From Halorussus vallis (GTDB taxonomy: Archaea > Halobacteriota > Halobacteria > Halobacteriales > Haladaptataceae), in assembly GCF_024138165.1 (NCBI RefSeq), contig NZ_CP100000.1, positions 2,728,001-2,792,000 on the forward strand: a stretch of 64,000 nt of DNA, given 5' to 3'. Shown piece by piece: positions 1 to 64,000 of this stretch (position 1 is the stretch's first letter; the number at the start of each line of letters is the position of its first letter). Made by a program: the position numbers and the translations under genes. The notes beneath the pieces were generated by a model. That model ran no database searches and had not been told where the DNA came from. It worked only from the letters and a program-made list of their open reading frames with translations.

Positions 1-127
1 CCGTTACGGTCGGACTCAGCGCGTACGCGACGATGAATGCCACGGCGACGACGACGCCGGAGCCGAAGATCACCGGGTCGATCTCTTCGAGGAACTCGTC
101 GAGCAAACTGTTCGGTTCACTGCTCAT
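1..127 (-). CDS. Membrane transporter N-terminus, probably BCCT family (partial)
   Basis: The start codon is at 127 and the gene runs leftward off the window. Only about 42 residues are visible: a short acidic start, then a motif IDPVIFGSG followed by a hydrophobic helix (VVVAVAFIVAYAL). A D-P just before the first membrane helix is typical of betaine/choline/carnitine (BCCT) transporters. The neighbours are enzymes for stepwise demethylation of glycine betaine, so an uptake system for betaine is the natural reading. That assignment rests on one helix plus context; another secondary transporter is possible. The 330 bases between it and the ammonia-lyase (128-457) hold no supportable gene. Confidence 0.55.
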   Translation of the reverse strand, partial: MSSEPNSLLDEFLEEIDPVIFGSGVVVAVAFIVAYALSPTVT

Positions 128-457
128 GGTTAATCGGGTACGGTAGTGGTGGTCTGCTGTCGCATCCGCGACCGCGCTCGGGTCGCCTCCGGCGGTCGAA
201 GCGTCGCGCCGGTCGGCGGCGACCCCGGCGGTGGTCGCGGTGGTCGAGACGCTCGCGTCGGCCGCGCGCCGCGACGGACGTGCCGGGTCGGTTCGACGGA
301 GAACCCGACGCGAAGCCGTTCGGCGCCCAGATGAGTGGCATCCTGACCCACGGTACCAGTTCTCAAGGCCACGGATAAACGTTCGTGTGGAGCACCTGCC
401 TCTTTAAAACGGCCGGGAGAGACGGGACGTCCGTCCGGAAATCGGTCGATTCGAGGC

Positions 458-1708
458 TCACCCGGCGTCGCTCCGGTTGACGTGTTCGACCGGGTAGCCG
501 GCCGCGGCGATCGAGTCCACGATGTTCGCGGCGTGTTCGGCGCCGCTCGTCTCGACCTGGAACGTCAGGTACGCCTCGCCGACGTCGAGGTCCTCGACCG
601 CGCGGTCGTGGCGGACGGTGCGGATGTTCGCCCCGTGTTCGGCGACGATGCCCGACAACTCCTCCATCTTCCCGTACCGGTCGTCGATGCGGACCCGGAG
701 GCTCAGAATCTGCTTCCGGGCGGTGAGCGCGTGGACGAGGACGGTCTGGAGCATCGTCATGTCGAGGTTTCCGCCGCAGAGCAGCGGCATGACCGTCTCA
801 CCTTCGACGTCCAGGTCGCCGAGGACGGCGGCCACCGACGCCGCGCCGGCGCCCTCGACGACCTGTTTCGCCCGCTCCAGCAGCACGAGGATGCTCCGAG
901 CTATCTCCTGGTCGGTGACCGTGACGACCTCGTCGACGTGTCGGTCGATGAGCGCGAGCGTCCGCTCGGAGATTCCGCCCGTGGCGATGCCGTCGGCGAT
1001 GGTGTCGACGGAGTCGAGCGTCTGGGGTGCGCCCTTCTCGAGGCTGTCGGGCACCGTCGCGGCGCCGGCGGCCTGGACCCCGACGATTCGCGTCTCGGGC
1101 GATAGCTCCGCGAACGCCGTCGCGACACCGCTTATCAACCCGCCCCCGCCGATGGGAACGACGACCGTGTCGACTTCGGGGTCGTCCTCGTACATCTCGA
1201 CGCCGAGTGTTCCCTGGCCGGCGACGATGGCCGGGTCGTCGTACGCGTGGACGAACTCCGCCCCGGAGTCGCCCGAGACGTCCCGGGCGTGGGCCATCGC
1301 CTCGCGGAAGTTCTGCCCGACGAGTTCGACCGACGCGCCGTAGCCGCGCGTCGCGTCGACCTTCGTCTGGGGTGCGGTCTTCGGCATGACGATGGTCGAT
1401 TCGACGCCGAGGCTCGTCGCGGCGAGCGCGACGCCCTGGGCGTGGTTGCCGGCGCTGGCGGCGACGACGCGCTCGCAGTCGGTCTCCTCGACGCACTGGG
1501 CGATCTTGTTGTACGCCCCGCGCGTCTTGAACGACCCCGTCCACTGGAGGTGTTCCAACTTGAGCGACACCCGCTCGGCTCCCGTCATCGCCTCCAGGGA
1601 GGTGCTGCGTTCGACGGGCGTCGGCTTGACGACCGTTCGGTCGTCAAGTCGCTCGCGCGCTCGCTCGACGTCGGCGAACTCGACGGTGTGTACAGGTTCG
1701 GTGGTCAT
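458..1708 (-). CDS. ilvA: Threonine/serine ammonia-lyase with ACT domain
   Basis: A 416-residue PLP-dependent beta-elimination enzyme. The Schiff-base lysine lies in the motif SFKTRGAYNK (Lys61), followed by SAGNHAQG and the phosphate-binding GGGGLISG, all diagnostic of threonine dehydratases. The last ~90 residues look like an ACT domain, usual for the biodegradative/archaeal type of about 400 residues. The start lies 10 bases beyond the stop of the upstream dimethylglycine-dehydrogenase-like gene on the same strand, so the two are probably co-transcribed. The family converts threonine to 2-oxobutyrate and often serine to pyruvate. In this setting serine formed from betaine-derived glycine is an attractive substrate, but that is inference. 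Isoleucine biosynthesis remains the default role. Confidence 0.93.
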   Translation of the reverse strand: MTTEPVHTVEFADVERARERLDDRTVVKPTPVERSTSLEAMTGAERVSLKLEHLQWTGSFKTRGAYNKIAQCVEETDCERVVAASAGNHAQGVALAATSLGVESTIVMPKTAPQTKVDATRGYGASVELVGQNFREAMAHARDVSGDSGAEFVHAYDDPAIVAGQGTLGVEMYEDDPEVDTVVVPIGGGGLISGVATAFAELSPETRIVGVQAAGAATVPDSLEKGAPQTLDSVDTIADGIATGGISERTLALIDRHVDEVVTVTDQEIARSILVLLERAKQVVEGAGAASVAAVLGDLDVEGETVMPLLCGGNLDMTMLQTVLVHALTARKQILSLRVRIDDRYGKMEELSGIVAEHGANIRTVRHDRAVEDLDVGEAYLTFQVETSGAEHAANIVDSIAAAGYPVEHVNRSDAG

Positions 1709-1718
1709 GGGAGCGCGG

Positions 1719-4211
1719 CTACCGGAGTATCTTCTCGCGGTCCGGGTCGTACAGCGGTTCCTCCTCGACGGTCGCCGGGTAGCGCTCGTTCTCGTACCGT
1801 ATCTCGACCGACCGCCCCGGTTCGGCGTACTCGGGCGGGAGGTACCCGTACGCGATGCCGGCGTCGACGGTGTAGCCGTAGTCGGCGCGCGCGACGTACC
1901 CCAGCACGTCGTCGCCGTCGACGACCGGGTGGCCCGAGTCGACGACCGCCCCGGGTTCGTCGAGCGTCATGCAGGACAGCTTCCGGTCGAGACCCTCCTC
2001 GCGGGTGCGTTCGAGCGCCGCCTTGCCGACGAACTCGGTGTCCATATCGACCGCGAACCCGATGCCGGCCTCGTAGGGGTCGTACTCCGGCGTGATGTCG
2101 GTCCCCCACAGTCGGAAGCCCTTCTCCATGCTCATCGAGTTGAGCGCGGCGTCCCCCATCGCGACCGCGCCGTGGTCCTGGCCCGCCTCCCAGACGAGGT
2201 CCCACAGTTTCGCACCGTACTCCATCGGGGCGTACAGTTCCCAGCCGAGTTCCCCGACGTACGAAACCCGCAGCATCGTCACCGGCACGCTCCCGACGTA
2301 CGTCTCCCGGCACGAGAAGAACGGGAAGGCGTCGTGGGAGATGTCGGCCTCGACGAGTCCGGCGAGCGTCTTCCGAGCCTCCGGACCCCACACGCCGAGG
2401 CCGCAGGTGCCCGACGTCCGGTCGGTCACGGTCACCGAGTCGGGGGCGCGCTCGCGAACCCACCGGCCCTGCTCGGTGCCGGAACTCCCGCCGCCGGTCA
2501 GCAGCAGGAACCTGTCGTCGGCGAGTCGGGAGACGGTCAGGTCGGCGAGGATGCCGCCCGCCTCGTTCAGCATCGTCGCGTACCGGACGCGGCCGGGCGC
2601 GACGTCGACGTCGTTCGAGAGCAACCGCTGGAGGAAGTCGGCGGCGTCGTCGCCGGTCACCTCGATGCAGGTGAACGACGAGAGGTCGTACAGTCCGACC
2701 CGGTCGCGGACGGCACGATGTTCGGCGCCGTGGGCCTTCGACCAGTTCCGGCCCGGCCAGCCGTCCCGGTCCGGCACGCCGTACTCCGCCGCGAGCGGTT
2801 CGTTGGCCTCGTACCACTGGGCGGCCTCCCAGCCGTCGGCGTCGTAGAACTCCGCGCCGAGTTCCTCCTGTCGCGGGTAGTAGGGACTCCGCCGGAGGCC
2901 GCGCTCGCTTCGGGGCTGTTCGCGCGGGTGAATCAGCTGGTACACCTCCTGGTACTGCTGGGCGCCCCGGTCGCGGGCGTACCGCCGCGACCCCGAGTGG
3001 GGCTGGAACCGGTCGACGTGCGCGCCGGTCACGCACACGCGCTCGCCGTCGAGTCGCGGGACGCCGTTCTCCATCCACTCGGCGAGGATGTTGCCCGCGC
3101 CGCCGGACTGGGTGACCCAGACCGCCAGGCCCCACCACAGGCCGTCGACGTCCTCGCTCTCGCCGAAGATGGGCATCCCGTCGGGGGTGAACGAGAACAT
3201 CCCGTTGATGCGGTACTCGAACTCGGAGTCGGCGAGCGCGGGGACGAGTTCGGTCGCGGCGTCGTACGCCGAGCGGTCGATGTCGGGGTGGGTCGGCTCG
3301 AAGAAGTGTTCTTCGGTGAACTCGCGGATGGACGGCTGGTCGGGCGCGTCCTCGGGCGAGAGGATGTCCTCGGGGTCGACCAGTAGCGGTTCGTGGTCGT
3401 AGGAGCCGATACCGTAGCGCTCGCCGTGCTGACGGAAGTACAGCGAGTAGTCCTGGTGGCGCAGGATGGGCTGGTCCAGTTCGCGCGCCGCGCCCCGGAG
3501 TTCGTCGAGTTCGTCGGAGACGAGGTACTGGTGGGCGCACGGGACGAGCGGCACGTCGACGCCGACCATGTCGCCGAACAGCGGCCCCCAGATGTTCGCC
3601 GCCACCAGCACCTCGTCGGCCTCGATGCTCCCCCGGTCGGTGACGACGGTGCGTATCCCCTCGTCGTCGGTTTCGAGGTCCGTGACCGTCGTCTCGCCGA
3701 AGAACCGGACGCCCCGGTCGCGGGCCGCTTCGGCCATCGTGGCCGAGACGTCGACGGCGTCGGCCTTCCCGTCCGTGGGCACGTAGTAGCCGCCGTGGAT
3801 GGCGTCCTCGTTTATCTGGGGAATCTCGGCTTTCACCTCGGCGGGCGAGAGCAGGCGGCCACCCTCTATGCCGTAGGCCATCCCCCGCTCGCGCTTGCGC
3901 TTCAGGAAGTCCCACCGGTCTTCGGTGTAGGCCACTTCGACGCCGCCGGCCTGGCGGAAGCCGTCGAGGTCCGAGTAGAGCCGTCGGGTGTACTCGGCCA
4001 TCCGGGTCATCAGCTTTCCCCCGGCGGTCTGGAACACCAGGCCCGGCGCGTGGGAGGTCGACCCGCCGGTTTCGAACAGCGGTCCCTGGTCGACGACGAC
4101 GACGTCCTCGCGCCCGAGTTCGCTCAGGTGGTACGCGGTGCTGCACCCGACGCACCCCGCACCGACGATGACCGTCCCGGCCGCGTCCGGAAGTTTGCCA
4201 CTTGTTCCCAT
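1719..4211 (-). CDS. Dimethylglycine/sarcosine dehydrogenase, FAD plus folate-binding (GcvT-like) domains
   Basis: An 830-residue two-part flavoenzyme. The N-terminal half is a DAO-type FAD domain: GAGCVG at residues 17-22 and GGSTSHAPGL, whose His54 matches the histidine that binds FAD covalently in dimethylglycine and sarcosine dehydrogenases. The C-terminal ~380 residues are a tetrahydrofolate-binding aminomethyltransferase-like domain (for example FLQRLLSNDVDVAPGR and VSYVGELGWELY). The length matches the mitochondrial enzymes. The family removes a methyl group from dimethylglycine or sarcosine and passes the one-carbon unit to folate. It sits between the sarcosine-oxidase-like gene and the ammonia-lyase on the same strand. 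Whether it prefers dimethylglycine or sarcosine cannot be read from sequence, but the companion oxidase argues for dimethylglycine. Confidence 0.88.
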   Translation of the reverse strand: MGTSGKLPDAAGTVIVGAGCVGCSTAYHLSELGREDVVVVDQGPLFETGGSTSHAPGLVFQTAGGKLMTRMAEYTRRLYSDLDGFRQAGGVEVAYTEDRWDFLKRKRERGMAYGIEGGRLLSPAEVKAEIPQINEDAIHGGYYVPTDGKADAVDVSATMAEAARDRGVRFFGETTVTDLETDDEGIRTVVTDRGSIEADEVLVAANIWGPLFGDMVGVDVPLVPCAHQYLVSDELDELRGAARELDQPILRHQDYSLYFRQHGERYGIGSYDHEPLLVDPEDILSPEDAPDQPSIREFTEEHFFEPTHPDIDRSAYDAATELVPALADSEFEYRINGMFSFTPDGMPIFGESEDVDGLWWGLAVWVTQSGGAGNILAEWMENGVPRLDGERVCVTGAHVDRFQPHSGSRRYARDRGAQQYQEVYQLIHPREQPRSERGLRRSPYYPRQEELGAEFYDADGWEAAQWYEANEPLAAEYGVPDRDGWPGRNWSKAHGAEHRAVRDRVGLYDLSSFTCIEVTGDDAADFLQRLLSNDVDVAPGRVRYATMLNEAGGILADLTVSRLADDRFLLLTGGGSSGTEQGRWVRERAPDSVTVTDRTSGTCGLGVWGPEARKTLAGLVEADISHDAFPFFSCRETYVGSVPVTMLRVSYVGELGWELYAPMEYGAKLWDLVWEAGQDHGAVAMGDAALNSMSMEKGFRLWGTDITPEYDPYEAGIGFAVDMDTEFVGKAALERTREEGLDRKLSCMTLDEPGAVVDSGHPVVDGDDVLGYVARADYGYTVDAGIAYGYLPPEYAEPGRSVEIRYENERYPATVEEEPLYDPDREKILR

Positions 4212-4338
4212 GTAGCTAAGTCTGGTGGTCGCGGCGCGTCATAAGTTCTCGTGTGAGTCAACGCCGGCTTTATGGGGGCGTTCGGGGCGGCGCGAGACGT
4301 CCGGCCCTGCAGGTTCGCCAGGCCGCGAATCACCCTCG

Positions 4339-5481
4339 TCACTCGAAGCGGTCGAGTCCGAACATCTCGACGGGGTGGTCGGTGTCGCCGTCGACCGCGA
4401 GGTCGGCGAGGACCTCGCCGATGGCGCTGGCGAACTTGAAGCCGTGACCCGAGAAGCCCGCGCCGACCGCCACCTGCGGGTGGTCGGGAAGCGTATCCAG
4501 GATGAAGTGTTCGTCCGGGGAGTTCGTGAACATGCAAGTCGCCAGTCGCATCGTCGGGCCCGCGCCCTCGGGGAAGTAGTTCTCGGCGCACTCGCGCAGC
4601 ACGCGCTCGTCCGCCGGTTCGACGTCGCGGTTCCATTCGTCGGGGTCGACCCGCTCGTCGCGGTGGTGGTACTTGCCGAGTTTGAACCCCGGCACGTCGT
4701 ACCGCGGAAGTCCGTAGAACCGACCCTCCGGGACTTCGAGGTTCCACACCGGGAAGTTCTCGGGGTCGAACTGCGTCGGCGACTTCGGGTGAAACCACGC
4801 GAGGACCTGCCGTTCCGGGACCGCCAGTCCGTCGAGCGCGTCGACGAACTTCGCGGCCCACGCGCCCGCCGCGACGACCATGTTCTCCGCCTCGTACTCG
4901 CTGCGGTCGGTTTCGACCCGGACGCCGCCGTCGGCCGTCTCCGACCAGTCGGTCACGCGCTCGCGCGCTCGGACCACCGCGCCCGCGCGCTGTGCGGCCT
5001 CGGTGTGGGCGACGATGCACTGTTCGGGGACGACGAAGCCGCCGTCCTCCTGATACAGCGCCATGTGGTCGTCGGGCAACCGATAGCCGGGGAACCGCTC
5101 GCTGACCTCCGCGCTCGTCAGCACCTCGTGGGGGATGCCGTGTTCCTCGCAGGAGCGCCGCGACCCCTCGAACACGTCGTTTCCTGGCGGCGCGGCGTCG
5201 ATGGACCCGGTGACGTGGAGGAGGTCCCGGCCGGTCCTGTCCGCTAAGTCGGTCCAGAGTTCGTACGCGCGTTCGATGAGCGGGATGTACGACGGATGTT
5301 CGTAGTACGCTCGTCGGATGATGCGCGTGATTCCGTGCGAGGACCCCATCGTGTGGGGGATGTCGTAACGTTCGAGGCCGAGCACGTCGAGGCCCCGGTT
5401 CGCGAGGTGGTACGTCGCCGCGCTTCCCATGCCGCCGACACCGATGACGATAGCGTCGTACCGCTCGCCGCGTTGGCTCAT
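4339..5481 (-). CDS. Monomeric sarcosine oxidase / N-methyl amino acid oxidase
   Basis: A 380-residue FAD oxidase, the usual length for monomeric sarcosine oxidase. Visible motifs are the Rossmann GVGGMGSAATYHLA near the N-terminus, PHTMGSSHGITRIIR at about residues 42-56 (the flavin-contacting basic region), and CMFTNSPDEHFILD. Cys316 in the last motif corresponds to the cysteine that carries covalent FAD in this family. The expected reaction is sarcosine plus oxygen to glycine, formaldehyde and hydrogen peroxide. It is the first gene of the leftward group and is divergent from the Rieske oxygenase, 200 bases away. A TATA-like element 26 bases upstream suggests a leaderless mRNA. N-methyltryptophan oxidase-like activity cannot be excluded. 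Confidence 0.88.
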   Translation of the reverse strand: MSQRGERYDAIVIGVGGMGSAATYHLANRGLDVLGLERYDIPHTMGSSHGITRIIRRAYYEHPSYIPLIERAYELWTDLADRTGRDLLHVTGSIDAAPPGNDVFEGSRRSCEEHGIPHEVLTSAEVSERFPGYRLPDDHMALYQEDGGFVVPEQCIVAHTEAAQRAGAVVRARERVTDWSETADGGVRVETDRSEYEAENMVVAAGAWAAKFVDALDGLAVPERQVLAWFHPKSPTQFDPENFPVWNLEVPEGRFYGLPRYDVPGFKLGKYHHRDERVDPDEWNRDVEPADERVLRECAENYFPEGAGPTMRLATCMFTNSPDEHFILDTLPDHPQVAVGAGFSGHGFKFASAIGEVLADLAVDGDTDHPVEMFGLDRFE

Positions 5482-5502
5482 GTCAGCCGCGACGACGCGG
5501 CC

Positions 5503-5512
5503 GCTTTTATTG
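5503..5512 (-). promoter_or_regulatory. Leftward promoter (TATA box) of the sarcosine oxidase gene
   Basis: On the minus strand the sequence reads caataaaagc, an A+T-rich island centred about 26 bases upstream of the ATG at 5481. That spacing is the one expected for a haloarchaeal leaderless transcript. It stands out in an otherwise GC-rich divergent intergenic region. Confidence 0.55.
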
Positions 5513-5650
5513 ATGGTTTGGGTGCGCTGGGATGGGCTTTATCCGTGTGACGAGCGGCGTCGGGCCGCTTTGGTCGTGGCGATGGTCACGAACGGAGAGT
5601 CGGCCGCGACCGGTCGGTCCTACTTATAGCAGTCTCTATCTGCGACCAAC

Positions 5651-5661
5651 GCTTATCCGTG
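5651..5661 (+). promoter_or_regulatory. Rightward promoter of the Rieske oxygenase, with shared TTATCCGTG motif
   Basis: gcttatccgtg lies 21-31 bases upstream of the chosen ATG at 5682, the right place for a TATA box of a leaderless mRNA. The 9-mer TTATCCGTG also occurs at 5539-5547 in the same divergent region. It occurs on the minus strand at 370-378 as well, upstream of the putative transporter. It may be both core promoter and part of a shared control site. Confidence 0.45.
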
Positions 5662-5681
5662 ATAGTGGGTACTGTTCTCAC

Positions 5682-6821
5682 ATGACGCGTTGGGACGACG
5701 GTAAGACCCAGACCGCACCTGTCAGTCCGGACATCACCGACGAGAACAACGCATTGCCCGCGAAGTACTTCACCGAACCGGACGTGTGGGAGATGGAGAA
5801 GGAGAAGGTGTTCTCGCGGTACTGGATATACGCGGGACACGCGAACTGCATCGACGAACCGGGCGACTACTTCACCCGGACGGTGGGCGACTCGCAGGTC
5901 ATCGTCGTGCGCGACCAGGACGACGACGTTCGGGCGTTCTACAACGTGTGCGCACACCGCGGGTCGAAGATGGTCGAAGACACGCCGATGACCGACCCGG
6001 GGAACATGGGGCGCATCCAGTGTCCGTACCACCTCTGGACGTACGACCTCGAGGGGAACCTGCGGACGACGCCGAAGAGCTTCGAGGAGGCGAGTCTGAA
6101 CCCGGACCTCGAGGACGACGATGTCCAGGAGTTCGACGGCGAGGACAACGGTCTCATGGAGGTCCACACCGACACCGTCGGTCCGTTCGTGTTCGTCAAC
6201 CTCGACGACGACCCGATGTCGCTCGACGAGCAGACCGGCAAGATGAAAGACGAACTCGAAGAACTCCCGCTCGGCGACTACGAGCACGCCCGCCGCATCG
6301 TCTCCGAGGTCGAGTGCAACTGGAAGGTCTTCGGCGGCAACTACTCGGAGTGCGACCACTGCGAGGCCAACCACCAGGACTGGATAGAGGGGATCGCGCT
6401 CGACGAGTCCGAACTGGAAGTGAACGACTACCACTGGGTCCTCCACTACACCCACGCCCAGGACGTCGACGACGAGTTGCGCATCCACGACGAACACGAG
6501 GCGAAGTTCTACTACCTGTGGCCGAACTTCACGGTCAACATGTACGGGACCGCCGACGGGTACGGGACCTACATCATCGACCCCATCGACGAGAAGCGGT
6601 TCAACCTCGTCGCCGACTACTTCTTCGCCGACTCGGACCTGAGCGAGGAGGAAGAACAGTTCATCGAAACCAGCCGGCAACTCCAGGAGGAGGACTTCGA
6701 ACTGGTCGAACGCCAGTACGAGGGGCTCAGCATGGGCGCGCTCGGGCAGGCTCAGCTCGGTCCGAACGAGCACACGGTCCACAAACTCCACCGGCTGGCC
6801 CAGGAAGCGTACGACGCGTAG
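5682..6821 (+). CDS. Rieske non-haem iron oxygenase, probable glycine betaine demethylase large subunit
   Basis: A 379-residue ring-hydroxylating-oxygenase-type alpha subunit. The Rieske [2Fe-2S] ligands are Cys90, His92, Cys114 and His117 (CAHRG and CPYHLW). The mononuclear iron site is NYSECDHCEANH, with His226 and His231. Its length and arrangement resemble GbcA-type enzymes that oxidatively demethylate glycine betaine to dimethylglycine and formaldehyde. Neighbouring genes encode the next two demethylation steps. The ATG at 5682 was chosen because it sits one promoter spacing below a TATA box and the protein begins sensibly there. An in-frame upstream extension is possible but unsupported. 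The electron-donating reductase usually paired with GbcA is not in the window next to it. Related quaternary amines such as stachydrine or carnitine are alternative substrates. Confidence 0.85.
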   Translation: MTRWDDGKTQTAPVSPDITDENNALPAKYFTEPDVWEMEKEKVFSRYWIYAGHANCIDEPGDYFTRTVGDSQVIVVRDQDDDVRAFYNVCAHRGSKMVEDTPMTDPGNMGRIQCPYHLWTYDLEGNLRTTPKSFEEASLNPDLEDDDVQEFDGEDNGLMEVHTDTVGPFVFVNLDDDPMSLDEQTGKMKDELEELPLGDYEHARRIVSEVECNWKVFGGNYSECDHCEANHQDWIEGIALDESELEVNDYHWVLHYTHAQDVDDELRIHDEHEAKFYYLWPNFTVNMYGTADGYGTYIIDPIDEKRFNLVADYFFADSDLSEEEEQFIETSRQLQEEDFELVERQYEGLSMGALGQAQLGPNEHTVHKLHRLAQEAYDA

Positions 6822-6832
6822 GCGAATCCACC

Positions 6833-7195
6833 ATGAGCCACCAGCACCCCAACGTCGTGACGGTTTCGTGCCCGGACTGCGGCGTCTCGAAGGACGTCGA
6901 CCCGCCGAACCAGGCGATCGCGTTCTACCGCCGCCACAACAAGCTCACCGGCCACGACGTCGAGATCGACCGCGCCGACGTCGGCGTCGAAACGGAGGTT
7001 CCCCACGACGGCGACGTCGGGGTCGTCGTCGCGGAACTCGAGACTCGATTCGACGACGGCGTGCCGCTCGGCGTCGTCGCCGCCGTCACCAGCGAGCACG
7101 GCGTTACCGTCGGCGAGACGCTGGCGGCGGTCCGCGAACGGCGACTGCGCGGCGAACTGTACGAACCGCGAGACGACCATCTGCGCGCGACGTGA
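6833..7195 (+). CDS. Small zinc-finger protein linked to the Rieske oxygenase, function unknown
   Basis: A 120-residue protein starting 11 bases after the Rieske stop, so almost certainly in the same mRNA. The first 45 residues contain Cys13, Cys16, His35 and His41 (CPDCG and RRHNKLTGH), a C2H2-like zinc-binding spacing. The remainder is an acidic alpha/beta stretch ending in a short charged helix (TLAAVRERRLRGE). No Rieske reductase or ferredoxin signature is visible. It could be a DNA-binding cofactor, an assembly factor or a structural partner of the oxygenase. I do not recognise the family by name. Confidence 0.8.
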   Translation: MSHQHPNVVTVSCPDCGVSKDVDPPNQAIAFYRRHNKLTGHDVEIDRADVGVETEVPHDGDVGVVVAELETRFDDGVPLGVVAAVTSEHGVTVGETLAAVRERRLRGELYEPRDDHLRAT

Positions 7196-7270
7196 CGGCG
7201 GGTCGGCTTCGGCCGCCCGTTCGTCCGACGCCGGTTCGCTCGGCCTTCTCGTTCGCTCGACACCCGGTCG

Positions 7271-7924
7271 TCACTCGTCCGTGAGCGTCGTCCTGATGAG
7301 TTCGAAGACGCCGCGGCGGAGCCGTCCGCCGACGGCGCTCGGCGAAACGTCGAGCGACTCCGCCAGCCCTTCGAGGGACGTCTGGCGGGGCTCCTCGAAG
7401 TACCCCTGCTCGTAAGCGGCCAGCAGCGTCTCGCGCTGTGGCTCGGTGAGCTTCGCCGTCTCGTTGACCGTCCACTCGTCGCGTCGGTAGAGGTTGGCGA
7501 CGTCGAAGGAGATCTCCTCGTCCCGACAGTACGAGACGAGGGAGGCGAGGCCGTCCCGGTCGGGAATGTGGAGCGTGACCGTCCACCCCCTGTCGCTGCT
7601 CTCGGCCTCGGCCATCAGCCCGCCGACCTCCGTCGTCTTCGGCGAGATGAGCTTCGTCTCGGGCGTGTGGGCCATCCGATAGATGCGCGAACCGCCGGAG
7701 TCGGTCACGTTCGTCCAGTCGGTGACCGTGTGGTCGGCTTCGAGCGCCGCTTCGAACGCGTCGAACGAGTCGGCCTCGCTCTCGACGAGGAAGAAAAACA
7801 GCCCCGTCTCGGGGTCCGTCGCGGAGTGGGGGATGACCTGTATCGAGACGCTGTCGACCGCCTTGACGGTCGGCGTCAGCGCGAGGTCGGGGTGTCGGAT
7901 CTCCGCGACGACTATCAGACTCAT
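7271..7924 (-). CDS. HTH_10 (bacterio-opsin-activator-type) transcriptional regulator
   Basis: A 217-residue protein whose last ~60 residues form the haloarchaeal HTH_10 domain: LTEPQRETLLAAYEQGYFEE, then SLEGLAESLDVSPSAVGGRLRRG. The N-terminal ~150 residues are a mixed alpha/beta region typical of the ligand- or partner-sensing half of this family. It is convergent with the Rieske and zinc-finger genes and closes the betaine cassette. It is therefore the best local candidate for the cassette's regulator, although no operator was shown. The 354 bases on its upstream side (7925-8278) hold no gene. Confidence 0.85.
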   Translation of the reverse strand: MSLIVVAEIRHPDLALTPTVKAVDSVSIQVIPHSATDPETGLFFFLVESEADSFDAFEAALEADHTVTDWTNVTDSGGSRIYRMAHTPETKLISPKTTEVGGLMAEAESSDRGWTVTLHIPDRDGLASLVSYCRDEEISFDVANLYRRDEWTVNETAKLTEPQRETLLAAYEQGYFEEPRQTSLEGLAESLDVSPSAVGGRLRRGVFELIRTTLTDE

Positions 7925-8278
7925 CTGTCGGCCCGTCGTCGGCTATCGGTCGAGCGACGCTGGCGCCGAGCATCCGTCCGCGACCCCCCGTTTCGTCGAC
8001 GGTGGGGTTTCGAAGGTGCGCGGCGAATCGAACTGCCGTCGGGACGGGCCGAACGGACTCCACTGTCCATGTTAGTGCGTAGGGATAACGAGTGTCATAA
8101 TCGTTCGGTGCGAGAGCCCGCCGGGAACCGCCGGCCTCGACGGGGTCCGAACCGTGGCGCCTCTCGACGCCCGCCGACGCGGTTCGCCCGCGAGTCGTTC
8201 GGCGACGCCTCCCCGGACCACCGCGTCACGACCGCGAAGGGACCGATTGAAATACTCGGCGGGGCCACCGTCTCGGCG

Positions 8279-9031
8279 ATGAGAGACTTCACCGACCCCT
8301 TCCGCGTCGCCGTCAAGGAGACGGCGACCGAGGCCAACGAGGCGGCCCGTCGCTTCGCCGAGGCAGAGGGCGCGGTCGTGGAGTTCGCCTCGCGGGCGGC
8401 CGCCGTCGAGCGCGCGAAGCGACTCTCCGCGGAGGGCGAGACCCCCGTCGCCGTCCAGCAGGCCGCGCCCCAGGACCGGAGCGGCGTCGACGCCTACCTC
8501 GTTTCCCGACCCCAGCGCCGCAAGCACGACCCCGACGGCTCGGTGGCGACCGGGCTGACCTTCGACACCACCGCCAACCAGTACGGCGCGCTCGGCGAGG
8601 CGCTCATCTGCTCGCCGACGGTCAATCCGCCCGTGCTCACCTACTTCGCCCGCGAGGACCCCGACGTGCCCGACACGCCGGCTGGCGCCGACCTCCGGGT
8701 CGAACTCGACACCAGTCCGGACCCCGTGGTCGTCGGCACCGACGGCAAGCGCTGGGAACCGGACTGCCGTGCGGCGGTCCGACTCGGTCCCGACCGGCCG
8801 CTACTCACGGAGTACTGGTGCGAGGTCAAGACCGGCGACGGCTCGTTCGAGCGAAGCCAGCGCGCCGCGATGCGCGCGAAGGCACGGGAGGCGACCGTCC
8901 TCAAGATTCGGGTCGACGTGACCGACCTCCCCCAGAGCTACACGGCCTGGGTCCGGACGCTCGGCGCCGGCGGGGACGACGAGGTGGCCGTCACCGCGGG
9001 CAGCCCGAACAGCAAGTTGACCGACTTCTGA
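8279..9031 (+). CDS. Putative PD-(D/E)XK-fold nuclease, stand-alone
   Basis: A 250-residue protein of unknown function. After an N-terminal helical half, residues 100-200 show a pattern like the PD-(D/E)XK fold. Glu107 lies in YGALGEALIC, Asp162 in WEPDCRAAVR, Glu182 and Lys184 in YWCEVKTGD, and Gln194 in ERSQ. The G-E...D...E-V-K...Q order matches archaeal Holliday-junction-resolvase-like and restriction-type nucleases, but the family cannot be named by eye. The ATG at 8279 is preceded by an A+T-rich element (gaaatac) at the expected distance. No methyltransferase or helicase partner is adjacent. Its 3' end faces the SOUL gene, 7 bases apart. Confidence 0.75.
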   Translation: MRDFTDPFRVAVKETATEANEAARRFAEAEGAVVEFASRAAAVERAKRLSAEGETPVAVQQAAPQDRSGVDAYLVSRPQRRKHDPDGSVATGLTFDTTANQYGALGEALICSPTVNPPVLTYFAREDPDVPDTPAGADLRVELDTSPDPVVVGTDGKRWEPDCRAAVRLGPDRPLLTEYWCEVKTGDGSFERSQRAAMRAKAREATVLKIRVDVTDLPQSYTAWVRTLGAGGDDEVAVTAGSPNSKLTDF

Positions 9032-9038
9032 CCGCCTC

Positions 9039-9791
9039 TCACCTCGCCTTCCGCTCCGCTTCCCACTCCGCCGCTATCTCCACCGCCACCTCGTTCCGGC
9101 GCATGAACGGCGGCGTCCACGGGTCGTCGTACTGGAACACCACCGGCCGGGTCCGGGGTTCTAACCCCCGGCGTTCGAGCGCGTCAAGCAGGGCCTCGCG
9201 GTACTTCTCGACCCGGTCGTCCGTGGCGTACCACGAGAACCGCTCGACCGCGAGCGTCCGGGGCGGTTCGACCGCCAGCCGAACTGCGGTGTCGGTCGGA
9301 ATCGGCGCGTCGTCGGGGTCGTACTCGGCGGGGAGGTAGAACGCCATCGTCACCCCGTCCGTCGCTCCGGCGGTCCGGACCGGCGTCGTCATCGAAATCT
9401 CCTCGCCGGCCGGCGGCGCATCTCGCCGCGTGCGAACCGGCGCGGTCGTCGGCACCTTCTGGCCCTCGGTCGCCACCGGCGCGGTCATCGACACCTCCTC
9501 GCCGCTCTCGTTCTCGCCGGAGATGTACCGGAAGAGCCGCCGGAACGCCTCGTCCTCGTCTGCGGCGGTCGTCTCGGCCAGCACCGTCCGGGGGTAGCGC
9601 CGGAGTTCCACGCCGTCGAACTCCGCTATCGTCTCGTAGGGAATCCCCTCGGTCGTCCGGTCGACGTACGCGCCCCAGCCGACCCACGCCGCGAGCAGTC
9701 CGCCCGCACCGGCGAGCAGCGCGAGGCGACGCAGTCGCCTCGAAGACGCGAACGGAGAATCCGTGAGTAGTGCCTTGGTTCGAGTTCGCAC
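9039..9791 (-). CDS. SOUL-family haem-binding protein, membrane-anchored
   Basis: A 250-residue protein. Residues ~18-42 form one hydrophobic segment (LALLAGAGGLLAAWVGWGA) after a basic N-terminus. The rest is a SOUL/HBP domain: YETIAEFDGVELRRYPR, the repeated S-M-T-(A/T)-P-V motif, and FSWYATDDRVEKYREAL. The family binds haem or tetrapyrroles; the archaeal role is unknown. The single helix suggests attachment to the membrane, with the domain outside or facing the cytoplasm. It is divergent from rps6e. Confidence 0.87.
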   Translation of the reverse strand: MRTRTKALLTDSPFASSRRLRRLALLAGAGGLLAAWVGWGAYVDRTTEGIPYETIAEFDGVELRRYPRTVLAETTAADEDEAFRRLFRYISGENESGEEVSMTAPVATEGQKVPTTAPVRTRRDAPPAGEEISMTTPVRTAGATDGVTMAFYLPAEYDPDDAPIPTDTAVRLAVEPPRTLAVERFSWYATDDRVEKYREALLDALERRGLEPRTRPVVFQYDDPWTPPFMRRNEVAVEIAAEWEAERKAR

Positions 9792-9943
9792 AGGCGGTCC
9801 ACGCCGAGGAGGACCAAAAGCCCACTCGCCACGACGAGGGTGCGCGCTCTAGTGTCGGATTGGGTCGCGAGTCGCGAGTCGGCGGGTCGACCGGGACGGC
9901 CGTGACCTCGACGACCGCGACGTCTGGGAACTTCACTTCGACG

Positions 9944-9951
9944 TATTTTTA
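9944..9951 (+). promoter_or_regulatory. TATA box of rps6e
   Basis: tattttta lies 25-32 bases upstream of the rps6e ATG at 9976. It is the only A+T-rich octamer in the SOUL/rps6e divergent spacer and fits a leaderless ribosomal-protein transcript. Confidence 0.6.
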
Positions 9952-9975
9952 GGCGGCATCCCCGTTTCTCACCGT

Positions 9976-10386
9976 ATGGCAGACTTCCAGGTCGTCGTCG
10001 CGGACCCCGACTCCGGGGCGACCCACCAGCGCGACGTAGACGGACAGGACGCGAACCGATTCCTCGGCCGGTCCATCGGCGAGGAGGTCGACGGCGGCGC
10101 CGTCGGCCTCGACGGCTACACGGTCGAGATTACCGGCGGCTCCGACAAGGCGGGCCGCCCGATGCGCGGCGACGTCGCCGGCCCGAACCTCAAGGAGGTC
10201 CTCCTGGAGGGCGGCGTCGGCTACGAGCCGTCCCGCGACGGCGAGCGCAAGCGCATCACGGTCCGCGGCGGCGAGGTCAGCGAGGAAGTCGCCCAACTCA
10301 ACGTCAAGATCGCCGAGCGCGGCGACACCTCCGTCGAGGAACTCCTCGGCGAGGGCGGCGACGAGGAAGACGAAGCGGACGAGTAA
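9976..10386 (+). CDS. rps6e: 30S ribosomal protein S6e
   Basis: A 136-residue small-subunit ribosomal protein of the archaeal/eukaryotic S6e family. Visible family features include [20 protein letters not shown], the G-x-D-G-Y-x-V-x-I-T-G-G-S-D-K-x-G-R-P-M segment at about residues 45-60, and [19 protein letters not shown]-like text near the end. The length and the acidic tail ([11 protein letters not shown]) are normal for haloarchaea. It appears monocistronic, with its own TATA box and a strong hairpin 27 bases after the stop. Confidence 0.96.
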
Positions 10387-10394
10387 TTTCGCAC

Positions 10395-10553
10395 CCACCT
10401 TTTGCTGCGCTCAGCAACTCGGCCGCCGATGGCGGCCGAGTTGCTTCGCTGGCAAAATCTGGACCAAAAGCCAGCGTCACCGCCTCTGAAGCGGCCAAAG
10501 GCCGCTTCTTCGAGGGTTCCTCGGCCCGCTCGCTTCGCTCGCGGGACAGCAAC
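10395..10553 (+). repeat. Intergenic structured element, family A copy 1 (terminator-like)
   Basis: It lies directly downstream of rps6e. TTTTGC (10400-10405) pairs with GCAAAA (10452-10457), enclosing a perfect 15-bp stem with 3-base loop at 10413-10445. Next come 39 bases identical to the second copy at 49004-49159, then a second hairpin GAAGCGGCC/GGCCGCTTC. In the other copy the enclosing pair is TTTTCC/GGAAAA and the main stem has a different but still complementary sequence. It probably acts as the rps6e 3' end; whether it moves or does more is unknown. Confidence 0.75.
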
Positions 10554-10639
10554 AAAGTAGCCGACCGCCGGTCGAGACGGGTTGCTTCAACCGCAGGTGT
10601 TTTCTCCCTCAGTGCGCTAGTCCGGCCCAAGTTGCTTCC

Positions 10640-11080
10640 ATGGCCGACCGAATCTCCAGCGACAACGCCTCCCTGACCACCGTCCGGGCGACCCTCGTCC
10701 GGAGCGGCGCGCTCGACCGCCCGAAGGTCGAACTCCCCGCCGAACACGCCGAATCGTTCCCGACCGACGACGTGGTTCGCGTCGTCGCCGACGACACCGA
10801 GTACCGCGCGACCGTCGAAGCGCCGCTGACCGGAGACGGCCGCGAGATTCGCGGCCTCTACGACACGCCGCGACTCGCCCGCAACCCCGGCGAGGGCGAG
10901 AACCGCCTCGCCGAGTGGCTGGAGGGGACGAACCTCGACTTCGGCCAGTCGGTCCTCGTGGACGTGGTCGAAGCCGGCTTCAAGTACGGCCTCCGGGAAC
11001 CCGGCCAGCGCGCCGTCTACGAGGCCACCGAGGCGCCCGACTCCAGTCTGGCGGACATCGCGAAAGACATCGACGGGTAG
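10640..11080 (+). CDS. Conserved haloarchaeal protein, function unknown
   Basis: A 146-residue acidic soluble protein. The N-terminal half (TLVRSGALDRPKVELP, then VVRVVADDTEYRATVEAPL) reads as a small beta-rich domain. The C-terminal half (LAEWLEGTNLDFGQSVLVDV, then YGLREPGQRAVYEA) ends in a charged helix. No catalytic motif or metal-binding residues are evident. The text has the look of a core haloarchaeal protein rather than a recent import. Neighbours (S6e, and another small conserved protein) give no functional clue. Confidence 0.8.
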   Translation: MADRISSDNASLTTVRATLVRSGALDRPKVELPAEHAESFPTDDVVRVVADDTEYRATVEAPLTGDGREIRGLYDTPRLARNPGEGENRLAEWLEGTNLDFGQSVLVDVVEAGFKYGLREPGQRAVYEATEAPDSSLADIAKDIDG

Positions 11081-11207
11081 TCAGAAGCTCTCCAGGCCGC
11101 GTCAGTTGTCGGCGGTCGATTGCGCCCGACTGTCGAGTAATTCCCGCGTTGTGGACTGTCGACCGAACCGACGCGCTCTCCCTTCGAGTAGTATCGACGC
11201 TGCTCGC

Positions 11208-11517
11208 ACGACACAACTGAGTAACTGCAAGCCACACGCCTCCCCAGCCGACTCCCTCGTTCGCTACCGCTCACTCGGTCGTCCCTCGCGCAGGTTGGTC
11301 GCGGCACGAGGCCGCGACCCCACGCGCCGTGCCGGTTGTGGAGTGCGCGATATCGTCCTTTGGACACGGCGCGCGCTGGCGCGACCTCGCGTCGCGCCTT
11401 CATGCGCGAGGGATGAGCGAACGAGCGCAGCGAGTGAGCGAATCGGCTGGGGAGGCGTGTGGTCTGCGGTCGCGGTGGCTGTGCGGTACTCATTTGGATC
11501 GTGTGAGTTGCGGTCTG
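11208..11517. repeat. Intergenic inverted-repeat element, family B copy 1
   Basis: It fills most of the 574 bases between two rightward genes (11081-11654). The inner arms cacgcctccccagccga (left, from 11235) and the reverse complement tcggctggggaggcgtg (right, from 11443) are perfect inverted repeats around a GC-rich core. The right end carries gcggtactcat...gtgtgagttgcgg, matching the ends of copies at 46424-46860 and 51068-51299. The left end is shortened. No transposase is present. Confidence 0.7.
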
Positions 11518-11654
11518 CGTCACGGCCGCAGTCACGGTCACTCACCTGACTCGTACGGCAGGAGTCCGTTTACGCGTGCTCAGATTCGAACTCGACATTA
11601 CCTCCGAGCGACAGAGAACGCACGCCTTTTCCCGCTCTCGTCCCTACGCGGCGT

Positions 11655-12089
11655 ATGGACAAGCGCGAGCAGTTCCTCGCCGGAAAGCGCCCCGAAGACG
11701 TGGCGCTGTTCCTCGCCGACTCGTTCGTCGAGGGCGACGGCGACGGACTGGCCAAGCACGGCGAATCGGTCGGAATCGGCACCCTCCTCGTCGTCGAGGG
11801 CGAAAAGGGTCGGCGGGTCTTCCAGGCCGCGACCGACACGGACGCGATGGGCTTCGCCCAGCAGGCGATGGGCACCGAGGGCGACATCGATAACCACCTC
11901 GCGGGAGGCACCTGCCCCGACTGCGACGGCGACCCGCAGTTCGTCTTCGCGTTCGCCGAGGAGCAGAACGAGGAGGTCGGCGGCATCTACGCCGAGGGCG
12001 ACGTCATCCACGCCTACGCCTACTGCGACTGCGGCACCGCGTACTCGGACAAGTGGGTCGCGAACGAGGAATCCGTTCCCGACGCGTAG
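11655..12089 (+). CDS. Conserved haloarchaeal protein with a possible Cys4 metal site
   Basis: A 144-residue acidic protein starting MDKREQFLAGKRPEDVALFL. The N-terminal ~70 residues are a mixed alpha/beta region. In the C-terminal half CPDCD (residues ~94-98) and CDCG (~129-132) together offer a plausible zinc site. I recall relatives as a haloarchaea-only domain of unknown function but cannot confirm a family number here. It is flanked by a family B element upstream and a family C element downstream, so it is probably monocistronic. Confidence 0.8.
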   Translation: MDKREQFLAGKRPEDVALFLADSFVEGDGDGLAKHGESVGIGTLLVVEGEKGRRVFQAATDTDAMGFAQQAMGTEGDIDNHLAGGTCPDCDGDPQFVFAFAEEQNEEVGGIYAEGDVIHAYAYCDCGTAYSDKWVANEESVPDA

Positions 12090-12173
12090 GGGCCGAACGA
12101 ATTTTCCGAGAACGACGGAATCTAGCACTTCGAACCACCCCGTCGGTACGAACTGCGACTACCGCGGTAGCGA

Positions 12174-12300
12174 TGACTTCGAAAGCCCCCGGCCGCTACA
12201 CTCCTGCGACTCGCTGCGGTCCTCGGCACTCACTTCGTTCGTGCCTGCGGTCCTTGCTTCGCCGGGGTTCGTGTAGCGGCCGGCCCCTTTCAGTCCCACC
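12174..12300. repeat. Intergenic structured element, family C copy 1
   Basis: It occupies the 341-base gap 12090-12430. The outer pair GAAAG (12181-12185) / CTTTC (12287-12291) is followed by unpaired CCC on both sides. Then comes a perfect 13-bp stem beginning CCGGCCGCTACAC (12189-12201), whose partner is GTGTAGCGGCCGG (12271-12283). The other copies keep GAAAG-CCC and CCC-CTTTC but have different complementary stems. Conserved downstream text is AGTCCCACCC. Confidence 0.78.
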
Positions 12301-12430
12301 CGGGAGGTTTGCGTTGCCTCCGTAACGGTGGCTTGCCGAGCAACCGAAACGGCGGTCTGCGTCGCTTCGTTCGCTCCTCTCACCGGTCGTCGGCCGGAGT
12401 CGTTATCATCCTCTGCGTCGCAAAGCAGGC

Positions 12431-12721
12431 ATGCTCTCCGACCCCGAATTCGAACGCGTCCCGGTCGCCGAGTGGGATTCGCTGGTCGACCACCTCCGGC
12501 GGTTCGCCGCCGACGGTGAGTTCAACGAGGCCGACGACCGCGCCGTCGTCACCGTCGGGGACGCGCGGTTCTCGGTCACCCGCGAAGGCCACGTGGAAAC
12601 CGAAATGGTCCTCCACGAGTTCGAGGACGAACACGTCGGCGCGCTCTACTTCGACCACGAGGGCGGCCGCGTCCGGGTCGACGGCGGCGGCACCACCTAC
12701 GAGTTCCGCCGGCCGTCGTAA
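12431..12721 (+). CDS. Small conserved haloarchaeal protein, function unknown
   Basis: A 96-residue acidic protein with alternating beta strands (AVVTVGDARFSVTREGHVET, then GALYFDHEGGRVRVDGGGTTYEF). It looks like a compact all-beta or alpha/beta single domain without cysteines, signal peptide or membrane segment. It begins at an ATG 131 bases after a family C element and ends 33 bases before the PfkB gene, so the two may share a transcript. I do not recognise the family. Confidence 0.72.
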   Translation: MLSDPEFERVPVAEWDSLVDHLRRFAADGEFNEADDRAVVTVGDARFSVTREGHVETEMVLHEFEDEHVGALYFDHEGGRVRVDGGGTTYEFRRPS

Positions 12722-12754
12722 GCGGTTTCCCCCCGCGGTGCCTCGGTCGGGCCG

Positions 12755-13711
12755 ATGAGCGACTCGGACTCCGACTCGCCCCCGCGAACTCTCGACGTGG
12801 CGACCGTCGGGAGCGCCGTCGTCGACCGCCTCTACTCGCTGACGAACCTCCCGGAACCCGACGGCGGCGCGTTCGCCCGCGCGGAGTCCACCGCGGTCGG
12901 CGGGGTCGCCGCGAACGTGGCGGCCGCGCTCGCCGAACTCGGGCGCGAGACGGGCGTCGTCGCCCGACTCGGCGGCGGCGAGGACGGCGAGCGGGTGCTG
13001 GCCGACCTCCGCGAGCGCGGCATCGACGCCGCGCGGGTCCGCCGGGGCGACGAGCGGACCTCCTACGCGATGGTGTTCCGGGACCCCGAGGGCGAGCGCA
13101 TGATCGTCGCGGGCGGCGAGAGCGTGCTGAACCTCCGCATCGACGCCGACGACCTGGCGTACCTCCGGGAGGCCGACGCCGTCTTCACGAGCGCGTATGC
13201 GCCCGACCCCGCGGGTCGGGCGCTCGCCGACGCCGCGAGCGAGAACGCCGACCTCCCGCCGCTGGTCTTCGACCTCGCAGGACCGCTCGAAGAACTCGAA
13301 GACCGGGGAGCGCGCCCCGAAACCGTCGACGACCTCGTCGCGGCCAGCGACCTCGTGGTGTCGAGTGAAGTCCCGATTCGGTCGTACCTCGGCGTCGGCC
13401 CGCGCGAGGCCCTGCGGGAACTCCGCGCCCGGGGCGTCGACCGCGCCGCGGTTACGCTCGGGGCCGACGGTGCGCTCCTCCTCGCCGACGGCGAAATCCT
13501 CGACGTCCCGGCGTTCGAGGTCGACGCCGTCGACACCACCGGCGCGGGCGACGCCTTCACGGCAGGTCTGCTCGACGCGTGGCTCCTCGGCGGGAAATCC
13601 CCGGAGGAAGCGGGTCGGTTCGCCGCGGCCACGGCCGCGCTGAACTGCACCGGCGAGGGCGCCCGCGGCGGCCTGCCGTCGCGGGCGGCGGTACGGAACT
13701 TGCTGGACTGA
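12755..13711 (+). CDS. PfkB-family carbohydrate kinase
   Basis: A 318-residue ribokinase-type kinase. Signature 1 is AVGGVAANVAAALAELG at about residues 46-62, with the substrate-binding G-G. Signature 2 is DTTGAGDAFTAGLL at about residues 259-272, with the catalytic aspartate in GAGD. The length is typical. The substrate (ribose, 2-keto-3-deoxysugar, nucleoside, fructose phosphate) cannot be read from sequence. It faces a BtpA-family gene with 27 bases between stop codons; this pairing may be metabolically meaningful. Confidence 0.9.
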   Translation: MSDSDSDSPPRTLDVATVGSAVVDRLYSLTNLPEPDGGAFARAESTAVGGVAANVAAALAELGRETGVVARLGGGEDGERVLADLRERGIDAARVRRGDERTSYAMVFRDPEGERMIVAGGESVLNLRIDADDLAYLREADAVFTSAYAPDPAGRALADAASENADLPPLVFDLAGPLEELEDRGARPETVDDLVAASDLVVSSEVPIRSYLGVGPREALRELRARGVDRAAVTLGADGALLLADGEILDVPAFEVDAVDTTGAGDAFTAGLLDAWLLGGKSPEEAGRFAAATAALNCTGEGARGGLPSRAAVRNLLD

Positions 13712-13738
13712 CCGCCGCGTCCTGCGGCGGTTGCTCGA

Positions 13739-14551
13739 CTAACTTCGGTCGCGCGCCGCCACCAGTTCGGCGACCTTCTCCTCCGAAACCGGATTCGTCG
13801 TCTCGCCGCCCTCCTTGAGCGCGGTGCCGACGATGGCGCCGTCGGCCACGTCGAGCAGGTCGCCGACCGTCTCGGTCGTCGTACCGCTGCCGACGAACAC
13901 CGGCGCGTCGAGTCCCGCCTCGTCGCGGGCCGCGGCCACGGTTCGAAGGGCGTCCGAATCGACCGCGTGGCCGGTGCCGGCGCCGCTGACGACGACGCCG
14001 CTGGCGAGGCCGCGGGCGACGGGTTCGGCGACCGCTTCGGCGTCGAGCGGTCGCTCGGCCAGCGGGGCGGAGTGTTTCACGTCCAGGTCGGCGAGAATTT
14101 CCACGTCGCCGCCGAGTCGCTCGCGAAGGCGGACGGTTTCGTGGGCCTTCCCTTCGACGACGCCCTGGTCGGTCACGCGTGCGCCCGCGTGGACGTTCAC
14201 GCGCACGAAGTCGGCGTCGGCGGCGGCCGCCACCGAGAGGGCGGCCTCGGCGTCGTTCCGGAGGACGTTGATTCCCACGGGGAGGGCTATCTCCTCGCAG
14301 ATCTCGGTCGCCGCGCGGGTCATCGACGCGACGACGTGCTTCGGTACGTCGTCCGGGTAGAACGGCGCGTCGCCGAAGTTCTCGACCATCACGGCGTCGG
14401 CCCCGCCCGCTTCGAGGCGGTGCGCGTCGCGGCGCGCCGTCTCGACGACCGCGCTGAAGTCGTCGCCGTATTTCGGCGCGCCGGGGAGCGGCGCGAGGTG
14501 GACCATGCCGACGATAGGCTTTGCGGCGTCGATGGCGTCGAACTGCGTCAT
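13739..14551 (-). CDS. BtpA/SgcQ-family TIM-barrel protein
   Basis: A 270-residue (beta/alpha)8-type protein. It begins MTQFDAIDAAKPIVGMVHLA and contains the BtpA hallmarks VGMVHLAPLPGAP, GGADAVMVENFGDAPF, VRVNVHAGA and VVSGAGTGHAVD. The ATG at 14551 was preferred to longer in-frame starts because the family's first strand follows immediately. BtpA was named for a cyanobacterial photosystem I biogenesis factor; the archaeal reaction is unknown, though the barrel resembles phosphosugar-binding enzymes. It is convergent with the PfkB kinase. Confidence 0.88.
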   Translation of the reverse strand: MTQFDAIDAAKPIVGMVHLAPLPGAPKYGDDFSAVVETARRDAHRLEAGGADAVMVENFGDAPFYPDDVPKHVVASMTRAATEICEEIALPVGINVLRNDAEAALSVAAAADADFVRVNVHAGARVTDQGVVEGKAHETVRLRERLGGDVEILADLDVKHSAPLAERPLDAEAVAEPVARGLASGVVVSGAGTGHAVDSDALRTVAAARDEAGLDAPVFVGSGTTTETVGDLLDVADGAIVGTALKEGGETTNPVSEEKVAELVAARDRS

Positions 14552-14724
14552 GACTCGGACGTAGGTTGGTCGGCGGAAAAGGGTCGCGTTCTCGGCGGGC
14601 GAGCGCCCCTCCGGCGGGCGCGCATCGCCGGTGACGCGTGCCCGCCTCGTCGGTTTCCGCACCGTCTGGGTCGTCCCGCCGGCACATCGCCACCGCTATG
14701 TAGCTTCGCCGGCCTCGGCCCCGC

Positions 14725-14919
14725 ATGGACTACAAGGACTTCGTGGTCGTCGCCGTCGCCGCCCTCTTCGGGATGGCTGGGGCGACCGTCGGCGGCTTCC
14801 CCGGCGTCGCGGTCGGCATCGTCGTCGGCGCGGGGATGGCCGCGACGTGGGCCGCCGCCACCGACCGCGCGAACTACCTCGAACGCCGGGTCGGGGAACT
14901 CGAATCCGAGGAGCGCTAG
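14725..14919 (+). CDS. Small membrane protein, function unknown
   Basis: A 64-residue protein: MDYKDF, two hydrophobic glycine-rich helices (VVVAVAALFGMAGATVGGF and VAVGIVVGAGMAATWAAA), then a charged C-terminal helix ending in Leu-Glu-rich text (YLERRVGELESEER). The hairpin-plus-coil layout suggests a small inner-membrane protein with a cytoplasmic tail. It lies between the BtpA start and the stop of the convergent DHH gene. No homologous function can be proposed. Confidence 0.7.
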   Translation: MDYKDFVVVAVAALFGMAGATVGGFPGVAVGIVVGAGMAATWAAATDRANYLERRVGELESEER

Positions 14920-14961
14920 GCCGGCGCTCGCGTTCCGCTTCTCTGGTGACCTTCGGTCCGT

Positions 14962-16086
14962 CTACTCGTCCGCCGACTCCTCGTCTTCGCGGTCCTTCGC
15001 CGCCGCCGTCTCGGCCTCCACGTCTCGGGCGACGTGCCAGAACGCCTCGATTATCACCTGCTTGGCGACCGCGCCGCGGGTCGTCCAGTGGTGGGCGTAG
15101 TCGAGCATGTCGTCGTAGATTCGGGGCTTACACCCCGCCGCGCGGGGATGGCCGCCGCCGTTGACCTGACGGGCGACCTCGTGGGACCGCTCGAACCCCT
15201 CGGAGCCGCGGATAGAGGCGCTTCCGGAGGGTTTGACGACCACCGCGGCGTCCGAACCTTGCTGGCGGAGTTCCTCGGCGACCTCGTTCTGGGAGCACCG
15301 GCCGTAGGTCACGCCGACGGTCCACGGGCCGACGTCCTCCATCTCGGCGCGGGCGACCGCCTTCTCGATGAGTGCGTCCTTCTCGACCCGCATCTCCGCG
15401 AGGAACTCCTCGACGTCGGCCGGGAGGTCGGCGCCGTGTTCGGCGACCGCCTCGACGTACTCCTCGGGTTCGGACCAGTAGGAGAAGTCGGCGAGGTCGT
15501 CACTCCGGGGGTCCTCGCGGATCCAGAGGTCGTGGTCGCGGGTGACCGCCGCGAGTTCGACCAGGTAGTCCGGGAAGTCGTAGTCGAGCGACCGGACCGC
15601 AACGTCCGCGGTGCACTCCTCGTCGCTGTCGCCGACCACGAGGTCGACGCCGGCCTCGTGGACCGCCGCGGCGACCTCGTCGTCCCACTGGTGGTGGTCG
15701 AACCACCGGACGTCGCCGGCCTCCTCGACCAGCACGTCGAGTTCGTCGGCGATTTCCTCGTAGTCGTCGGGACAGAGGTCGCAGACGAACACCCGCGCGC
15801 CGGGTTCGCTGTAGGCGACGACGCGTTCGAGCGCGTCGGCGAGGTCGTGCGGGCCGGCGTCGACCAGCGCCGCGTCGCCGTACACCTCTCGGACCAGCGC
15901 CGTGCAGGCCAGGCCGTCGGAGTCGGGGTCGGCCACCACCGCCACGTCGGCGCCGGTCAGCGCCGCCTCGGCCTCGGCGTCCTCCTTGGCCTCTTCGATG
16001 GAGTCCGGGATGAAGAAGCCCTCCCCGGGCAGGATGGATTTGCGTTCCAGAGAGAGATTGTCGTCGTCGATGACCCAGTCTTTCAT
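14962..16086 (-). CDS. DHH-family phosphoesterase (RecJ-like)
   Basis: A 374-residue protein with DHH motif I VADPDSDGLACTAL at about residue 50 and the name-giving WFDHHQWDDEV at about residue 128. A C-terminal DHHA1 part carries NGGGHPRAAGCKP. The aspartates and histidines for two metal ions are present. The family includes single-strand exonucleases, nanoRNases and cyclic-dinucleotide phosphodiesterases; haloarchaea carry several paralogues, so the substrate is open. The length is in the usual range. It appears monocistronic, with its start 148 bases from the UspA stop. Confidence 0.88.
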   Translation of the reverse strand: MKDWVIDDDNLSLERKSILPGEGFFIPDSIEEAKEDAEAEAALTGADVAVVADPDSDGLACTALVREVYGDAALVDAGPHDLADALERVVAYSEPGARVFVCDLCPDDYEEIADELDVLVEEAGDVRWFDHHQWDDEVAAAVHEAGVDLVVGDSDEECTADVAVRSLDYDFPDYLVELAAVTRDHDLWIREDPRSDDLADFSYWSEPEEYVEAVAEHGADLPADVEEFLAEMRVEKDALIEKAVARAEMEDVGPWTVGVTYGRCSQNEVAEELRQQGSDAAVVVKPSGSASIRGSEGFERSHEVARQVNGGGHPRAAGCKPRIYDDMLDYAHHWTTRGAVAKQVIIEAFWHVARDVEAETAAAKDREDEESADE

Positions 16087-16234
16087 AACAGTGCTTCCGG
16101 CCGCGGGGGGAAAGTTCCCGCGGTTGCGGCGTCGGGCCGGGGTCCGTAGACGCGTCCGCGAACACGTACACCGAGGGCCGACCGCGAACCCGCGCCGGCG
16201 GCGCGGGTTCGCGGTCGGTTCGGTCGTCGGACGT

Positions 16235-16666
16235 TCAGGCGCCGTTCGCGAGTTGGCGAACCGTCAGCACCGGGACCGGGCAGGTCCGGACGACGCGCTC
16301 GGCGACGCTCCCGATGAGAAAGCGGTTCTCGCCGTGGCGGCCACGGGTGCCGGTCGCCACCAGGTCGGCGCCGGTTTCGCGGGCGTACTCGCCGATTTCC
16401 GCCGCGGGGTGGCCCTCCCGGACCGCGGTGGTGACCTCGCGGTCGGCGTGCTCGCGGACCGCCGACAGCGCCTCCTCGGCCTGGCCTTCGAGGGCGTCGT
16501 GGAACTGGTCGCGCAGGTCGTCGGGCGACGACTCGACCTCCCCCTCGTCGACGACGTAGAGCGCGTGGACCGCGGCGTCGAACCGACGCGCGAGGTCGAG
16601 CGCGACGGCCACCGCGCGGGTGACGCTCTCGGAGCCGTCCGTGGCGACGACGACTGTGTCTATCAT
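16235..16666 (-). CDS. Universal stress protein (UspA family)
   Basis: A 143-residue UspA domain. It begins MIDTVVVATDGSESVTRAV, with the P-loop-like GTRGRHGENRFLIGSVAERV followed by VPVLTVR; the G-x2-G-x9-G-(S/T) pattern predicts ATP binding. The ATG at 16666 gives a normal family length; a longer in-frame extension upstream is unlikely. It is divergent from a second UspA gene, 106 bases apart, so the two may share control. Confidence 0.9.
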   Translation of the reverse strand: MIDTVVVATDGSESVTRAVAVALDLARRFDAAVHALYVVDEGEVESSPDDLRDQFHDALEGQAEEALSAVREHADREVTTAVREGHPAAEIGEYARETGADLVATGTRGRHGENRFLIGSVAERVVRTCPVPVLTVRQLANGA

Positions 16667-16772
16667 GGTCGCTCCTACCGGGTGACGGCCCATAAAGTTC
16701 GATGATGCGTCGCCGCGGCGTTCAGGGACGGGGAAGGGAGGATTTTTGCCGGACCCCTCCGCATGTACGGCC

Positions 16773-17228
16773 ATGACCGAATCGCCGCTGGAGGTCGAGA
16801 CGGTGCTCGTGCCGGTCGACGGCAGCGACGAGTCCGTCGAGGCAGTCGAGTACGCCGCCGCGGTCGCCCAGAAGTACGGCGCGAGGGTCCACGCGATGTA
16901 CGTCCTCGGCGAGGACGTGGTCCGGGGCATCGAGTCCGGCACCGTCGACGAGGACGACGTACTCACCGAAACCGAGGCGTTCATCGACACCGTCCGCGGA
17001 GTCGCCGACGACCACGGCGTGGGGGTCACCAACTCGAACGCCTACGGCTTCTCGCCGACGAGTAAGCTCCAGCACCCCGGGAGCGTCATCCTCGACACCG
17101 CCGAGGACGTCGACGCCGATTTCCTGGTGATTCCGCGCGAACCGCTCACCGGCGAACCCGGCGAGATACTGGAGAAGGCCGCCGAGTACGTCCTGCTGTA
17201 CGCGAGCCAGCCCGTGCTGTCGGTTTGA
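16773..17228 (+). CDS. Universal stress protein (UspA family), ATP-binding motif lost
   Basis: A 151-residue UspA-like protein: VETVLVPVDGSDESVEAVEYA at the start and VLLYASQPVLSV at the end. The usual G-x2-G-x9-G-S loop is replaced by IPREPLTGEPGEILEKAAE, so ATP binding is doubtful. The ATG at 16773 gives the canonical length; an in-frame codon 27 bases upstream is less likely. It is divergent from the UspA at 16235-16666 and 195 bases upstream of the formate/nitrite-type channel gene. Confidence 0.86.
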   Translation: MTESPLEVETVLVPVDGSDESVEAVEYAAAVAQKYGARVHAMYVLGEDVVRGIESGTVDEDDVLTETEAFIDTVRGVADDHGVGVTNSNAYGFSPTSKLQHPGSVILDTAEDVDADFLVIPREPLTGEPGEILEKAAEYVLLYASQPVLSV

Positions 17229-17423
17229 GTCGGTTGAGCTGTCCGTCACATTCGAAGTCCGGATGACTTCTGCCCTAGTCGGTGAGCGATGCGCGAAATC
17301 ACACCGAAACGGTTCCATTGAAATCCCCACTTGCTGACGTCTTTCCGACCCGGGTCCGCTTCGACCGCCATCGCCACAAGTCCCATAGTCGAAAGGCACG
17401 ATAATACTCTGAGAGAACGAGAA

Positions 17424-18389
17424 ATGGACGACGGGGATGAGGAAACACCTAGAGTTCGCCACCGTGATCGAGCTGCTTCCGGAGCCCCAGCCGAGGGCTG
17501 GGCCCTCAGCGATCGGTTCTCGTGGGAGGAGATCCACCAGCGGCTCCTCGCATCTGCCGACGAGGCGATCAACAGTCCCACCTCGGAGTTGTTCTTAAGC
17601 GGATTGACTGCGGGATTTGCAATCGTACTGACGTTCATCGGGTACGCTGTCGGGAGTGCCGCTTTTCCGAACAACCACTTCCTCGCCTCCGTACTATATC
17701 CGATCGGATTCCTGTACATCATTCTGGGCCGATACGAACTCTTCACCGAGAAGACTCTCCCGCCAGTCAAGCTGGTGTTGTCTAGACTGGCCAGCCTTCC
17801 GCTGCTCCTGCACATGTGGGGTACCGTATTGGCAGCAAACATTGTCGGAGCAGCGGTTGGCGTATTCATTCTCGCCAACACCCACGTCCTTTCACCGGAC
17901 GCGATGCGGGCCGGTGCCGAATTCGTCCAGCACGGCCTTGAAGTGGGGTGGTGGGACGTCTTCTTCAAGGCGGTGTTCGCCGGCTGGCTGGTCGCCGGCG
18001 TGGTGTGGCTCGGAGCCGCCGCACACGACACGATTTCCCGCGTGATAATCATCTATCTGGTCTTCTACATGATTCCCACCGTCGGCCTGTTCCACGTGGT
18101 TTCCACGGGAGCTGAAGCCCTCTTCTTCGTATTCGTCGGCGACCCGGGTCCGGGACTGGTCACGATATTCTACGAGTTCTGGCTTCCGGTGTTGCTCGGC
18201 AACACGTTCGGGGGCGTGGTGCTGGTCGCCTTGGCGAGCTACGCCCAGTCCGAACAACGGCGCTACCCGGAGATCCGCGTCCTCTCCCCGCGCGAGATGC
18301 TGTTTAGCCTTAAGGGAGGCCGACCGTTCGACACGCCGAGGCCGGGGATTCGACTGACCGAGGACGACGAGGAGGCCGGGACGGAATGA
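17424..18389 (+). CDS. Formate/nitrite transporter (FNT) family channel
   Basis: A 321-residue integral membrane protein. After a charged N-terminus (~55 residues) come six predicted helices, including SGLTAGFAIVLTFIGYAVGS, VLYPIGFLYIILGRYELFTE, MWGTVLAANIVGAAVGVFIL, VFFKAVFAGWLVAGVVWLGA and LLGNTFGGVVLVALASYA. The layout is that of the FNT/FocA family, which passes small monovalent acids such as formate or nitrite. The ATG at 17424 follows ataatact at 17401-17408, the right spacing for a leaderless mRNA. The coding sequence between about 17560 and 17930 is less GC-rich than its neighbours, a possible sign of transfer. Confidence 0.88.
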   Translation: MDDGDEETPRVRHRDRAASGAPAEGWALSDRFSWEEIHQRLLASADEAINSPTSELFLSGLTAGFAIVLTFIGYAVGSAAFPNNHFLASVLYPIGFLYIILGRYELFTEKTLPPVKLVLSRLASLPLLLHMWGTVLAANIVGAAVGVFILANTHVLSPDAMRAGAEFVQHGLEVGWWDVFFKAVFAGWLVAGVVWLGAAAHDTISRVIIIYLVFYMIPTVGLFHVVSTGAEALFFVFVGDPGPGLVTIFYEFWLPVLLGNTFGGVVLVALASYAQSEQRRYPEIRVLSPREMLFSLKGGRPFDTPRPGIRLTEDDEEAGTE

Positions 18390-18460
18390 CTCGCCGTACT
18401 CTCGGTGTGATATTGACTATCGCTTCTCGCGCTGTTCTGCCTTGTTCAAGCCATCGGGGA

Positions 18461-18468
18461 TTTATATA
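18461..18468 (+). promoter_or_regulatory. Orphan TATA box with no gene downstream
   Basis: tttatata preceded by a purine-rich gggga is a strong archaeal BRE/TATA match. A rightward start near 18490 would enter 18490-18632, which has no open reading frame and abuts the 3' end of the leftward acetyltransferase gene. It may drive a small or antisense RNA. The whole 243-base spacer 18390-18632 is otherwise empty. Confidence 0.35.
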
Positions 18469-18632
18469 CGAGAGGACTCGGTAGGCTCAGCCTCTGTATT
18501 CAGCACGCATCCCACAGTACATCTGTAGCAGATAGGAAGTCTCCTAGCCAATTCGCGCCACACATCGAGCATTCCACTTCCTGACGGAGTAGAAGGATTT
18601 CGATAGAGCCACCGAAACCGATCTCACCGAAC

Positions 18633-19157
18633 TCACAATCGAAGCGCCATCTCTATCTCGAAGCTCTCGCTGCCGGAGGTTTCGAAGCCCACCTTCTCGT
18701 AGAGGCTCACCGCGGCGTGGTTCCACCGCTCGACGGTCAGCCACACCTTCTCGATGCCGTTCTCGCGGCCGTGCCCCAGCAGTCCCTCGATGAGCTTCGA
18801 ACCGATGCCGGCGCGCTGGAACTCCTGGTGGACGAAGATGGCGAGTTCGGAGGCGTCGTCGGCGTCGGGGACGAGCGTGGCGTGGCCGACCGCCCGGTCG
18901 CCGTTCCACGCGACGACGTTGAGGCCGTCGAGCAGCACCTCCAGCCAGTCGCGGACTCGGCTCTCGGTCGCCGGCGGAATGCCCTGGGCGCGGTCGGCCG
19001 AGTCGAAGTCCGTGTACATCTCGACGAGCGCCTCGAAGTCGCCCTCCTCGAAGGGGCGAATCTCAATCTCGCGGCCCTCCTTGTCCTCGAACGACAGCGG
19101 CGGCACGGGGAACTCCCCGGCGGGTTCGTCCGGATACCGGCGGTCGCTCGCGCTCAT
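18633..19157 (-). CDS. GNAT-family N-acetyltransferase
   Basis: A 174-residue acetyltransferase. The acetyl-CoA-binding motif A is LAIFVHQEFQRAGIGSKLIE (Q-R-A-G-I-G-S) at about residues 107-126, and motif B is LTVERWNHAAVSLYEKVGFE near the end. Substrate unknown. Its ATG overlaps the stop of the upstream UspA gene by four bases (ATGA), so the two are translationally coupled. Confidence 0.9.
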   Translation of the reverse strand: MSASDRRYPDEPAGEFPVPPLSFEDKEGREIEIRPFEEGDFEALVEMYTDFDSADRAQGIPPATESRVRDWLEVLLDGLNVVAWNGDRAVGHATLVPDADDASELAIFVHQEFQRAGIGSKLIEGLLGHGRENGIEKVWLTVERWNHAAVSLYEKVGFETSGSESFEIEMALRL

Positions 19158-19522
19158 CGTACCAGCGTGACCGTGACCGGCGAGTTCAGCAGGACGAACT
19201 CGGAGATGTGGCCGAGCCGTATCTTCCCCATCGGACTCCGCTGGCCGCCGCCGAGCACGATCTGGTCGAACCCTTCGGTTTCCGCGAGGTCGACCAGTTC
19301 GCTTCCCGGGTCGCCGGTCACCCGGCGGACCTCGGCGTCGAAGCCGGCGTCGTCCAGTTCCTCGTGCACGCGTGACTCGACCTCGTCGGTTCCGCGCTCG
19401 CTCTCGGGGTTCTCGAGGACGGCGACCGTGAGGTCGTCGCCCGCGGTCTTCGCGCGTTCGATAGTCTGCGAGAGCGCGCGGAGGGAGTCGTCGCTACCGC
19501 CGATACCCAGCAGTACGTTCAT
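19154..19522 (-). CDS. Universal stress protein (UspA family), short form
   Basis: A 122-residue UspA domain starting MNVLLGIGGSDDSLRALSQT and ending FVLLNSPVTVTLVR. The nucleotide loop is present as LGGGQRSPMGKIRLGHISEF, close to the G-x2-G-x9-G-S pattern, so ATP binding is plausible. It is shorter than usual by about 20 residues but has no visible truncation. It is the first gene of a two-gene unit with the GNAT enzyme. Confidence 0.88.
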   Translation of the reverse strand: MNVLLGIGGSDDSLRALSQTIERAKTAGDDLTVAVLENPESERGTDEVESRVHEELDDAGFDAEVRRVTGDPGSELVDLAETEGFDQIVLGGGQRSPMGKIRLGHISEFVLLNSPVTVTLVR

Positions 19523-19630
19523 GTCCGACCCAACCGCCCGGACCGTGAAAATAGTTGCGTGGCGGCCGGTACCGCGCGGACCCCGGCCAGACGATACGCT
19601 TTTCCACGTCTAACCGTAACCCCGACTCAC

Positions 19631-20638
19631 ATGACGGACGACCAATCGCGTCCGACCGACGAACAACACCAGGACGCAGAGAGCGAGACTACCGAAGTCG
19701 CCGACGGCGACTCCGGTAGTCTCGATGAAGCGAGCGACGAAGTCGCGAGCAGCGAGACTCGCGAGGCGGAAGCCGACCGAGTCTCGGAAGCGAGCGGCGA
19801 AGCCGCGAGCACTGAGAATTCGGACGTTTCTGGAGGGGACCGCGGAGACTTCGAAGACGCGACCGACGAAACCGCGAGCGACGAGGAGCGGTCGCCGACC
19901 GGCGACCGCTCCTTGCCGGCCGAAGCCGACGCCGGGGACGCTTCGGAACCGGTCGAGTCCGATTCCGAAGCGACCGCCGAAGCCGACGAGGCAACCGAGG
20001 AGGTCGAAGCCGACACCTCCGAAGCCGACGCCGCCGAATCACCAGCGGACGGTTCCGGCGCTGACGCGCCGGAACCGTCCGTCCCGGAGGACGTGGCGAA
20101 GTACGAGCGGTTCAAGAAGATGGACGGCGCGCAGTACGACCGCGTCAACGAGTTCCTGCGCGAGCGCACCTACGTCACCGCCCGCGAGTGGGCCATCGCC
20201 CGACTCTGCGCCGACTTCCGGACCGAAACCGGCGTCGAGATGACGAAGATCGGCCGGAACCTCCCGGAACTCGTCCCCTTCATGACCGACACCTACACGC
20301 CCCAGGCGGTCAACCAGGCCCGGTCGGCCTTCGAGGAGAAGGTCCGGCAGTCGGGGGCGACGTTCCTCTACGGGGCGATGTCGGGCTTCTTCACCGCCGA
20401 GGAACTCGACGACATGATGTACGAGGTCACCGAGATCGCGAAGTTCCTGCTCGAAGTCGAGGGCGTCGACCTCTCGGTCGACGAGGAACTGGAGGCCGAA
20501 GACCGCATCTCCGAGGTGATGCGGGAGGTCCAGTCGGCCAGTGCCGACCTCCGGCGCGACGAACTGGAGTGTCCCGAGTGCGGCCACGAGATGGTCGCGG
20601 AGACCGACCACGACCACGACGTGGAAGCCGACGACTGA
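19631..20638 (+). CDS. Conserved haloarchaeal protein with long acidic disordered N-terminus
   Basis: A 335-residue protein in two parts. Residues 1-155 are low-complexity (Asp, Glu, Ala, Ser, Thr), built from loosely repeated E-A-S-x-E-x-A-S units, and are surely disordered. The remainder is folded: VAKYERFKKMDGAQYDRVNE, LRERTYVTAREWAIARLCAD, and a helical region. It closes with a short zinc-ribbon-like CPECGHEM and a His/Asp-rich tail (HDHDVEADD). The helical part resembles a haloarchaea-specific family of unknown function. The acidic repeat region should vary in length between strains. Confidence 0.82.
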   Translation: MTDDQSRPTDEQHQDAESETTEVADGDSGSLDEASDEVASSETREAEADRVSEASGEAASTENSDVSGGDRGDFEDATDETASDEERSPTGDRSLPAEADAGDASEPVESDSEATAEADEATEEVEADTSEADAAESPADGSGADAPEPSVPEDVAKYERFKKMDGAQYDRVNEFLRERTYVTAREWAIARLCADFRTETGVEMTKIGRNLPELVPFMTDTYTPQAVNQARSAFEEKVRQSGATFLYGAMSGFFTAEELDDMMYEVTEIAKFLLEVEGVDLSVDEELEAEDRISEVMREVQSASADLRRDELECPECGHEMVAETDHDHDVEADD

Positions 20639-20711
20639 GGCCGCGACGACCGAGCGGACGACCGATCACCGCGAGTCCGGAAGCGACGACCGACCGCCGC
20701 AGAACTGCCGG

Positions 20712-21758
20712 TCAGTCGTCGCTGCGCTCGTTGCCGGCGACGAACGGCCCGATGAACAGCGTCGACTGGGAGACGGTCGCCAGTCGAGCGATGTAGGAGA
20801 TGAGCGTCATGAACGGCACCAGCGACACCGTAATCGCCCCGGCGACGAACCAGAGCTGATTTTCGATTCCGAGCGTCTGACCGGGAAACACCGCAGAGTC
20901 GTATATCTGGGCCGCGAAGTAGGTGAGCAACAGCGACGGGAAACCCAGGTACAGTAGCGCCCGCGAGAAGTTGATGAACTCCGTGCGGATGTACGTCGTC
21001 TTGAAGTAGGCGCGGGCGCTGGCGAACAGTTCGATGGCGTCGACCATCTCCGAGAGGGCCTCGACCTCCTCGTCGGTCAACTCGTCGTCGTAGGCGCGCT
21101 GGATTCGCCGGAGGTCCCGGAGCTTTCTGGAGATGTCGAAGTCCATCACGGCGGGCACCGCCTCGAAGTCGCCGAACGTCGCGCCCGCCAGTTCCTCCTC
21201 GACCCCCTCGGCGTCGATCAGCAGGTCCCGGACGAAGTTCGCCACGTCGTTCTGCAACTCGAAGGTACCATCGACCGTCTCGCCGAGTTCCACCGCGCGC
21301 CGCTGGAGCGCCGAAACCATGTCGTCCAAAAACTGCCCCGGCGAGAGCGGACTCACCGTCTCTTCGAGCAGGTCCTCGCTCTGCTCGCGCAGTTCCATCG
21401 TGTCCCGAAACCGTTCGCGCTGGTCGCTCACCGGACCGAGTTCCGGCGAGAGCACCAGTTGGTTGATGGAGAGGACGATGGTGACCACGGAGACGATGGT
21501 CTTGAGAAGTTCGACCAGCGCCGACGCCGGGGAGATGCCGCGGGTGAGAAACCGGTGAACCGAAACCGGTCCGAACGCGCCGACGACCACCGTCAGCAGG
21601 AACGTCGTCGCCGTGAGCGCGACGACGACGGTCCAGCGGTCGGCGTCGATGAGTAGCCATCGCTTGACGTCGAACAGGGTCCGCTGGAGCGGCCCGCGGT
21701 CGGGACGCTCGATGGTGTCGCTGATTTCCGTCGGCGAGTCGAAGTCCGTCCCGTCCAT
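20712..21758 (-). CDS. Haloarchaeal four-helix membrane protein, function unknown
   Basis: A 348-residue protein with two N-terminal transmembrane helices (VVVALTATTFLLTVVVGAFG and LKTIVSVVTIVLSINQLVL). Then follows a ~170-residue soluble helical region with heptad-like charged text, and two C-terminal helices (ALLYLGFPSLLLTYFAAQI and AGAITVSLVPFMTLISYIA). The topology puts both termini on one side and the helical domain between the hairpins. No catalytic motif is apparent. It is convergent with the acidic protein gene. Confidence 0.8.
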   Translation of the reverse strand: MDGTDFDSPTEISDTIERPDRGPLQRTLFDVKRWLLIDADRWTVVVALTATTFLLTVVVGAFGPVSVHRFLTRGISPASALVELLKTIVSVVTIVLSINQLVLSPELGPVSDQRERFRDTMELREQSEDLLEETVSPLSPGQFLDDMVSALQRRAVELGETVDGTFELQNDVANFVRDLLIDAEGVEEELAGATFGDFEAVPAVMDFDISRKLRDLRRIQRAYDDELTDEEVEALSEMVDAIELFASARAYFKTTYIRTEFINFSRALLYLGFPSLLLTYFAAQIYDSAVFPGQTLGIENQLWFVAGAITVSLVPFMTLISYIARLATVSQSTLFIGPFVAGNERSDD

Positions 21759-21827
21759 CTGGCGGTAGACGAGTTACGGCGCCCCGACCTTTCGGTGCTT
21801 CGGCCCGAAGTCGCCTCCGCCCGTCGA

Positions 21828-22433
21828 TTACGCCCGCTCCCCGTCCCCGTCGCCGTCTTCGCCCGGCGGCGCGAACACCGAGGGGTCGTCGTGGACGAAC
21901 TCGATTCGCTCTTCGGAGAGCGTCCGGACGTAGCTGTAGAGTTCGCCCTCGCTCCGCGCGAGTTCGAGCATCCTCTGGGCCGACTGGACGTCGTAGTAGG
22001 CCGGGTAGAGCACCGCGAACTCGGCGTCGCGGTCCTCCATGGCGACGACGAGCAACGCGAGGTCGTCGGCAGCCGCGCTGAAGACCTCGTAGGCGTCGAA
22101 GGAGACGCCCTCCTCCATCCGCTCCTCGACGGCCTCGAACTCGTCGTCGGGGACCAGCACGTCCAGTCCGAAGCGGTCGTCGCCCGACTCCGGGTCGGGG
22201 GTCAGCACCGTCACGTCGCCGGGGTGGAGCTGTACGGTTTCCCAGCCGTCGTCCTCGTAGCCCGCGGCGGTCGCCTCCATGTCGGCGACCACGTCGTCCC
22301 AGAACTCCATCGCCCGGAGGTGGGTACCGGGGAGGTTTTCGACCTCCTCGAACGCCGCCGCCGGGTCCTCCTCGGCCAGCGCTTCGACGTCGTCGCCCGA
22401 CTCGGCGTCGCGGTCGTCGCCGTCCTCGCTCAT
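21828..22433 (-). CDS. Conserved haloarchaeal acidic protein, function unknown
   Basis: A 201-residue protein from the ATG at 22433. The start was chosen because the next upstream in-frame start adds basic, atypical residues (MRSFFTRKNAQT). After an acidic N-terminus it holds one alpha/beta domain (TVQLHPGDVTVLTPDP, VLVPDDEFEAVEERM, ADDLALLVVAMEDRDAEFAV). A helical C-terminus with AQRMLELARSEGELYSYVRT follows. It probably belongs to a haloarchaea-restricted family. It lies divergently 119 bases from the ABC ATPase gene. Confidence 0.8.
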   Translation of the reverse strand: MSEDGDDRDAESGDDVEALAEEDPAAAFEEVENLPGTHLRAMEFWDDVVADMEATAAGYEDDGWETVQLHPGDVTVLTPDPESGDDRFGLDVLVPDDEFEAVEERMEEGVSFDAYEVFSAAADDLALLVVAMEDRDAEFAVLYPAYYDVQSAQRMLELARSEGELYSYVRTLSEERIEFVHDDPSVFAPPGEDGDGDGERA

Positions 22434-22552
22434 GGACGTTTGGGCGTTCTTTCGGGTGAAAAAACTTCGCATCGTGAACCGGTTCCGGCGCGAACGCCGA
22501 GCGTTTCCAGTGGAAAGGTATTTGCCCGCCGACCTACCACTTTCTGGTAATT

Positions 22553-25048
<2,496 letters not shown>

Positions 25049-25058
25049 CCTTCTAATC

Positions 25059-25094
25059 GGCGCGGCCGAGACGCCGCGGCGTCTCGGCCGCGCC
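25059..25094 (+). terminator. Strong hairpin after the fused ATPase gene
   Basis: A perfect 17-bp inverted repeat (left arm from 25059 ggcgcggccgagacgcc, right arm 25078-25094), starting ten bases beyond the ATPase stop codon. It could terminate or stabilise the 3' end. Haloarchaeal termination usually relies on T-tracts, and none follows, so a stability role is equally likely. Confidence 0.5.
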
Positions 25095-25253
25095 CGTTCA
25101 TGCCGGCCGTCGCCCCATCGTTTTTCGGTCGTTTCGTCCGTTTTCGGGCCACCCGTCTGTCGCCGACGCCGTTACGTTCGTTACGCGTTCGAAATGCTTC
25201 CGTACCGGTCCGAGAATTGAACCAACCGAATCGGGCCACAATCCGCTCCCGTA

Positions 25254-25264
25254 GCCTTATATTC
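25254..25264 (+). promoter_or_regulatory. TATA box of binding protein 1
   Basis: gccttatattc, about 25-35 bases upstream of the ATG at 25289, in an otherwise gene-free 240-base spacer. Confidence 0.55.
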
Positions 25265-25288
25265 AGCATGATTGATTAGTAGCGTTGG

Positions 25289-27073
25289 ATGACTTCAAAC
25301 GACACATCCGTTTCGAGGCGGAGCCTGCTGAAAGCGGCCGGGGGGGCGGCGGCGTCGGCGTCGGTCGCCGGGTACGTGGAGACCGATAGCAGCGAAGACG
25401 TACAGCAACAGGGCGGCGGCACGGTCACCTACGCCAGGGGGAACGACTCTGGGACGCTCGACCCGCAGAACACCACGAGCGGGGAGGACGTCAAGGTCAC
25501 CAACCAGATGTACGACACCCTCATCGAGTTCAAACCCAACCAGACCTCCCTGCAGGAGGGGCTGGCGACGAAGTACTCGATGAACGGGACGACGGTGAAC
25601 CTCACGCTCCGGAAGGGCGTCAAGTTCCACAACGGCGACGAGTTCACCGCCGAGGACTTCGTCGCGACCTATCGCCGGTTCACCGACCCGAGCTACCAGT
25701 ACTATCCGGGCAACGAGTACGTCTCGGCGTACGGGCCGTTCACGCTGGGCGACTGGGTGAAGAGCGTGAGCGCGGGCGGCGGGACGTCCGGCGGCCAGCA
25801 GACGACCGGCGGTCAGCAGACGACCCAGGGCGACGGAGCGTCGGGGACCGCAACGACCCAGGCCGGCGGCGGTGGCGGGGGCGGGAGCTACACCCTCACC
25901 ATCGAACTCCAGCAGACGTACGCGCCGTTCCTGCGGAACCTGGCGATGTTCGCCTCCAGCGTGCTGTCGCAGGCGGCCATCCGCCGCCACGTCCAGGACC
26001 AGAACTTCTCGCTCAGTCAACAGCCGGTCGGCACGGGGGCGTTCCAGTTCGAGAACTGGGACAAGGGCAACCAGCGCATCCGACTGTCGCGCAACCCCGA
26101 CTACTGGGGCGAGGGTCCGTACGTCGACGAGGTCGTGTTCACGGCCATCGCGCAGAACACCACCCGCGCCCAGACGCTCATCTCGGGCGGGGCCGACATC
26201 ATCGACGGCATCGGCGCCCAGTCGAGCCAGATCGTCAAGAACGCCGACCAAGCCGAACTCATCGAAACTCAGGGCATCAACGTCGGCTACTTGGCGTTCA
26301 ACATGGCCCAGCGCGAGGAGTTCCGTAACAAGAAGGTCCGGCAGGCGATCAGCTACGCCATCAACACGAAGGCGATCGTCCAGACCATCTTCCGGGGCAT
26401 CGCCACCCAGGCAAGCCAACCCATCCCGCAGAAGGTGCTAGGGTACAACGAGAACATCGACCCCTACCCCTACGACCCCGACCGGGCCAAGCAACTGCTG
26501 AACGAGGCAGGCTACGGCAACGGCTTCGAGTTCGAGTTGGCGACGTTCCAGAACCCGCGGACGTACAACCCGTCGCCGATTCAGGCGGCCCAGACGGTCA
26601 AGTCCAACCTCAACGAGGTCGGCATCACCGTCAACATCAACCAGCAGCCGTTCAACCCCTTCCTCACTTACACCGAGACGGGGAAGCACGACGCCTGCTT
26701 CCTGGGGTGGATGACGGACAACGCCGACCCGGACAACTTCTTCTACGCCCTGTTGCACCCGCAGGTTTCGAACGACAAGATTCCGCAGGGCCAGGACTGG
26801 GTCAGCTTCGACACCGAGGGGTTCAACACGCTCAACGTGGCGGCGTGGGCCAACACGAAGTACATGCGACTCACCGAGCGGGCCCAGTCGACGCTGAACA
26901 CCCAGAAGCGCGCCGACCTCTACAAGCAGGCGGCCCAGATCGCCCACGACGAGGCGCCGTGGGTGTTCATGGACCACGCGAAGGAGCTTCGGGGCGTCGC
27001 CAACCGAATCCAGGGCTTCCAGATCGCGCCCATAAGCGGTCCCCTGCTCAATCGGGTCAAGATTCAGAACTGA
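25289..27073 (+). CDS. ABC transporter substrate-binding protein (family 5), lipobox cysteine replaced
   Basis: A 594-residue extracellular solute-binding protein of the peptide/nickel family (SBP_bac_5). A Tat signal SRRSLLKAAGG (Arg10-Arg11) is followed by SVAGYVE, where the lipobox cysteine of haloarchaeal lipoproteins is Tyr29 (codon tac, 25373-25375). The mature protein shows LTLRKGVKFHNGDEFTAEDF, FQFENWDKGNQRIRLSRNPD and FLGWMTDNADPDNFFYALLH, as in the neighbour at 27210. Residues 161-200 are a Gly/Gln/Thr-rich insertion absent from that neighbour. It has its own promoter. The substrate is probably a peptide or similar cationic or amphipathic solute; that is not determinable here. Confidence 0.92.
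   Translation: MTSNDTSVSRRSLLKAAGGAAASASVAGYVETDSSEDVQQQGGGTVTYARGNDSGTLDPQNTTSGEDVKVTNQMYDTLIEFKPNQTSLQEGLATKYSMNGTTVNLTLRKGVKFHNGDEFTAEDFVATYRRFTDPSYQYYPGNEYVSAYGPFTLGDWVKSVSAGGGTSGGQQTTGGQQTTQGDGASGTATTQAGGGGGGGSYTLTIELQQTYAPFLRNLAMFASSVLSQAAIRRHVQDQNFSLSQQPVGTGAFQFENWDKGNQRIRLSRNPDYWGEGPYVDEVVFTAIAQNTTRAQTLISGGADIIDGIGAQSSQIVKNADQAELIETQGINVGYLAFNMAQREEFRNKKVRQAISYAINTKAIVQTIFRGIATQASQPIPQKVLGYNENIDPYPYDPDRAKQLLNEAGYGNGFEFELATFQNPRTYNPSPIQAAQTVKSNLNEVGITVNINQQPFNPFLTYTETGKHDACFLGWMTDNADPDNFFYALLHPQVSNDKIPQGQDWVSFDTEGFNTLNVAAWANTKYMRLTERAQSTLNTQKRADLYKQAAQIAHDEAPWVFMDHAKELRGVANRIQGFQIAPISGPLLNRVKIQN
25769..25888 (+). repeat. Low-complexity Gly/Gln/Thr coding insertion inside binding protein 1
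   Basis: It encodes residues 161-200, with imperfectly repeated GGQQTT units and a run of seven glycines. The tandem paralogue has ordinary structured sequence at this position. It probably forms a flexible surface loop. Confidence 0.75.
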
Positions 27074-27178
27074 CGCGACCGGCGACACCGTCGGTTCTCG
27101 ATTCTTTTCGTTCGGCGCGGCGAACGAATACTCAATGGTGAGTGAACGTTTTATATTTCTTTCGCCGCCGTTCGGCAC

Positions 27179-27188
27179 GCTTATATGC
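27179..27188 (+). promoter_or_regulatory. TATA box of binding protein 2
   Basis: gcttatatgc, 22-31 bases upstream of the ATG at 27210. A second A+T-rich stretch (gttttatattt) lies about 30 bases further upstream. Confidence 0.5.
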
Positions 27189-27209
27189 GATGTCTGAGCA
27201 TGGTGGGCT

Positions 27210-28880
27210 ATGGCGCCAAGTGACAGGCTCGACCGGCGTAGCTTCCTCAAGGCGGCCGGCGGCGCGACCGCCGCCGCCGCGCTGGCTGGCTGTACCGGCA
27301 ACGACGGCGAAGGCCAAGGAACGACCTCGTCCGGCGACGGGAGCAAACAGCTTCTCACGTACGCCCGCGGGTCCGATTCGAGCAGCCTGGACCCCCAGGC
27401 GACGACGTCCGGCGAGGACGCGAAGGTGATGAACCAGATTTACGACCGCCTCATCGGATTCAAGCCCGGCGGTTCGTCGCTCGTCGCCGGACTCGCCGAG
27501 AAGTACGAGTTGAAGGGCAAGACCGCGACGCTCACGCTCCGGCAGGGCGCGAAGTTCCACAACGGCGAGGAGTTCACCGCCGACGACTTCATCGCCACCT
27601 ACCGGCGGTTCGTCGACGAGAACTACAAACACTTCGTCGGTAAGAAGAACCAGTCCATCTACGGTCCGTACCTACTGGGAACCGTCAAGGACGTCAAGAA
27701 GGACGGCGACTACACGCTCAAGTTCACGCTCAAGAAGAAGTACGCGCCGTTCCTCGCCAACCTCGCGGTGTTCGCGCTCGCGGTCCTGCCGAAGTCGCTC
27801 ATCGAGAGCGAGACCAAGGTCGGAGACGACCCCGTCGGCACCGGCCCGTTCAAGTTCGACAACTGGAACACGGGCAACCAGCGCATCCGACTCACGGCCA
27901 ACGGCGACTACTGGGGCGACGGTCCGAAGGTCGACGAGGTCGTGTTCACGGCCGTCAGCCAGAACACCACCCGCGCCCAGACGCTCGACTCCGGCGGCGC
28001 CGACATCATCGACGGCATCGGCGCGCAGGCGGCCTCGGTCGTCAAGGGTTCGAGCAACGCCTCGCTGAAGAAGGTCGCCGGCATGACCATCGGTTACATG
28101 GCGTTCAACCTCCCCCGGGTGAAGGAGTTCCAGAACAAGAAGGTCCGCCAGGCCATCAACCACGCCATCGACACGAAGGGCATCGTCGAGAACATCTACC
28201 GCGGGCAGGCCGTCCAGGCCAGCCAGCCGGTGCCGCCGACGGTCATGGGTCACAACAAGAACGTCAGCCCCTACGAGCACGACCCCGAGAAGGCCAAGTC
28301 GCTGCTGGAGAAGGCCGGCTACGGCGACGGCTTCTCGTTCGAACTCGCGACGATGACGAACCCGCGACCCTACTTCGCTTCCCCGAAGCAGACCGCCCAG
28401 ACGGTCAAGTCCAACCTCAGCGAGGTCGGCATCGACGTGACAATCAAGGAGCAGAAGTGGGACGCCCACCTCACCTACACCGCCCAGGGTAAACACGACG
28501 CGTGTTTCCTCGGCTGGATCTCGGACAACGCCGACCCGGACAACTACTACTCGCCGCTGCTCGACCACCCCGACCTCTCGGTCGACGACGTGCCCAAGGG
28601 CCAGGACTGGGTCAGCTTCGACACCGAGGGCGCGAACTCCGGCAACCGCGCCAACTGGGCGAACACCGAGTTCATGAAACTCGTCGGACAGGGCCAGTCC
28701 ACCTACGACTCGGCCAAGCGCAAGGAGACGTACAAGAAGATCGGTAAGCTCACCCACGACGAAGCGCCGTGGGTCTTCATGACCCACACGCAGGTGCTCC
28801 GCGGGGTCGGCAACAACGTCAAGGGCTTCAAAATCGCGCCCATCTCCGGACCGTTCCTCAACATCGTCTCGCTCGAATAG
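27210..28880 (+). CDS. ABC transporter substrate-binding lipoprotein (family 5)
   Basis: A 556-residue paralogue of the preceding protein. The Tat signal DRRSFLKAAGG (Arg9-Arg10) and lipobox ALAGC (Cys28) are both intact, followed by a short linker (TGNDGEGQGTTSSGDGS). The binding-protein core matches the neighbour closely in order and motifs (LTLRQGAKFHNGEEFTADDF, FLGWISDNADPDNYYSPLL). It is followed by the two permeases after 93 bases. It is probably the main binding subunit of the importer, anchored by lipid on the outer face. Confidence 0.94.
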   Translation: MAPSDRLDRRSFLKAAGGATAAAALAGCTGNDGEGQGTTSSGDGSKQLLTYARGSDSSSLDPQATTSGEDAKVMNQIYDRLIGFKPGGSSLVAGLAEKYELKGKTATLTLRQGAKFHNGEEFTADDFIATYRRFVDENYKHFVGKKNQSIYGPYLLGTVKDVKKDGDYTLKFTLKKKYAPFLANLAVFALAVLPKSLIESETKVGDDPVGTGPFKFDNWNTGNQRIRLTANGDYWGDGPKVDEVVFTAVSQNTTRAQTLDSGGADIIDGIGAQAASVVKGSSNASLKKVAGMTIGYMAFNLPRVKEFQNKKVRQAINHAIDTKGIVENIYRGQAVQASQPVPPTVMGHNKNVSPYEHDPEKAKSLLEKAGYGDGFSFELATMTNPRPYFASPKQTAQTVKSNLSEVGIDVTIKEQKWDAHLTYTAQGKHDACFLGWISDNADPDNYYSPLLDHPDLSVDDVPKGQDWVSFDTEGANSGNRANWANTEFMKLVGQGQSTYDSAKRKETYKKIGKLTHDEAPWVFMTHTQVLRGVGNNVKGFKIAPISGPFLNIVSLE

Positions 28881-28973
28881 CGGTCGATTTCGGCCGGTTG
28901 ACGTTTCGACGTTCGACCGACGGCTCGGCGGTAACGAGTCTTTTTTCACGTTCGCGGTTTTCTCTCCGAGTGA

Positions 28974-29987
28974 ATGATTTCCAAGCGGTTCGTTATCAAA
29001 CGACTCCTGCTGCTGATCCCGGTGCTGTTCGGGGTGGCGACGTTCGTCTTCGCCATCCTCCACCTGGCGCCGGGCGACCCCGCGCGGGTCATCGCGGGCC
29101 AGCGGGCGTCCGAGGAGTTCGTTCGACAGATTCGGACGGAACTCGGCCTCAACGACCCGATATGGGTCCAGTACGGTCGGTTCCTGGTGGAGGCGGTCCA
29201 GTTGGACTTCGGTCGGTCCTACCAGATTCAGAAGGGCACGCCGGTCACCGAGGTGCTCCGGTACAAGCTCCCGGTCACGCTCGAGATGGCCATCTACGGC
29301 CAACTGCTCGGCATCCTGTTCGGCATCCCGCTGGGGCTGCTCGGCGCAGTTAAGCAGGACTCGGTGAGCGACCACCTCACCCGAATCGGCGCGCTGACGG
29401 GCATCAGCGTTCCCATCTACTGGAGCGGCCCGCTCGTCATCCTGCTGTTCGCGCAGGTGCTCAACCTGTTGCCGGCCAGCGGCCGAATCGCCTCGCGGTT
29501 CGACATCCAGCCGATAACGGGCATCATCACCCTCGACACCCTGATACAGGGGAACTTCGCGGCGTTCCAGTCGGCGGCCGCCCACCTGCTGTTGCCGTCG
29601 ATGGTCATCGGCATCTACTCGATGGCGCTCATCTCGCGGATGATGCGGTCGTCGATGCTGGAGGTCATCCGCCAGGACTACATGCGGACCGCCCGCGCGA
29701 AGGGCCAGGGCTCGAAGATAACCGTGATGAAACACGGCTTCCGCAACGCCATGATTCCGGTCGTGACCGTCATCGGCATCCAGTTCGGCACCCTGCTGGG
29801 CGGGGCGGTCCTGACCGAGACCGTCTTCGGCATCGCGGGTATCGGTAGCCTGCTCGTGAGCGCCATCCAGGTCGGCGACTACCCCATCGTCCAGGGGACG
29901 GTGCTCACCTTCGCCTTCCTGTTCACACTCGTCAACCTCGGCGTCGACATCACCTACTCCTACCTCGACCCACGGATCGAACAATGA
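28974..29987 (+). CDS. ABC transporter permease, DppB-like
   Basis: A 337-residue membrane permease of the dipeptide/oligopeptide family. The N-terminus FVIKRLLLLIPVLFGVATFV is typical of DppB. About six helices follow, and the cytoplasmic EAA-like loop reads ARAKGQGSKITVMKHGFRNA. Its last codons overlap the start of the next permease by four bases (ATGA), indicating coupling. Confidence 0.94.
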   Translation: MISKRFVIKRLLLLIPVLFGVATFVFAILHLAPGDPARVIAGQRASEEFVRQIRTELGLNDPIWVQYGRFLVEAVQLDFGRSYQIQKGTPVTEVLRYKLPVTLEMAIYGQLLGILFGIPLGLLGAVKQDSVSDHLTRIGALTGISVPIYWSGPLVILLFAQVLNLLPASGRIASRFDIQPITGIITLDTLIQGNFAAFQSAAAHLLLPSMVIGIYSMALISRMMRSSMLEVIRQDYMRTARAKGQGSKITVMKHGFRNAMIPVVTVIGIQFGTLLGGAVLTETVFGIAGIGSLLVSAIQVGDYPIVQGTVLTFAFLFTLVNLGVDITYSYLDPRIEQ

Positions 29988-30949
29988 GTACGCAAACCGA
30001 ATCCACCGGCGAAGAAGTCGAATCTCGGGGCGTCGTCGCCCAGCTACGGGCGTCGCCGTTCCTCTCTGAACTGCTCTCGAACCGCCTGGCCGTCGCCGGC
30101 CTGCTCATCATCGGCGCGATAGTCGCCATCGCGCTGTACGCCCGGCTGTTCATCGACCTCGCGTCAGTGACGACCAGCCAGATCGGCACGAACCCCAACC
30201 TCGCGCCGCCGAGTTGGCTCGGCGTGAAAGAGACCGCGGTCGTCACCGACTACGGCACGTGGGCCTACCCGTTCGGCACCGACATCCAGTCGCGGGACAT
30301 CTTCAGCCGCGTCCTCTACGGCGCGTGGTACGCGGTGAAGTACGGCACCATCACGGTCGGCGCCTCGACGGTGCTCGGCGTGGGGCTGGGCATCATGGCC
30401 GCCTACTACGGCGACGTCACCGACAACGTCATCATGCGGACGATGGACGTGCTGCTGGCGTTCCCGAGTCTCCTGCTGGCGCTGGCGCTGGTCGCCATCT
30501 TCGGCACCGGCCTGTTCAAGGTCGTCATCGCGCTGACGCTGGTGTACACGCCGCGGTTCGCCCGCGTCGTCCGCGGCGCGGCGCTGAAGGTGCTCGAAGA
30601 CGAGTACATCGACGCCACCGTGGCGCTCGGGGCGAAAGACCCCCGGGTGCTGGTGCGCCACGTCTTGCCGAACTGCCTGGCGCCCATCACGGTCCAGTCG
30701 ACGCTCAACTTCGGCCTGGCCATCATCGACATCGCGGCGCTGTCGTTCCTCGGCTTCGGCGCGGAGGCCGGCACGCCCTCGTGGGGGCTGATGCTCTCGA
30801 ACGGCGTGACCCAGGGGCTGCTCACGGGCGACTGGTGGTGGTCGTTCTTCCCCGGCCTGTTCCTCGCGGTCACGGTCCTCGGGTTCAACCTGCTCGGCGA
30901 CGGGATGCGCGACGCGCTCGACCCGCGGATGCGCGAGACGGTCGACTGA
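29984..30949 (+). CDS. ABC transporter permease, DppC-like
   Basis: A 321-residue permease: one N-terminal helix (LAVAGLLIIGAIVAIALYAR), an extracellular segment with GTDIQSRDIFSRVLYGA, then five helices. The coupling loop is ALGAKDPRVLVRHVLPNCLA. The family layout and length are normal. It forms the heterodimeric channel with the preceding gene product and is the last transporter gene of the group. Confidence 0.94.
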   Translation: MSTQTESTGEEVESRGVVAQLRASPFLSELLSNRLAVAGLLIIGAIVAIALYARLFIDLASVTTSQIGTNPNLAPPSWLGVKETAVVTDYGTWAYPFGTDIQSRDIFSRVLYGAWYAVKYGTITVGASTVLGVGLGIMAAYYGDVTDNVIMRTMDVLLAFPSLLLALALVAIFGTGLFKVVIALTLVYTPRFARVVRGAALKVLEDEYIDATVALGAKDPRVLVRHVLPNCLAPITVQSTLNFGLAIIDIAALSFLGFGAEAGTPSWGLMLSNGVTQGLLTGDWWWSFFPGLFLAVTVLGFNLLGDGMRDALDPRMRETVD

Positions 30950-30958
30950 CGACGACGA

Positions 30959-31348
30959 ATGGACGACCGACGAACGGAATCGGGCGACCGGCCCGCCGAC
31001 GGACGCCCCGACTGGCGGCGGCGCGCCCGACGCGTCGGGCGCGCCGCCGGCCTCGGCTTCGCGGCGGGCGCGCTCGCGGTCGGCGGATTCGTCGCCGCGG
31101 GCGAGACGGTGCGGTTCGCCAGCGACACCGTGTTCGCGGTCGGCGCGCTGATTCTCGGCTTCGCGGTGCTGGGCTGGTCGGGGTCGGTGTTCGCCGGTCG
31201 CGGCATCGAGAACGCCCAGGAGCACCTCGACGTGAGTTCGAACTGGTCGGAGGCCGACTCCCGGCGGGCGATGACCCTGCTCGCCGGCGTCGGCGTCGGC
31301 GGGATGGTCGGGTCGGTGCTGGCGACGCTGGCGCTGGGCGGCGTGTGA
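30959..31348 (+). CDS. Small haloarchaeal membrane protein, function unknown
   Basis: A 129-residue protein with an Arg-rich N-terminus, then helices GLGFAAGALAVGGFVAAG, TVFAVGALILGFAVLGWSGS and, after a polar loop, LLAGVGVGGMVGSVLATLAL. It starts 9 bases after the DppC-like stop, so it may be the tail of that transcript. Nothing ties it to transport. The predicted topology is three helices. Confidence 0.75.
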   Translation: MDDRRTESGDRPADGRPDWRRRARRVGRAAGLGFAAGALAVGGFVAAGETVRFASDTVFAVGALILGFAVLGWSGSVFAGRGIENAQEHLDVSSNWSEADSRRAMTLLAGVGVGGMVGSVLATLALGGV

Positions 31349-31354
31349 CGCTAC

Positions 31355-31365
31355 CTTTATTTTTA
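31355..31365 (+). promoter_or_regulatory. TATA box of the small lipoprotein gene
   Basis: ctttattttta lies 21-31 bases upstream of the GTG at 31386 and supports that start and a leaderless mRNA. Confidence 0.55.
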
Positions 31366-31385
31366 CCCGACGGACACCGAACGCC

Positions 31386-31826
31386 GTGAACGCCCGCGCC
31401 CTCCTCCCGATCTGCCTCGTTGCCCTCGTCGCGCTCGCCGGTTGTTCCGGATTCGGCTCCGGCCTCCTCGGCGGGCGCGACGGTCCGTCGCGCCCGCCGC
31501 AGTTCGACGGCGTCTACCTCGACAACGAACACGCCGAACCGCACGCCCTCGAGGTCGTGGTCACCGAGAACGAGTCGGTGGTCTACTGGAAGCGCGTCCA
31601 ACTCGACGCCTCGTACGTCCGCGAGGACGGCACGCAGGTCGCGCCGTCCGAACACCTCGAACCGTCGGTACTGGGCGACCGGGGCGACTACGTGGTCCAC
31701 TTCCGCCTCGACGACGAATCGTCCGGCGAGCGATTCGCCATGCGGGAGTACCTGACCGAGAAGTGTACCGGCTGGTTCGTCGAAGTCGAAGAGGACGGAA
31801 CGCTCAACTACGGCGTCGTCTGCTGA
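31386..31826 (+). CDS. Small secreted lipoprotein, function unknown
   Basis: A 146-residue Sec-type lipoprotein starting at GTG 31386. The signal is ALLPICLVALVALAGCSGFG, with the lipobox cysteine at about residue 20. The mature part is a beta-rich acidic domain (ALEVVVTENESVVYWKRVQL, YVVHFRLDDESSGERFAM) with Cys at KCTGW and a terminal Cys, which could form a disulfide. This beta-sandwich-like layout is common among haloarchaeal surface proteins. No function is recognisable. Confidence 0.82.
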   Translation: MNARALLPICLVALVALAGCSGFGSGLLGGRDGPSRPPQFDGVYLDNEHAEPHALEVVVTENESVVYWKRVQLDASYVREDGTQVAPSEHLEPSVLGDRGDYVVHFRLDDESSGERFAMREYLTEKCTGWFVEVEEDGTLNYGVVC

Positions 31827-31833
31827 CTGCCGC

Positions 31834-32532
31834 CTACGCTCGGCCCGCCAGGTGCTCGGCGAACCACTCGGCCGCCGCGTCGGCGACGATCTCCAGCTTT
31901 CCGGGTTCCTCGAAGAGGTGGGAGGCGCCCTCCACCACCTGCAACTCCTTCTCGCAGGTCAGCCGGTCGTACTCGCGCCGATTGAGCGCCAGCACCGCCT
32001 CGTCCTTCGACCCGACGAGGAACAGCGTCGGCGCGGTCACGGCCGGAATCGCGTCGTGGGCGAGGTCGACCCGGCCGCCGCGGGAAACCACGGCGTGGAC
32101 GTCGTCGGGGGCGCTCGCGCCGGCACGTTCGGCCGCGTCGCCTGGACTGTCCCCACCCCCGCGGACGGCCGCCGCACGGAGCGCGGCGGCCGCACCGGTG
32201 CTCGACCCGAAGTAGCCCAGTCGCAGGTCGGCGGTCGCCTCCTGCTCGCGGAGCCACTCGGTCGCCGCGAGCAGTCGCTCGACCAGCAGGTCGACGTCGA
32301 ATCGCGTCTCGTAGTCGCGGTCCTCCGCCTCGGTCAGCAGGTCGAACAGCAGCGTCCCGACGCCGCGGGCGCGAATCCGCTCGGCGACGAAGTTGTTGCG
32401 CGGGCTGAGCCGAGAACTCCCGCTGCCGTGGGCGAATGCGACCAGTCCGCTCGCGCCCTCGGGGACGACCAGTTCGCCGGGCAGTCGCTCGCCGTCGGTC
32501 GGTATCTCCGCGTCGCGTCGAACCCCCACCAT
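31834..32532 (-). CDS. Alpha/beta hydrolase, dienelactone-hydrolase-like
   Basis: A 232-residue serine hydrolase from the ATG at 32532 (MVGVRRDAEIPTDGERL). The nucleophile elbow is LGYFGSSTGAAAA. An aspartate lies in LVGSKDEAVLAL and a histidine in VEGASHLFEEPG, giving a Ser-Asp-His triad in the right order. AFAHGSGSSR supplies the oxyanion-hole region. A longer in-frame N-terminus is possible but basic and unlike the family. Substrate unknown. It is convergent with the lipoprotein gene, 7 bases apart. Confidence 0.87.
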   Translation of the reverse strand: MVGVRRDAEIPTDGERLPGELVVPEGASGLVAFAHGSGSSRLSPRNNFVAERIRARGVGTLLFDLLTEAEDRDYETRFDVDLLVERLLAATEWLREQEATADLRLGYFGSSTGAAAALRAAAVRGGGDSPGDAAERAGASAPDDVHAVVSRGGRVDLAHDAIPAVTAPTLFLVGSKDEAVLALNRREYDRLTCEKELQVVEGASHLFEEPGKLEIVADAAAEWFAEHLAGRA

Positions 32533-33164
32533 GGGTACCGGGTCGCCGCGAACGCGGTTAAAACTCGCGTCGAATCGGTTCGTCGGGAGTACGGGAAAAG
32601 CGGCGGGAAGACGTCCGAGACGACTCGCGGCCCGAGCAAGTACCGCGAGCGCAGGTGGCTGGCAGTGGATGGGACGTTCCCGCCGCGATGTCATCACGGA
32701 CGAGCACCCGTCGGTTGGCTGGCGATGCGGTGGTCGGCGGCGGCGAATCCGGGAACAGGAGCGGCCCCGGATTCGGGACTCGTCGGTTGCGCGCCGTTGG
32801 CGCGCGGTCCGACGGTGTTTCGCCGACGATACTCCCTATGGCCGCTTCCGGCATAACCGCGTCCGTTCGGGCAACATTTGTACGAACGGATTGGAATTCG
32901 GGAATCTGTGCTGGTTACTGGTGTGGTGACCAGATATATTGGTCAAGGCGGTCAGTAGTTTTCCGACAAGGTTTACATAGACAAATTTCCCCCTGCCGGT
33001 GCTGCTGAAAGCGATTGTCGACCGCTATCGAAGTACCTGCCGGTAGCGGTCACCATCGTCACGTCACGGCGGTGTGCTCGCCCGTCGGGCGAGCACACTG
33101 CGCACCGCAGACCGTCCCGAAAATCGTCGGTATCGCCCACCGCGTCGAGTCCCGCGACTCGTGG
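32533..33164. other. 632-base gene-free region
   Basis: I see no supportable gene here. It holds an 19-base palindrome (tgacca, 7 A+T-rich bases, tggtca) at 32927-32945, A+T-rich text at 32936-32985 (gttttccgacaaggtttaca) and, at its right end, the hairpin after pyrC. Base composition around 32860-32990 is distinctly less GC-rich than the genes. Confidence 0.6.
33072..33098 (-). terminator. Hairpin downstream of dihydroorotase
   Basis: A perfect 12-bp stem (gtgtgctcgccc / gggcgagcacac) with a 3-base loop, 67 bases beyond the leftward pyrC stop at 33165. It is a plausible 3'-end hairpin. Confidence 0.5.
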
Positions 33165-34475
33165 TTATCCGCGGACGTTCTCGCCGACGGGGTCGCCGAA
33201 CTCGCCGCCGACGCCGTCGAACTCGACGTCCGACTTCTCGCTCAGGTAGACGACGTTCCCGCGGACCATCGTCAACTCGGGGAACACGCCTCGCGCACCC
33301 TCGAAGGGGGTCCACCCACACTTCGAGTGGAGGTCCTCGCCGCGAATCTCCCGGGACTCGTCGGGGTCCACGAGCACGAGGTCGGCCATCAGCCCCTGTT
33401 CGACCTTCCCGCGCCGGGTCAACCCGAAGACTTTGGCGGGGTTGGCGGCGGTGACGTCCCGGACGCGCTCGTAGCTGAGGGCGCCCTGCCGGGCCTGCTC
33501 GAGCAACAGCGGGAGCGCCGTCTCGACCCCGGGGACGCCGCTCGGGGCGTCCCAGATGCCGGCGTCCTTCTCCTCGCGGGTATGGGGTGCGTGGTCGGTC
33601 GCCACCACGTCCACGGTGCCGTCGGCGAGGCGCTCGAACAGCGCCTCGCGTCGCGCCTCGCTCCGGAGCGGCGGGTTCATCCGGCCGAAGGTGCCGAGTT
33701 CGTCGTAGTCCTCCCGCGAGAGAAAGAGGTGGTGGGGCGTCACCTCGCAGGTCGCGCCGCCGGCCTTCGCGGCGTCGACGCCCTCGGGCGTGCTGGTGTG
33801 AGCGATGTGGAGGCGGGCACCCGCTTCGTCGCCGATTTCGACCGCGCGCTCGACCGCCGCGGCCTCGGCCTCGGCGGTCCGGTAGGCGCTCCAGGCGTCG
33901 TAGTCGTCGCCGTCACGGTCCAGGGCGTCCTCGTCGAACAGGTCGGCGTCCTCGGCGTGGACGGTGACGACCCGGTACTCGTCGGTCGCCGCTTCGACGG
34001 CTTCCTCGAACAGGTCCCCTTCGATGCCCATCTCGCCGGTCGAATCGGCGAGGAACACCTCGCCGAGCGCGAGCGTCGGCCGGTCGAACAGTTCGTCGGG
34101 CTTCCAGTCGGGGGTCACGCCGCCGTTGATGCCGTAGTCGACGTACGACGCGGCGGCGAGTTCGGCCTTCCGGTCGAAGCTCTCGCCGTCGACGGTCGCC
34201 GGGTCGGTGTTCGGCTGGTCGACCACGGCGGTCACGCCGCCCGCGGCCGCCGACTTGCTCCCGGTTTCCCACGTCTCCTTGTGCGAGAAGCCGGGTTCGC
34301 GGAAGTGGACGTGGACGTCTATCATCCCGGGCAACAGTAGCCTTCCGTCGGCGTCGACGACGTCGCCGGACTCGGTGAGCGTCGACCCGACGGCGGCGAT
34401 GCGGCCCGCGTCGGTGTCGATGCGGACGTCGACCTCGCGGCCGTCGGCGAGCGTCGCGTTCCTGATGGTGAGCAT
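33165..34475 (-). CDS. pyrC: Dihydroorotase
   Basis: A 436-residue amidohydrolase of pyrimidine biosynthesis that closes carbamoyl-aspartate to dihydroorotate. PGMIDVHVHFREPG holds the first metal-binding histidines at about residues 50-63. VVTVHAED and LHIAHTSTPEG carry two more histidines. VATDHAPHT supplies the catalytic aspartate, and the length is normal for the class I enzyme. It appears monocistronic, ended by a hairpin, and its upstream side holds a family C element. Confidence 0.95.
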   Translation of the reverse strand: MLTIRNATLADGREVDVRIDTDAGRIAAVGSTLTESGDVVDADGRLLLPGMIDVHVHFREPGFSHKETWETGSKSAAAGGVTAVVDQPNTDPATVDGESFDRKAELAAASYVDYGINGGVTPDWKPDELFDRPTLALGEVFLADSTGEMGIEGDLFEEAVEAATDEYRVVTVHAEDADLFDEDALDRDGDDYDAWSAYRTAEAEAAAVERAVEIGDEAGARLHIAHTSTPEGVDAAKAGGATCEVTPHHLFLSREDYDELGTFGRMNPPLRSEARREALFERLADGTVDVVATDHAPHTREEKDAGIWDAPSGVPGVETALPLLLEQARQGALSYERVRDVTAANPAKVFGLTRRGKVEQGLMADLVLVDPDESREIRGEDLHSKCGWTPFEGARGVFPELTMVRGNVVYLSEKSDVEFDGVGGEFGDPVGENVRG

Positions 34476-34582
34476 TTTGGTGTGTCTGGTCGGGCGGGCG
34501 TGGTAAGCGTCTCGGTTCTTCGTGTTCGGATGTGGTCTGCTCGCCGAGTCTCCGATGATACGATGGTGATAACCGAGTTCGT

Positions 34583-34715
34583 GACCGCTTCGAAAGCCCC
34601 CGCCCGCTCGCGGTCGCTCACCGACATATCCGGCTCGCGCCTATCGGCGCTCGCCAGATAGGGGTCGCTGAGGCGACCATGTAAACGCGAGCGAGCGGCC
34701 CCTTTCAGTCCCACC
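34583..34715. repeat. Intergenic structured element, family C copy 2
   Basis: It lies between the dihydroorotase start and the stop of the lipoate-ligase-like gene. GAAAG-CCC (34592-34599) faces CCC-CTTTC (up to 34706). The enclosed stem is CGCCCGCTCGCG / CGCGAGCGAGCG, with one mismatch, and differs from the stems in copies 1 and 3. A further inner pairing (ggtcgctca / tgaggcgacc) extends it. The downstream AGTCCCACCC is the same as in copy 1. Confidence 0.75.
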
Positions 34716-34808
34716 CTTCGGGAAGTTCACCGAGCGTTTCCGTGGTTCGTGTCACCGGGCGCTACTGCTGGTGGTGGCGTCGAGCGTCGCGATGAAAACG
34801 GTCCCGTC

Positions 34809-35513
34809 TCAGTCCTCGGCGGCCGCCTCGTGTTCGTCTTCGAGGTCGACGATTTCCGTTTCCTGGTCGCCCGCCAGCAGTTCCTCGACGGTCCGGACGA
34901 CTCGGTCGGGGTCGGCGCGACCGCCCGCGTTGGCGATGCTGCCGACCGAGTCGGGGTCGAAGGGCACGTCGAGCGCGGCGTACACCGGGTCGAGGACGCC
35001 TCGAATCTCCTCGTGGTCGTCCACGACCACCACGCCCGAAACCAGCGCGGCGTTCTTTCGCACTCGCTGGGCGACCCCGACGATCTTGCCGTTCCGCTGG
35101 AGCGAGTAGTCGCCGGGGCAGAAGCTCTCGTCGGGTTCGCCCCGCGTGGCCGGTACGCCGAGTCGCCAGAGCGCTCGCTGGACCGCCCGGGTGACATCCT
35201 CGTACCGCTCGTCCATCCCCACCCGCATGTCCTCCAGCGGGGTCGCCCGGGCGAACGCCACGGTGGTTCCGGTGTAGGCGACCGCCCGGCCGCCGACCGA
35301 CCGCTGGACCGGTTCGAAGTCGCAGGAGCGGGCGACCCGCTCGGCCACGTCGTAGTCGTCGGCGCGGGTGTCCCGCCGACCGAACGCGAGCTGTCGATGG
35401 GGTCGCCACACTCTGAGTCCGGCCGCGCCGGTCTCGGCCGTCCGGTCGAGGATCGCGGCGACGACCTCCCGGTCGGCCGCGATGGTCGGCGCTCGCCCGC
35501 GGAACACGCGCAT
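34809..35513 (-). CDS. Lipoate-protein ligase A family protein
   Basis: A 234-residue BPL/LplA-fold protein. RSVGGRAVAYTGTTVAFA matches the lipoyl-binding glycine-rich motif, and NGKIVGVAQRV places the lysine that contacts the acyl-adenylate. An Asp/Glu-rich C-terminus is added. The family attaches lipoate or octanoate to 2-oxoacid dehydrogenase or glycine cleavage H proteins. A single-domain form like this may be a ligase half or an octanoyltransferase-type relative. It may help glycine cleavage downstream of betaine use, but the genes are 30 kb apart. Confidence 0.85.
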   Translation of the reverse strand: MRVFRGRAPTIAADREVVAAILDRTAETGAAGLRVWRPHRQLAFGRRDTRADDYDVAERVARSCDFEPVQRSVGGRAVAYTGTTVAFARATPLEDMRVGMDERYEDVTRAVQRALWRLGVPATRGEPDESFCPGDYSLQRNGKIVGVAQRVRKNAALVSGVVVVDDHEEIRGVLDPVYAALDVPFDPDSVGSIANAGGRADPDRVVRTVEELLAGDQETEIVDLEDEHEAAAED

Positions 35514-35568
35514 GAGGAGGGGTAGCCATCCGGAGTACCTAAATCCTCCCGTCTCCGAGGTGGCGACG

Positions 35569-36507
35569 ATGGTCGCCCTCGACGCCGAGGTCCTCGCGCG
35601 CTACCCCCGGTTCTCGCTGTACAACTCACCCTACGACGCCCACGACGAGGGCTGCGCGATAGACCTCTACCCCCAGTCGGACGAGTTCGCGGCGGCGGTT
35701 CGCTCGGCGTCCGACGACCCGCGCCGGGCCGAGTCGCGGCGCGACTCGGCCCGGCGCGAAACCGCCGCGCCCAGCCCCGTCTCCGGAGAGGTGGTCGCCA
35801 CCAGGTCCGTGCGCGCGCCGCCGAAACCCTACGCGGTCGAACACGACCACCTGATAGTCGTCGACACCGGCGACTACCTCGCGCGAATCCTCCACGTCGA
35901 CCCGTCGGTCGAACCCGGCGAGCGAGTCGCCGTCGGCGACTCGCTCGGCGAGATGGTCCGGTCGGGCTTCTTCGCGCCGTGGGTCGACAACCACCTCCAC
36001 CTCGGCTTCCGCGACCCCGACGCGAACCCCTTCCGCGCCTCGGGGTCGCTCCCGGTGGAAGTCGCCGTCGAGGTCGAACCCGTCCCCTGGGACGGCACCG
36101 GCACCGTGGTCGAGACGGCCGACACCTACGCGATTCTGGACTCGCCGACCCACCCCGCGCCCGGCGAGCGATTCGCGGGAATCGCGGCCGAATCCACCGC
36201 AGAAGACGGCGTGGCCCTCGAAAACGGCGCGCGCGCCGTCCTCGACGGCGGCCTGCCCCACTACGACGGCGGCGGCGTCCTCGGCGACTGGCCGGGCGGG
36301 CCGGTGTCGCTGGCGGGGCGGCGCGTCGGCTTCGCCGACGGCCGCACCGTCGCGTGGGACGACGTGACCGTGCTGGCGAACGGACGGGAGATAACGGGCG
36401 TCTCGCTGTGCTGCTCGAAGCGCGAGGCGTTCGGCGCGAAACTGGTCTGTCCGGACGCGGCGTTCGAAGTCGGCGAGGAGGTCGAGGTCGGAATCGCGTC
36501 CCGGTGA
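35569..36507 (+). CDS. Haloarchaeal protein with M23-peptidase-like barrel, function unknown
   Basis: A 312-residue protein without a signal peptide. Residues ~90-145 resemble a lysostaphin/M23-type barrel: HDHLIVVDTGDYLARILHVD, then VEPGERVAVGDSLGEMVRSG, then NHLHLGFRDPDANPF, a His-x-His motif in the M23 position. A proline-, glycine-rich beta region follows. The M23 catalytic pattern needs His...Asp and HxH; both are present in order, but archaea lack peptidoglycan. It may be a structural descendant or a carrier-domain (lipoyl-like) protein. The ATG at 35569 gives a sensible start just after the divergent ligase gene. Confidence 0.75.
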   Translation: MVALDAEVLARYPRFSLYNSPYDAHDEGCAIDLYPQSDEFAAAVRSASDDPRRAESRRDSARRETAAPSPVSGEVVATRSVRAPPKPYAVEHDHLIVVDTGDYLARILHVDPSVEPGERVAVGDSLGEMVRSGFFAPWVDNHLHLGFRDPDANPFRASGSLPVEVAVEVEPVPWDGTGTVVETADTYAILDSPTHPAPGERFAGIAAESTAEDGVALENGARAVLDGGLPHYDGGGVLGDWPGGPVSLAGRRVGFADGRTVAWDDVTVLANGREITGVSLCCSKREAFGAKLVCPDAAFEVGEEVEVGIASR

Positions 36508-36563
36508 GCCTCCGACGCGACTCGAACCGCCACTACTAACTCCGCGCCCCGCCCGCCGACCGT

Positions 36564-37205
36564 ATGGAACGCCGCCGTCTCCTCCGGGCGGCCGCGGGCG
36601 TCGGCGTGGCCGGCGCGCTCGGCACCGCCGCGGTCGTCGCGTCCCGCCCGTCCCTCCCGCCCGCTCGCTACCTCGGCGACGCCGTCCCCCGCCCGGACGG
36701 CGCGCCGGTCGTCGCCGCCGACCACACCGAGCGCGGCGACCACCCGGAGGGCCTCGTCTGGCAGGACGCGACCGTCTACGACCTCGGCGAGAACCGGTTT
36801 CGACTGGTCACCCGGTGCGTCCTGATTCCCGGCGAGAACCAGTACGGCACGAACTGGAAGACCGCGGGACTGACCGTCGAACACGACTGGAGCGCGGCCG
36901 ATGCGACCGTCGAGTCCCGGAGCGCCGACGTCGTCCCCGCGAAGCGCGGAGAGGCCCGCTCCTCGCTCGGCCTGGAAACCGGCCGCGGCGACCGCGCCCG
37001 CCGCTGGCGACTCGCGTTCGACTCGCCGACCGGCAACACGGTCGACTACTCGTTCGCGACCACGGTCGAACTCCCCGGCGCGCCCGGCGCGGGCGACCCG
37101 CTGGTCGGTACCTCATTCGAGGTCGAGTTTGCGGGCGGATGGTTCCGGTCCGAGACGTTCGGCGCGGAGTCGATGCTCTCGGTCGGCGACGAGTCGGAGG
37201 AGTGA
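36564..37205 (+). CDS. Tat-exported protein, function unknown
   Basis: A 213-residue protein with an Arg-rich N-terminus ERRRLLRAAAGVGVAGALGT, consistent with a Tat signal, and no lipobox. The mature region is an all-beta-like domain (FRLVTRCVLIPGENQYGTNW, TVEHDWSAADATVESRSADV, TVDYSFATTVELPGAPGAGD). It is probably a secreted or surface protein of haloarchaea. It lies 56 bases after the M23-like gene and may be co-transcribed. Confidence 0.78.
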   Translation: MERRRLLRAAAGVGVAGALGTAAVVASRPSLPPARYLGDAVPRPDGAPVVAADHTERGDHPEGLVWQDATVYDLGENRFRLVTRCVLIPGENQYGTNWKTAGLTVEHDWSAADATVESRSADVVPAKRGEARSSLGLETGRGDRARRWRLAFDSPTGNTVDYSFATTVELPGAPGAGDPLVGTSFEVEFAGGWFRSETFGAESMLSVGDESEE

Positions 37206-37222
37206 GTCGCAGACGGCGAGGG

Positions 37223-37795
37223 CTACGAGAACTCTATCTCGGCCTTCGTCGTCGTCTCGCCGAACAGCCAGTCCGCGTGCTCGACGGCGTACTCGTGGTG
37301 GTCCTCCTCGATGTAGCCCAGCGCGTCCTCGACCAGGACCGGCCGGTAGTCACGGAGACCAGCGCTGCCGGCGGTGTGGAGCACGCAGACGTTCGCCAGC
37401 GTCCCGCACAGCAGCAGGTCGTCGATGCCGTGGGTGTCCAGATACGCCTCCAGATTCGTCCGGTAGAAGGCGTCGTAGGTGTACTTCTCGACGACGTGGT
37501 CGTCCTCGCGCACGTCCAGGTCCGCGACCAGTTCGGCCTCCCACGAGCCTTCGACGACGTGCTCGCCCCAGCGCTCGAACTCGTCGTAGTAGTGGTTGCC
37601 CTCGAACTGCTCGGGCGGGTGGACGTCCCGGGTGTAGATTACCGACGCGCCGGCCTCGCGTGCACGCGAGACGACGTCGGTGACGTCGCCCACCACCTCT
37701 TCGCTGGCGGGCGCGTACAGGCTCCCGTCCGGGTGACAGAAGCCGTTCTGCACGTCCACGACGACCACCGCGGTGGCGTCAGGGTCGAAGCTCAT
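37223..37795 (-). CDS. Isochorismatase-like cysteine hydrolase (nicotinamidase-type)
   Basis: A 190-residue cysteine hydrolase from the ATG at 37795. The catalytic triad is visible: Asp in VVVDVQNGFCHPDGSL, Lys in VEKYTYDAF, and Cys in CGTLANVCVLHTA. The family includes nicotinamidases, and D-V-Q-N-G-F plus the length favour that reading. A nicotinate phosphoribosyltransferase gene lies 2.6 kb away, so the pair could salvage nicotinamide into NAD. A 5-residue longer start at 37813 is possible. Confidence 0.85.
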   Translation of the reverse strand: MSFDPDATAVVVVDVQNGFCHPDGSLYAPASEEVVGDVTDVVSRAREAGASVIYTRDVHPPEQFEGNHYYDEFERWGEHVVEGSWEAELVADLDVREDDHVVEKYTYDAFYRTNLEAYLDTHGIDDLLLCGTLANVCVLHTAGSAGLRDYRPVLVEDALGYIEEDHHEYAVEHADWLFGETTTKAEIEFS

Positions 37796-37956
37796 GAGCG
37801 GGGCTACGGCCACACCCGGCGAAAGCGTTTCGCCGCTCGGCGAAACGCTCGCGCGCTCCGGGCGAAGGCGGTCGCTTCTCGGAGTAGGCTCCGCGTACTC
37901 CGGGCGTCCTTTCGAGAGCCTTTTTGTCGGAGCGGTCCCACTGGACGGTCACACGA

Positions 37957-39420
37957 ATGCGCACGACCATCGCGATCGCGGTCGCCCTCATGCTCGTCGT
38001 CGCGGGCTGTTCGCAGGCTCCCGGAACGAGTCCGACGACGGCGGGGGACCAGACCGGCGCACAGCCCCTCGAAGACCCCTCCTCCGACGTGCTGGGCTGG
38101 GAGCAGGGCTACTGGTACAACGAAACCATCGCGGTCACTCCGAACGACGGTCTGAACGCGACCGAACTCAACAAGTCGGTCGCTCGCTCGATGGCCCGCG
38201 TCGAGCAACTCCGCGGCCTGGAGTTCCAGTCGAAGGTCCCGGTCCGTATCCAGACCCGCGAGGAGTTCACCAAGCAACAGCGCAACCAGAGCGCGCCGGC
38301 CAAGCGTCGGACGTTCGACAACGCGAAGTTCGAGGCGCTGTTCCTGATCAACGAGTCGACCGACTCCCTGGCGGTCCAGAACAGCAACTCCGGGTCGTCG
38401 GTCGGCGGCTTCTACAGCCCCTCGAAGAACTCCATCGTGGTCATCTCGAACGCGGAAAACGCGTCGACGCCGACCCTCGACGAACTGACGCTCGGCCACG
38501 AACTCGTCCACGCCCTCCAGGACCAGCACTTCAATCTCAGCACGTTCAACCAGACGACGCGCGAACTCCACAACGCGAAGGACGGCCTCATCGAGGGCGA
38601 CGCCAACCTCGTCCAGCACCTCTACTCCCAGCGGTGTCGGGGCGCGTGGAACGGCAGCTGCTCGATTCCGACTCGCTCTTCGGGGTCGAGCGGTCGGCTG
38701 GCCAACATGGGCGTCTACCTGCTGAAGTACCAGCCCTACAGCGACGGCCCGGCGTTCGTCCGCAGCGTCCGCCGTCAGGGCGATTGGAAGGCGGTCAACG
38801 AACTCTACCAGAACTCGCCGGCCAGCACCGAGCAGATCATCCACCCGAAGAAGTACGGCGAGGACGCCCCCGCGGAGTTCAGCGTCCAGAACCGCAACAG
38901 CGGCAACTGGAAGCGCCTGCAGTTGAAGGGTCGCCCGAACTACGGGAGCGTCGGCGAGGCGGGCATCTTCTCGATGTTCATGTACCCCTACTACGAAACC
39001 CAGGGCAAGACCCAACTCATCCCCGCTCGGCAGTTCTTCAACATCAACCAGTCGACGGGGAAGCTGGCGAACTTCAACCCGCTGAACTACAACAGTAGCT
39101 ACTCCGATGGCTGGGACGGCGACAAACTCGCGGTCTACGTCAACGACAACGCCAAGCAGAACGAGACGGGCTACGTCTGGAAGACCAAGTGGGACACCCG
39201 GAAGGACGCCCGCGAGTTCGCGACGGGCTACCGGAAGATGCTCCGGTACCGCAACGCCACGAAGGTCGACGGCCGCGCGAACACCTGGCGCATCCCGCAG
39301 GGCCGGGAGTACGCCGACGCCTTCTACGTCAAGCAGACGGGCAAGACCGTCGTCGTCGTGAACGCCCCGCGCGTCGCGGGCCTCTCGAAGATTCGGAAGG
39401 GTGCGGCGCCCAAGCGGTAA
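37957..39420 (+). CDS. Surface lipoprotein with HExxH zinc-protease motif (Hvo_1808-like)
   Basis: A 487-residue exported lipoprotein: a Sec signal with lipobox VVAGCSQ (Cys about residue 17) and a Thr/Gly-rich linker. A large domain follows with GHELVHALQDQHF (His181, Glu182, His185), a zinc-metalloprotease motif, plus GLIEGDANLVQHL. The mature domain is Asn/Ser/Gln-rich, unusual for a haloarchaeal cytoplasmic protein but normal for a surface one. It resembles the surface-protein family I know as Hvo_1808-like, from memory. A self-complementary 26-base hairpin (37825-37850) sits upstream in the divergent spacer. Confidence 0.83.
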   Translation: MRTTIAIAVALMLVVAGCSQAPGTSPTTAGDQTGAQPLEDPSSDVLGWEQGYWYNETIAVTPNDGLNATELNKSVARSMARVEQLRGLEFQSKVPVRIQTREEFTKQQRNQSAPAKRRTFDNAKFEALFLINESTDSLAVQNSNSGSSVGGFYSPSKNSIVVISNAENASTPTLDELTLGHELVHALQDQHFNLSTFNQTTRELHNAKDGLIEGDANLVQHLYSQRCRGAWNGSCSIPTRSSGSSGRLANMGVYLLKYQPYSDGPAFVRSVRRQGDWKAVNELYQNSPASTEQIIHPKKYGEDAPAEFSVQNRNSGNWKRLQLKGRPNYGSVGEAGIFSMFMYPYYETQGKTQLIPARQFFNINQSTGKLANFNPLNYNSSYSDGWDGDKLAVYVNDNAKQNETGYVWKTKWDTRKDAREFATGYRKMLRYRNATKVDGRANTWRIPQGREYADAFYVKQTGKTVVVVNAPRVAGLSKIRKGAAPKR

Positions 39421-39459
39421 TCGACGGCCACGTTTCTCCTCCTCTCGATTCCTCGCGAG

Positions 39460-40266
39460 TCACGCCGAGTCGAGCACGAACTCCAACTCGAAGCGGAGCG
39501 TCGAGTGCGGCGCGTTCGGGTGGTGCGAGTACGCCACCCGGTCGGCGACCCGATACGCGCCGGGACCCGGGACGGACGCGCTCTCGGGGTAGTTCGGCGC
39601 TTCCTCCGAGTGAATCCGGTAGCGACGGGAGAGACGCTCGCCCGGCGAAATCTCGGTCCTCATTTCGGCCAGATGCGAAGACCAGCCGTCCTCGGTGAAA
39701 CTCACGCCGTCTTGCTCGTCCTCGAACCGGAGGGAGAGTTTCTTCCCGTCGGCTCCCTCGGCGACCAGCACGCCGAACGGGGCGCCGGCCCCGGAGAACA
39801 CGGTCTGGTGGTCGGAACCCGCGTTCGTCAGCGCGAGTTCGACGACGCTCGGACTCGCTTCAGTGATGCGGTCGTCGACGACCCGCGCTCCGAACTCGAC
39901 GGCGGGCGGCCCGTCGAGCGGAACGCGGTACAGCGCCAGGCCGATGTGGGTGTACTCCCCCTTCGAGACGCCGGTGAAGTAGTCCGTCGTCGCGACGGTT
40001 TGGGCCAGTCCGTCGGGGAACCCGTTCGAACGCCACTCCCCGGTCCGGACGGCCGCCTTCACGACCTCCCGGACGTCGTCGTCCTCGATTTCGCCGATTT
40101 CGACGACGGTGGGGTCCTCGCCCGTCCGCCGCCGACGCTCGACCGCCTCGGTCGTGGCGTACCCGGCCGTATCCAGGACGTACTTCGCGTCCGGGCGTTC
40201 GGTGGTCGACGTCACCGCGAAGTCGGTGATGCGATACTCGGCGGCGGGGCGGTCGTCGGCGCTCAT
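39460..40266 (-). CDS. Haloarchaeal protein of unknown function
   Basis: A 268-residue soluble acidic protein. The N-terminal ~120 residues are alpha/beta (TVVEIGEIEDDDVREVVKAA, EWRSNGFPDGLAQTVAT). The C-terminal half is beta-rich (PSVVELALTNAGSDHQTVFS, FGVLVAEGADGKKLSLRFED, GAYRVADRVAYSHHPNAPHS), reminiscent of an Ig-like or inhibitor-type sandwich. It has no signal peptide, cysteines or catalytic motif. It is convergent with the surface lipoprotein gene. Confidence 0.78.
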   Translation of the reverse strand: MSADDRPAAEYRITDFAVTSTTERPDAKYVLDTAGYATTEAVERRRRTGEDPTVVEIGEIEDDDVREVVKAAVRTGEWRSNGFPDGLAQTVATTDYFTGVSKGEYTHIGLALYRVPLDGPPAVEFGARVVDDRITEASPSVVELALTNAGSDHQTVFSGAGAPFGVLVAEGADGKKLSLRFEDEQDGVSFTEDGWSSHLAEMRTEISPGERLSRRYRIHSEEAPNYPESASVPGPGAYRVADRVAYSHHPNAPHSTLRFELEFVLDSA

Positions 40267-40436
40267 GGGTTTCGGTCGCCGGGCGTGCGCGCCCCGGCGG
40301 TCACGTCCGCGTTCGTCCGTCTCTCCGGTAAACCTTCCTCCGAGCGTCGCCGACGACCCGCCCGAAACCGTAGCGGGACCTTTTTCGCTCCGGCCGCGGT
40401 AGCCCCGGACATGTTACCCCTTCGGAGGCGGTCGGC

Positions 40437-41585
40437 GTGACCGACCGGTTCGACATGGTGTCCGAGGAGGCCATCCGCGACGGGACGGCGACCGACGCGT
40501 ACTTCCTGCGGACCGAGGAAACTCTGCGGGCGGCCGACCGAAACCCGCACGTCGTCGCGGAGGTCACCGCCGACCAGTTCCCGACCGGCGAGTTCGACCT
40601 GCTGGCGGGCGTGAAGGACGCCGCCCACCTGCTCGAAGGACTCGACGTCGACGTCGACGCGATGGCCGAGGGCCGCCTGTTCGACGGCGGCCCGGTGATG
40701 CGAATCGAGGGGAAGTATCTGGAGTTCGCCCGGTACGAAACCTCGCTACTCGGATTTCTCTCGCACGCCACCGGCATCGCCACCGCGGCGCTGGAAGTCC
40801 GGCGGGCCGCGCCCGACTCGTCGGTGCTCAGTTTCGGGGCGCGCCACGTCCACCCCGCCCTCGCGGCCGTCGTCGAGCGCGGCGCGCTACTGGGCGGCCT
40901 CGACGGCTTCTCGCACGTCGCGGCCGGAGAGATTCTCGGCCGGGAGGCCAGCGGGACGATGCCCCACGCGCTGGTCCTCGCGTTCGGCGACCAGGAGACC
41001 GCCTGGACCGCCTTCGACGAAGCGGTCGACCCCGACGTGCCCCGCATCGCCATCTGCGACACCTACGACGACGAGAAAGAGGAGAGCGTCCGGGCGGCCG
41101 AGGCGCTCGGCGACGCGCTCGACGGCGTGCGCATCGACACCACCAGTTCGCGGCGCGGGGACTTCTGCCACATCATCCGGGAGGTCCGTTGGGAGCTCGA
41201 CGCGCGGGGGTACGACGACGTCGAGATATTCGTCAGCGGCGGCCTCGGTCCTGAGGACCTCCGAGAACTCCGCGACGTGGCCGACGGCTTCGGTGTCGGC
41301 GGCTACGTCAGCAACGCCGACCCGCTGGACTTCGCGCTCGACATCGTGGAGATCGACGGCGAACTCGCCTCGAAGCGGGGGAAGCTCTCGGGGAAGAAAC
41401 AGGCCTACCGGACCCCCGACGGCGGCCACGAAATCGCGCTGGCCGACCGCGAGGGTCCGGCCGACGGCGAACCGCTGTTGGAACCGCTGATTCGAGACGG
41501 CGAAGTCGTTCGGACGTTCGACGTAGACGAGGCTGCGGAGCGTGCGAGTAAAGATGCAGACGTCGTCGGCTTCCGCCAGAACTAG
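40437..41585 (+). CDS. pncB: Nicotinate phosphoribosyltransferase
   Basis: A 382-residue type II phosphoribosyltransferase starting at GTG 40437. Motifs are MVSEEAIRDGTATDAYFLRT at the start, SFGARHVHP at the base-binding site, and GTMPHALVLAF. IFVSGGLGPEDLRELRD near the C-terminus is the phosphate-binding loop. It makes nicotinate mononucleotide from nicotinate and PRPP. Its stop codon (TAG) and that of the convergent AMMECR1 gene share the palindrome CTAG at 41582-41585. Confidence 0.9.
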   Translation: MTDRFDMVSEEAIRDGTATDAYFLRTEETLRAADRNPHVVAEVTADQFPTGEFDLLAGVKDAAHLLEGLDVDVDAMAEGRLFDGGPVMRIEGKYLEFARYETSLLGFLSHATGIATAALEVRRAAPDSSVLSFGARHVHPALAAVVERGALLGGLDGFSHVAAGEILGREASGTMPHALVLAFGDQETAWTAFDEAVDPDVPRIAICDTYDDEKEESVRAAEALGDALDGVRIDTTSSRRGDFCHIIREVRWELDARGYDDVEIFVSGGLGPEDLRELRDVADGFGVGGYVSNADPLDFALDIVEIDGELASKRGKLSGKKQAYRTPDGGHEIALADREGPADGEPLLEPLIRDGEVVRTFDVDEAAERASKDADVVGFRQN

Positions 41586-42184
41586 ATCTCTTCGATGCCG
41601 CCTTCGGGTTCGCGCTCGCGGAAGACCTGCCCGTCGAACAGCGTCACCATCACGTCGTCGTCCTCCCACGCGCCGCGGGGGAGGCCGGCCTTCCGGCAGG
41701 TGCGGTCGAGGTACTCGAAGACGCTCCAGTCGTTCGCGATGGGGAGCGTCGGGTACATCCACGCCTGCTCGCCGCGTCCCTCGATGGCGACGCCGTGGCG
41801 ACCGAGTTCGAGGTCCTCGACGGGGTCGTCGGACAGCAGCGTGTCGCGGACGATGCAGACCGAGATCCGGAGGTTGGGGAGTTCGGGAGCTTCGATTTCC
41901 GAGCCACAGGAACTGTCGCTCGCCGCGCTGATGGCGGAGTCGACGATGAGGTGGCCGAGCTGGTCGGTCCCCTCGTAGGCGCCGTCGCAGCCACGAAGCT
42001 GTCCTCGGCCTCGCGTCGACGTGAGCCGGACGAACACGCCGGTGCGGTTGTAGAACGCTTCGCGCATGCTTCCGGGCTGTTCCCGCTGGCCGTTGAGTAC
42101 GTAAGATTCGACGGATTCTCGAGCGAGTTCGACAGCGCGCGTGCCATCCTCGTAGGAGAGAGTTACTGCCTGGGCCTGTGCCAT
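41582..42184 (-). CDS. AMMECR1-domain protein
   Basis: A 200-residue single-domain AMMECR1 protein. The hallmark LRGC motif is present (RGRGQLRGCDGAYEG), with GVFVRLTST before it and DDPVEDLELGRHGVAIEGR and MYPTLPI after. The family is found in archaea and eukaryotes; its biochemical role is unsettled. The ATG at 42184 lies inside a small palindrome (ccatac...gtatgg, 42181-42200). An in-frame extension upstream is unlikely because it lacks family similarity. Confidence 0.9.
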   Translation of the reverse strand: MAQAQAVTLSYEDGTRAVELARESVESYVLNGQREQPGSMREAFYNRTGVFVRLTSTRGRGQLRGCDGAYEGTDQLGHLIVDSAISAASDSSCGSEIEAPELPNLRISVCIVRDTLLSDDPVEDLELGRHGVAIEGRGEQAWMYPTLPIANDWSVFEYLDRTCRKAGLPRGAWEDDDVMVTLFDGQVFREREPEGGIEEI

Positions 42185-42590
42185 ACAGAACTTTGTATGG
42201 CCGCAAGTATCTTCAAGTCTTCCCTTCAATACTAAATTTCGTAAGGTATCACTACTCGACACGTGGGGCACCTTACCACGACGAATCGAGCAGTTTCCGC
42301 GCAGTAACGCGGCGTTATTCGGGCGCGTGACCGTTATTGGTGAATCTAAATTATTGAAAATAAATAATTTATTCTCGCTGTCAGTGGGGATTTTCGACTC
42401 GTTCGACTATCGACGATGTCGCACGTACCGAAACAGAGTTCGAGGGTCGAAACGGTCAGAATGTAGAGCGGAACGGTCCGCGACGGTGCTTCGACGCGCT
42501 CGATCTCCGCCTGCCGGACCGACGAAGTCGAGAGGCAGGTGGCGAGGCGTCGAATGCTTTCGACGCCTCGCCCGGCCGGCCCACCGAACG
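42185..42590. other. Gene-free A+T-rich upstream region
   Basis: No gene seen. It contains the A+T-rich palindrome aaattatt-7 bases-aataattt at 42348-42370 and, before it, the probable AMMECR1 promoter (aaatttagtat on the minus strand near 42230-42240). The right end leads into the RNase P promoter. Confidence 0.55.
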
Positions 42591-42598
42591 GCTTAAAC
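42591..42598 (+). promoter_or_regulatory. TATA box of the RNase P RNA gene
   Basis: gcttaaac, centred about 26 bases upstream of the predicted RNA 5' end at 42621, in a GC-rich context. Confidence 0.6.
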
Positions 42599-42620
42599 GC
42601 GGCCGGACGCTACACTCGCC

Positions 42621-43052
42621 CGGCAGAGGGAGCCGAGTTCCCGCGGCGCGCGAGGCGACTCGCGCACACGACGCCGGCGACGCCGGCGTCCACGTGAGGA
42701 AAGTCCCCCCACCGTTCGGGCGGGCGACCGGGCGCAAGCCCGGAGCGGGAGACCGCTGGCTCTGGAACAGAAACGAGACCGCTCTTCCCGACCGATGAGG
42801 TGCGCGAACCCCGACCGAACGAAGGCGAGAGCCGAGTAAAGGAACGGGGAGCTAACCCACGGAGGGCGCGTGGCGACAACGTCGCCACGTTACGCCGAGA
42901 CGGCGCCAGCCGTCGAGCGTAGACGGAAGAGGACGGATGGAACGGCGAATCCTCGCCGGTGCAAGTCCGCGTCGTACTGGTAGCCCGAACGCAGACGCGG
43001 ACGCTCAGCCGAATACTCGGACGAACAGAAGGGGGCTTACTCCCCTCAGCCG
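42621..43052 (+). ncRNA. rnpB: RNase P RNA, archaeal type A
   Basis: The ribozyme of tRNA 5' processing. Universal segments are present in order: GAGGAAAGTCC near 42698 (CR-I), ACAGAAACGAGACC near 42766, and GGAACGGGGAGCTAACCC near 42841. GGTGCAAGTCCG follows near 42958, then GAACAGAAGGGGGCTTAC at 43023-43040 (CR-V). P1 is formed by CGGCAGAGGG at 42621-42630 and CCCTCAGCCG at 43043-43052, which sets both ends; a length of about 432 nt is typical. The ends are predicted from helix P1 and may be off by a few bases. Confidence 0.93.
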
Positions 43053-43174
43053 CTTTCGTACCCGCGAGAGCCGTCTGCGGTGGTATGCGTCGATATGTGT
43101 CTCGGGGCATCCGAAACGACTCGCCGAGTCGACGGCGAAGCTACGCAGGAAGCGGTACGGGACGAATCGGGGTC

Positions 43175-43206
43175 GCTCGTCCGGCGACCGGGGTCGCCGG
43201 ACGAGC
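43175..43206 (+). terminator. Strong hairpin downstream of RNase P RNA
   Basis: A perfect 15-bp stem (gctcgtccggcgacc / ggtcgccggacgagc) with a two-base loop, 123 bases after the predicted RNA 3' end. It may stop read-through or be a processing signal. The rest of 43053-43637 holds only the small ORF at 43281-43370. Confidence 0.4.
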
Positions 43207-43280
43207 GTCCTCTCGAAGCCGCGTGGACGTTCTGGTTCGATTCTCAACTGACGTGCGGCGGTGGTCCGGGCGGCGATGCA

Positions 43281-43370
43281 CTATGTCATCACGACGGCGA
43301 GCAACGCGAGCGCGGCGAACAGTTCCACGGCGAGTACCGTGACGGCGGCGCCGATTTTCAGGGTTTGCAT
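43281..43370 (-). CDS. 29-residue single-helix membrane peptide
   Basis: A short open frame on the minus strand, MQTLKIGAAV then TVLAVELFAALALLAVVMT. The first six residues are polar/basic, and the remaining 23 form one hydrophobic helix. It is preceded by gaggagagagg, a Shine-Dalgarno-like run just upstream of the ATG, which is unusual here and supports translation. It is divergent from the heavy-metal ATPase gene (267 bases apart). Its size escapes usual gene callers. A role as a small membrane regulator is possible; there is no direct evidence. Confidence 0.55.
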   Translation of the reverse strand: MQTLKIGAAVTVLAVELFAALALLAVVMT

Positions 43371-43637
43371 GGTCCCTCTCTCCTCATCACAACCGTGGGT
43401 ATCCATCGCAATAAGTCGGCGCGTACGTTCTGTTCTGTTTACGATTACAACTTCCGCAGGATGTAATGAACGGTCGTGAACTGACCTTGTCCGCCGGTAA
43501 TGGCGACATAAGGTGCGACTAATCCCGCCGCCCCCTTTCGGTTAATAACTAAGACCGAATTCGTTGTTAGGTTTAGTTAACTGAGCCGGGTTCTCTGACA
43601 GCGGGATTAATAACCGTTCGGCGACTACACACGGACG

Positions 43638-46256
43638 ATGAGCGACGATAGGACACGGACGGTCAGGCTCTCGGTTCCCGAGATGGACTGCCCGTCCTGC
43701 GCGGGGAAGGTCACCGCCAGCGTCGAGCGCCTCGACGGCATCCGGGACCTCGACGCGGCGGCGACGACGGGCACGCTGACGGTGGCGTACGACCCGGCGG
43801 CGACCGACGACGCGGCCGTCCGCGAGCGGGTGGAGACCGCGGGGTACGCGGTCGAGTCGGGGTCGGGCGGGGCGGACGACGGCGAGCGCACGGAGCGGTT
43901 CTCGGTGCCGGAGATGGACTGCGCCTCCTGCGCCGGTAAGGTCGAGTCGGCGCTGGAGCGGGCGGGCGTCGACTCCGTGGACACTCAGCCGACGACCGGC
44001 GAGGCGCTGGTCACCTACGACCCCGAGACGACCGACCGCGAGTCGCTGGTCGCGGCGGTCGAGGGTGCGGGCTACGAGGTCGCGGCGACGACGGACGAGA
44101 GCGACGGCGGCGGCCCGGAGGTTGCCGACGCCGAATCGGTCTGGACGAGCACGCGCGCCCTCAAGACGTGGGTCGGCGGCGCGCTCATGCTCGCCGGCCT
44201 CGCGCTCCACTTCGTGTTCGCGAGCGCGGACGCCGCGCTGTTCTCGGCGCTCGGCCGGGAGTTCCACGTCTCGGGGGTACTGTTCCTGCTCGCGGCGGCG
44301 GTTTCGGGCCAGGCGGTCCTCCGGAACGGCTACTACTCCGCGAAGAACCTGAGCCTCGACATCGACCTGCTGATGGGCACCGGCATCGTCGCGGCGGTGG
44401 CCGTCGGTTTCTACTTCGAGGCGGCCTCGCTCGCGGTGCTGTTCAGCGTCGCCGAACTCCTCGAACGCTTCTCGATGGACCGCGCCCGCGAATCGGTCCG
44501 GTCGCTGATGGACCTCTCGCCCGACACCGCGACCGTCAAACGCGAGGCCGACGCCTGCGAGAGCGGCGACGACTGTTGCGGCGGCGAGACGACCGAGGAA
44601 ACCGTCCCGGTCGAGGAGGTCGCGGTCGGCGAAATCGTGGTCGTCCGGCCGGGCGAGAAGGTGCCCGTCGACGGCGTGGTCACCGAGGGCGACAGCGCGG
44701 TCAACCAGGCGCCCATCACGGGCGAGTCGGTGCCGGTCGGCAAGACCCCCGGCGACGAGGTGTACGCCGGGACGGTCAACGAGGAGGGCTACCTCGAAGT
44801 CGAGTCGACCGCCGAGGCCGACGAAACCACCCTCTCGAAGATCGTCGAGTCGGTCGGCGACGCGGGCCGCGAACGCACCGACCGTGAGCAGTTCATCGAA
44901 CGGTTCGCGGCCTACTACACGCCCATCGTCGTCGCGGCGGCGCTCCTGACCGCCTTCGGCCCGCCGCTGGTGCTCGGCTGGGAGTTCCGCGAGTGGTTCG
45001 TCCGGGGCCTGACCCTGCTGGTGGTCGCCTGCCCGTGCGCGTTCGTCATCTCGACGCCCGTCTCGGTGGTGTCGGGGGTCACGAGCGCCGCGCGCAACGG
45101 CGTGCTGATCAAGGGCGGCCCGCACCTCGAATCGATGGGCGGCGTCGAGACGGTCGCGTTCGACAAGACCGGGACGCTCACGAAGGGCGAACTCGCGGTC
45201 ACCGACGTGGTGTCGCTGAACGGCACCGACGAGGCCGACCTCCTGCGGTGCGCCCACGACCTCGAACACCGGAGCGAACACCCCATCGCCCAGGCCATCG
45301 TCGAGCGCGCCCACGGCGCGGTCGCGGCCCACGACGGCGACGAGCGAGCGGTCGAGAACTTCGAGAGCCTCACCGGCAAGGGCGTCCGGGCCGACCTCGG
45401 CGGCGTAACCCACTACGCGGGCAACCCCTCGCTGTTCGCCGAACTCGGCTTCGACCTCGAACACGTCCACCTCTCGACCGACGGCGGCCGACTCGCCGGA
45501 AGCGAGTCGGCCGCCGACGAGGCGGGCGAAGCCGACGAGAGCGACGACCTCGCCACCGGCGAGGTCGTCGCGGAAGCGGCCGAGAGCCGCTGTTCGGACC
45601 GCGAGGACTGCCTCGACCTGGTGGCCGACGTGGTACCGCGACTCCAGAGCGAGGGCAAGACGGTCGTGCTGGTCGGCACCGAGGACGAACTGGAGGGCGT
45701 GCTCGCGGTCGCCGACGAGGTCCGCCCCGAGGCGCGAACCACGATAGAGCGCCTCCACGCCCGGGGACTCGACACCGTGATGCTGACCGGCGACAACGAG
45801 CGCACCGCCCGCGCGGTCGCCGAGCAGGTCGGCGTCGGCGACGTCCGGGCCGAACTCCTCCCCGAGGACAAGGCCGAGGCGGTCGCCGACATCGCGGCCG
45901 ACCGCGACGTGGCGATGGTCGGCGACGGCGTCAACGACGCTCCGGCGCTCGCGGCCGCCACGGTCGGCGTGGCGATGGGCGCGGCCGGCACCGACGCCGC
46001 CATCGAAACCGCCGACGTGGCGCTGCTGGGCGACGACCTGCTCAAGGTGCCCTACCTCCACCGGTTGGCCCGGAAGGCAAACGGCGTCATCCGCCAGAAC
46101 ATCTTCGCCAGCCTCGCGGTCAAGGCGGTGCTCGCCGCCGGCGCGCCGCTGGGACTGGTCCCAGTGTGGCTGGCCATCCTGGTCGGCGACATGGGGATGA
46201 GCCTCGGCGTGACCAGCAACGCACTGCGTCTGGCCGGCGTGAAACCCGAAGAGTAG
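43638..46256 (+). CDS. Heavy-metal exporting P1B-type ATPase (probable Zn/Cd)
   Basis: An 872-residue P1B ATPase. Two N-terminal HMA domains each carry MDCxSCAGKV (Cys18/21 and Cys95/98). The membrane metal site is ACPCAFVISTP (Cys465-Pro-Cys467); V-I-S-T-P after CPC resembles ZntA/CadA rather than the copper-type G-L-A-T-P. The phosphorylation motif is DKTGTLTKGE (Asp509), with MVGDGVNDAPALAAA near the C-terminus. A cysteine-rich insertion CESGDDCCGGE sits before the actuator domain and may sense metal. A cation diffusion facilitator follows 0.7 kb downstream, which supports zinc/cadmium export. Copper cannot be fully excluded. Confidence 0.93.
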   Translation: MSDDRTRTVRLSVPEMDCPSCAGKVTASVERLDGIRDLDAAATTGTLTVAYDPAATDDAAVRERVETAGYAVESGSGGADDGERTERFSVPEMDCASCAGKVESALERAGVDSVDTQPTTGEALVTYDPETTDRESLVAAVEGAGYEVAATTDESDGGGPEVADAESVWTSTRALKTWVGGALMLAGLALHFVFASADAALFSALGREFHVSGVLFLLAAAVSGQAVLRNGYYSAKNLSLDIDLLMGTGIVAAVAVGFYFEAASLAVLFSVAELLERFSMDRARESVRSLMDLSPDTATVKREADACESGDDCCGGETTEETVPVEEVAVGEIVVVRPGEKVPVDGVVTEGDSAVNQAPITGESVPVGKTPGDEVYAGTVNEEGYLEVESTAEADETTLSKIVESVGDAGRERTDREQFIERFAAYYTPIVVAAALLTAFGPPLVLGWEFREWFVRGLTLLVVACPCAFVISTPVSVVSGVTSAARNGVLIKGGPHLESMGGVETVAFDKTGTLTKGELAVTDVVSLNGTDEADLLRCAHDLEHRSEHPIAQAIVERAHGAVAAHDGDERAVENFESLTGKGVRADLGGVTHYAGNPSLFAELGFDLEHVHLSTDGGRLAGSESAADEAGEADESDDLATGEVVAEAAESRCSDREDCLDLVADVVPRLQSEGKTVVLVGTEDELEGVLAVADEVRPEARTTIERLHARGLDTVMLTGDNERTARAVAEQVGVGDVRAELLPEDKAEAVADIAADRDVAMVGDGVNDAPALAAATVGVAMGAAGTDAAIETADVALLGDDLLKVPYLHRLARKANGVIRQNIFASLAVKAVLAAGAPLGLVPVWLAILVGDMGMSLGVTSNALRLAGVKPEE

Positions 46257-46423
46257 GTCGGCTTGGGGGTTCGGGCGTGAATCGGTCTTTGCTGTTTTGA
46301 GCGGGCTGATAGTGCTTTTACGGAGAAGCTAGCTGGCTGATTCGAGACGAGCAAAGACGATGCTTTCTCGGGGGAGTTAGTAGGTCGACCGGGTCGAGAG
46401 AAGACGCGTTCTCGGAGAAGCTA

Positions 46424-46860
46424 GCTTGCACGATGCAAGTGAGTGACCGCAGCCACGCCCTCCCCAGCCGATTCCCTCACTCGCGCCTGCGGCGCTCGTT
46501 CGGTCATCCACCGGAGGACTAACCGCGTCCTCCGAGCCTGCGCTCGCTTCACTCGCGCAGACCTCGCGCGCATGGGCGCGACCCCAAACCGCGAGGTCGC
46601 GCCAGCGCGCGCCGTGACCAAAAGACGGGATTTCGAAGCCTCGTTTCCGGTGTGGCGCGCGCAGTCGGCTCCTCGTGAGCCGACAAACCGAGCGAGGGAC
46701 GACTGAGCGTCTCGGAGAGACGCGAAGGAGTCGGTTGGGGAGGCGTGTGGTCCGCGGTTGCGGTGCGGTTGCGGTCACGCGAGCGAAGCGAGTGTGACCT
46801 CGTCGGACCAGCGGTCCGACGGCGGTGCGGTACTCATGTGAATCGTGCGAGTGGCGGTCG
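46424..46860. repeat. Intergenic inverted-repeat element, family B copy 2
   Basis: The largest copy, filling most of 46257-46986. The left arm ccctccccagccgattcc (46457 on) is inverted as ggagtcggttggggagg (46727-46743). The right terminus gcggtactcatgtgaatcg (46828 on) matches the ends of copies 1 and 3. The core contains the same cgcgcgctggcg-type text (here inverted) as copy 1. No open frame encodes a transposase. Confidence 0.7.
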
Positions 46861-46986
46861 CTGTCGAGGAGTCGTCAGAGAAACGGTTGCTGTCGGGGAC
46901 TCCTCCAAGTCCCAGTCGTAGTAACGACACCCACTCGCTAGCCCAAGAAACACAAGACGCCCGGACCCGAAATCCCAACGACACGT

Positions 46987-47922
46987 ATGGCCCACGACCA
47001 CGACGACCGCTCACGACATCCCGGCCACGACCACACCGGCGACGCTCCCCTGCGGGCGCTCGCCGTCGCGCTGGCCATCAACACCGGGTTCCTCGTCGTG
47101 GAGTTCGTCGGCGCGCTGTACGCCGACTCGCTCACCTTGCTGGCCGACGCGATCCACATGCTCGCCGACAGCGCCAGCCTCGGCCTCGCCCTGCTCGCGG
47201 CGTGGGTTTCCGCGCGGCCCGCCGACCCCAAGCGCACCTACGGCTACCAGCGCGCCGAAGTGCTGGGGGCGTTCCTCAACGGCGTCTTCCTGCTCGTCAC
47301 CGTCGGCTACATCCTCTACGACGCGTTCCGGCGGTTCCAGGACCCACGTCAGGTCCGCCCGCTGGTGGTGGTCGGCGTCGGCGTCGCCGGACTCGGGGCC
47401 AACCTCGCGGCGGCGTGGGTCCTCCGGGGTCGCCGCGAGTTGCTGAACGTCGAGGGCGCGTTCCTCCACCTGCTGGCCGACGCGCTCGGGAGCGTCGCCG
47501 CCGTCGTCGTCGGTGTCGCGCTGGTCTACACCGACCTGCTGGTGCTCGACCCGCTCTTCGCGCTCCTCGTCGCGGCGCTCGTGCTCTATTCGGCGAAAGA
47601 CTTGCTCGCCGACAGCCTCAACATCCTCCTGCAGGGCACCCCGCGCGACGTGGATGTCGAGGAGGTCGCCCGGTACCTCGAACGACTCGACGGCGTCGTC
47701 GACGCCCACGACGTCCACGTCTGGGCGCTCGACTCGACCCACACCGCGCTGTCGGCCCACGTGGTCGTCGCCGACGGAACGTCTCCGGACGCCGTCGTCT
47801 CCCGCTGTCAGTCCGAGTTAGGTCGGAAGTTCGACATCGACCACGCGACCGTACAGGTCGAGTCGGAGTCGTACTCCCACGTCGCGGAATTCGACTGTTA
47901 TGAATCTGACGGCAAACCTTGA
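46987..47922 (+). CDS. Cation diffusion facilitator (CzcD/ZitB-type zinc exporter)
   Basis: A 311-residue six-helix CDF transporter. The His/Asp-rich N-terminus HDHDDRSRHPGHDH could bind metal. Helix 2 has DAIHMLADS and helix 5 HLLADALGS, the His-x3-Asp sites of zinc-type CDF proteins. Helix 4/5 and a C-terminal domain (VHVWALDSTHTALSAHV, ending in a Cys-containing DCYESDG) complete it. It lies downstream of the P1B ATPase, separated by a family B element; together they form a zinc/cadmium efflux pair. Confidence 0.93.
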   Translation: MAHDHDDRSRHPGHDHTGDAPLRALAVALAINTGFLVVEFVGALYADSLTLLADAIHMLADSASLGLALLAAWVSARPADPKRTYGYQRAEVLGAFLNGVFLLVTVGYILYDAFRRFQDPRQVRPLVVVGVGVAGLGANLAAAWVLRGRRELLNVEGAFLHLLADALGSVAAVVVGVALVYTDLLVLDPLFALLVAALVLYSAKDLLADSLNILLQGTPRDVDVEEVARYLERLDGVVDAHDVHVWALDSTHTALSAHVVVADGTSPDAVVSRCQSELGRKFDIDHATVQVESESYSHVAEFDCYESDGKP

Positions 47923-47949
47923 ATACCGACGACGTTGTCAACTGTGGTG

Positions 47950-48999
47950 ATGTGGCGCACACTCCTCGTCGCCGTCCTCCTCGTCCTCGCCGGGTGCGCG
48001 ACCACCCTTCCCGGTTCCGGCGGTCCGTCAGAGACGGCCTCCCCGTCCGACCACCGGGCGCTCAAGCCCGACGACGGAACCTCGCGGGCCAACCCGTGGG
48101 GCGAGTCCACGCTGACCGTCGCGGTCAACAACACCGCCAACGAGTCGCGGGACTTCCGACCCCTCGTCCGGGACGCGCTCGGCTTCTGGTCGAACAGCAG
48201 CGAAGAATACGCCGGGTTCCCGGTCGACTACGAACTCGTCTCGAACGCGAGCGGCGGTACCGCCGGACGCGGCGAGGAAGTCGACGTCGTGGTAAAGTTC
48301 GTCGACAAGATCGAACAGTGCGCGAACGTCACCGACCCCGCGGGCTGTGCCCCCTACGTCACCAGGCGCGGTCAGGTTTCCCGGCCCATCACGGTCGAGA
48401 TCGCGGGTAGCTACTCGAACAACTCGACTCGGCTCATCCTCCAGCACGAACTCGGTCACACGCTCGGGCTGAACCACTCCGCCGAACCACAGCGGGTGAT
48501 GTCCCACACCTCCCAACTGACGACGCTCCCGATGACGAACGCGACCGACCGGACGCTACCGTGGCGCGACTCGAACTTCACGGTGTACGTCGACGACGAC
48601 AACGCCTCGAACCTGGCGGCCGCGCGCCGGCAGGTCCGCCACGCCCTCGACTACTACGCCGCGGGCGCGAACGGCACCGTCCCGGCGAACGTCTCCTACA
48701 CCGTCACCGACAACCGTAGCACCGCGGACGTGGTCGTCGAGTTCGCCGACAGCCTGCCGTGTCGGGACGCCAAGAGCGGGTCGTGCGGGCGCGTCCAGGG
48801 CGTCGACCCCGACGGCGACGGCGCGCTCGAACGCTACGACAACCTCCACGTCACCGTGAGCGGCCTCGCGACCGACGCCGTCGGCTGGCACGTCGGCTAC
48901 TGGCTGGGCTACGGCTTCGGCTTCCACGACCCCGGCGAGTGGCCCGCGCCGTTCCGCGACGCCTCCTACCGCCAGCGCCGCTCGAACTGGTGGGACTAA
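47950..48999 (+). CDS. Secreted matrixin-like metalloprotease with a decayed second catalytic domain
   Basis: A 349-residue lipoprotein. The signal MWRTLLVAVLLVLAGCATTL has its lipobox cysteine at residue 16. Domain 1 (residues ~45-190) ends in LQHELGHTLGLNH, a metzincin zinc motif (His166, His170, His176, Glu167), with Met184 downstream as expected for the Met-turn. Domain 2 (~195-345) repeats the fold order (TVYVDDDNASNLAAARRQVR, ADVVVEFADS). At the matching position it reads YWLGYGFGFHDPGEWP (residues 317-332), so His, Glu and His are lost. Starts at TTG 47935 or GTG 47944/47947 are possible; the ATG gives the cleanest signal peptide. Confidence 0.85.
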   Translation: MWRTLLVAVLLVLAGCATTLPGSGGPSETASPSDHRALKPDDGTSRANPWGESTLTVAVNNTANESRDFRPLVRDALGFWSNSSEEYAGFPVDYELVSNASGGTAGRGEEVDVVVKFVDKIEQCANVTDPAGCAPYVTRRGQVSRPITVEIAGSYSNNSTRLILQHELGHTLGLNHSAEPQRVMSHTSQLTTLPMTNATDRTLPWRDSNFTVYVDDDNASNLAAARRQVRHALDYYAAGANGTVPANVSYTVTDNRSTADVVVEFADSLPCRDAKSGSCGRVQGVDPDGDGALERYDNLHVTVSGLATDAVGWHVGYWLGYGFGFHDPGEWPAPFRDASYRQRRSNWWD

Positions 49000-49003
49000 C
49001 GCC

Positions 49004-49159
49004 CCACCTTTTCCTGCGGTCGGAAACGCCGCTTCGCGGCGTTTCCTCCCTGGGAAAATCTGGACCAAAAGCCAGCGTCACCGCCTCTGAAGCGGCCTGC
49101 GGCCGCTTCTTCGACGGTTCCTCGGCCCGCTCGCTCACTCCGTTCGCTCGCGGCAGAAC
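49004..49159 (+). repeat. Intergenic structured element, family A copy 2
   Basis: It lies immediately downstream of the matrixin gene. TTTTCC (49009-49014) pairs with GGAAAA (49053-49058), enclosing an 11-bp stem with 3-base loop at 49022-49046. Thirty-nine identical bases (tctggaccaaaagccagcgt and on) and the hairpin GAAGCGGCC/GGCCGCTTC follow, as in copy 1 at 10395-10553. Confidence 0.75.
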
Positions 49160-49196
49160 GGCGTAGCGCCCACCGCAGGTGGACCCGCCGACTCGC

Positions 49197-49649
49197 TCAC
49201 TCCCGGAGGACGACCGCCTCGGCGTCGCCGCCCGGTGCGGCACCGCCGGCCAGCGCACCTTCGAGAACGTAGAGTAGTCCGCAGGTGGTCGCCGCGGCGA
49301 CGCCGAGCGCCACGTCATAGCGCGCGGCGAGGTCGGTCGGCAGTCCGGCCGTCGCGAGCAGGTAGTTCACCGGCCAGAGCGCCCCGTTCGGCGCACCCGG
49401 CTGGAGCGACCACCACACCGCGACCGCGAACGCCGCGCCGCCGAGCAGGCCCGCGAGGACGCCGTGGCCGAGTCGCCGGCGGAACGTTCCGCCGGCGACT
49501 CGGCCGGCGAGGTGACCGCCGACCAGGCCGGCGGCCGCCACGGCGGCGAAGGCCGGCCAGCGCGCGCCCGCCGGCAGCGCGACGAGCGCGGCGAACGTCG
49601 CGACCGCGGCGTCGACGGTCGCGCCGACGAGAACGGCTTCGAGTTCCAT
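49197..49649 (-). CDS. Haloarchaeal membrane protein, function unknown
   Basis: A 150-residue hydrophobic protein from the ATG at 49649. It has about four helices: AVLVGATVDAAVATFAALVA, GARWPAFAAVAAAGLVGGHL, HGVLAGLLGGAAFAVAVWWS and VALGVAAATTCGLLYVLEGA. The alanine/glycine-rich text is like the small DUF-type haloarchaeal membrane proteins. The longer start upstream at 49721 would add a basic tail and is less likely. Confidence 0.72.
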   Translation of the reverse strand: MELEAVLVGATVDAAVATFAALVALPAGARWPAFAAVAAAGLVGGHLAGRVAGGTFRRRLGHGVLAGLLGGAAFAVAVWWSLQPGAPNGALWPVNYLLATAGLPTDLAARYDVALGVAAATTCGLLYVLEGALAGGAAPGGDAEAVVLRE

Positions 49650-49700
49650 GGCCGCAGTTCGGGCCGGAGAAACGAGAGGGTGGTGCCCGGGGGTCCGCAA

Positions 49701-49728
49701 TTCGGCGATGCGTCCACGCATCGCCGAA
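49701..49728 (-). terminator. Perfect hairpin downstream of the aminopeptidase gene
   Basis: Stem ttcggcgatgcgt / acgcatcgccgaa of 13 bp, with a two-base central gap, lying 79 bases beyond the stop of the leftward aminopeptidase at 49807. It is upstream of the membrane-protein start, so it may also be part of that gene's 5' region. Confidence 0.45.
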
Positions 49729-49806
49729 TCGTGCTATTCGCGGCTCGACCGCTCGTTTTTGATAGGTTTTCGCTCGCTCCCAAAATCCGGACCAAAAGGT
49801 GCTCGA

Positions 49807-50904
49807 TTACGCCTCGAAGCCGTCTTCCCACCGGAACCGACCGTTTCGCTGGACGACCTCGCCGTCGATCTCCATCCGCGAGTTCTCGCTCACGCCGGTT
49901 ATCATGTCGACGTGGACCGCCGACTGGTTGCCCTCCTCGCCCTCGGGGAGGCAGTCGCCGTAGGCTCGGCCGACCGCGAGGTGGACGGTGTCACCCATCT
50001 TCTCGTCGAAGAGGATGTTGTCGGTGAACCGGTCGATGCCGCGGTTCATCCCGATGCCGAGTTCGCCGAGTCGGCGCGCGCCATCGTCGGTTTCGAGGAC
50101 GTCAGTGAGCGCCTGCTCGCCGGCCTCGGCCGACCAGTCGACGACCTCGCCGTCCTCGAAGGTCAGGCGGACGTCCCGGATGCGCACGCCGTTGTGGGTC
50201 ATCGGCACGTCGAAGTACACCTCGCCCTCGGGGTCGTAGGGCGCGGTGAACACCTCGCCGCTGGGGAGGTTGTGGCTCCCGTATGCCACCGACGCGGCGC
50301 TGTTGACCGCGGTCCGGCCCTCGACGGACATCGTCAGGTCGGTGTCCTCCTTGACGAGGCGGACTTCGCTCCCGGCGTCGAGCAACTCCTTCATGTTGGC
50401 CATCTCGTCGGCGAGGCTCTCCCAGTCGCGGAGGACGGCGTCGTAGACGAAGTCGCGGTACTCCTCGTAGCCCATCCCCGCCTGCTGGGCGTGGGCGCGC
50501 GTGGGGTGCTGGGTCGCCACCCAGTCGGTGTCGAGCCGGGCGGTCCGGATTCCCTGCCGGGATTTCTTGTACGCCGCGAGGCGGTCGCCCGGCGCGCTCG
50601 ACTTCTCGGCGACGTTGGTCTTCCCGCGGAGCGACAGCACGCTGTCGGCCCGTTCGAGCATCGCCAGTTCGAAGTCGGGATCCTCGTCGAAGCCGCCGTC
50701 GTGGCCCCGAACGAACGCCGCCTCGACCTCGTCGGAGATGTAGGTCGGCAGGACGTTCGCCCCGACCTCGCCCAGTTTCTCGGCGACCGCGACCGCGAGG
50801 TCGTGGGCGCCGTCGTCCACCCGCACCACTACGTCGTCGCCCGCCTCGACGCGGGTGCTCCAGTCGACCAGTACCTCGGCGTGGTCGCGCGTGCGTTCGT
50901 CCAT
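49807..50904 (-). CDS. M29-family aminopeptidase
   Basis: A 365-residue metallopeptidase of the thermophilic-aminopeptidase (AmpS/PepS) family. Motifs are NLPSGEVFTAP (metal-binding glutamate), GELGIGMNRGIDRFTDNIL, FDEKMGDTVHLAVGRAYGDC, and a C-terminal AVHVDMITG with His and Asp. These carry the conserved Glu/His/Asp metal ligands. It removes N-terminal residues from peptides, probably in the cytoplasm. The leftward 3' end is followed by a hairpin. The 554-base gap upstream (50905-51458) holds a family B element. Confidence 0.92.
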   Translation of the reverse strand: MDERTRDHAEVLVDWSTRVEAGDDVVVRVDDGAHDLAVAVAEKLGEVGANVLPTYISDEVEAAFVRGHDGGFDEDPDFELAMLERADSVLSLRGKTNVAEKSSAPGDRLAAYKKSRQGIRTARLDTDWVATQHPTRAHAQQAGMGYEEYRDFVYDAVLRDWESLADEMANMKELLDAGSEVRLVKEDTDLTMSVEGRTAVNSAASVAYGSHNLPSGEVFTAPYDPEGEVYFDVPMTHNGVRIRDVRLTFEDGEVVDWSAEAGEQALTDVLETDDGARRLGELGIGMNRGIDRFTDNILFDEKMGDTVHLAVGRAYGDCLPEGEEGNQSAVHVDMITGVSENSRMEIDGEVVQRNGRFRWEDGFEA

Positions 50905-51067
50905 TGTCTGAACGCGCTTGGGGTTTTGTCGTGATAACCACGACGATTCTGATGGGGAGAGTTTGCTGTTCGGAGTTATGTTGGTTCTTCGACGGTGTGA
51001 ACGCTATCGTTCTCGATTCCCCCATCTGGACATCGCGACCACAATAACGGTTCACTCCGCCGTGACT

Positions 51068-51299
51068 GCTACTCACACGATTCACATGAGTACCGCAACC
51101 GCACCGCGACTGCGCGCGCCACGGCGGCTGTGAAGATACGCGATACTGACCTTCGGCGTGGCGCGCGCTGGCGAGAGTTCATCTCACGCCAATTCGCGCG
51201 AGGGATGAGCGAGTGAGCGTCAGCGAACGAGCGAATCGGCTGGGGAGGCCTGTGGCCTGCGGTGGCGGCGCGGTAACTCATGTGAGTCGTGTAAGTAGC
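51068..51299. repeat. Miniature element with terminal inverted repeats, family B copy 3
   Basis: The best-defined copy: 232 bases bounded by gctactcacacgattcacat (51068 on) and its near-perfect reverse complement ending gtgtaagtagc (51270-51299). That gives about 29 bp of terminal inverted repeat with three differences. The core contains cgcgcgctggcg and the gaatcggctgggga arm common to other copies. No open frame inside supports a transposase, so it resembles a non-autonomous element. Confidence 0.78.
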
Positions 51300-51458
51300 G
51301 GTCACTGTTGCGGTTCCGGAGGCTGTCGCGGTTGCGGCCGCTGTCACGGATACGACTGCTGGCGGTTCACGACTCGGTTTCCCCGCAACTGCCACGAAAA
51401 TGCGCCACCGACCACGAAACCCGAAACCGGACAAAATCAACGACGAAAACGAGAGGTG

Positions 51459-54086
51459 TTACGGGAAGACCAGCACGGTGGCGTTGTCGGTTTCCAGCAC
51501 CTCGACCTCTTCGCCGCTCTCGGCGCGGTACTCCTCGACGATGTCGACCGCGTCGCCGTCGATGGTCACGTCCTCGCCGTCGACTTCGAGGGTGATCTCG
51601 CCCTCTATCTCCTTGTCGTTCTTCAGTTGGTTGAAGTCGGCCGACTCCAGCGCCCCGATGACCTGGCCGGCCTTGTCGCGGAACTGCGGGCCGATGACGC
51701 TGTGGTCGGGGTCGACGCCGACCGGGACGAGTTCGACGTTCGGCTTACCCTCCTCGGGGTAGACCGGCGCGTTGACCGTCTCGCTCAGGTCGTAGGTGTC
51801 GAGTTGGCGGCCGTCCGCCGAGTAGACCTCGATGCGGTCGAGGTCGGCGTTGAGCGCCATCCCCGCGTCGGACTTCCAGGCCCGGACGGTGCTGGCGACC
51901 TCGGCGACGACCTCGCCCTTGCGTTCTGCGTCCTCGTCGGCGAACTCGACGTCGGGCCAGCCCGCGACGTGGACGCTACCGTCGGTGCCGGGCAAGTGGT
52001 GGTAGACCTCCTCGGCGAAGTGGGGCGAGAAGGGCGCGAGCATCCGGACCGAGGCCGAAACCGCGGTGTAGAGCGTCGCGCGGGCGGCGTCGCGCTCGCC
52101 GGGCCGACCCTCGTAGAGGCGTCCTTTCACGAGTTCGACGTAGTCGTCGGCGAGGTCCTCCCAGACGAACTCCCGGAGTTTCCGGAGCGCCGAGTCGAAG
52201 CGGTAGGCCCGCATGTCCTCCTCGACCGCCTCGGCGGTCCGGAAGAGCTTCGTCAGGATCCACCGGTCGGCGTCGCGGTAGGCCGGGTCCGAGATTCTGG
52301 GCGTCTCCTCGTCGAAGTGGCCCGAGGCGAACTGGAAGATGTTCCAGAGCTTCGTGAGGAACCGGGAGGCCGACTTGACCTCCTTCCACTGGAACTGGAT
52401 GTCGCTGCCGGGTTGGCCGCCGAGCGCGAGCGACTGCCGGAACGCGTCGGCGCTGTACTCCTCGATGGCCTCGGTCGGGCTGACGACGTACTCCGGCCGG
52501 GACTTGCTCATCTTGTTGCCGTCCTCGCCGAACACCATGCCGTTGATCAGCACCTGCTCCCACGGCTTCTCGTCCTCCAGCGCCGTCACGCGGAGCAGGG
52601 TGTAGAACGCCCACGTCCGGATGATGTCGTGGCCCTGGGGTCGGAGGCTGGTCGGCGAGAACTCCTCGTCGGGCCAGCCCTGGACGTGCATCGGCGAGAT
52701 GGACGAGTCCATCCAGGTGTCCATCACGTCGGTCTCGCCCTCCCAGTCGTCGGCGCCGCACTCGGGGCACTCGCCGACCGCGGGGTCGGTTTCGGTGGGG
52801 TCGAGCGGGAGTTCCTCGACGTCCGCGACGTGGATGTGGTCGCACTCCCCGCAGAACCACGCCGGGATGGGCGTGGCGAACACGCGCTGGCGGGAGATGA
52901 CCCAGTCCCACTCCATGCTCTCGGTCCAGTCCTCGAGCCGTGAGTACATGTGCTCGGGAATCCACTCGACCTCCCGGGCCTTCTCCAGAATCTCGTCCTG
53001 GCGGACCTCGACGAACCACTGCTCCTTGCTCAGGATCTCGATGGGGGTGTCGCAGCGCCAGCACGCGCCGACCGACTGGTTGGTGGGTTCGGAGTCTTCG
53101 AGGTAGCCCGCTTCCTCCAGGTCCTCGGCGATGGTGCCCTTGGCCTCCTGGATGGTCAGGCCCTCGTACTCGCCGGCGAGTTCGCCCAGGCGACCGTCCT
53201 CGGTGAACACCGGCCGGAGGTCGAGGTCGTGTTCGGCCCACCAGGTCACGTCCTGCTTGTCGCCGAACGTGCAGATCATCACCGCGCCGGTGCCGAAGTC
53301 GCCGTCGACGTCGTCGTCGGCGACCAGTTCGACCTCCTGGCCGAACAGCGGCACCTCGAAGGTGTCGCCGACTCGGTCGGAATACCGCTCGTCGTCGGGG
53401 TCGACCGCCATGCCGACGCAGGCCGCGAGCAGTTCGGGTCGGGTCGTGGCGATCTCGATGTCGTCGTTCCCCTTGCCGGGGAAGGTGACGTAGTAGAGCG
53501 TCCCCTCGCGGTCGATGTTCTCGACCTCGGCGTCGGCGATGGCGGTTTCACAGCGCGGACACCAGTTGACGGGGTGTTCGTCGCGGTAGACGTAGCTCTC
53601 GTCCTCGTCGCCCCGGGCCATCTCGACGAACGACCGCTGGGTCTTGCCCCAGTACTCGGGGTCCATGGTGCGGTACTCCGCCGACCAGTCCTGGGAGAAG
53701 CCGAGGTCGCCCATCGTCTCCTTCATCCCGTCGATGCGTCGCTCGGTGTACTCGATGCAGAGGTCCCGGAACTCCTCGCGGGAAACCTCCGTGCGGTGGA
53801 TGTCCTCTTCCTCCTCGACCTTCACCTCGGTCGGCAGGCCGTGGCAGTCCCAGCCCTGCGGGAAGAGCACGTCGTCGCCGAGCAGGCGGTGGAACCGCGC
53901 GGCGAAGTCCATGTAGCTCCACCCGAGCGCGTGGCCGATGTGGAGGTTTCCGGTCGGGTACGGCGGCGGGGTGTCGATGACGTAGTCGGGTTCGCCCTCG
54001 TGGTGGTAGACCTCCGCGTCCTGCCACTCTTCCTGCCACTTCGGTTCGACTGTCTGGGGGTCGTAACTGTCGGGAACGTCGGTCAT
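51459..54086 (-). CDS. valS: Valyl-tRNA synthetase
   Basis: An 875-residue class I aminoacyl-tRNA synthetase that charges tRNA-Val. The HIGH motif is [20 protein letters not shown] at about residues 46-65, and the KMSKS loop is [14 protein letters not shown]. CxxC zinc pairs (CPRCETA, CGECDHI, CPECGAD, CWRCDTP) sit in the central region. It is shorter than bacterial ValS because the archaeal form lacks the long C-terminal coiled coil, as expected. It is essential and on its own strand; the 269 bases upstream hold no gene. Confidence 0.97.
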
Positions 54087-54355
54087 GATGTAGCTATCGC
54101 TGACTCCGTCGGGTCGTCGTTGCCGCGAGAAAGACGCGCCGCTGCGCTATACTGTTCGACGTACTACCGACACAGTCAGCCTCATGCCACAAAGGAGTGG
54201 GTCGGGCTTGATAAAGGTTCTCGTCTCCCGGAAGGATTCTTCGGACGTAATCGCGGCTCTACGGGACTCCGGACGAATCCGGTCGAATCGACGGCTCCTC
54301 GACCGCGACTGCATCGGAACTCGCTGCTCGCTCGTAACGATGTAACTAGACACCC

Positions 54356-54811
54356 ATGTTCAAGTCGCTCCGCCGGAATCACGCGGGCATGGCCTGCGAA
54401 AAGTGCGGCGCGAGCACCCGCGAGAGAGCCGAACTCTGCCGTGACTGCGCCGCCGCGACCCCGAAGTACGTCGAAGCCATCTGCGTCCTGAGCATCGTCG
54501 TCGACCCGTTCGTCTTCGCGCTCCTGTTCTCGGTCACCGCGATGCCGCCGCTGTTCGCCGAGCGAATCCTCCTCTTGCTGTCGCCGTTCCTCCTCGCGAA
54601 ATTCCCGCTCTACTACGGCCTCTTCCGGGCGCGGACGTGGGCGTGGGGCTTCGGCGTCATCATGTTCGCCGCGGGCGCGTTGGTCGGCCTCGTCGCGCTC
54701 TGGTTCGGCAGCCTCGGTGGCCTCGTCACGCTGGTCGCCAACGGTGCCATCGCGGCGTACCTCTACAGCCAGCACGAGGCGTACCTCCCCGAGCCGGACT
54801 CGACCCCCTGA
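54356..54811 (+). CDS. Zinc-ribbon membrane protein, function unknown
   Basis: A 151-residue protein with a short N-terminal zinc ribbon (ACEKCGAS, then LCRDCAAAT) followed by about four helices (VDPFVFALLFSVTAMPPLF, ILLLLSPFLLAKFPLYYGLF, FGVIMFAAGALVGLVALWFG, GGLVTLVANGAIAAYLYSQH). The ribbon probably faces the cytoplasm. This zinc-ribbon plus multi-helix layout recurs in haloarchaea, but no function is known to me. It lies upstream of the 6-phosphogluconate dehydrogenase gene. Confidence 0.82.
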   Translation: MFKSLRRNHAGMACEKCGASTRERAELCRDCAAATPKYVEAICVLSIVVDPFVFALLFSVTAMPPLFAERILLLLSPFLLAKFPLYYGLFRARTWAWGFGVIMFAAGALVGLVALWFGSLGGLVTLVANGAIAAYLYSQHEAYLPEPDSTP

Positions 54812-54883
54812 CCCGATTCTCCTGTCTTCGCGCCGGCGACCCGAACCGCAACCCCTACCTTCGCCCCCGAACCACCTCCTCGC

Positions 54884-55789
54884 ATGCAACTGGGCGTCAT
54901 CGGACTCGGCCGGATGGGCCGCATCGTCGTCGACAGAGTACTCGACGTGGGCCACGATGTGGTGGCTTTCGACCTGGACGAAGAGGCCGTCGCGGCCGCC
55001 GAGGAGGCGGGCGCGACCGCCGCCGATTCGGTGGTCGGCCTCGCCGAAGCGCTGGGCGACGAGAAGCGCATCTGGCTGATGGTGCCCGCCGGCGAACCGG
55101 TCGACGCCGCGCTCGACGACCTCGAACCCCACCTCGACGAGGACGACGTCGTGGTCGACGGCGGCAACTCCCACTTCGAGGACTCGGTGCGCCGGGCCGA
55201 GTCGACCCCCGCGGCCTACCTCGACTGCGGCACGTCGGGGGGACCCGCGGGCGCGGAACTCGGCTTCTCGCTGATGGTCGGCGGCCCCGAGTGGGCCTAC
55301 GACGAACTGGTCCCGATCTTCGACGCGGTGGCGACCGGCCCCGAGGGCCACGACCGAATGGGGCCGGCCGGGTCGGGCCACTACGTCAAAATGGTCCACA
55401 ACGGCGTCGAGTACGCGCTGATGCAGACCTACGGCGAGGGGTTCGAGCTGCTCTCGGAGGGCCGCTACGACCTCGACCTCGAGAAGGTGGCCCGGACGTG
55501 GAACAACGGCGCGGTCATCCGGTCGTGGCTGCTCGAACTCTGCGAGGAGGCGTTCCGCGAGGAGGGCACCGACCTCGGCGACGTCGACGACCACGTCGCG
55601 GGTGGGTCGACCGGCACCTGGACCGTCCAGGAGGCCCTCGAACAGGAGGTTCCCCTGCCGCTCATCTATCAGGCGCTCGTCGAGCGGTTCGGCTCGCGTG
55701 CGCCCGCTGAAGGCCGGTTCTCCCGCCGACTGGCGAACCGGCTCCGCTACGGGTTCGGTCGGCACGAAGTCGCACGCCGCGAGGAGTGA
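54884..55789 (+). CDS. gnd: 6-phosphogluconate dehydrogenase, decarboxylating (short form)
   Basis: A 301-residue NAD(P)-dependent dehydrogenase that makes ribulose 5-phosphate from 6-phosphogluconate. The nucleotide-binding GLGRMG starts at residue 7. The substrate motif GGNSHFED is at about residues 91-98, GGPAGAELGFSLMVGG follows, and HYVKMVHNGVEYALM carries the catalytic lysine and histidine. The length fits the short YqeC/GndA-like class used by haloarchaea for the oxidative pentose phosphate pathway. Its start lies 72 bases after the zinc-ribbon membrane gene, perhaps in the same transcript. Confidence 0.93.
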   Translation: MQLGVIGLGRMGRIVVDRVLDVGHDVVAFDLDEEAVAAAEEAGATAADSVVGLAEALGDEKRIWLMVPAGEPVDAALDDLEPHLDEDDVVVDGGNSHFEDSVRRAESTPAAYLDCGTSGGPAGAELGFSLMVGGPEWAYDELVPIFDAVATGPEGHDRMGPAGSGHYVKMVHNGVEYALMQTYGEGFELLSEGRYDLDLEKVARTWNNGAVIRSWLLELCEEAFREEGTDLGDVDDHVAGGSTGTWTVQEALEQEVPLPLIYQALVERFGSRAPAEGRFSRRLANRLRYGFGRHEVARREE

Positions 55790-55852
55790 GTCGCCGACGC
55801 GGAAGCTACACCGATACGACACTTTTAGTCGCCCGGTCGCGAACGACGACGT

Positions 55853-56386
55853 ATGCCCGGGCCGAAGTTCCTCGACGGCGACCGCGTCACCCTCCGCGTT
55901 CCGGCCGAGGACGACGTCGAATTCCTGCTCGAACACGAGAACGACCCCGCGGTGCGCCGCACTCGGAGCGCGAACCTGCCGACCGGGCCCGAGGAGGTCC
56001 GACGGCGGCTCGGCGGGACGCTCGGCCGCTCGGACGACACGCTCGCGCTCGTCGTGTCTGCCGACGGTGACCCCGTCGGTCTGGTGTATCTCATCCGCGA
56101 GAAGCCGAACGACGACGTGTACGGCCGCGCGGAACTCGCCTTCTGGGTCGCGCCCCACGCACAGGGCAACGGCTACGCGACCGATGCGGCTCGGACGGTC
56201 GTGGCGCACGGGTTCGACCGCCTCCGACTCCACAAGGTGACCGCGAAGGCGTTCGCTCACAACGAGGCCTCGAAGCGAGTACTGGAGAAGGTCGGCTTCG
56301 TCGAGGAAGGCGTCTTCCGCGACGAGGCGTTCGTCGACGGCGAGTACCGGGACGTCGTTCGGTACGGACTACTGGCCGACGAATAG
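55853..56386 (+). CDS. RimJ/RimL-like GNAT acetyltransferase
   Basis: A 177-residue GNAT enzyme: the opening FLDGDRVTLRVPAEDDVEFL is the RimL-type start. AELAFWVAPHAQGNGYATDA (Q-G-N-G-Y-A) is the acetyl-CoA loop, and AHNEASKRVLEKVGFVEEGV gives motif B. The family acetylates protein N-termini or small amines; the substrate is unknown. It may be co-transcribed with gnd, 63 bases upstream. Confidence 0.9.
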   Translation: MPGPKFLDGDRVTLRVPAEDDVEFLLEHENDPAVRRTRSANLPTGPEEVRRRLGGTLGRSDDTLALVVSADGDPVGLVYLIREKPNDDVYGRAELAFWVAPHAQGNGYATDAARTVVAHGFDRLRLHKVTAKAFAHNEASKRVLEKVGFVEEGVFRDEAFVDGEYRDVVRYGLLADE

Positions 56387-56467
56387 CGCGTTCCGGCGAG
56401 TCCCCTCTATGGTATCCTCACGCACACCTCCGCCGACTTGATGACGACGCGGGCCGACCGTTCCGCC

Positions 56468-57268
56468 ATGTCCCCCGCCGTCTCGCTGTTCTTCGCCGAC
56501 TTCGAGGACGAGCGCGGCGAGGTCGGCTACTACTGGGAGCGACTGAACTCCCTCGACGTGCCGGTCCCCGAAACGACGTTCGTCACGCTCGAGGCGACCG
56601 AGGACGGCTACCGCTGGGACACCGACGAAATTCTCCGATTCATGCGCGAACGCGACCTCCACCGGGCGTTCGTCCGGACCCAGCGCAAGGCCGCGACCGT
56701 CCGCCTGCGCGAGGGGTCGTTCGTCCCGCGGCCCGACCCGGAAGCCGTCGACCGGACCGTTGCGTCGCTCCTCGATCAGAACGACGAGCAGGGTTGGCCC
56801 CACGGCGAGGGTCTGGTCGTCCGGGAGTGGCTCGACCTCGATTTCTGTCGGTTCCCGGCCCACTCGTGTCACCCCTCGATTCGGTTCTTCGTCGACGACG
56901 GCGAGGTCGTCGGTCAGACGCCGGCCGACCCGGACGCTGACGAGATGGTCTGCGCGGGCCGATACGACTACCTCGAACCGGTCCTCGCCGAGGCAGATTT
57001 CTCGACGCCCCGACGGTACGCCGAGCGAATCGCCGCCGAGTTCGACGAGGCGACGTGGGGCGTCGACTTCGTGCTCGACGCCCGCAGCGACTGGTACTGT
57101 ACGGAGTTCAACTTCAACGGCGTCTACTGGAACCGCCGGGAGGAGTGCTACTGGAACATGTGCGGACAGGGCGACTTCGAACCGTTCTCGCCGGTCGAGA
57201 TGCACTCGGCCGCGCTGTGGGGCGTCCGGCCCGAGCAGAGTGAGCGGCCCGACGGTCGCTGGTGGTGA
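56468..57268 (+). CDS. Unknown protein with an ATP-grasp-like C-terminus
   Basis: A 266-residue protein from the ATG at 56468; the ATG at 56441 adds nine residues and cannot be excluded. The N-terminal half has SLFFADFEDERGEVGYYWER and DTDEILRFMRERDLHRAFVR. The C-terminal half ends WGVDFVLDARSDWYCTEFNF, then NGVYWNR. A V-D-F-V-x-D followed by an E-x-N motif is how ATP-grasp ligases finish their metal site. The classic N-terminal ATP-grasp loops are not obvious. It may be a degenerate or divergent ligase; no partner gene identifies a substrate. Confidence 0.72.
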   Translation: MSPAVSLFFADFEDERGEVGYYWERLNSLDVPVPETTFVTLEATEDGYRWDTDEILRFMRERDLHRAFVRTQRKAATVRLREGSFVPRPDPEAVDRTVASLLDQNDEQGWPHGEGLVVREWLDLDFCRFPAHSCHPSIRFFVDDGEVVGQTPADPDADEMVCAGRYDYLEPVLAEADFSTPRRYAERIAAEFDEATWGVDFVLDARSDWYCTEFNFNGVYWNRREECYWNMCGQGDFEPFSPVEMHSAALWGVRPEQSERPDGRWW

Positions 57269-57271
57269 GTC

Positions 57272-57880
57272 TCAGCCCTGCCCGTGGACCTCACCCCGCG
57301 GTTCGTACTCGATCTCGGTCGCCACCGCGTCGGCGACATCCTCGCCGCAGTACTTCGCGACGAGGTGGAGCGACAGGTCGAGTCCCGAGGTCACGCCGCC
57401 CGCCGTGAGCACGTCGCCGTCGTCGACCACGCGAGCGTCGACGACGGCGGCGTCGGTTTCTCGGAGGTCGTCCAGCGCGCCCGCGTGCGTGACCGCCGGG
57501 CGACCGTCCAGAACCCCCGATTCGGCCAGGAGCATCCCGCCGGTGCAGACCGCCGCGAGGGTCGTCCCGTCGGCGTGGAGTTCCGCCAGGGCGTCCGGCA
57601 GGTCGCCCCTCTCGGCTTCGGCCCACACGCTCGCGGGCGCGCGGTCGTTCCACCCACCGCCGGGGACGACCACGAGGTCGGGGTCCGTTTCGGCGAGGAC
57701 GCCGTCTGGTTCGATTCGGAGGCCGTGGATGGCGGTGACTCGCTGGGTGGGTTCGAGGGTGCGGAGCGAGACGGCGAGGTCCCCGCCGCGGCTCGCGGCG
57801 GTCGAGAACACCTCGTAGGGCGCGACGGCGTCCATCTCGTCGAAGCCCTCGTAGACGACTATCGAGATTTCGGTGGTCAT
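57272..57880 (-). CDS. DJ-1/PfpI-family protein
   Basis: A 202-residue class I glutamine-amidotransferase-like protein of the DJ-1/PfpI superfamily. The nucleophile elbow is LAAVCTGGMLLAES, with Cys in the expected A-x-C-x-G setting, preceded by VVVPGGGWNDR and an early Glu in VVYEGFDEMDA. TAGGVTSGLDLSLHLV is close to ThiJ/AraC-linked members. Possible roles are glyoxalase-like, protease-like or sensor functions. It is convergent with the ATP-grasp-like gene, 3 bases apart. Confidence 0.9.
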   Translation of the reverse strand: MTTEISIVVYEGFDEMDAVAPYEVFSTAASRGGDLAVSLRTLEPTQRVTAIHGLRIEPDGVLAETDPDLVVVPGGGWNDRAPASVWAEAERGDLPDALAELHADGTTLAAVCTGGMLLAESGVLDGRPAVTHAGALDDLRETDAAVVDARVVDDGDVLTAGGVTSGLDLSLHLVAKYCGEDVADAVATEIEYEPRGEVHGQG

Positions 57881-57952
57881 ACGATTCAGTCGGAGACGGA
57901 GACGAAAAGCGTGTAGGTGATTGCAGGAAAGACGCGGAAATCGAAGCGGTGA

Positions 57953-58137
57953 CCGCCTCGAAAGCCCCCGGGCGCTCGTCGCGAATGATGAGAACTACAG
58001 TAGATAAAAGCACTTTGAAAGCCCCCGGTGGCTACGCTCCCGCGGCTCGCTGCGCGCTTCAGTCGCTCACTGCGCTCGCTCCTTCCAGTGCTTACTTCGC
58101 CGGGGTTCGCGTAGCCGCCGGCCCCTTTCATCCACTC
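57953..58137. repeat. Intergenic structured elements, family C copy 3 (a partial and a complete unit)
   Basis: A truncated left half (gaaag-ccc at 57960 on) precedes a complete unit. In the complete unit GAAAG-CCC starts at 58017 and CCC-CTTTC ends at 58129. The paired stem is CCGGTGGCTACGC / GCGTAGCCGCCGG, with one G-U wobble. The stem differs from copies 1 and 2 while the flanks are kept. The elements lie between divergent genes (57881-58541). Confidence 0.75.
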
Positions 58138-58144
58138 ACTTCCG

Positions 58145-58262
58145 GACCGCACCGCGACCGCCACACGCCTCCCCAACCGACTCCGTCGCGCCTCTTCGAG
58201 GCGCTCGGTCGTCCCTCGCACGGAGATGGCGTGAGATGAACTCACGCCAGCGCGCGCCACGC
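58145..58262. repeat. Family B element, half copy
   Basis: It contains the inner arm gaccgccacacgcctcccca (58156 on) and the core atgaactcacgccagcgcg, the reverse of the core in copy 3 at 51068-51299. The other half is missing. It directly follows the family C unit. Confidence 0.6.
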
Positions 58263-58541
58263 CGGACGCTCACCCTCGTAACCGCCGGTGAACTAAACTA
58301 CCGGAGGCGTCCAATTGCACTGGCCTCCAGGCGGGACTTTCGAGGTGGTCACTATCTCCGTTGTTGTCGCGTTTCGTCACGAGTGGCCGAAGACGTTCGG
58401 GCTGTCCCCAACTACAACGATTCTCATAGCTAGTAATCGTCGCATTCCTGCCCCGCTCTCACCCGCAGCAAACTCCTCCCGTCGGCGTATTTCCCGCGGA
58501 CAATCACAATGCTGTTAAAGTAGTATTCCGTAGCCCCGCGC

Positions 58542-59117
58542 ATGGTAGACGTATTGGGACTGGGACTCGGACTCTCGCTGGTCCTCATCGTAGTGGCGCT
58601 GCACTATTCGAGGGGCACCGAGTGGCGCGTCCCCGACGACATCTCCCAGGAGGTGCTCGAACGCCGCGCGGCGACCGTGCCGGAGACGGACTTCCCCGAA
58701 CCGATGAACCGCTCCATCGGCGGCGGTGGCGGTGCGGTCGCGGTCGGCGGCGGCGCCGAGGGCGAACTCGAAGGCGAGGGCGACGAAGAGGAGGGATTCG
58801 ACCCCGCGGCCATCTCCGAGGACGAGGTGGAGTACTTCGAGGTCGAGTACGTCAACGAAGGGTCGACCATCGAGGTCGCGAACAACGAGACGCTGCTCGA
58901 AGCCGGCGAGGACGAGGGCTGGGACCTGCCCTACGCCTGCCGACAGGGCCAGTGTCTCTCCTGCGGCGGCAAGGTGACCGACGGCGACGCCCACGAGTAC
59001 GTCCGCCACAGCAACAACGAGACGCTCGGCGAGGACGAGGTCGAGAAGGGGTACATCCTCACCTGCACCGCCTACCCGACCGCCGACCTCTCGCTCGAGA
59101 CGAACGAGACGCCCTGA
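58542..59117 (+). CDS. Membrane-anchored plant-type [2Fe-2S] ferredoxin
   Basis: A 191-residue protein. Residues 1-22 are one hydrophobic helix (VLGLGLGLSLVLIVVALHYS), followed by a Gly/Glu-rich linker of about 70 residues. The C-terminal domain has CRQGQCLSCGGKV plus the fourth cysteine in ILTCTAYP, the Cys-x4-Cys-x2-Cys...Cys pattern of plant-type ferredoxins. It is larger and tethered compared with the usual soluble haloarchaeal ferredoxin (about 128 residues). It could donate electrons to a membrane or soluble partner. The Rieske oxygenase lacks an adjacent reductase, but any link is speculative. A TATA-like gttaaag at about 58512 supports the start. Confidence 0.87.
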   Translation: MVDVLGLGLGLSLVLIVVALHYSRGTEWRVPDDISQEVLERRAATVPETDFPEPMNRSIGGGGGAVAVGGGAEGELEGEGDEEEGFDPAAISEDEVEYFEVEYVNEGSTIEVANNETLLEAGEDEGWDLPYACRQGQCLSCGGKVTDGDAHEYVRHSNNETLGEDEVEKGYILTCTAYPTADLSLETNETP

Positions 59118-59201
59118 CACGACACTTTCCGAATCTCTCGGTTCTGCGGACCAATTTCCAACCCGAAGCGTTAAAATCCTAAGCCGTTCTGCGAACGAAT
59201 A

Positions 59202-60656
59202 GTGTCGTCTACCGAGTCCCGCGACATCACCCGGGGCGACCTGTCCCGACCGCTGTTCCACCTCGCGTGGCCCATCGTCGTCACCCAGTTGCTACAGGTG
59301 ACGTACAACGTCGCCGACGCGTTCTGGCTCGGCCGGTACTCCGCCGCCGCGGTCGGCGCAATCAGCCTCGCGTTCCCCATCATCTACTTCCTCATCGCGT
59401 TCGGCGGCGGATTCAACGTCGCCGGAAGCACGCTGGTCGCCCAGTACACCGGCGCGAACAGCAGGGGTTCTGCAGGGAAGGTCGCCGGACAGACCGTCGG
59501 CTTCGTCGTCGCCATCGGCGCGGTGCTCAGCGTCGTGGGCTACTTCGGTGCGGGACCGATGCTCGCGCTGTTCCCCAGCCACGGCGCCACCGCCGCGGAG
59601 GTCGTTCCGCGCGCCCAGGAGTACATGGAGATATTCTTCCTCGGCCTGCCGCCGATGTTCGCGTTCTTCGCGTTCTCGGCGCTGCTGCGGGGTTACGGCG
59701 ACACCCGGACGCCGATGCGGGTGATGGCGGTTAGCGTCGCGCTGAACGTCGTGCTCGACCCGTTGCTCATCTTCGGCATGGGGCCGTTCGCCGAGATGGG
59801 CATCGCGGGCGCGGCCGTCGCGACCCTCGTTGCGCGGACGGTCGCGGGCGTCTACGGACTCTACGTGCTGTTCGCCACCAACACCGGGCCGGACCTCCGC
59901 GTCGACCACCTCGCGCCGGACTTCGAGTACATCCAGGACATCGTCCGCATCGGCGTCCCCTCGGCGCTCGAACAGTCGGCCGGCGCGCTCGCGATGGTGA
60001 CGCTGACGGTGATGATCGTCACCTTCGAACCCGCGGTCATCGCGGCCTACGGGCTGGGCAACCGACTCATCTCGCTCGTCTTCCTCCCGGCGGTCGGGTT
60101 CGGCAAGGCGACGAACACGATGGTCGGACAGAACCTCGGCGCGGGCAAGCCCGAGCGCGCCGAGCGCGCGGTCTGGCTGGCGGCCAAAGCCGGCGCGGCC
60201 ATCATGCTCGGACTGGCGGTCCTCGCGGCGCTGTTTCCCCGGCCCGTCGTCTCGGTGTTCATGGCGACCGGAACGCCCGAGGCCGCGCGGACCATCGACT
60301 ACGCCGCCGAGTACCTCCGGATTCGGACCGTGGAGTTCGCGTTCATCGGCGTGTTCCAGGTGATGGTCGGCGCCTACCGCGGGGCGGGCAACACCAAGAC
60401 CGCGATGGCGTTCTCGATGGTCACCCTCTGGCTCATCCGCGTGCCGGCGGTCTACTACCTCGCGTTCCGGACGGGGCTCGGCCCGACCGGCATCTGGGTC
60501 GGCGTCGCGCTCGGACACGTCGTCGGCGCCGTCGGGGCGACCGCATGGTTCACCCGCGGGACGTGGAAGCGGTCGGTCATCGACGGGACGACCGACGCCT
60601 CCCTCGAAGCCGACGGTGGCGAGCACAAGTCCGAGGGCGAAGACGGCGCTCGCTAA
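59202..60656 (+). CDS. MATE-family efflux transporter
   Basis: A 484-residue, twelve-helix MATE protein. The N-terminus DLSRPLFHLAWPIVVTQLLQ VTYNV-type opening, the central VRIGVPSALEQSAGALAMV and NLGAGKPERAERAV-like text are family hallmarks. It starts at GTG 59202, which follows gttaaaatcc at about 59170 (TATA spacing). It exports organic cations or drugs by sodium or proton antiport. It is separated from the ferredoxin gene by 84 bases, and its own promoter argues for a separate transcript. Confidence 0.94.
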   Translation: MSSTESRDITRGDLSRPLFHLAWPIVVTQLLQVTYNVADAFWLGRYSAAAVGAISLAFPIIYFLIAFGGGFNVAGSTLVAQYTGANSRGSAGKVAGQTVGFVVAIGAVLSVVGYFGAGPMLALFPSHGATAAEVVPRAQEYMEIFFLGLPPMFAFFAFSALLRGYGDTRTPMRVMAVSVALNVVLDPLLIFGMGPFAEMGIAGAAVATLVARTVAGVYGLYVLFATNTGPDLRVDHLAPDFEYIQDIVRIGVPSALEQSAGALAMVTLTVMIVTFEPAVIAAYGLGNRLISLVFLPAVGFGKATNTMVGQNLGAGKPERAERAVWLAAKAGAAIMLGLAVLAALFPRPVVSVFMATGTPEAARTIDYAAEYLRIRTVEFAFIGVFQVMVGAYRGAGNTKTAMAFSMVTLWLIRVPAVYYLAFRTGLGPTGIWVGVALGHVVGAVGATAWFTRGTWKRSVIDGTTDASLEADGGEHKSEGEDGAR

Positions 60657-60773
60657 GTGGACTAGCGGGCGACGCTCGAATCGCTACGCGCGAACCGGCT
60701 CCTCGAAAAAAGAACGTTGCTGAACGTCGCTGGCGCACCGCGTGCGTCTCCCGACTCGGTCGTCCCCGACGGC

Positions 60774-61268
60774 TCAGTCGGCGGCGATCTGCTGGTAGTT
60801 GAAGCTCTCGGCGAGGTCTTTCAGTTTCTCCAGCGTCTCCTCCTCCTCTTCGAGGTTCTCGTGGAGGATGTCGCCGGCTTCGTCCATCCCAAGGCGGTCG
60901 GCCAGCATCGCGAGGTTGCCGTAGGCCGCGATCTCGTAGTGTTCGACCTTCTGGGCCGCCGTGACGTTGAACACGTCCAGGACCTCCTGGTCGGGGTCCT
61001 GCTCGGCGAACTCCTTCTGCTCGGCGATGATGCCCTGGATGGCCTCGCACTCCTCTTCCTCGGGCGGTTCGCTCAGCATGTCGAACACCTCTTCGAGGCG
61101 CTCGATGTGGCCCTGGGTCTGCTCGCGGTGGTCGCGGAACGCCTGCTTGATGTCGTCGTGTTCGACCTGGTTCTCCAGGTCCTCCAGCGCGTCGACGATC
61201 TCGTGTTCCGCGTAGTAGATGTCTTCCAGCTCGTGCTCGAACAGTTCTTCTAAGTTGTTTACAGTCAT
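60774..61268 (-). CDS. YciE/YciF-type ferritin-like protein (DUF892)
   Basis: A 164-residue four-helix-bundle protein from the ATG at 61268. ELFEHELEDIYYAEHEIVDA at the start and VEHYEIAAYGNLAMLADRLG in the middle carry the Glu/His pairs of the YciF family. Metal-binding Glu-x2-His-type positions are present, so a ferroxidase or stress-protein role is likely. An in-frame upstream extension (from 61358) is basic and unsupported. It is convergent with the MATE gene. Confidence 0.9.
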   Translation of the reverse strand: MTVNNLEELFEHELEDIYYAEHEIVDALEDLENQVEHDDIKQAFRDHREQTQGHIERLEEVFDMLSEPPEEEECEAIQGIIAEQKEFAEQDPDQEVLDVFNVTAAQKVEHYEIAAYGNLAMLADRLGMDEAGDILHENLEEEEETLEKLKDLAESFNYQQIAAD

Positions 61269-61410
61269 CGGAAACCCCTCACCGTATCGAAGGTCCGCGA
61301 GTTCCGTAAAAGAATTTGCCGACAGCTGAACTATCCGGACGCGTCGGATACGACGCATGACAATCCAAGGTGTCCGGCGCGGTTCCGGGCGCGATTCGCG
61401 ACTTTCACAA

Positions 61411-61420
61411 CCGTTAAATC
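61411..61420 (+). promoter_or_regulatory. TATA box of tRNA-Arg
   Basis: ccgttaaatc, 25-34 bases upstream of the tRNA 5' end, the only A+T-rich octamer in this part of the spacer. Confidence 0.5.
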
Positions 61421-61444
61421 GGCGAGTCCTGTAGTGTTCGGTGA

Positions 61445-61517
61445 GGGCGGCTAGTTCAGCGGACAGAACGTTTGGTTCCGGACCAAAAGGTCATGGGTTC
61501 AAATCCCATGCCGCCCG
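61445..61517 (+). tRNA. tRNA-Arg, anticodon CCG
   Basis: A 73-nt cloverleaf: acceptor GGGCGGC/GCCGCCC with discriminator G, D-stem GTTC/GAAC, anticodon stem TTTGG/CCAAA around the loop TTCCGGA (anticodon CCG), and T-stem ATGGG/CCCAT with loop TTCAAAT. CCA is not encoded. The anticodon reads CGG codons. An A+T-rich island starts shortly after its 3' end. Confidence 0.96.
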
Positions 61518-62243
61518 CTTTCTCCTGCGACTCACACGGTGAGCACTCGGTGAACTCGCCGGAAGAACGGTGACCTACGATGCAGATGGGATTCGAACCG
61601 GCACATAGTTACTGTAATATACCTGTAGTTTATTGGTGGCTGATTATCGCCGGAGATAATTTCTGCGAAGAAGATAGAACTGTTATTGAAACGAGGTCAA
61701 AAGCAGTCGGGACTTAACTCTGAGGAGAAATTAAATCTCGTGGATAAAGGGGGGTAAGACAACAAGAAGTAGGAGATATGGTGGTGTAGTATGAAATATC
61801 TACATATAGACCTCGATGAAAGAGTAGAGCTCGGAAACGAAGCGGGCGGGTGGGTAATTTCACAAACTAAAATTCTATCCTCTCACTGTGAAGCCATCAC
61901 TAATGGAAAATTAATTATACTTTCCAGCTCAGTTCACCGCCACTTCCCTCGTTTCGACCCGTCAGCGCCTTCGACGTTTTCGTCGACTCTCATCACGTTC
62001 GATACCTGTCGACCAGTTACTGATAGGCGAACGGCTCAGTCACGGCGGATGCGAGTGCGAACAGTTGCCGCGTTGTCGTCACGAACGCACTCCGCTAGCC
62101 TCGACGACTTCGCTCCGCTCACGTCGCCTCGGTGTGTTCCGCACAACCCCGCACGCCTCCATATGTGACCGTCGTCACGGTGGGAAACTCCTCTTGCACC
62201 GACCGAAACATTAGTAGTTCTGTGTTAGGAACTATCAAGGGCG
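61518..62243. other. A+T-rich gene-poor island after tRNA-Arg
   Basis: Composition drops sharply between about 61600 and 61960. At 61585-61599 the text gatgggattcgaacc resembles the T-arm end of a tRNA on the minus strand, a possible leftover attachment site. One open frame (61791-62168, 125 codons, MKYLHIDLDERVELGNEAGG at its start) has a plausible first 45 residues. Its second half continues into GC-rich text that looks like intergenic sequence, so I treat it as a remnant or a chance frame. No integrase is present. Right of 62000 the text is GC-rich again. Confidence 0.5.
62215..62234. promoter_or_regulatory. Palindrome in the aldehyde dehydrogenase promoter
   Basis: TAGTTC, eight bases, GAACTA ends ten bases before the ATG at 62244, in the place of the TATA box and start site. 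It is a candidate operator for the IclR-type regulator encoded just downstream. Confidence 0.45.
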
Positions 62244-63695
62244 ATGTCCACAGCGTACGGTAACTACATCGGCGGAGAGTGGGTAGACTCGGAGTCGGCC
62301 GAAACGTTCGACGTTCTCGACCCGGCGAACACCGACGAGGTCGTCGGCCGGTATCAGGATTCCACGGCGGAAGACGTCGAAACAGCGGTCGAGGCCGCGG
62401 TCGACGCCCAGGACGAGTGGAGCGACACGCCCGGGCCCGCGAGGGGAGCGATACTTCGCGACGCCGCCGGCGAACTCGAAGCGCGCAAGGAGCAGGTCAC
62501 CGAAACCCTCGTCTGCGAGGAGGGAAAGACCCGCTCTGAGGCGTCGGGCGAGGTTCAGCGCGCCGTCGACATCTTCTACTACTACGCGGAGAAGGCCCGC
62601 GACTTCGGCGGGACCGTGAAATCGCCGAGCGCGTCGGGGAAGGACCTGCACACGAAACGCGAACCGCTCGGGACCGTCGGACTCATCACGCCCTGGAACT
62701 ACCCCATCGCGATTCCGGCGTGGAAGCTCGCGCCCGCGCTCGCGGCCGGGAACACGGTCGTCCACAAGCCGGCGTCGGCCGCGCCGAACAGTTCCCGCGT
62801 CCTGTACGAGTGTCTCGACGAGGCCGGCCTCCCCGACGGCGTCGCGAACATGGTCACCGGGTCGGGCAGCGAGGTCGGGTCGCCGTTGGCGGCCGCCGAG
62901 GCGGTCGACGGCGTCTCCTTCACGGGGAGCACGGCGGTCGGAACGGCGGTGGCCGAAACCGCCGCGCAGGACCTGAAGCGCGTCCAGTGCGAGATGGGCG
63001 GGAAGAACCCGACCGTCGTGATGCCGAGCGCCGACGTCGAGGAGGCGGTCGAAATCGTCGGCGTCGGCGCCTTCGGGACCACCGGACAGTCGTGCACCGC
63101 GTGTTCGCGGGCCATCGTCCACGAGCAGGTCTACGACGAATTCGTCGAGGCGATCACCGAGTACGCCGAGTCGCTCGACGTCGGTCCCGGCGTCGACGAC
63201 CCCGACGTGGGACCGCACGTCTCCCAGGACGAACTCGACTCGACGCTCGAATACGTCGACGTCGGGAAGGAGGACGGAGCTACCCTCGAGACGGGCGGGG
63301 AGCGCCTCACCGGCGGCGAGTACGACGACGGCTACTTCGTCGCGCCGACCGTCTTCTCGGACGTCGACAACGGCGCGCGCATCGCCCAGGAGGAGATCTT
63401 CGGCCCGGTGCTCTCGGTCATCCGGGTCGGCGACTTCGAGGAGGCCCTCGCCACCGCCAACGACGTCGACTTCGGCCTCTCGGCGAGCATCGTCACCCAG
63501 GACCACTCCGAAGCCGGGACCTTCGTCGAGGACGTCGAAGCGGGCGTCGCCAAGGTGAACGAGAAGACCACGGGACTGGAGCTCCACGTCCCGTTCGGCG
63601 GTTACAAGGACTCCTCGACGAACACTTACCGCGAGCAGGGCGACGCCGGTCTGGACTTCTTCTCGTCGGTCAAGACCGTCTACGACAACTACTGA
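62244..63695 (+). CDS. Aldehyde dehydrogenase, probable 2,5-dioxopentanoate (ketoglutarate-semialdehyde) dehydrogenase
   Basis: A 483-residue NAD(P)-dependent aldehyde dehydrogenase. PWNYPIAIPAWKLAPALAAG binds the cofactor, SFTGSTAVG is the Rossmann motif, EMGGKNP carries the general-base glutamate, and GQSCTACSR holds the catalytic cysteine. The C-terminal KTTGLELHVPFGGYKDSS resembles 2-oxoglutarate-semialdehyde dehydrogenases used by haloarchaea in oxidative pentose degradation. The next gene is an IclR-type regulator, which in Haloferax accompanies that pathway. Succinate-semialdehyde or betaine-aldehyde activity cannot be ruled out. Confidence 0.87.
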   Translation: MSTAYGNYIGGEWVDSESAETFDVLDPANTDEVVGRYQDSTAEDVETAVEAAVDAQDEWSDTPGPARGAILRDAAGELEARKEQVTETLVCEEGKTRSEASGEVQRAVDIFYYYAEKARDFGGTVKSPSASGKDLHTKREPLGTVGLITPWNYPIAIPAWKLAPALAAGNTVVHKPASAAPNSSRVLYECLDEAGLPDGVANMVTGSGSEVGSPLAAAEAVDGVSFTGSTAVGTAVAETAAQDLKRVQCEMGGKNPTVVMPSADVEEAVEIVGVGAFGTTGQSCTACSRAIVHEQVYDEFVEAITEYAESLDVGPGVDDPDVGPHVSQDELDSTLEYVDVGKEDGATLETGGERLTGGEYDDGYFVAPTVFSDVDNGARIAQEEIFGPVLSVIRVGDFEEALATANDVDFGLSASIVTQDHSEAGTFVEDVEAGVAKVNEKTTGLELHVPFGGYKDSSTNTYREQGDAGLDFFSSVKTVYDNY

Positions 63696-63754
63696 GCGCT
63701 CCTCCGCCGCTTTCTCGTTTCTTCGGCCTGTTCCCTCGGGTCGCATCCCCGGCA

Positions 63755-63771
63755 GTTCCCCAGGAGGGAAC
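63755..63771. promoter_or_regulatory. Palindrome upstream of the IclR-type gene
   Basis: GTTCCC, five bases, GGGAAC ends just before the TATA-like cattatacg at 63773-63781. A further tgttccct half-site lies at 63729-63736. The site could serve auto-regulation. Confidence 0.4.
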
Positions 63772-63803
63772 AACATTATACGTGGCCCGTCTAATGTACC
63801 TGT

Positions 63804-64000
63804 ATGCCGAACAAAACGGACGGACGCCCCGGACGAACGATACGGTCGGTGAAGATCGCCTTCAACGTCATCGACCTCTTGCAGGAGCGGGGCCGAATCG
63901 GGGTCACGGAGATCGCCGACGAACTGGGCCACTCGAAGAGCACCGTTCACAGTCACCTCCGGACGCTCGAGGACCGCCGGATGATCGTCCGGGAGGAGGA
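63804..64000 (+). CDS. IclR-family transcriptional regulator (partial)
   Basis: The first ~65 residues are visible: an Arg-rich start, then an N-terminal winged helix typical of IclR (VKIAFNVIDLLQERGRIGV, TEIADELGHSKSTVHSHLRT, LEDRRMIVREE). The ligand-binding half lies beyond the window. It follows the aldehyde dehydrogenase and probably controls it; in Haloferax an IclR-type activator governs pentose degradation genes including such a dehydrogenase. Confidence 0.9.
   Translation, partial: MPNKTDGRPGRTIRSVKIAFNVIDLLQERGRIGVTEIADELGHSKSTVHSHLRTLEDRRMIVREE

Follow-up and report, generated by a model that had tools for sequence, protein, structure and literature searches.

Three complete hairpins in one window

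What kind of element forms the same intergenic hairpin several times within one stretch of haloarchaeal DNA, with a constant foot and a stem that differs at each site? The window analyzed here, i.e., the whole stretch of 64,000 nucleotides, is part of a 5.05-Mb Halorussus genome (G000) and contains, as a previous sequence-only reading proposed, three complete copies; all are on the plus strand, at positions 12181 to 12291, 34592 to 34706, and 58017 to 58129. The GAAAG/CTTTC closing helix, the internal loop of unpaired C runs, and the variable but complementary stem described in that reading are present in all of them. Copy 1 has a type II interior (CTACACTCCTGCGACTCGCTGCG...) and is adjoined at its foot by the conserved 3' tail AGTCCCACCC (12292 to 12301, +). 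The same tail follows copy 2 (34707 to 34716, +), the interior of which is type I (CTCGCGGTCGCT...ATATC...GATAG). Copy 3 is again type II and carries the variant ATCCACTC, so the 3' text thought to be common to the complete copies is shared by copies 1 and 2 and not by copy 3. A presumed half copy at 57953 proved to be the 5' arm of copy 3 repeated about 57 bp upstream of it (57953 to 57978, with GAAAGCCCCCGGGCGCTCG at 57960 to 57978, +). Such a repeat recurs at about the same distance across many sites of the family, and the view of it as an independent element was rejected.

The window contains GAAAGCCCC four times, where 0.37 occurrences are expected; none of 100 shuffles reached four. DNA folding z-scores for the plus and minus strands were -2.9/-3.1 for copy 1, -3.9/-6.1 for copy 2, and -2.5/-0.9 for copy 3. 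Copies 1 and 2 each lie between two co-directional genes, those around copy 2 being on the minus strand, while copy 3 has divergent genes on either side. The window also encodes an archaeal RNase P RNA (42622 to 43051, +) and a tRNA (61445 to 61517, +).

A dispersed family with fixed ends and interchangeable interiors

The hairpin is real and is a member of a large, dispersed family of haloarchaeal DNA palindromes, about 90 to 125 bp long, intergenic, and scattered through salt-loving archaea. Its ends are near-invariant, GAAAGCCCC...GCCCCTTTC followed by the 3' tail AGTCCCACCC, which among 220 hairpins is conserved at 98% (A), 92% (T), 100/94/81% (C), and then 98/91/73% (C). The unpaired C run facing another C run is likewise near-invariant in 80 aligned copies. 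Two main interiors occur between these ends, type I (GGTCGCT...ATAT...) and type II (CTCGCTGCG...GTGCTT), besides short and composite ones, and the interiors are interchangeable between hairpin copies.

The exact pattern GAAAGCCCC-N-GGCCCCTTTC was found 63 times in G000, against none for the reversed pattern, and copy number ranged from 0 to 63 among 28 genomes of the host family. In an even draw of the phylum, the hairpin turned up in 19 of the 53 genomes belonging to the host's order and in none of the 242 from other orders; in a scan of GTDB species, 80 of 80 among the matches listed were Halobacteria. Within the sample searched, the family is thus confined to the order Halobacteriales. No match was found in Rfam or in phage records, and of three pattern matches in viral contigs none had matching arms on inspection. 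No description of the hairpin sequence was found in the literature searched (open-licence full text).

Several copies have additional sequence on their 3' side. In four from G000 (L002, L033, L035, and L046), an extra hairpin-rich segment, ACCGTCGGACC...GGTCCGACGAGCTCTCGTTCGCTCCGCTCACGAGA, lies in the 3' tail directly 3' of CTTTCAGTCC. Many Halorussus copies then have degenerate repeats of about 27 to 30 bp (CGGTGGTTCGTGTCACCGAGCGCTTC) in the 3' flank that fade with distance, as at window positions 34717 to 34770 in G000. Haladaptatus-like genomes repeatedly contain convergent hairpin pairs with a spacing of about 340 bp (L144, 925 to 1042 [+] and 1385 to 1501 [-]; also G025 and G026). A second dispersed motif, CTCCCCARCCGAYTC, has six occurrences in the window (expected, 0.05) and forms two inverted pairs 200 to 270 bp apart (11240 to 11254 [+] with 11440 to 11454 [-], and 46460 to 46474 [+] with 46728 to 46742 [-]). 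The other sites are at 51233 to 51247 (-) and at 58169 to 58183 (+), the latter a short distance downstream of copy 3. In L144 and L284, the motif sits between inverted hairpin pairs.

Stem pairing is kept by DNA rules

Covariation was analyzed in two alignments, one for type I and one for type II, each of 40 distinct hairpins drawn from many genera. Pairing was retained in 94.8% and 94.9% of the cells, respectively, and two-sided changes affected 22 of the 36 pairs in type I and 16 of the 24 in type II. The compensated change noted in the sequence-only reading was strongly borne out: 350 two-sided changes over both alignments (192 and 158 cells), matched by none of 500 shuffles. In slid-structure controls, pairing reached at most 50.5%; this control is biased towards the structures, because they were predicted from the same alignments, a bias of which the shuffle control is independent.

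The stems do not follow the pairing rules of RNA. G-U accounted for 1.4% and 1.2% of the pairs in type I and type II hairpins, compared to 7.45% in RNase P RNA, taken from the same 28 genomes and paired according to an automatically predicted structure. Among non-Watson-Crick cells, the G-U share was 20% and 18%, against 87% in RNase P RNA and 17% expected by chance if G-U is one mismatch among twelve. One-sided changes were likewise scarce relative to two-sided ones, 18:192 and 10:158 in the hairpins versus 71:128 in RNase P RNA. As G-U is no commoner than other mismatches, what is kept is DNA complementarity; stem pairing is maintained by Watson-Crick (DNA) rules only. Of the two options previously put forward, a functional fold or a DNA cruciform, the DNA option is hence likely, whereas a fold at the RNA level is unlikely given that G-U behaves like any mismatch here and not as in RNase P RNA. 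Neither G-U-tolerant covariation nor a curated RNA match, by which a structured RNA family would be recognized, was found.

DNA-rule pairing points to an element that functions as single-stranded DNA in folded form and probably also moves in that form. The near-invariant C run argues that this folded strand, rather than the duplex, is what is read, because an unpaired run is meaningful only in the folded strand.

Gene context

Copies with called neighbors were between divergent genes in 57 of 174 cases and between convergent genes in 21. In 120 of 174 copies, the gene on the GAAAG side read away from the hairpin, a more frequent arrangement than in background gaps (128 of 240; Fisher p 0.0016, with genes called heuristically). 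These orientations carry no terminator signature, in keeping with the earlier view that simple termination does not suffice.

Clustering of neighboring ORFs gave no recurrent family, leaving no candidate for a gene linked to the chromosomal copies. A Y1 transposase partner was also rejected: a hairpin was present within 1.5 kb at 0 of 30 IS200-type Y1 loci, copy number was unrelated to Y1 count (rho 0.09), and G001, which lacks a Y1 gene, has 52 copies. When 34 copies were checked by eye for strand domains along the chromosome, about 16 runs were counted against 18 expected; no replication polarity is therefore claimed.

Site turnover among relatives

Recent within-genome copies are 96 to 98% alike over 108 to 124 bp, which comprise the hairpin plus only a few bases, the likeness stopping 2 to 4 nt before GAAAG and 5 to 9 nt after CTTTC. 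The possibility of mobility, raised from the sequence, was followed in part by comparing orthologous sites in relatives, and presence, relics, type swaps, and absence were all observed. Flanked by a DUF5807 gene and a pfkB-type gene, the copy 1 site holds a type II hairpin in G000 and G013, a type I hairpin in G003, G011, and G012, and relics in G002, G006, and G014; among the genus genomes that could be judged, nothing recognizable was found in G004, G007, G010, and G017. The copy 2 site carries whole or partial hairpins in four genomes, G003, G012, G013, and G011 (the last with a large nested insert). In G016, the relic at this site has lost its stem, and several other genomes have no hairpin there, some of the intergenic regions having been extracted too short. 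Stem-less relics retain both ends. At another orthologous site, a hairpin with the odd end CCCCTTTATCC is found in G002, G014, and G017, with stems that differ and yet pair.

No target duplication and no clean empty-to-filled pair were found among the sites compared, and the G002/G017 site is readable as either gain or loss. Apical loops resemble each other more closely within a genome (0.63) than between genomes (0.56), a difference reached in none of 200 label shuffles. Concerted loops and type swaps could be explained by gene conversion between copies rather than by transposition, two processes that give the same picture in these data.

Hairpins upstream of plasmid RPA-like genes

A BLAST search with the hairpin against plasmids gave matches on Haloarcula, Halorussus, and Haladaptatus replicons. 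On the Haloarcula plasmids examined and on two Haladaptatus plasmids, the hairpin lies 396 to 992 bp upstream, on the same strand, of a gene for an OB-fold protein of 280 to 410 amino acids. Two of the three OB-fold members tested matched replication factor A (NCBIfam, E 6e-19), the Haloarcula member being the one without a match. Relatives of this RPA-like gene are present on 191 PLSDB plasmids, including pNRC100 of Halobacterium salinarum; an example of the gene is at 3607 to 4758 of L201. In the genomes of the host family, eight of nine RPA-like genes of one clade have the hairpin or a decayed form of it. A variant, GAAAGCCCTCGG...CTCGCCCTTTC, occupies positions of roughly -650 to -550 on plasmids of Halorussus, Haloferax, Halobaculum, and Haloprofundus, and shorter or split forms occur on Natronomonas and Halorubrum plasmids and on pNRC100; in two plasmids, no hairpin was found upstream of the RPA-like gene. 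VirD4/VirB4-type genes lie 2.5 to 9 kb from the RPA-like gene on several plasmids, in varying orientation, and none was within reach on a Haladaptatus plasmid.

Interpretation

The element is probably a small haloarchaeal DNA palindrome (about 90 to 125 bp), mobile but non-autonomous, that acts as single-stranded DNA or as a cruciform. Its working form would be a folded single strand or an extruded cruciform, the foot of which, i.e., the closing helix, the C-rich bubble, and the single-stranded tail, would be recognized by an enzyme acting in trans. The same putative enzyme may move, copy, or exchange the element, and sites that have lost the stem and kept both ends could act as sockets that receive a new copy.

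It is improbable that these are instead neutral palindromes, with little mobility and no function, the arms of which are kept in step by replication template switching and inter-arm conversion. Such a process does predict Watson-Crick-only covariation, loops that are concerted within a genome, and stem deletions. However, arm correction should erase the unpaired C-run loop, so the near-invariance of that loop in the aligned copies counts against it, and the conserved single-stranded 3' tail, the spread to tens of sites, and the confinement of recent copies to the hairpin would be left unexplained. A structured RNA, whether a small RNA, a riboregulator, or a terminator, would account for the strong covariation and for RNA alifold energies of -56 and -34 kcal/mol, but with G-U not tolerated above chance, no Rfam match, and gene orientations that do not fit a terminator, we regard it as very unlikely.

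The arrangement of hairpin and plasmid RPA-like gene resembles that of Frpo before the ssb gene of the F plasmid, where ssb lies behind the stem-loop promoter Frpo2 (PMC9849209). By this analogy, the hairpin might be a single-stranded promoter or initiation site (Frpo/ssi-like) which, on entering or displaced plasmid DNA, would recruit RNA polymerase or primase for the downstream RPA-like gene, the chromosomal copies being mobile or recruited derivatives. The pairing at the DNA level fits, as do the position of the hairpin 0.3 to 1 kb upstream, in the same orientation, on plasmids of six genera (Haloarcula, Haladaptatus, Halorussus, Haloferax, Halobaculum, and Haloprofundus) and the VirD4/VirB4-type genes near some of them. 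We nevertheless consider it unlikely: an archaeal TATA/BRE pair was not recognized in the stem by eye, the conjugation genes have no constant place with respect to the SSB gene (in Haloarcula they lie downstream in the opposite orientation, in Halobaculum upstream on the same strand), the majority of copies are on chromosomes and do not adjoin an RPA-like gene, and copy number is unrelated to how many RPA-like genes are present (rho -0.29, p 0.13). That a plasmid hairpin acting on single-stranded DNA during transfer or replication, as an archaeal counterpart of Frpo/ssi, gave rise to a module that became a chromosomal mobile element with exchangeable interiors and tens of copies is conceivable on the same analogy, but equally doubtful.

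Read as a mobile DNA palindrome, the family is most like small mobile repeats. SMR-A of Haloquadratum walsbyi (HqIRS42, 43, and 55) is about 110 bp long and has inverted ends, up to 54 copies, and no transposase, its mobilization being called enigmatic, and no target duplication is described (PMC3119063). By description, the hairpins are like SMR-A: they are haloarchaeal, span about 110 bp, have inverted sequences at their termini, exist in tens of copies, and are too short to encode a transposase. SMR-A inserts inside near-terminal palindromes of PATE and IS605-type elements (PMC3119063); no such insertion was noticed among the hairpins, and clustering of neighboring ORFs gave no recurrent transposase near the copies; Watson-Crick-only covariation, in turn, is not reported for SMR-A in the available part of the source. 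No repeat of the HqIRS42/43/55 kind was found on plasmid PL47. With REP/BIME sequences and their RAYT transposases, the family shares dispersed intergenic palindromes, a conserved unpaired foot tag, and variable complementary stems (PMC2817692, PMC3733652). REPs, however, measure 20 to 40 bp, have a GTAG or CGTC tag, and often contain G-T pairs (PMC3733652); the hairpins measure 90 to 125 bp, have the tag AGTCCCACCC, do not tolerate G-T, and have no RAYT-type gene alongside; none of the 30 Y1 loci carried the hairpin. Like IS200/IS605 ends and PATEs, the hairpin would be read single-stranded and shows no target duplication, but no Y1 gene or recurrent transposase stands beside the copies examined, and PATEs have palindromes near both ends (PMC3119063) where here one hairpin is the whole element. 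The likeness to Frpo/ssi lies in a DNA hairpin upstream of a plasmid gene for a single-stranded-DNA-binding protein, on some plasmids close to transfer genes (PMC9849209, PMC11541004); the hairpin differs in lacking sigma-type boxes, its host being archaeal, and in being dispersed on chromosomes as well.

G-U tolerance measured against an RNA control from the same genomes provides a test, based on sequence only, that separates hairpins selected as DNA from those selected as RNA. It is applied here to a family now defined by fixed ends, swappable interiors, site turnover, and restriction to the Halobacteriales in the sample searched. If the single-stranded form is confirmed, the missing recombinase would become a concrete target, and the hairpin beside plasmid RPA-like genes would offer a route to how archaeal plasmids handle single-stranded DNA.
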